Of a DNA stretch of 12,289 bases, positions 1-12,289 are shown piece after piece. Source of the DNA: an uncultured Collinsella sp. GTDB taxonomy: Bacteria; Actinomycetota; Coriobacteriia; Coriobacteriales; Coriobacteriaceae. The translations under genes and the position numbers were made by a program. The notes beneath the pieces were generated by a model. It did no database searches. It worked only from the letters and a program-made list of their open reading frames with translations, and had not been told where the DNA came from. Position 1 is the stretch's first letter. Every line of letters begins with the position of its first letter. Location of the stretch: the NCBI GenBank assembly GCA_934617135.1, contig CAKTUC010000040.1, positions 1 through 12,289 of the forward strand, given 5' to 3'.

Positions 1-3000
1 ACAAAGAGCATAAAGTGCTCGACGTGCTCGGGCTTACCGCGGAAACCGTGACGCAGGCGACAGTTTTGCGTGGCGATGCCGGCCGGGCAGGTGTCCTGCT
101 GGCAGTCGCGCTGCATGAGGCAGCCCATGGAGATGAGCGGCATGGTCGCAAAGCCAAACTCCTCGGCACCCAGCAGGCAGGCGACGGCGACATCGGTGCC
201 GTCCATAAGCTTGCCGTCGGCCTCGAGCACCACGCGCGAACGCAGGCCGTTTTGCAGCAGGGTCTGCTGAGCCTCGGCAAGGCCGAGCTCCAGCGGCAGG
301 CCGGCGTGCCAGATAGAGTCACGCGCCGCGGCACCCGAGCCGCCGTTGTGGCCGCTGATCAAGATCTTGTCGGCCGCGCCCTTGGCGACACCGGTGGCGA
401 TGGTGCCGACGCCGGCCTCGCTGACCAGCTTGACCGACACGCGCGCGCCGGGGTTAGCGTTCTTAAGGTCGAAGATGAGCTCCGCCAGGTCCTCGATGGA
501 GTAAATATCGTGGTGCGGCGGAGGCGAGATCAGGCCGATACCGGGCGTGGACTGACGGACCTCGGCGATCCAGGGGTAGACCTTCTTGCCGGGCAGGTGG
601 CCACCCTCGCCGGGCTTGGCGCCCTGGGCCATCTTGATCTGAATCTCGAAGGCGCTGCACAGGTAGCGGCTCGTCACGCCAAAGCGCGCGCTTGCTACCT
701 GCTTGATCGCGGAGTTCTTTGAGTCACCGTTAGCCAGCGGGGTCTCGCGACGCGGGTCCTCGCCGCCCTCGCCGGAGTTGGAACGGCCGTGCAGGCGGTT
801 CATGGCGATGGCCATGCACTCGTGCGCTTCCTTGCTGATGGAACCGTACGACATGGCGCCGGTGTTAAAGCGGCGGACGATGTTGAGCGCGGGCTCGACC
901 TCGTCGAGCGGCACCGGGGTGCGGCCGCTGTCGTCAAAGTCCAGCAGGTCGCGCAGGCGCACGGCGCGGCCGGTGCGGTGCAGGCGGGCGCTGTACTCCT
1001 TAAAGGTGTCGTAGCTGTCCTCACGGCAGGCGGTCTGCAGCAGGTAGACGGTCTGCGGGTCGATAAGGTGATCCTCGCCGCCGAGCGGGCGCCACTTGGT
1101 CAGGCCCAGCGTGGGCAGCTGCTCGGGCGCGGGGCTCTTAAGGATAGCGAGCGCGGCGTCGTAGCGCTCGTTTTGCTCGCGCTCAACGTCCTCAACACCC
1201 ATACCGCCCACACGGCTCACCGTGCCGGCGAAGTATGCGTTGACGAACTCCGTGGTAAAGCCCACGGCCTCGAAGATCTGCGCGGAGTGGTAGCTCTGCA
1301 CCGTGGAGATGCCCATCTTGGACATGATGGAGACGATGCCTGCCGTCGCGGCCTTGTTGTAGTTGTCGATACCCTGCTCGGCCGTCACGTCCAAGTCGCC
1401 GCGTGCCGCCAGATCGCGGATGCACGCGTGCGCGTTGTACGGATAGATGCCGCTCGCGGAGTAGCCCACCAGCGCCGCAAAGTCGTGCGGGGACACGGCG
1501 TCGCCGCACTCCACAACGATGTCGGCAAAGGTGCGCACGCCGGCACGGATAAGGTGGTTGTGAACGCAGCCCACGGCGAGCAGCGACGGCACGGGCACCT
1601 CGCCCTCGGCAGCACGGTCGCTCAGCACCACGATGTTCACGCCATCGCGAACCGCGGCCTCAACGTCCTCGGCCAGCTGCTTGAGCGCGGCCTGCAGCGC
1701 GCCCTCGCCCGTGTCGCGGCGGTACACGGCACGGAAGCGGCGGGTCTTAAAGCCCACGCGGTCGATGGCGCAAATGCGGTCGAACTCCTCCTCGTTCAGC
1801 AACGGGCGCTCCAAGCGAACCAGCTGGCAGGCCGTACGGGAGTCCTCGAGCAGGTTGCCGTGGTTGCCCAGGTAGAGCGTGGTCGAAGTGACCATATGCT
1901 CGCGCAGGGCGTCGATCGGCGGGTTCGTGACCTGGGCGAACAGCTGATAGAAGTAGTCGTAGAACGAGCGCGTCTTCTTGGACAGGCAGGCCAGCGGCGC
2001 ATCGATGCCCATCGAGGCGAGCGGGGCCTTGCCCTGCTGGGCCATGGGGCGCACGACCTCGTCGACGTCGTCCCAGTGATAGCCGAGCTTGGCCATGCGC
2101 ACGGCGGCGGGCACCTCGGCGTCCTCGGCCGGCGTTGCCGTGGCGGGCTTGTCGAGCGCGTCGACCGTCAGCGTCTCCTCGGCAATCCAGTCGCGGTAGG
2201 GCTTTTCCTTGGCATAGCGGGCGCGCAGCTCGTCGTTGTAGATCACGCGGCCGCGGGCAAAGTCGACCTCGAGCATCTGGCCCGGTCCCAGGCAGCCGCT
2301 CGTCAGGATGTTCTCGGGGCGCACCTCGATGGTGCCCACCTCGCTCGCCAGCATAAAGCGGCCGTCGCGCGTCACGTAGTAGCGCGCCGGGCGCAGGCCG
2401 TTGCGGTCGAGGGCGGCGCCCAGGGTACGGCCGTCGGTAAAGGCGATGGCAGCCGGGCCGTCCCACGGCTCCATGAGCATGGACTGGTAGGCGTCGTAGG
2501 CGCGGCGTTCCTCGCTCAGGCTATCGTTGTGGTCCCACGGCTCGGGCAGCAACATGGACGCGGCACGCGTGAGCGGGCGGCCGTTCATGACCAGGAACTC
2601 GAGCACGTTGTCCAGAATCGCGGAGTCGGAACCCTCGCGGTTGATGATGGGCATCACGCGCTCAAGATCGTGTTGCAGCACGGGGCTGTACAGGTTGGGT
2701 TCGCGGGCGCGGATCCAGTTGACGTTGCCCTTGAGGGTGTTGATCTCGCCGTTGTGGATGATAAAGCGGTTGGGGTGCGCGCGCTCCCAGCTGGGCGTGG
2801 TGTTGGTGGAGTAGCGCGAGTGGACGAGCGCCACGGCCGTCTTGACGGCGGCGTCGTTGAGGTCGATGAAGAAGCGGCGCATCTGCGTGGCGACGAGCAT
2901 GCCCTTGTACACGATGGTGCGCGAGCTCATGGAGCACACGTAGAAGATCTTGTCGCGCAGGGCAAACTCGGCGTCGGCCTTCTTCTCGATGGTGCGACGG

Positions 3001-3515
3001 CACACGTACAGGCGACGCTCGAAGGCATCGCCGGCGGGCGTGTCGTCCGGACGGCCCAGGAAGGCCTGCAGGATAGTAGGCATGCAGGCGCGGGCCGTCT
3101 CGCCCAGGTCGTGCGGGTCGACCGGCACCTCGCGCCAAAAGAGCAGCGGCACGCCAGCCTCGGCGCAGCCCTCCTCAAACACGCGGCGGGCATCCTCTAC
3201 GCCCTTGTCGTCCTGCGGGAAGAACAGCATGGCCACGCCATAGTCGCCCTCTGCCGGCAGAATCTGGCCGCACTTTTGAGCCTCTTTGCGGAAAAAGTGA
3301 TGCGGAACCTGGAACAGGATGCCGGCGCCGTCGCCGGTGTTCTTCTCGAGTCCCGTGCCGCCGCGGTGCTCCAAGTTGACCAGAATGGACAGCGCGTCGT
3401 CCAGAATCTGGTGATGGCGCTCACCGTTGATATCGGCAAGCGCGCCGATGCCACATGCATCGTGGTCGAATTCGGGGCGATAAAGGCCCTGCTGCTGAGC
3501 GGAATCTGCCTGCAT
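1..3515 (-). CDS. gltB: Glutamate synthase (GOGAT) large subunit, 3' end cut off by window
   Basis: Makes glutamate from glutamine and 2-oxoglutarate in the cytoplasm: ammonia is released in the N-terminal amidotransferase domain and channelled to the FMN/Fe-S synthase domain. I read the reverse strand directly; it is open from ATG at 3515 to base 1, giving 1171 residues of a family usually about 1500. The start has a good ribosome site (GGGGAGG, 6 bases before ATG). Residues 1-20 look like the usual cleaved propeptide, leaving Cys21 (motif ACGIGA) as the class II amidotransferase nucleophile. Further on are GAMSYGSIS (886-894) and the SNSGEGGED and PGEGGHLPGKK motifs of the FMN domain. Cys1132, Cys1138 and Cys1143 (spacing C-x5-C-x4-C, then PAGIATQ) match the 3Fe-4S ligands. 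No frameshift is seen. The small subunit gltD is not in the window and would have to lie off the left edge, if adjacent at all. Confidence 0.97.
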   Translation of the reverse strand, partial: MQADSAQQQGLYRPEFDHDACGIGALADINGERHHQILDDALSILVNLEHRGGTGLEKNTGDGAGILFQVPHHFFRKEAQKCGQILPAEGDYGVAMLFFPQDDKGVEDARRVFEEGCAEAGVPLLFWREVPVDPHDLGETARACMPTILQAFLGRPDDTPAGDAFERRLYVCRRTIEKKADAEFALRDKIFYVCSMSSRTIVYKGMLVATQMRRFFIDLNDAAVKTAVALVHSRYSTNTTPSWERAHPNRFIIHNGEINTLKGNVNWIRAREPNLYSPVLQHDLERVMPIINREGSDSAILDNVLEFLVMNGRPLTRAASMLLPEPWDHNDSLSEERRAYDAYQSMLMEPWDGPAAIAFTDGRTLGAALDRNGLRPARYYVTRDGRFMLASEVGTIEVRPENILTSGCLGPGQMLEVDFARGRVIYNDELRARYAKEKPYRDWIAEETLTVDALDKPATATPAEDAEVPAAVRMAKLGYHWDDVDEVVRPMAQQGKAPLASMGIDAPLACLSKKTRSFYDYFYQLFAQVTNPPIDALREHMVTSTTLYLGNHGNLLEDSRTACQLVRLERPLLNEEEFDRICAIDRVGFKTRRFRAVYRRDTGEGALQAALKQLAEDVEAAVRDGVNIVVLSDRAAEGEVPVPSLLAVGCVHNHLIRAGVRTFADIVVECGDAVSPHDFAALVGYSASGIYPYNAHACIRDLAARGDLDVTAEQGIDNYNKAATAGIVSIMSKMGISTVQSYHSAQIFEAVGFTTEFVNAYFAGTVSRVGGMGVEDVEREQNERYDAALAILKSPAPEQLPTLGLTKWRPLGGEDHLIDPQTVYLLQTACREDSYDTFKEYSARLHRTGRAVRLRDLLDFDDSGRTPVPLDEVEPALNIVRRFNTGAMSYGSISKEAHECMAIAMNRLHGRSNSGEGGEDPRRETPLANGDSKNSAIKQVASARFGVTSRYLCSAFEIQIKMAQGAKPGEGGHLPGKKVYPWIAEVRQSTPGIGLISPPPHHDIYSIEDLAELIFDLKNANPGARVSVKLVSEAGVGTIATGVAKGAADKILISGHNGGSGAAARDSIWHAGLPLELGLAEAQQTLLQNGLRSRVVLEADGKLMDGTDVAVACLLGAEEFGFATMPLISMGCLMQRDCQQDTCPAGIATQNCRLRHGFRGKPEHVEHFMLF

Positions 3516-3746
3516 CGCGATCCTCCCCTAGATATTAGACAGTCAGTTGAATAGGCATACTAGGAGCATCGCCAGCCCGTTGTGTTTCCCACCCGTTTCG
3601 AAACAATCGCGTAACGCACGCAACAGATGATCCGTTTTCCGGCACTTGGGGACGTTCCTTTTCTGCCGGCAGCCTGGGGCACTCCTTGTGTCAAGGGCTT
3701 GGCGCAAACAAACCTGACCCCCTTGCACCAATTTGCCTTGCCGGCT
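3516..3746. other. gltB upstream region; no gene seen
   Basis: This gap lies between the gltB start and the stop of the upstream same-strand 4Fe-4S gene. It holds a perfect 10-bp palindrome GTTTCGAAAC at 3595-3604, about 80 bases upstream of gltB, which could be an operator. The part at 3627-3745 has arms CCGGCA and TGCCGG around 'ACTTGGGGACGTTCC', and one copy of a 13-bp motif found elsewhere in the window. I could not place a convincing -35/-10 pair. Translations through this gap are not gene-like. Confidence 0.4.
3719..3731. repeat. Recurring 13-mer CCCCTTGCACCAA
   Basis: Lies 16 bases beyond the stop of the 4Fe-4S gene, in the intergenic gap before gltB. Identical to the copy at 7283-7295. 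Confidence 0.5.
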
Positions 3747-4577
3747 CTACAGGGCCTTTTTGGGACAGGCCTTGGTGCACTCCATGCACAGGATGCACTC
3801 CGTGCCGTTGCGACGGTCGAGCGAATTGTCCGTCACGTCGACGTCCATCGGGCAAATCTTACGACACTTACCGCACGAGATGCACTTGTCCTTATCGCAG
3901 GTAACGCGCACGAGTGCCCGCTTGGACATGGGCTTTAAAAACACCGTCACCGGGCAGATGTACTTGCAAAACGCGCGGTTGTCCTTAAGGGCAAACGCGA
4001 GCGCGATGCCCACCACGTAATAGATCACATTGCCCACGATAAAGGCAATCCACATGACGTCGGCAAGGTTGGGAACGCCCAGAAGAAACAGCGCACCCAC
4101 AAAGGCGAGCGACGCCACAAAGGTTACGTAGCGCAGCCAGCCAAACGACCGACGTTCGTGCGTTGCAGGCACCTTGTACGGCAGCAAATCGAGCACCATC
4201 GCCGTCCAACACGCATAGCCGCACCAACCGCGGCCAAATACAAGCGGCCCAAAGATCTTGGCCACGGCGTAATGAATGGTCGCCGCCTCAAAAGAACCCA
4301 GGAAGAGGTAGTACCAAAAGCCCTCGATCTGCATATTCTCGTGACACAGAAAGCCCAGGTAGACGAGCATATATGTGCCGATGGCAAATTGGACCGCATG
4401 GCGCGCATACTTCCAGTTGGCAAGGTAGAGCGCCGTGCCCGCGGCCAGTGCCGTGCCAATGTAGGAGAAATTGCCGAGGTAGAACAGGTTGCCCGTGGTG
4501 CGCCACAGAACAACCGCGACCACCTCGAAGACGATCCAAAGCAGCGCGGGAACCTTGTACTTTGCCATGCCGTTCAT
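3747..4577 (-). CDS. Membrane-bound 4Fe-4S protein of the NapH/NosR/CcoG type
   Basis: A 276-residue polytopic membrane protein that probably passes electrons between the membrane and a partner. Hydrophobic segments lie at about 11-25, 37-53, 62-77, 88-112, 118-133, 150-168 and 173-197. The motif RGWCGYACW (C119, C123) and FCKYICP (C204, C208) are the cysteine pairs typical of NapH-like proteins. The C-terminal tail carries two ferredoxin clusters: C232-x2-C235-x2-C238-x3-C242-P and C261-x2-C264-x2-C267-x3-C271-P. I chose ATG 4577 because AGAAAGG lies 7 bases upstream; ATG 4613 would add 12 lysine-rich residues but has no ribosome site, and ATG 4568 has a weak one. No nitrate reductase, nitrous-oxide reductase or other redox partner gene is adjacent, so the partner is unknown. 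Family call is firm; physiological role is not. Confidence 0.85.
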   Translation of the reverse strand: MNGMAKYKVPALLWIVFEVVAVVLWRTTGNLFYLGNFSYIGTALAAGTALYLANWKYARHAVQFAIGTYMLVYLGFLCHENMQIEGFWYYLFLGSFEAATIHYAVAKIFGPLVFGRGWCGYACWTAMVLDLLPYKVPATHERRSFGWLRYVTFVASLAFVGALFLLGVPNLADVMWIAFIVGNVIYYVVGIALAFALKDNRAFCKYICPVTVFLKPMSKRALVRVTCDKDKCISCGKCRKICPMDVDVTDNSLDRRNGTECILCMECTKACPKKAL

Positions 4578-4721
4578 CCGAGGGCCTTTCTTCTTCGCAA
4601 CCTTTCCTGCCATTATGCGCGTGATCGGCTGAAGTGCGGGCACAGTTTGATGACTCGGCATGTAAGGATTTTGCAGACGACTCGGGCGCGCCGACATGCG
4701 CCGTTTCCCTCCCGCCAAATA

Positions 4722-4776
4722 TCTCAATCTGTAACAGTTAAACCCAATTTCGGCGTCCAGATGTTACAGATCGAGA
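4722..4776. repeat. 55-bp palindromic element, copy 1
   Basis: Left arm TCTCAATCTGTAACA (4722-4736), 25-base centre, right arm TGTTACAGATCGAGA (4762-4776). Fourteen of 15 arm positions pair; the odd one is A-C on the plus strand but G-U in minus-strand RNA. One extra A-T pair (4721/4777) extends the stem. The centre contains TTTCGGC at its midpoint. It belongs to a family of four copies in this window, and I do not recognise the family. Confidence 0.9.
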
Positions 4777-4802
4777 TTTTTATAACCAACCAGTCTGGCT
4801 TG

Positions 4803-4857
4803 TCTCAATCTGTAACAGTTAGAGGGGTTTTATGCGCTCAGATGTTACAGATTGAGA
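4803..4857. repeat. 55-bp palindromic element, copy 2
   Basis: Arms at 4803-4817 and 4843-4857 are perfect 15-bp reverse complements (TCTCAATCTGTAACA and its complement) around a 25-base centre. The centre differs from copy 1 except for a few bases (TTT at centre positions 12-14, GC at 17-18, CAGA at the right edge). It starts 81 bp after copy 1. Confidence 0.92.
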
Positions 4858-4882
4858 TGTTTCCGAAAGGCGGCTCCGAATG

Positions 4883-4937
4883 TCTCGATCTGTAACACGA
4901 AGGGCCGGTTTCGGCAGCCAACTGTTACAGATTGAGA
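4883..4937. repeat. 55-bp palindromic element, copy 3
   Basis: Arms TCTCGATCTGTAACA (4883-4897) and TGTTACAGATTGAGA (4923-4937) pair with one G-T wobble. Flanking TG (4881-4882) and CA (4938-4939) extend the stem to 17 pairs. The centre is again 25 bases with TTTCGGC in the middle. It starts 80 bp after copy 2, so the six arms of copies 1-3 lie 40, 41, 40, 40 and 40 bp apart, in alternating orientation. Confidence 0.92.
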
Positions 4938-4946
4938 CAATTACGG

Positions 4947-4961
4947 CCCCCATTGCACCAA
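4947..4961. repeat. Short recurring motif, CCCCxTTGCACCAA type
   Basis: The sequence CCCCCATTGCACCAA sits 9 bases after palindrome copy 3. It is one base longer than the 13-mer CCCCTTGCACCAA at 3719-3731 and 7283-7295. All three are intergenic. Confidence 0.5.
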
Positions 4962-4973
4962 CCATGTCCAAAA

Positions 4974-4987
4974 TAACAATTTTGTTA
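4974..4987. promoter_or_regulatory. 14-bp palindrome upstream of the gpmA promoter
   Basis: TAACAA and TTGTTA flank a TT centre, just 7 bases upstream of the proposed -35 box of gpmA. The position suits an operator or activator site, but the regulator is unknown. Confidence 0.4.
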
Positions 4988-4994
4988 GTCTTGG

Positions 4995-5023
4995 TTAACT
5001 TTTGAGCCTAAAACGGGTATCCT
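4995..5023 (+). promoter_or_regulatory. Probable promoter of gpmA
   Basis: TTAACT (4995-5000) and TATCCT (5018-5023) are separated by 17 bases; each matches 4 of 6 of the sigma-70 type consensus. Transcription would begin near 5030, giving a leader of about 45 bases with the ribosome site AAGGAGG at 5064-5070. Confidence 0.55.
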
Positions 5024-5075
5024 TTGCGGCGTCAAGCAAACGGCACGCACGCTGTGTCAGATCAAGGAGGCCCCT

Positions 5076-5849
5076 ATGGCGCACCAAGCAGAGCAGCAGA
5101 CGATGCAACTCGTCCTTATCCGTCACGGAGAGTCGGAGTGGAACAAGCTCAATCTGTTCACTGGCTGGACCGACGTCGAGCTCACCGATACAGGCCGCGA
5201 GGAAGCAGCCGCGGGTGGTCGCGCCCTCAAAGAGGCGGGATTCGACTTTGATATCTGCTACACCTCGCGCCTCAAGCGCGCAATCCACACCCTCAACATC
5301 GTGCTGAGTCAGATGGACCGCGAGTGGCTGCCCGTCATCAAATCGTGGAAGCTCAACGAGCGCCACTACGGCGCGCTGCAGGGTCTTAACAAGGCCGACG
5401 CCGCGGCCGAACACGGCGACGAGCAGGTGCTCATCTGGCGCCGCTCCTTCGATGTCTGCCCGCCGGCACTCGAGCCGGGCGACGCGCGCGACCCCCACAC
5501 CCAGGAGCAATACCGCGACATCGCACCCGACCAGCTGCCCTACACCGAGTGCCTCAAAGACACAATCGCCCGCGCCTGGCCCTATTTTGAGGACGAGATT
5601 CGCCCCCAGATGCTCGCCGGCAAACGCGTGCTCATCGCCGCGCACGGCAACTCCCTGCGCTCGCTCGTCATGAAGTTCGAGCATCTCACGCCCGAGGAAA
5701 TCCTCAAGGTCAACATCCCCACCGGCGTGCCGCTCGTCTACACCTTCGACACCGATTTCAACGTCCTCGACAAGCGCTACATCGGTGACCCGGCGACCAT
5801 CGCCGCCAAGATCGATGCCGTTGCCAATCAGGGCAAGGCGCACAAGTAG
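5076..5849 (+). CDS. gpmA: 2,3-bisphosphoglycerate-dependent phosphoglycerate mutase
   Basis: Interconverts 3- and 2-phosphoglycerate in glycolysis and gluconeogenesis, through a phosphohistidine. The 257-residue length fits the dPGM family (about 250). The signature LIRHGESEWN contains the catalytic His17 and Arg16. FTGWTDVELTDTG (28-40), TSRLKRAIHT (63-72), NERHYGALQG (94-103, with the acid-base Glu95) and AAHGNSLRSL (188-197, second His190) are all present, so the enzyme should be active. The start at 5076 has a strong ribosome site (AAGGAGG, 5 bases upstream); Met10 would give a more typical N-terminus but lacks one. It has its own promoter and is followed 75 bases later by mntH on the same strand, probably in one transcript. 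It is the cofactor-dependent enzyme, not the manganese-dependent iPGM type. Confidence 0.96.
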   Translation: MAHQAEQQTMQLVLIRHGESEWNKLNLFTGWTDVELTDTGREEAAAGGRALKEAGFDFDICYTSRLKRAIHTLNIVLSQMDREWLPVIKSWKLNERHYGALQGLNKADAAAEHGDEQVLIWRRSFDVCPPALEPGDARDPHTQEQYRDIAPDQLPYTECLKDTIARAWPYFEDEIRPQMLAGKRVLIAAHGNSLRSLVMKFEHLTPEEILKVNIPTGVPLVYTFDTDFNVLDKRYIGDPATIAAKIDAVANQGKAHK

Positions 5850-5886
5850 TCCCATCTTTAGCTCAACGCGCGGCGCCGCACGACCC

Positions 5887-5904
5887 CGGCGCGGCACCGC
5901 GCCG
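5887..5904. other. GC-rich hairpin between gpmA and mntH
   Basis: CGGCGCG and CGCGCCG form a 7-bp stem around GCAC. No T-run follows, so it is not a classical terminator. It could slow the polymerase or protect the upstream message, and it leaves gpmA-mntH co-transcription possible. Confidence 0.4.
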
Positions 5905-5924
5905 TCCGCACGCAGGAACCGACC

Positions 5925-7181
5925 ATGCTCAACCATCTCAAACAACACTTTGGCTCACATCGCACCGGAGGCCACGGAGGCCTGGACATTGCCCGGCACA
6001 TCGGCCCCGGATTGCTCGTCACCGTCGGCTTTATCGATCCGGGCAATTGGGCCTCCAACATGGCCGCGGGCTCGCAATTTGGCTACGCGCTACTGTGGGT
6101 GGTCACGCTGTCTACGATTATGCTGATCGTCTTGCAGCACAACGCGGCGCACCTGGGCATCGCCACGGGTGCCTGTCTTGCCGAGGCCACGACCCGCTTT
6201 CTTCCCCGCCCCGTCGGACGCGCCGTGCTCGCCAGTGCATATCTCGCAACCGTCGCCACCGCTATGGCCGAGGTCCTGGGCGGCGCGATCGCGCTCCAGA
6301 TGCTCTTTGGGCTGCCCATGCGCGCCGGCTGCGTCATCGTGGCGGCGACTTCGATGGCGATGCTCATGACGAGCTCCTACAAACGTGCCGAGCGCTGGAT
6401 TATCGCCTTCGTTGGCATAGTGGGTCTGTCGTTTTTGGCCGAGCTCGCGCTGGTCAAAGTCGACTGGACGCAAGCCGCCGCAGGCTGGATCACGCCCAGC
6501 ATGCCCACCGGCTCACCTGCAATTGTCGTCAGCATCCTGGGGGCGGTCGTCATGCCCCACAACCTCTTTCTGCACTCCGAGGTCATCCAATCCATGCACT
6601 TCGAAGGCCAAGGCGAGCAGGTTATCGAGGAGCGCCTGCGCTACGAGCTCTTCGACACGCTCTTTTCGATGGGCGTGGGCTGGGCGATCAACTCGGCGAT
6701 GGTCATCCTGGCCGCGACGACTTTCTTTGCCCGCGGCATCGTCGTAGACGACCTCGCCGTCGCGGCCGCCACGCTCTCCCCCATCCTGGGCCCGGCAAGT
6801 TCAATCATCTTTGCCGTGGCGCTGCTGTTCGCAGGCCTCTCGAGCAGCGTGACGGCGGGCATGGCGGCCGGCACCATTACGGCGGGCATGTTCGACGAGG
6901 AATACGACATCCACGACCGGCATTCATCGATTGGCGTGGCACTCTGCTTTGCCGGTGCAGTTGTTGCCTGCCTGGTTGTTTCGAATCCCTTTGAGGGTCT
7001 CATCTGGAGCCAAGCACTGCTGTCGCTCCAGCTGCCGATCACGGTCTTCGTGCTCATACGACTCACCAGCTCGCGCCGCGTCATGGGCAAATACGCCAAC
7101 TCGCGCCCGCTCAACGCGCTGCTCATAGGGATTGGCGTCGTCGTAACGGCGCTCGATGCCGTGCTATTGACCGGGATGTGA
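5925..7181 (+). CDS. mntH: Nramp-family divalent metal transporter (Mn/Fe), MntH-like
   Basis: Proton-coupled uptake of manganese or ferrous iron across the cell membrane. The 418-residue length and about 11 hydrophobic segments match bacterial MntH. The first helix carries DPGN (38-41) and the sixth MPHN (210-213). These supply the metal-binding Asp, Asn and Met of the family; the Met separates true Mn/Fe carriers from the Mg-transporting relatives that lack it. The stretch after MPHN (LFLHSEVIQ) is also family-like. The N-terminal region (HIGPGLLVTVGFIDPGNWAS) is unusual only in Trp and Ser after DPGN. The start has AGGAA 6 bases before ATG. It lies 75 bases after gpmA and probably shares its transcript. 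No MntR box or Mn riboswitch is visible upstream. Confidence 0.93.
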   Translation: MLNHLKQHFGSHRTGGHGGLDIARHIGPGLLVTVGFIDPGNWASNMAAGSQFGYALLWVVTLSTIMLIVLQHNAAHLGIATGACLAEATTRFLPRPVGRAVLASAYLATVATAMAEVLGGAIALQMLFGLPMRAGCVIVAATSMAMLMTSSYKRAERWIIAFVGIVGLSFLAELALVKVDWTQAAAGWITPSMPTGSPAIVVSILGAVVMPHNLFLHSEVIQSMHFEGQGEQVIEERLRYELFDTLFSMGVGWAINSAMVILAATTFFARGIVVDDLAVAAATLSPILGPASSIIFAVALLFAGLSSSVTAGMAAGTITAGMFDEEYDIHDRHSSIGVALCFAGAVVACLVVSNPFEGLIWSQALLSLQLPITVFVLIRLTSSRRVMGKYANSRPLNALLIGIGVVVTALDAVLLTGM

Positions 7182-7209
7182 CGAGACCGCATGCCCGCCC
7201 AGCCAAACA

Positions 7210-7264
7210 TCTCGATTTGTAACAGATGGAGCCAATTTCCGCCCCTTGCTGTTACAAATCGAGA
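7210..7264. repeat. 55-bp palindromic element, copy 4 (isolated)
   Basis: Arms TCTCGATTTGTAACA (7210-7224) and TGTTACAAATCGAGA (7250-7264) are perfect reverse complements around a 25-base centre holding TTTCCGC. Compared with copy 2, two arm positions have changed on both sides so that pairing is kept (A-T to G-C, and C-G to T-A). It lies 28 bases past the mntH stop, so it might also act at the 3' end of that transcript. Confidence 0.92.
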
Positions 7265-7282
7265 CAATCGGACAAATACGAT

Positions 7283-7295
7283 CCCCTTGCACCAA
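7283..7295. repeat. Recurring 13-mer CCCCTTGCACCAA
   Basis: Identical to 3719-3731 and close to 4947-4961. Its last bases (AA, 7294-7295) form the end of the T-run of the rubredoxin terminator on the other strand. Confidence 0.5.
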
Positions 7296-7331
7296 AAAGG
7301 GCCCCGGCCGAAACATACGACCGGGGCCCTT
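7294..7331 (-). terminator. Terminator after rubredoxin gene
   Basis: AAGGGCCCCGG (7297-7307) and CCGGGGCCCTT (7321-7331) form a perfect 11-bp stem with a 13-base loop. Read on the minus strand the stem ends in TTTTT, as expected for an intrinsic terminator 41 bases after the rubredoxin stop. On the plus strand no T-run follows, though the stem may still help to stop convergent mntH transcripts. Confidence 0.88.
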
Positions 7332-7371
7332 GGACAGAGCTATGTTCGGCTAATCGCCGTATGCCTGCGAG

Positions 7372-7515
7372 CTACTCCTCGACGAGCTCAAACTCATCGG
7401 GACCGACGCCGCACACCGGGCACACGTAATCCTCGGGCAGCTCGGGCGTGTCGACCTCGACCTCGTAACCGCAAACGGTGCACACGAACTTATAGGTCTT
7501 CTTCTCCTCAGCCAT
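7372..7515 (-). CDS. Small rubredoxin (47 aa)
   Basis: A one-iron electron carrier of the cytoplasm. The 47-residue protein has [10 protein letters not shown] (C12, C15) and [13 protein letters not shown] (C32, C35), the two CxxC knuckles that bind iron. It is shorter than the usual 52-54 residues because the loop between the knuckles has only 16 residues, as in the short rubredoxins; the C-terminal DEFE motif is kept. The ATG at 7515 has AGGAGA upstream. It lies 89 bases after a flavin reductase-like gene on the same strand; in Moorella these two domains are one protein, Hrb, which feeds electrons to flavodiiron proteins that remove oxygen or NO. A similar role here is inference. It has a likely promoter of its own and a strong terminator. 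Confidence 0.93.
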
Positions 7516-7553
7516 GATGTTCTCCTCTCGAACGTGACTGCAGATGTGCTTCG

Positions 7554-7581
7554 CTTATTAGTATAGGTTCTCAATAATATA
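7554..7581 (-). promoter_or_regulatory. Probable promoter of the rubredoxin gene
   Basis: On the minus strand TTGCAT is followed after 16 bases by TATACT (5 of 6 to the -10 consensus), within a notably AT-rich 89-bp gap. The start of transcription would be about 30-40 bases before the ATG. The rubredoxin could thus be made alone as well as with the upstream gene. Confidence 0.5.
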
Positions 7582-7604
7582 ATGCAAGTGTTTTTAGAGC
7601 ATTT

Positions 7605-8108
7605 CTATTCCTGATACGAAGATGCCTTGGGCGGCGTCTTGCCCTTCAGGACCTTGTGGTAGTAATCGTAGGTGAGCGGCGTCTCGTCGCTCAGACGCTC
7701 GGCATCCTCGACCTCGCCGATAAACAGCAGATGCGTGCCCACGTCCACGGTGTCAATCAAACGGCAGCTAAACAGCGCCGCCGCATGCTCGGGCACATAA
7801 GGCATGCCCAGAGCCGTCTCGCGGGTCTCGTACTTGGCGAACTTGTCGTAATCGCTGCTGGTGCGAAAGCCAAAGTTACCGATGTAGAGCATGTCGGCCG
7901 TCTGATCAATCACGGTCAGCGCGAAGGCCTTCGCCGACGCGATGACACCCGAGGTGACGTTGTCCTTGTTCACGGCAACCGAGATGCGCGGCGGTGCGGA
8001 CGTCACCTGCACCGCCGTGTTGATGACGCAGCCGGCGCGCAGCCCGTCTGCCGCGGCACTCACCACGTACAGACCGCTCGGCATGGTAAAGAACGCAGTT
8101 TTGTCCAT
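7605..8108 (-). CDS. Flavin reductase-like protein (flavoreductase domain of Hrb type)
   Basis: An FMN-binding split-barrel protein, likely NAD(P)H:flavin or NAD(P)H:rubredoxin oxidoreductase. Residues 5-60 (AFFTMPSGLYVVSA, CVINTAVQVTSAPPRISVAVNK) match the flavin reductase-like fold, and FGFRTSSDYDKF, DVGTHLLFIGEV (122-133) and PLTYDYYHKVLKGKTP (144-159) are characteristic of the flavoreductase half of high-molecular-weight rubredoxins. The 167-residue protein ends where Hrb would continue into its rubredoxin domain; here the rubredoxin is the next gene, 89 bases on. The ATG at 8108 has GGGGAG 8 bases upstream; an in-frame GTG/ATG extension to 8177 runs into the smpB terminator and is unlikely. 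The family is firm, the split-Hrb role inferred. Confidence 0.9.
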   Translation of the reverse strand: MDKTAFFTMPSGLYVVSAAADGLRAGCVINTAVQVTSAPPRISVAVNKDNVTSGVIASAKAFALTVIDQTADMLYIGNFGFRTSSDYDKFAKYETRETALGMPYVPEHAAALFSCRLIDTVDVGTHLLFIGEVEDAERLSDETPLTYDYYHKVLKGKTPPKASSYQE

Positions 8109-8159
8109 AACGATCACTCCCCTAACCCGGGTTGGAACCTCATGGATGTATGTACCCAC

Positions 8160-8193
8160 AAAAAAGGCGGCGCCCATAACGGATGCCGCCTTT
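8160..8193 (-). terminator. Terminator after smpB
   Basis: AAAGGCGGC (8163-8171) and GCCGCCTTT (8185-8193) make a 9-bp stem with a 13-base loop. On the minus strand it ends in a T-run (TTTTTT, 8160-8165). It lies 66 bases after the smpB stop and separates that operon from the flavin reductase gene. Confidence 0.88.
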
Positions 8194-8208
8194 GAGACAT
8201 ATGTGTCA
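8193..8208. promoter_or_regulatory. 16-bp near-palindrome upstream of flavin reductase
   Basis: TGAGACA-TA-TGTGTCA is symmetrical except at one position pair. It lies between the smpB stop and its terminator, about 85 bases upstream of the flavin reductase start. It could be a regulator's site, but its place before the terminator weakens that idea. Confidence 0.3.
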
Positions 8209-8258
8209 GAACAGTAAGAAAAATGAGACGCGTCCCACCGTCCTCACAGGTCGAGCGC

Positions 8259-8729
8259 CTAGCGGTTGCGCTCCTTGAGCGCGCGGTCAATCTCGCGCTG
8301 GACATCGCGCTTGGCCATATCCTCGCGCTTGTCGTAGAGTTTCTTGCCGCGACCCAGACCAAGCAGCAGCTTTACGCGACCGTCGGTATTAAAGTAGAGC
8401 TCCAGCGGCACCAGCGCATAGCCGCGGTTACGTAGCTTACCGTCGAGGAAGTCAATCTCCTTGCGGTGCAGCAACAGACGACGACGGCGATCGGGATCGC
8501 GGTTCCACACGCCGCCGTGACTATAAGGATGAATATGCAGGCCCACCAGCCAGCACTCGCCGCCACGAATCAGCGCAAACGTGTCGGTGATCTGACAGGC
8601 GCGCTCGCGAATCGACTTGACCTCGGTGCCACTCAGCTCAATGCCGCACTCAAAGGTCTCGTCGATAAAGTACTCGTGATGTGCCGAGCGATTCTTGGAG
8701 ATGAGCTTGCGCTCGCGCTTACTGGGCAT
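8259..8729 (-). CDS. smpB: SsrA-binding protein SmpB
   Basis: Binds tmRNA and brings it to stalled ribosomes for trans-translation. The 156-residue length is typical. It begins MPSKRERKLISKNRSAHHEY and contains ETFECGIELSGTEVKSIRE (24-42), HIHPYSHGGVWNRDPDRRRR (65-84), LLLHRKEI and the basic C-terminal GKKLYDKREDMAKRD (128-142) that enters the decoding site. ATG 8729 is preceded by GGAGG, 6 bases away. The start lies inside the end of the upstream TPR-like gene (11-base overlap including that gene's TAA), so translation is probably coupled. The tmRNA gene ssrA, often a neighbour, is not seen in this window. Confidence 0.97.
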   Translation of the reverse strand: MPSKRERKLISKNRSAHHEYFIDETFECGIELSGTEVKSIRERACQITDTFALIRGGECWLVGLHIHPYSHGGVWNRDPDRRRRLLLHRKEIDFLDGKLRNRGYALVPLELYFNTDGRVKLLLGLGRGKKLYDKREDMAKRDVQREIDRALKERNR

Positions 8730-9636
8730 CGCCGGCCTCCTTGGCTCCATCGGCGTTCTTGTTCGCGGCCTCGTGCTTTGCCTTGCGCTCAGCATTGAGC
8801 TCGGCATCGCTCTCGCGCACCAGCTTGATAATCGCCGCACAGGCCTCCTCGCCCACCAGGTCTCGGGCGCGAACCGTCAGACGCGTCGCCTCACGCTTGT
8901 CGCCGTCGTTTGCGGCATCGGTCGCGCACATAATCAGGCAGATCGCAATCTCGGCCGAAGGCGAGGTCGGCACGCCCTGCAGGGCCAGTTCACCCATCAC
9001 ATGATCGTCGCTCTCATCGGCGGCATCCGGATAGGTGGTATGAATCTTGTTGAGCAGACGCGTCGTATGTGCATCGTTGGGGGCCAGGCGCAGTGCCAAG
9101 CGGGCACAGCCCACGGCAGCCGAGACGTTCTCGGTCTCGGGCTCCAAGAAGTACTGGCCCAGGTTGGCATAGGCACGGGCGGCGCACTTGCCATCGCTCG
9201 CGCGCTCCAACACCGAGAACGAGAGCGATGCCCACTCCTGCTTGTCCTCGAGCGCACGGAACAGCTCGGCCAAGTCCAAACGATAGTTGCAGTTCATGGG
9301 GTCCCAGCGCACGGCCTGCATCAGGGCATTACGGGCGCTCACGTAATCCTGCTGGCGAATGTAGGCAAACGCCATGTCGGAGTACAGACGGTCAAACGGC
9401 ACCTCGACCTGCACGAGCTCGCGCGGATCCTTCTCCACGCGACGATAGGCCAGACGCTCAAACTTGCTATCGAAGCTAAAGTACTGACGGTTCTCCTCCG
9501 TCTTGCACTCGGCATCGATGTACTCCTCGGCAAGCTCCACCAGACGCTCCAACAGCGGCGTCGCCGTGGCCAGGTCACCCTGCGCCAGATAGTTCTCGGC
9601 ATACGTGATGTCTTGCAAGCTGATGGGCAGATCCAT
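8719..9636 (-). CDS. TPR-like helical repeat protein, function unknown
   Basis: A 305-residue, acidic, soluble protein with no signal peptide or membrane segment. Helix-pair repeats like TPRs are visible at about 10-41 (TYAENYLAQGDLATATPLLERLVELA), 84-117 (LYSDMAFAYIRQQDYVSARNALMQAVRWDP), 119-147 and 152-187 (AYANLGQYF ... AALRLAPND-like end). The C-terminal 50 residues are charged and alanine-rich. Such repeats bind other proteins. I chose ATG 9636 because GAGGAG lies 5 bases upstream; GTG 9642 would overlap that site. It overlaps smpB by 11 bases, so the pair is an operon, and a link with ribosome rescue is possible but unproven. I do not recognise a named family. Confidence 0.85.
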   Translation of the reverse strand: MDLPISLQDITYAENYLAQGDLATATPLLERLVELAEEYIDAECKTEENRQYFSFDSKFERLAYRRVEKDPRELVQVEVPFDRLYSDMAFAYIRQQDYVSARNALMQAVRWDPMNCNYRLDLAELFRALEDKQEWASLSFSVLERASDGKCAARAYANLGQYFLEPETENVSAAVGCARLALRLAPNDAHTTRLLNKIHTTYPDAADESDDHVMGELALQGVPTSPSAEIAICLIMCATDAANDGDKREATRLTVRARDLVGEEACAAIIKLVRESDAELNAERKAKHEAANKNADGAKEAGDAQ

Positions 9637-9692
9637 GGCCACTCCTCGATCTGAGCGAAACGCGGCAAACGCCGCATATACGGTCGATACAC

Positions 9693-9720
9693 AAAACCCG
9701 GGTCTCTTGCGAGGCCCGGG
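9693..9720 (-). terminator. Terminator after the tRNA pair
   Basis: On the minus strand CCCGGG, then CTC-GCAA-GAG, then CCCGGG form a stem broken by one internal mismatch and capped by a GCAA tetraloop, followed by TTTTG. It lies 14 bases after tRNA-Glu and upstream of the TPR-like gene. Confidence 0.85.
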
Positions 9721-9734
9721 CGTTCATTTGTGGG

Positions 9735-9808
9735 TAGCCCGTACCAGATTCGAACTGGTGATCTCCGCCTTGAGAGGGCGGCGTCCTAAACCGCTAGACG
9801 AACGGGCC
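9735..9808 (-). tRNA. tRNA-Glu (anticodon CTC)
   Basis: Read on the minus strand, it starts GGCCCGTTCGTCTAGCGG. It has an anticodon stem CCGCC/GGCGG around CTCTCAA (anticodon CTC, reads GAG) and a T-arm with GTTCGAATC. The acceptor stem closes with a G1-U72 wobble; the discriminator is A and the 3' CCA is not encoded in register (ACCCA follows). It is transcribed just after tRNA-Gln. Confidence 0.96.
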
Positions 9809-9825
9809 ATATGTAGCAAATGCAA

Positions 9826-9899
9826 TGGCTGGGATGGAGGGAGTCGAACCCCCATTGACGGAACCAGAATCCGCTGTCCTGCCATTAGACGACATCCCA
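9826..9899 (-). tRNA. tRNA-Gln (anticodon CTG)
   Basis: Read on the minus strand, it starts TGGGATGTCGTCTAATGG. The anticodon stem CGGA/TCCG surrounds TTCTGGT (anticodon CTG, reads CAG), and the T-arm has GGGTTCGACTCCC. The acceptor stem TGGGATG/CATCCCA is followed by G73 and an encoded CCA. It is first in the Gln-Glu pair. Confidence 0.96.
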
Positions 9900-9943
9900 A
9901 TGACTGCATTGCTGCGCTCGGCTGTGCCTTTGCGCAAGAAAGA

Positions 9944-9972
9944 AATATACGGGAAGTCCCGCCATGACGCAA
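9944..9972 (-). promoter_or_regulatory. Promoter of the tRNA-Gln/tRNA-Glu operon
   Basis: On the minus strand TTGCGT (9967-9972) and TATATT (9944-9949, 5 of 6) lie 17 bases apart, about 45 bases before the tRNA-Gln 5' end. The 36 bases upstream (9973-10008) are markedly A/T-rich with A-runs and resemble an UP element, which would suit a strong stable-RNA promoter. Confidence 0.7.
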
Positions 9973-9977
9973 GCCCC

Positions 9978-10008
9978 AATTTTGACTTTTTTGAAATTCG
10001 GTCAAATT
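9978..10008. promoter_or_regulatory. A/T-rich inverted repeat, possible UP element or operator
   Basis: AATTTTGAC (9978-9986) and GTCAAATT (10001-10008) are inverted repeats with one extra T on one side. The block sits directly upstream of the tRNA promoter -35 box. I favour an UP-element role; an operator for either the tRNAs or the plus-strand gene at 10165 is possible. Confidence 0.4.
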
Positions 10009-10079
10009 CGGCCAGCTCGTGAAGGACCTGTGAAGTGATACCGACATGCAGGACACCAGCGTCCGCATATCATTCCGCA

Positions 10080-10112
10080 AGCGCCGCTGGTAGATTACAG
10101 CAATGCGGCGCT
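10080..10112. other. Hairpin in the leader of the 10165 gene
   Basis: AGCGCCGC (10080-10087) and GCGGCGCT (10105-10112) are perfect 8-bp complements; an alternative fold adds CTG/CAG inside the stem. It ends 52 bases before the ATG at 10165. No T-run follows, so it is more likely a leader or regulatory structure than a terminator. Confidence 0.4.
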
Positions 10113-10164
10113 CACGGCAGATGGAACAATCGAACCATCATTATTACGCGGATATCGAGGCGCC

Positions 10165-10575
10165 ATGAATGAAGAGCTTGATTACCTGTGGGAGACCCTC
10201 GGCCTCGAGATCGCCGTTGGCCCTTGGCCCGACCGCGGCAAAATCCATCCCACGCTGCGCCCCGCCATCACGGTCATGCAGGCGACATACCGCCGCGCCT
10301 CGTTTTTGATCATGCGGACGTCTTGGCACGCAGGACTCCCCGACCTCAAGCGAATCCAAGCAAGCCTCGTCGAACTCTCCGGCATGCCGACCGTCATATC
10401 CGAGGCGCATCTGGAGCAGCGCCAACGCGACCGCCTGCAAGCGCAGCGCATTCCGTTCATCTGCCCCGGCGTTCAAGCATATCTGCCCTTTATGGACGAA
10501 GAGTATTGGAGCGATACGCCCGACAAGCACGTAAAGATCTACGACCCGCACGAATGGGCGCAGCTGGAGGACTGA
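10165..10575 (+). CDS. Small conserved-looking protein, possibly an N-terminal domain of MarR-associated type
   Basis: A 136-residue soluble protein without signal peptide or membrane segments. Residues 60-110 (LKRIQASLVELSGMPTVISE, RDRLQAQRIPFICPGVQAYL, PFM) recall, from memory only, the N-terminal domain of some MarR-like regulators in Firmicutes. There a 'target ... lines up with pvv ... yqRxrLiexgIpFIxpgxQxYLPF' pattern precedes a winged-helix domain. Here the protein ends 26 residues later, so it would lack that DNA-binding part. The ATG has only GAGG 4 bases upstream, a weak site. The coding sequence has the same base composition as its neighbours, and it is convergent with the ArsC-like gene, separated by a repeat array. 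It is probably a real gene; its function is unknown and the family link is tentative. Confidence 0.65.
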   Translation: MNEELDYLWETLGLEIAVGPWPDRGKIHPTLRPAITVMQATYRRASFLIMRTSWHAGLPDLKRIQASLVELSGMPTVISEAHLEQRQRDRLQAQRIPFICPGVQAYLPFMDEEYWSDTPDKHVKIYDPHEWAQLED

Positions 10576-10593
10576 CTGGGGCAGGCCCGCCGG

Positions 10594-10765
10594 CGGAAAG
10601 TGCGTCCCATTCTGGAAGCGAATTCCGGGGCGCAGTTTCCCGTAGAGCCTCCAACCGGAAACCGTGTCCCAGAATCAGCGCTCGAAACGGGATGCCATTT
10701 CCGATAGAGCTCTCAACCGGAAAGCACATCCCAGAATCGCCACTCAAAACGGGACGCACTTTCCG
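10594..10765. repeat. Tandem array of a second palindrome family, period 62 bp
   Basis: Three 48-bp palindromes start at 10594, 10656 and 10718, exactly 62 bp apart. Each has 15-bp arms whose starts are exactly 33 bp apart: CGGAAA...TCCC on the left and GGG...TTTCCG on the right. The 18-base centres of units 2 and 3 are alike (AGAATC...C-AAAC), and the 14-base linkers are alike (xTAGAGCxCTxCAAC type). Pairing within units 1 and 2 is imperfect. The outermost arms (10594-10608 and 10751-10765) are perfect complements of each other, so the whole array can also fold as one structure. It lies between two convergent genes. No T-runs are present. Confidence 0.88.
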
Positions 10766-10771
10766 CGGCCG

Positions 10772-11131
10772 CTACAGCAACGCCTCGGCCCAAGCCGCTT
10801 CCCTAAAGCCGGGGATCGCAAAGTCATCGCCCACCAGCAGCGGGCGCTTAACCAGCATGCCGTCAGTCGCCAGCAGCTCGTAGCACTCCTGGTCCGTCAT
10901 ACCTGCATCCAGGCGCGCCTTCAGGCCCAGCTCTCGATATTTCATGCCCGAAGAGTTAAAGAAGCGCCGCACCGGCAGCCCCGAACGAGCAATCCAGGTC
11001 GCAAGTTCATCGGCCGCGGGATTGTCCGTAACGATATCGCGGTCGATATACTCAACCCCATGTTCGTCCAGCCATGCCTTGGCCTTTTTACAGGTCGAGC
11101 ACTTGGGATATTCAACAAACAGTACGGTCAT
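10772..11131 (-). CDS. ArsC/Spx-family thioredoxin-fold protein
   Basis: A 119-residue cytoplasmic protein of the ArsC/Spx/YffB family. EYPKCSTCKKAKAWL (7-21) has the redox motif C11-S-T-C14; FFNSSGMKYRELGLK (57-71) and DGMLVKRPLLV (90-100) are the family's other conserved blocks. The family includes arsenate reductases, RNA polymerase-binding Spx regulators and uncharacterised members; this one has both cysteines of Spx-like proteins but I cannot decide between a reductase and a regulator. No ars genes lie nearby, which argues against a dedicated arsenate role. ATG 11131 has GGAGG 6 bases upstream, which decides the start. It follows the muramidase-like gene by 92 bases on the same strand and ends just before the 62-bp repeat array. 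Confidence 0.92.
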   Translation of the reverse strand: MTVLFVEYPKCSTCKKAKAWLDEHGVEYIDRDIVTDNPAADELATWIARSGLPVRRFFNSSGMKYRELGLKARLDAGMTDQECYELLATDGMLVKRPLLVGDDFAIPGFREAAWAEALL

Positions 11132-11223
11132 GGGAATCCTCCGAATATAGATCGGCCAACGCAGGTACACACCATACGAGGCGTCTTCGCATGATGGGGC
11201 AATTGTAGCCCACGGGCCACACG
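11132..11223. other. Gap between mupG-like and ArsC-like genes
   Basis: I see no gene, no convincing terminator (the stem at 11207-11222 has a mismatch, almost no loop and no T-run) and no good promoter. The two genes may therefore share a transcript. Confidence 0.35.
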
Positions 11224-12276
11224 CTAAACGAAGCGTACCCCGAATCCGCGTTTGATGAACGGCAGCAGCTCCATTGCCTCGGGCGCGATATGGCCCGCAA
11301 CGTTCATGCGCTCGTCGCCGGGAAGATCGACCCGCGCAATCTCAAGCTCGCCTTCGTAGCGCCCATAGCCGCTATTGCTCACAGCGATCGACCCCGTCTT
11401 TCGCGGCAGGCCGGCACCGGTATCCGTCGGCACGGAATCCGGCTTAAGCGTCGTGCGCGACTCCTGAGACCTAAAGATGAGGGTGCTCGAATCGGGCCGG
11501 TCGTGATGAATCTGCCCGCGTACATAGGCATAGCCGGACTCAAGCTCACATTGCAAATCCACGTATCCGGCAGAAACTTGAGCAAACTGTGCCCAACCCG
11601 CATCCGAAAGATCGGGGTCGCCGACCAAAACAATGTCACAATCGGCGCCATGTGCGAGCTCAAGCATGTTGAGGGCAACCTTTGACGCGCGACCGCGCTG
11701 CGCCTCAACCGTCGGCAAGCCCTCGAACACCGGCCCGCGAACGTTGGCGTCACCCGGCACAAAAGCCATGATTTCGAAGCCGAGCGCCGCAAGACGAAGA
11801 TTCGTCCGAGCAATGTCCTCCAGAGCTAAACCGGTATAGGGCTTGGGATAAAAATTGTGGCAGGCGGCAAAACGAGTCACATCGGCACCGGCTTCTCGCC
11901 ACGATGCGATTTCATCAGAACTCACCGTCGACGCATTAACCACAATGCGAAATACACCGGACAGCTCCGCGACCCGCTGGACACTAAAGCCATAATCCAA
12001 GCGCAGGTACTCCAGTCCCAGATCACGCAAGTCCTCCATGCGCTCAAGGCCCAGCAAATCGCATGTGCGCGGCCCCACGTCGGCAATGAGCGCAATACCG
12101 CGGGCGGAAAGCAGCGACAGCACCTGGCGAACCTTATCGGCATACGCCGCTCCCCCATCCTCGGGAATATGCAGCGAGGTAAACGCATAGCGTGCACCCG
12201 CCGCGGCACCACGCTCAATCGTCCGCTCAATATCCTGCAGAGGGCTGGAAAGATAAATCGAAATACCCGTTTTCAC
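11224..12276 (-). CDS. mupG: 6-phospho-N-acetylmuramidase, MupG/DUF871 family
   Basis: The family cleaves MurNAc-6-phosphate-GlcNAc taken up during peptidoglycan recycling, releasing MurNAc-6-phosphate and GlcNAc in the cytoplasm. The 350-residue length fits. An N-terminal TIM-barrel (about 1-235) begins MKTGISIYLS and contains SLHIPED (34-40), LRLDYGFS (91-98), FAACHNFYPKPYTGL (136-150), GPVFEGLPTVE (181-191) and VLVGDP (216-221). A C-terminal cyclophilin-like domain (about 240-350) has SNSGYGRYEGELEI and ends in GFGVRFV. The start is GTG at 12276, the only one possible, because TGA lies two codons upstream in frame; GGAG is 9 bases before it. The adjacent murQ or PTS genes expected for this pathway are not in the window but could lie past the right edge, where the TGA may end an upstream gene. 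Specificity is inferred from the family. Confidence 0.88.
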   Translation of the reverse strand: MKTGISIYLSSPLQDIERTIERGAAAGARYAFTSLHIPEDGGAAYADKVRQVLSLLSARGIALIADVGPRTCDLLGLERMEDLRDLGLEYLRLDYGFSVQRVAELSGVFRIVVNASTVSSDEIASWREAGADVTRFAACHNFYPKPYTGLALEDIARTNLRLAALGFEIMAFVPGDANVRGPVFEGLPTVEAQRGRASKVALNMLELAHGADCDIVLVGDPDLSDAGWAQFAQVSAGYVDLQCELESGYAYVRGQIHHDRPDSSTLIFRSQESRTTLKPDSVPTDTGAGLPRKTGSIAVSNSGYGRYEGELEIARVDLPGDERMNVAGHIAPEAMELLPFIKRGFGVRFV

Positions 12277-12289
12277 GCTTCAACGCTCC

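What the first reader, a model, noticed from the sequence alone, without database searches (positions are those of the whole stretch)
4722..4937. Array of 15-bp repeats in alternating orientation with a 40-bp rhythm
Six copies of TCTCAATCTGTAACA or its complement start at 4722, 4762, 4803, 4843, 4883 and 4923, that is 40, 41, 40, 40 and 40 bp apart, flipping each time. The gaps inside and between palindromes are nearly equal (25 or 26 bp) but their sequences differ. It looks like a CRISPR-like ruler with inverted alternate repeats, or a multi-site platform for a DNA-binding protein on nearly one face of the helix. It lies between two divergent genes, so it is not simply a terminator. I know of no named element of this shape.
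Basis: seen in the sequence. Interest (0 to 1): 0.75.

Follow-up and report, generated by a model that had tools for sequence, protein, structure and literature searches.

The report
Phased protein-site arrays in Collinsella
Gut bacteria of the Collinsella aerofaciens group carry between their genes strings of paired 15-letter DNA signs set 40 letters apart, which look like docking rows for a still unknown DNA-bending protein.

Summary
The array is real and belongs to a genome-wide family. The unit is 55 bp: TCTCRATCTGTAACA, 25 variable bases, then the reverse complement; units stand 80-81 bp apart in arrays of 1-8. The window has a second, one-unit array at 7210-7264. Two near-complete relatives, G015 and G059, hold 17 and 18 arrays (42 and 44 units). 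In 138 arrays (364 units, strains overlapping) arm spacing is 40 bp in 360, and linkers are 25-26 bp in 218 of 226. The family was seen only in Collinsella: 24 of 43 genus genomes, none outside the genus in class and phylum samples. A kept hairpin is not supported: variants in one arm are not answered in the other, and the centre avoids self-complementarity. In orthologous arrays core arm bases diverge 1.1%, linkers 14%, flanks 16%. Arrays overlap no called gene and avoid the 100 bp before start codons. A/T in centres and linkers is phased near 10 bp. Best reading: arrays of double-stranded sites for an unidentified DNA-bending or wrapping protein at transcription-unit borders. The shape resembles BIME/REPIN, but RAYT linkage, arm palindromes and kept pairing were tested and not met. 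The protein and the function are not shown.

The parts
4722..4776 (.). Array A, unit 1: arm 4722-4736, centre 4737-4761 (25 bp), inverted arm 4762-4776
4777..4802 (.). Linker between units 1 and 2 (26 bp)
4803..4857 (.). Array A, unit 2: arm 4803-4817, centre 4818-4842, inverted arm 4843-4857
4858..4882 (.). Linker between units 2 and 3 (25 bp)
4883..4937 (.). Array A, unit 3: arm 4883-4897, centre 4898-4922, inverted arm 4923-4937
7210..7264 (.). Array B, a single unit: arm 7210-7224, centre 7225-7249, inverted arm 7250-7264 (both arms carry the GATTTG variant)
3747..4577 (-). Neighbour: NapH/MauN-like ferredoxin-type membrane protein gene (the longest ORF begins at 4727, inside array A, but the coding start is probably near 4577)
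5076..5849 (+). Neighbour: 2,3-bisphosphoglycerate-dependent phosphoglycerate mutase gene, 139 bp after array A
5925..7181 (+). Neighbour: Nramp-type divalent metal transporter gene (mntH-like), 29 bp before array B

Best explanation
The arrays are rows of double-stranded DNA sites for a sequence-specific DNA-binding protein that has not been identified. SHOWN: each half-site reads WWYR-TCTCRATCTGTAACA-KYTAG; two inverted half-sites 40 bp apart make one rigid 55-bp unit; units follow each other at 80-81 bp; the letters of the arms, not their mutual pairing, are kept between strains; A/T in centres and linkers is phased near 10 bp; arrays lie between genes and keep off the 100 bp before start codons. 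INFERRED: a dimer grips the two arms and bends the DNA over the A-tract centre; neighbouring dimers pack on one face of the DNA (about 40.2 bp = 4 x 10.05), so that the array becomes a bent or wrapped nucleoprotein patch; it works at borders between transcription units as an architectural or insulating element rather than as a promoter-overlapping operator or a terminator.
For: Spacing: 40 bp in 360 of 364 units, linkers 25 or 26 bp in 218 of 226 (strains overlap). Half-site logo. Arms as sites, not stems: among 57 units with distinct centres the A/G position is the same in both arms in 32 and different in 25; other variants are in one arm 42 times and in both once, 1.1 expected. Centres are less self-complementary than re-paired half-centres, 0.317 against 0.404, sd 0.017. 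Conservation: core arm positions diverge 1.1%, linkers 14.1%, outer flanks 15.6%. Phasing: the strongest period in centres plus linkers is 10.0-10.05 bp. Place: no overlap with called genes in 25 ortholog groups; 3 of 22 start-codon sides within 100 bp against 9.3 expected, P 0.00015. No functional theme among the neighbours examined.
Against: No binding protein is known and none could be sought by presence and absence, because the array-bearing genomes form one tight group. The insulator or architectural role is inference only. Unit number varies between strains, one site is decayed to half a unit in G015 and G059, and one G059 unit is split by an insertion, so single sites are dispensable. 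Half-centres of one genome are more alike than shuffles predict, so units also spread by copying, as selfish repeats do. An 80-bp repeat can only show periods that divide 80, which weakens the phasing argument. Units do fold as hairpins in silico.
Confidence: 0.58

Rival explanations
1. BIME/REPIN: repetitive extragenic palindromes copied by a REP-associated tyrosine transposase (RAYT); the unit would be a REPIN-like inverted pair amplified into BIME-like clusters.
For: Same overall shape: regular spacing, alternating orientation, intergenic, inverted pair with diverse spacer (passages). Unit number varies between strains and half-centres recur within a genome. Y1 transposases occur in 37 of 43 genus genomes.
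Against: No TCTC arm with up to 2 mismatches within about 3 kb of 10 RAYT-sized Y1 genes (of 13 Y1 loci in G001, G015, G024 and G059); two of the four inspected have other inverted repeats of their own. Y1 genes also occur in array-free genomes. A single arm does not fold (median 0.0 kcal/mol). GTAG in 54 of 572 half-sites. Arm changes are not compensated. Solitary arms are rare: 84 of the 92 arm matches (up to 2 mismatches) in G015 lie in pairs, and all 56 exact ones do.
Confidence: 0.17
2. Operators of one global transcription factor that regulates the neighbouring genes.
For: Sequence-specific arms under selection; arrays lie upstream of many genes; regulators (DeoR, LacI, GntR type) are among the neighbours.
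Against: Neighbours have no common theme; 8 of 24 classified arrays lie between convergent genes; arrays avoid the 100 bp before start codons. A distant activator site is not excluded.
Confidence: 0.15
3. RNA or single-stranded DNA hairpin: terminator, mRNA stabiliser or processing signal.
For: Window units fold at -21.9 to -33.1 kcal/mol, z -5.6 to -7.0.
Against: No arm co-variation and an anti-complementary centre; the flank after the right arm reads YRWW rather than a T run (logo); the one terminator-like site found in 4560-5120 is no more than shuffles give; no Rfam family at gathering score; arrays also lie between divergent genes. The positive control for co-variation, family 3, is modest: 17 variants shared by both arms against 8.6 expected, but 36 in one arm only.
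Confidence: 0.06
4. Recombination sites: the arms serve for inversion, or for exchange of units and gene blocks.
For: One centre is inverted between strains; 42 of 381 units at matching places have a different centre; in 60 of 145 array pairs one neighbouring 1.5 kb differs.
Against: Flips are 3 of 465 matched centres and amount to one event. Synteny breaks are no commoner at arrays (16 of 216 sides) than at the next two gene borders (18 of 189, 11 of 112).
Confidence: 0.03
5. CRISPR-like record with 25-bp spacers.
For: Constant repeats with differing 25-bp intervals.
Against: Centres share half-site features and are largely inherited at orthologous places; the window array has no match in the phage collection.
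Confidence: 0.01

Closest known systems
BIME (bacterial interspersed mosaic element; clusters of REPs)
   Same: Intergenic, regularly spaced repeats in alternating orientation, several units per place, number varying between strains; known BIMEs bind IHF or DNA gyrase (PMC2817692, passages).
   Different: The arms are not palindromes, arm changes are not compensated, no RAYT gene is linked, and spacing is exact to one base in nearly all units.
REPIN (REP doublet forming hairpin)
   Same: Two inverted conserved ends with a short, highly diverse spacer (PMC8049555, passages).
   Different: Pairing between the ends is not kept and the centre avoids complementarity; units form phased tandem arrays.
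Chromosome-organising sites such as those of SlmA, Noc or MatP
   Same: A few dozen dispersed, mostly intergenic protein sites with no regulon theme (copy numbers recalled; papers seen only as a search listing).
   Different: Those sites are single short palindromes (recalled); here 20-bp half-sites stand 40 bp apart in arrays, and the ori-ter bias is weak.
BirA operators
   Same: Two inverted half-sites with an unconserved spacer of fixed length (recalled, from no call).
   Different: Shorter half-sites and spacer, no tandem arrays, a defined regulon (recalled).

Membership tests
REP/BIME | Extragenic, regularly spaced repeats in alternating orientation | tested here: met
REP/BIME | Each repeat is itself an imperfect palindrome | tested here: not met
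   Half-site RNA fold median 0.0 kcal/mol; 3% of 572 below -3
REP/BIME | Cognate RAYT gene flanked by the repeats | tested here: not met
   0 of 10 RAYT-sized Y1 loci have a TCTC arm (up to 2 mismatches) within about 3 kb; Y1 loci of the other array-bearing genomes were not inspected
REP/BIME | GTAG or CGTC tag (one large class of REPs) | tested here: not met
   GTAG beside the arm in 54 of 572, CGTC anywhere in 71 of 572 half-sites
REP/BIME | Usually more than 100 copies per genome | tested here: inconclusive
   84 and 88 arms in detected pairs in G015 and G059
REPIN | Inverted pair of conserved ends with a diverse spacer | tested here: met
REPIN | Pair forms a hairpin whose pairing is kept | tested here: not met
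   Arm variants independent, centre anti-complementary
REPIN | Mobilised by a RAYT | not testable with these tools
   Only linkage was testable
Intrinsic terminator | G+C-rich stem followed by a T run | tested here: not met
   Flank logo; terminator scan at shuffle level
CRISPR array | Repeats in one orientation | tested here: not met
   Repeats alternate
CRISPR array | Spacers derived from foreign DNA | tested here: not met
   No phage match for the window array; the only plasmid-collection match is a Collinsella record that itself carries the arrays; other arrays not tested
Operator of a transcription factor | Sites overlap or adjoin promoters of a coherent regulon | tested here: not met
   Avoid the 100 bp before start codons; no theme among neighbours; promoters themselves were not mapped
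Nucleoid-occlusion or macrodomain site | Biased distribution along the ori-ter axis | tested here: inconclusive
   Mean relative distance from dnaA 0.40 and 0.38 (P 0.072 and 0.044); largest array-free gap 0.26 and 0.27 of the chromosome (P 0.127 and 0.086); the two genomes are not independent
Nucleoid-occlusion or macrodomain site | Bound by a dedicated DNA-binding protein | not testable with these tools
   No candidate found

The most novel reading that the evidence does not exclude
The Collinsella aerofaciens group has a dedicated chromosome-architecture system: a group-specific protein reads 20-bp half-sites in rigid 40-bp inverted pairs and wraps the DNA of some 17-18 intergenic arrays per chromosome in phased, nucleosome-like patches that insulate neighbouring transcription units.
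Probability: 0.22. Interest if true: 0.82.

Novelty: new variant of a known kind. Interest (0 to 1): 0.6.

Why it matters
If the arrays bind one protein, they are a sequence-defined handle on how a common gut actinobacterium organises its chromosome. They also warn against reading every inverted repeat between bacterial genes as a hairpin: here the letters are kept and the pairing is not. The strict spacing makes a direct test possible, by inserting half a helical turn into the centre or the linker.

Tried and rejected
CRISPR-like record: rejected. Hairpin, terminator and known RNA family: rejected on co-variation, flank logo, terminator scan and Rfam, although units can fold. RAYT/REP linkage: not met. 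Recombination hot spot: one different neighbour in 60 of 145 pairs looked striking, but the gene-by-gene control showed no excess at arrays. Flipping centres: one event. Unit polarity: A-tract polarity of adjacent units is the same 11 times and different 13 times. Terminus avoidance: weak. Insertion and deletion of whole arrays: most 'empty' sites were an artefact of the ACCACCACAAAGG repeat in the flanks; the site of array B was real. Same architecture with other arms elsewhere: G026 has 8 pairs TGTCGCTWTCAA-N34-, all within 48 kb; in 200-kb samples G017, G028 and G030 gave none, G066 only runs of N, G033 one family at 3 places besides runs of N. Search for the binding protein by presence and absence: not feasible. 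Single-linkage clustering of centres merged nearly all arrays and was dropped. A first unit count with loose arm limits gave false spacings of 34 and 46 and was replaced. Paper searches on this element listed nothing that describes it, judged from listings; one search returned no paper; the library lacks most subscription journals.

Full report
CHECK. Two of the other three matches are the arms of one more unit at 7210-7264, again 40 bp apart; the third is an overlap inside it. Read as units, array A is three copies of TCTCRATCTGTAACA-N25-TGTTACAGATYGAGA separated by 26 and 25 bp.

DISTRIBUTION. The window's own assembly is not held; the nearest genome, G001, shares 25% of its sampled 31-letter words. 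Of 58 relatives, 17 carry the strict pair. With an 8-letter core of each arm and a gap free to vary from 22 to 28, 24 of 43 genomes of the genus match: G014 and G028 once each, the other 22 from 19 to 52 times. In a class sample 21 of 296 genomes match and in a phylum sample 2 of 396, all of them in this genus. A scan of viral contigs gave 6 stretches; only L048 was examined, and it holds two units 81 bp apart. The window array has no match in the phage collection and one in the plasmid collection, a C. aerofaciens record of 899,693 bases with 31 places. The array-bearing genomes are one tight group: their Dxs is 97-98% identical to that of G015 in the 4 tested, against 56-68% in 17 of the 21 other genus genomes; in G014, G025, G030 and G033 only a remote paralogue was hit.

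ANATOMY. G015 (contig C1, 2.43 Mb) holds 17 arrays with 42 units and G059 (one contig, 2.31 Mb) 18 arrays with 44. Arms nearly always come in pairs. In G015 all 56 exact arms, and 84 of the 92 matches with up to 2 mismatches, lie in units. In G059, 62 of 66 exact arms do; of the four that do not, two are the halves of one unit split by a 1.4-kb insertion and one is the decayed unit beside mntH. Over 138 arrays and 364 units from all loci (strains overlap, so these are not independent) arm spacing is 40 in 360, 41 in 3 and 39 in 1; linkers are 25 (128), 26 (90), 24 (6), 23 (1) and 180 (1). The half-site logo, from 89 units, is WWYR-TCTCRATCTGTAACA-KYTAG, then G/C-rich bases, then A/T at the centre, most often AAA or TTT. 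In centres plus linkers of 130 unit pairs at 80 bp the A/T profile is strongest at a period of 10.0-10.05 bp (power 1.2; 0.74 at 10.3, 0.15 at 10.5). An 80-bp repeat can only show divisors of 80; of these the tenth-base one is the strongest.

LETTERS, NOT PAIRING. In a kept hairpin, changes in one arm should be answered in the other. In 57 units with distinct centres the degenerate purine is the same in both arms in 32 and different in 25; other variants lie in one arm 42 times and in both once (1.1 expected). In the 89 units of the window, G015 and G059 the figures are 48 alike, 40 different and one other, and 55 against 4 (1.7 expected). The centre is less self-complementary than re-paired half-centres (0.317 against 0.404, sd 0.017). 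As a control, a different inverted repeat of the same genomes, family 3 (14 distinct units), has 17 variants shared by both arms against 8.6 expected, but also 36 in one arm only, so the control is positive but modest. The window units do fold in silico, as inverted repeats must.

SELECTION. In 139 orthologous array pairs with equal unit number, 295 of 381 units have matching centres. In these 295, core arm positions differ in 1.1%, degenerate arm positions in 8.5%, the central five bases in 4.3%, the rest of the centre in 8-10%. Linkers differ in 14.1% (227 compared; 19 of unequal length left out) and outer flanks in 15.6%, compared without gaps, which inflates them. Units with decayed arms escape detection, which flatters the arms, but the detection limit (up to 4 mismatches in an arm) lies far above the observed divergence.

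PLACE. One array was taken from each of 25 ortholog groups, with genes from my own simple caller. None overlaps a called gene. Of 24 that could be classified, 10 lie between co-directional, 8 between convergent and 6 between divergent genes; gaps of 200 bp or more in the G015 sample are 49, 15 and 15, which is not clearly different. Of 22 start-codon sides 3 lie within 100 bp, against 9.3 for random placement in the same gaps (P 0.00015); of 26 stop-codon sides 14, against 11.5 (P 0.14). Neighbours include a helicase, a copper-type ATPase, glutamate synthase, a metal transporter, EF-Tu, Dxs, a beta-glucosidase, a PTS permease, a phosphorylase, an aconitase, several regulators and transposases. 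Arrays lean towards the origin (P 0.072 and 0.044), which I do not press.

CHANGE. At the site of array B other strains have 2 or 4 units, G015 and G059 keep a decayed unit without its right arm, and one strain has a centre inverted. Over all orthologous pairs 3 of 465 matched centres are flipped, all involving one locus; 279 centres have no match. Half-centres within one genome are more alike than column shuffles predict (for example 26 pairs at two differences against 5.4 in G015), so units do spread by copying. Synteny breaks are no commoner at arrays (16 of 216 sides) than at the next gene borders (18 of 189, 11 of 112).

READING. A dimer on two half-sites 40 bp apart, bending DNA at the A-tract and packed at 80-81 bp, accounts for the fixed spacing, the kept letters, the freer centre, the phasing and the pairing of arms. 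The placement speaks against an ordinary operator, and the logo and lack of co-variation against a terminator. The shape is that of BIME/REPIN (PMC2817692, PMC8049555 and PMC3733652, passages read), but arm palindromes, tag, RAYT linkage and kept pairing were tested and not met. I therefore call it a new variant of dispersed extragenic arrays that probably works as a protein platform. The protein is unknown, and the architectural role is inference.

Noticed in passing
G026 contig C1 331405-379281 (L144-L146, L178-L185): Eight inverted pairs TGTCGCTWTCAA-N34-TTGAWAGCGACA, all exactly 58 bp, intergenic or nearly so, in one 48-kb stretch of a Collinsella-genus genome that lacks the TCTC arms; 1 of 43 genus genomes. 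In several pairs the two arms differ at the W position.
   Followed up: partly
L056:7280, L065:9170, L122:6735 and others, 14 distinct units: Family 3: AGTTGCGGTGAAATAGGGACTGTT-like arms with a 19-base centre, spacing 43 in all 14, single units in aerofaciens-group loci.
   Followed up: partly
L166:13703, L171:59, L171:16835: Family 2: AACCATCACAACATTCGACG-like arms, spacing 43, 3 places in the G015 sample.
   Followed up: no
L157, L159, L160, L163, L171 (G015 sample): Abundant short hairpin repeat ACCACCACAAAGG-...-CCTTTGTGGTGGT, 18 arm matches in 400 kb; REP-like by look.
   Followed up: no
L358:2625-3545 and L360:2533-3570 (G015): RAYT-sized Y1 transposase genes flanked by their own inverted repeats, unrelated to the TCTC arms.
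   Followed up: partly
L129:4059-5474 (G059 contig C1 about 1828658-1830073): One unit is split in its centre by a 1.4-kb insertion with an open frame whose start looks like a zinc-ribbon transposase, bounded by a short direct repeat of the centre.
   Followed up: partly
L065:4003-6012 (G015) against L131:3996-4211 (G059), interval between aconitase and clpB: G059 has one three-unit array where G015 has two two-unit arrays around two extra genes; units of the G059 array recur in the G015 arrays in another order.
   Followed up: partly
window 3747-5849 against L057: In the window the ferredoxin-type and phosphoglycerate mutase genes stand on either side of the array between gltB and the Nramp gene; in G015 the array lies directly between gltB and the Nramp gene.
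   Followed up: no
NZ_OY725717.1 (L368): An 899,693-base record called 'plasmid 6' of C. aerofaciens carries gltB, smpB and 31 array places; it looks like a piece of chromosome.
   Followed up: no
L017 (end of contig C21 of G014): A single unit plus about 200 bp of aerofaciens-like DNA (96% identical) at a contig end of a genome that otherwise lacks the family: transfer or contamination.
   Followed up: no
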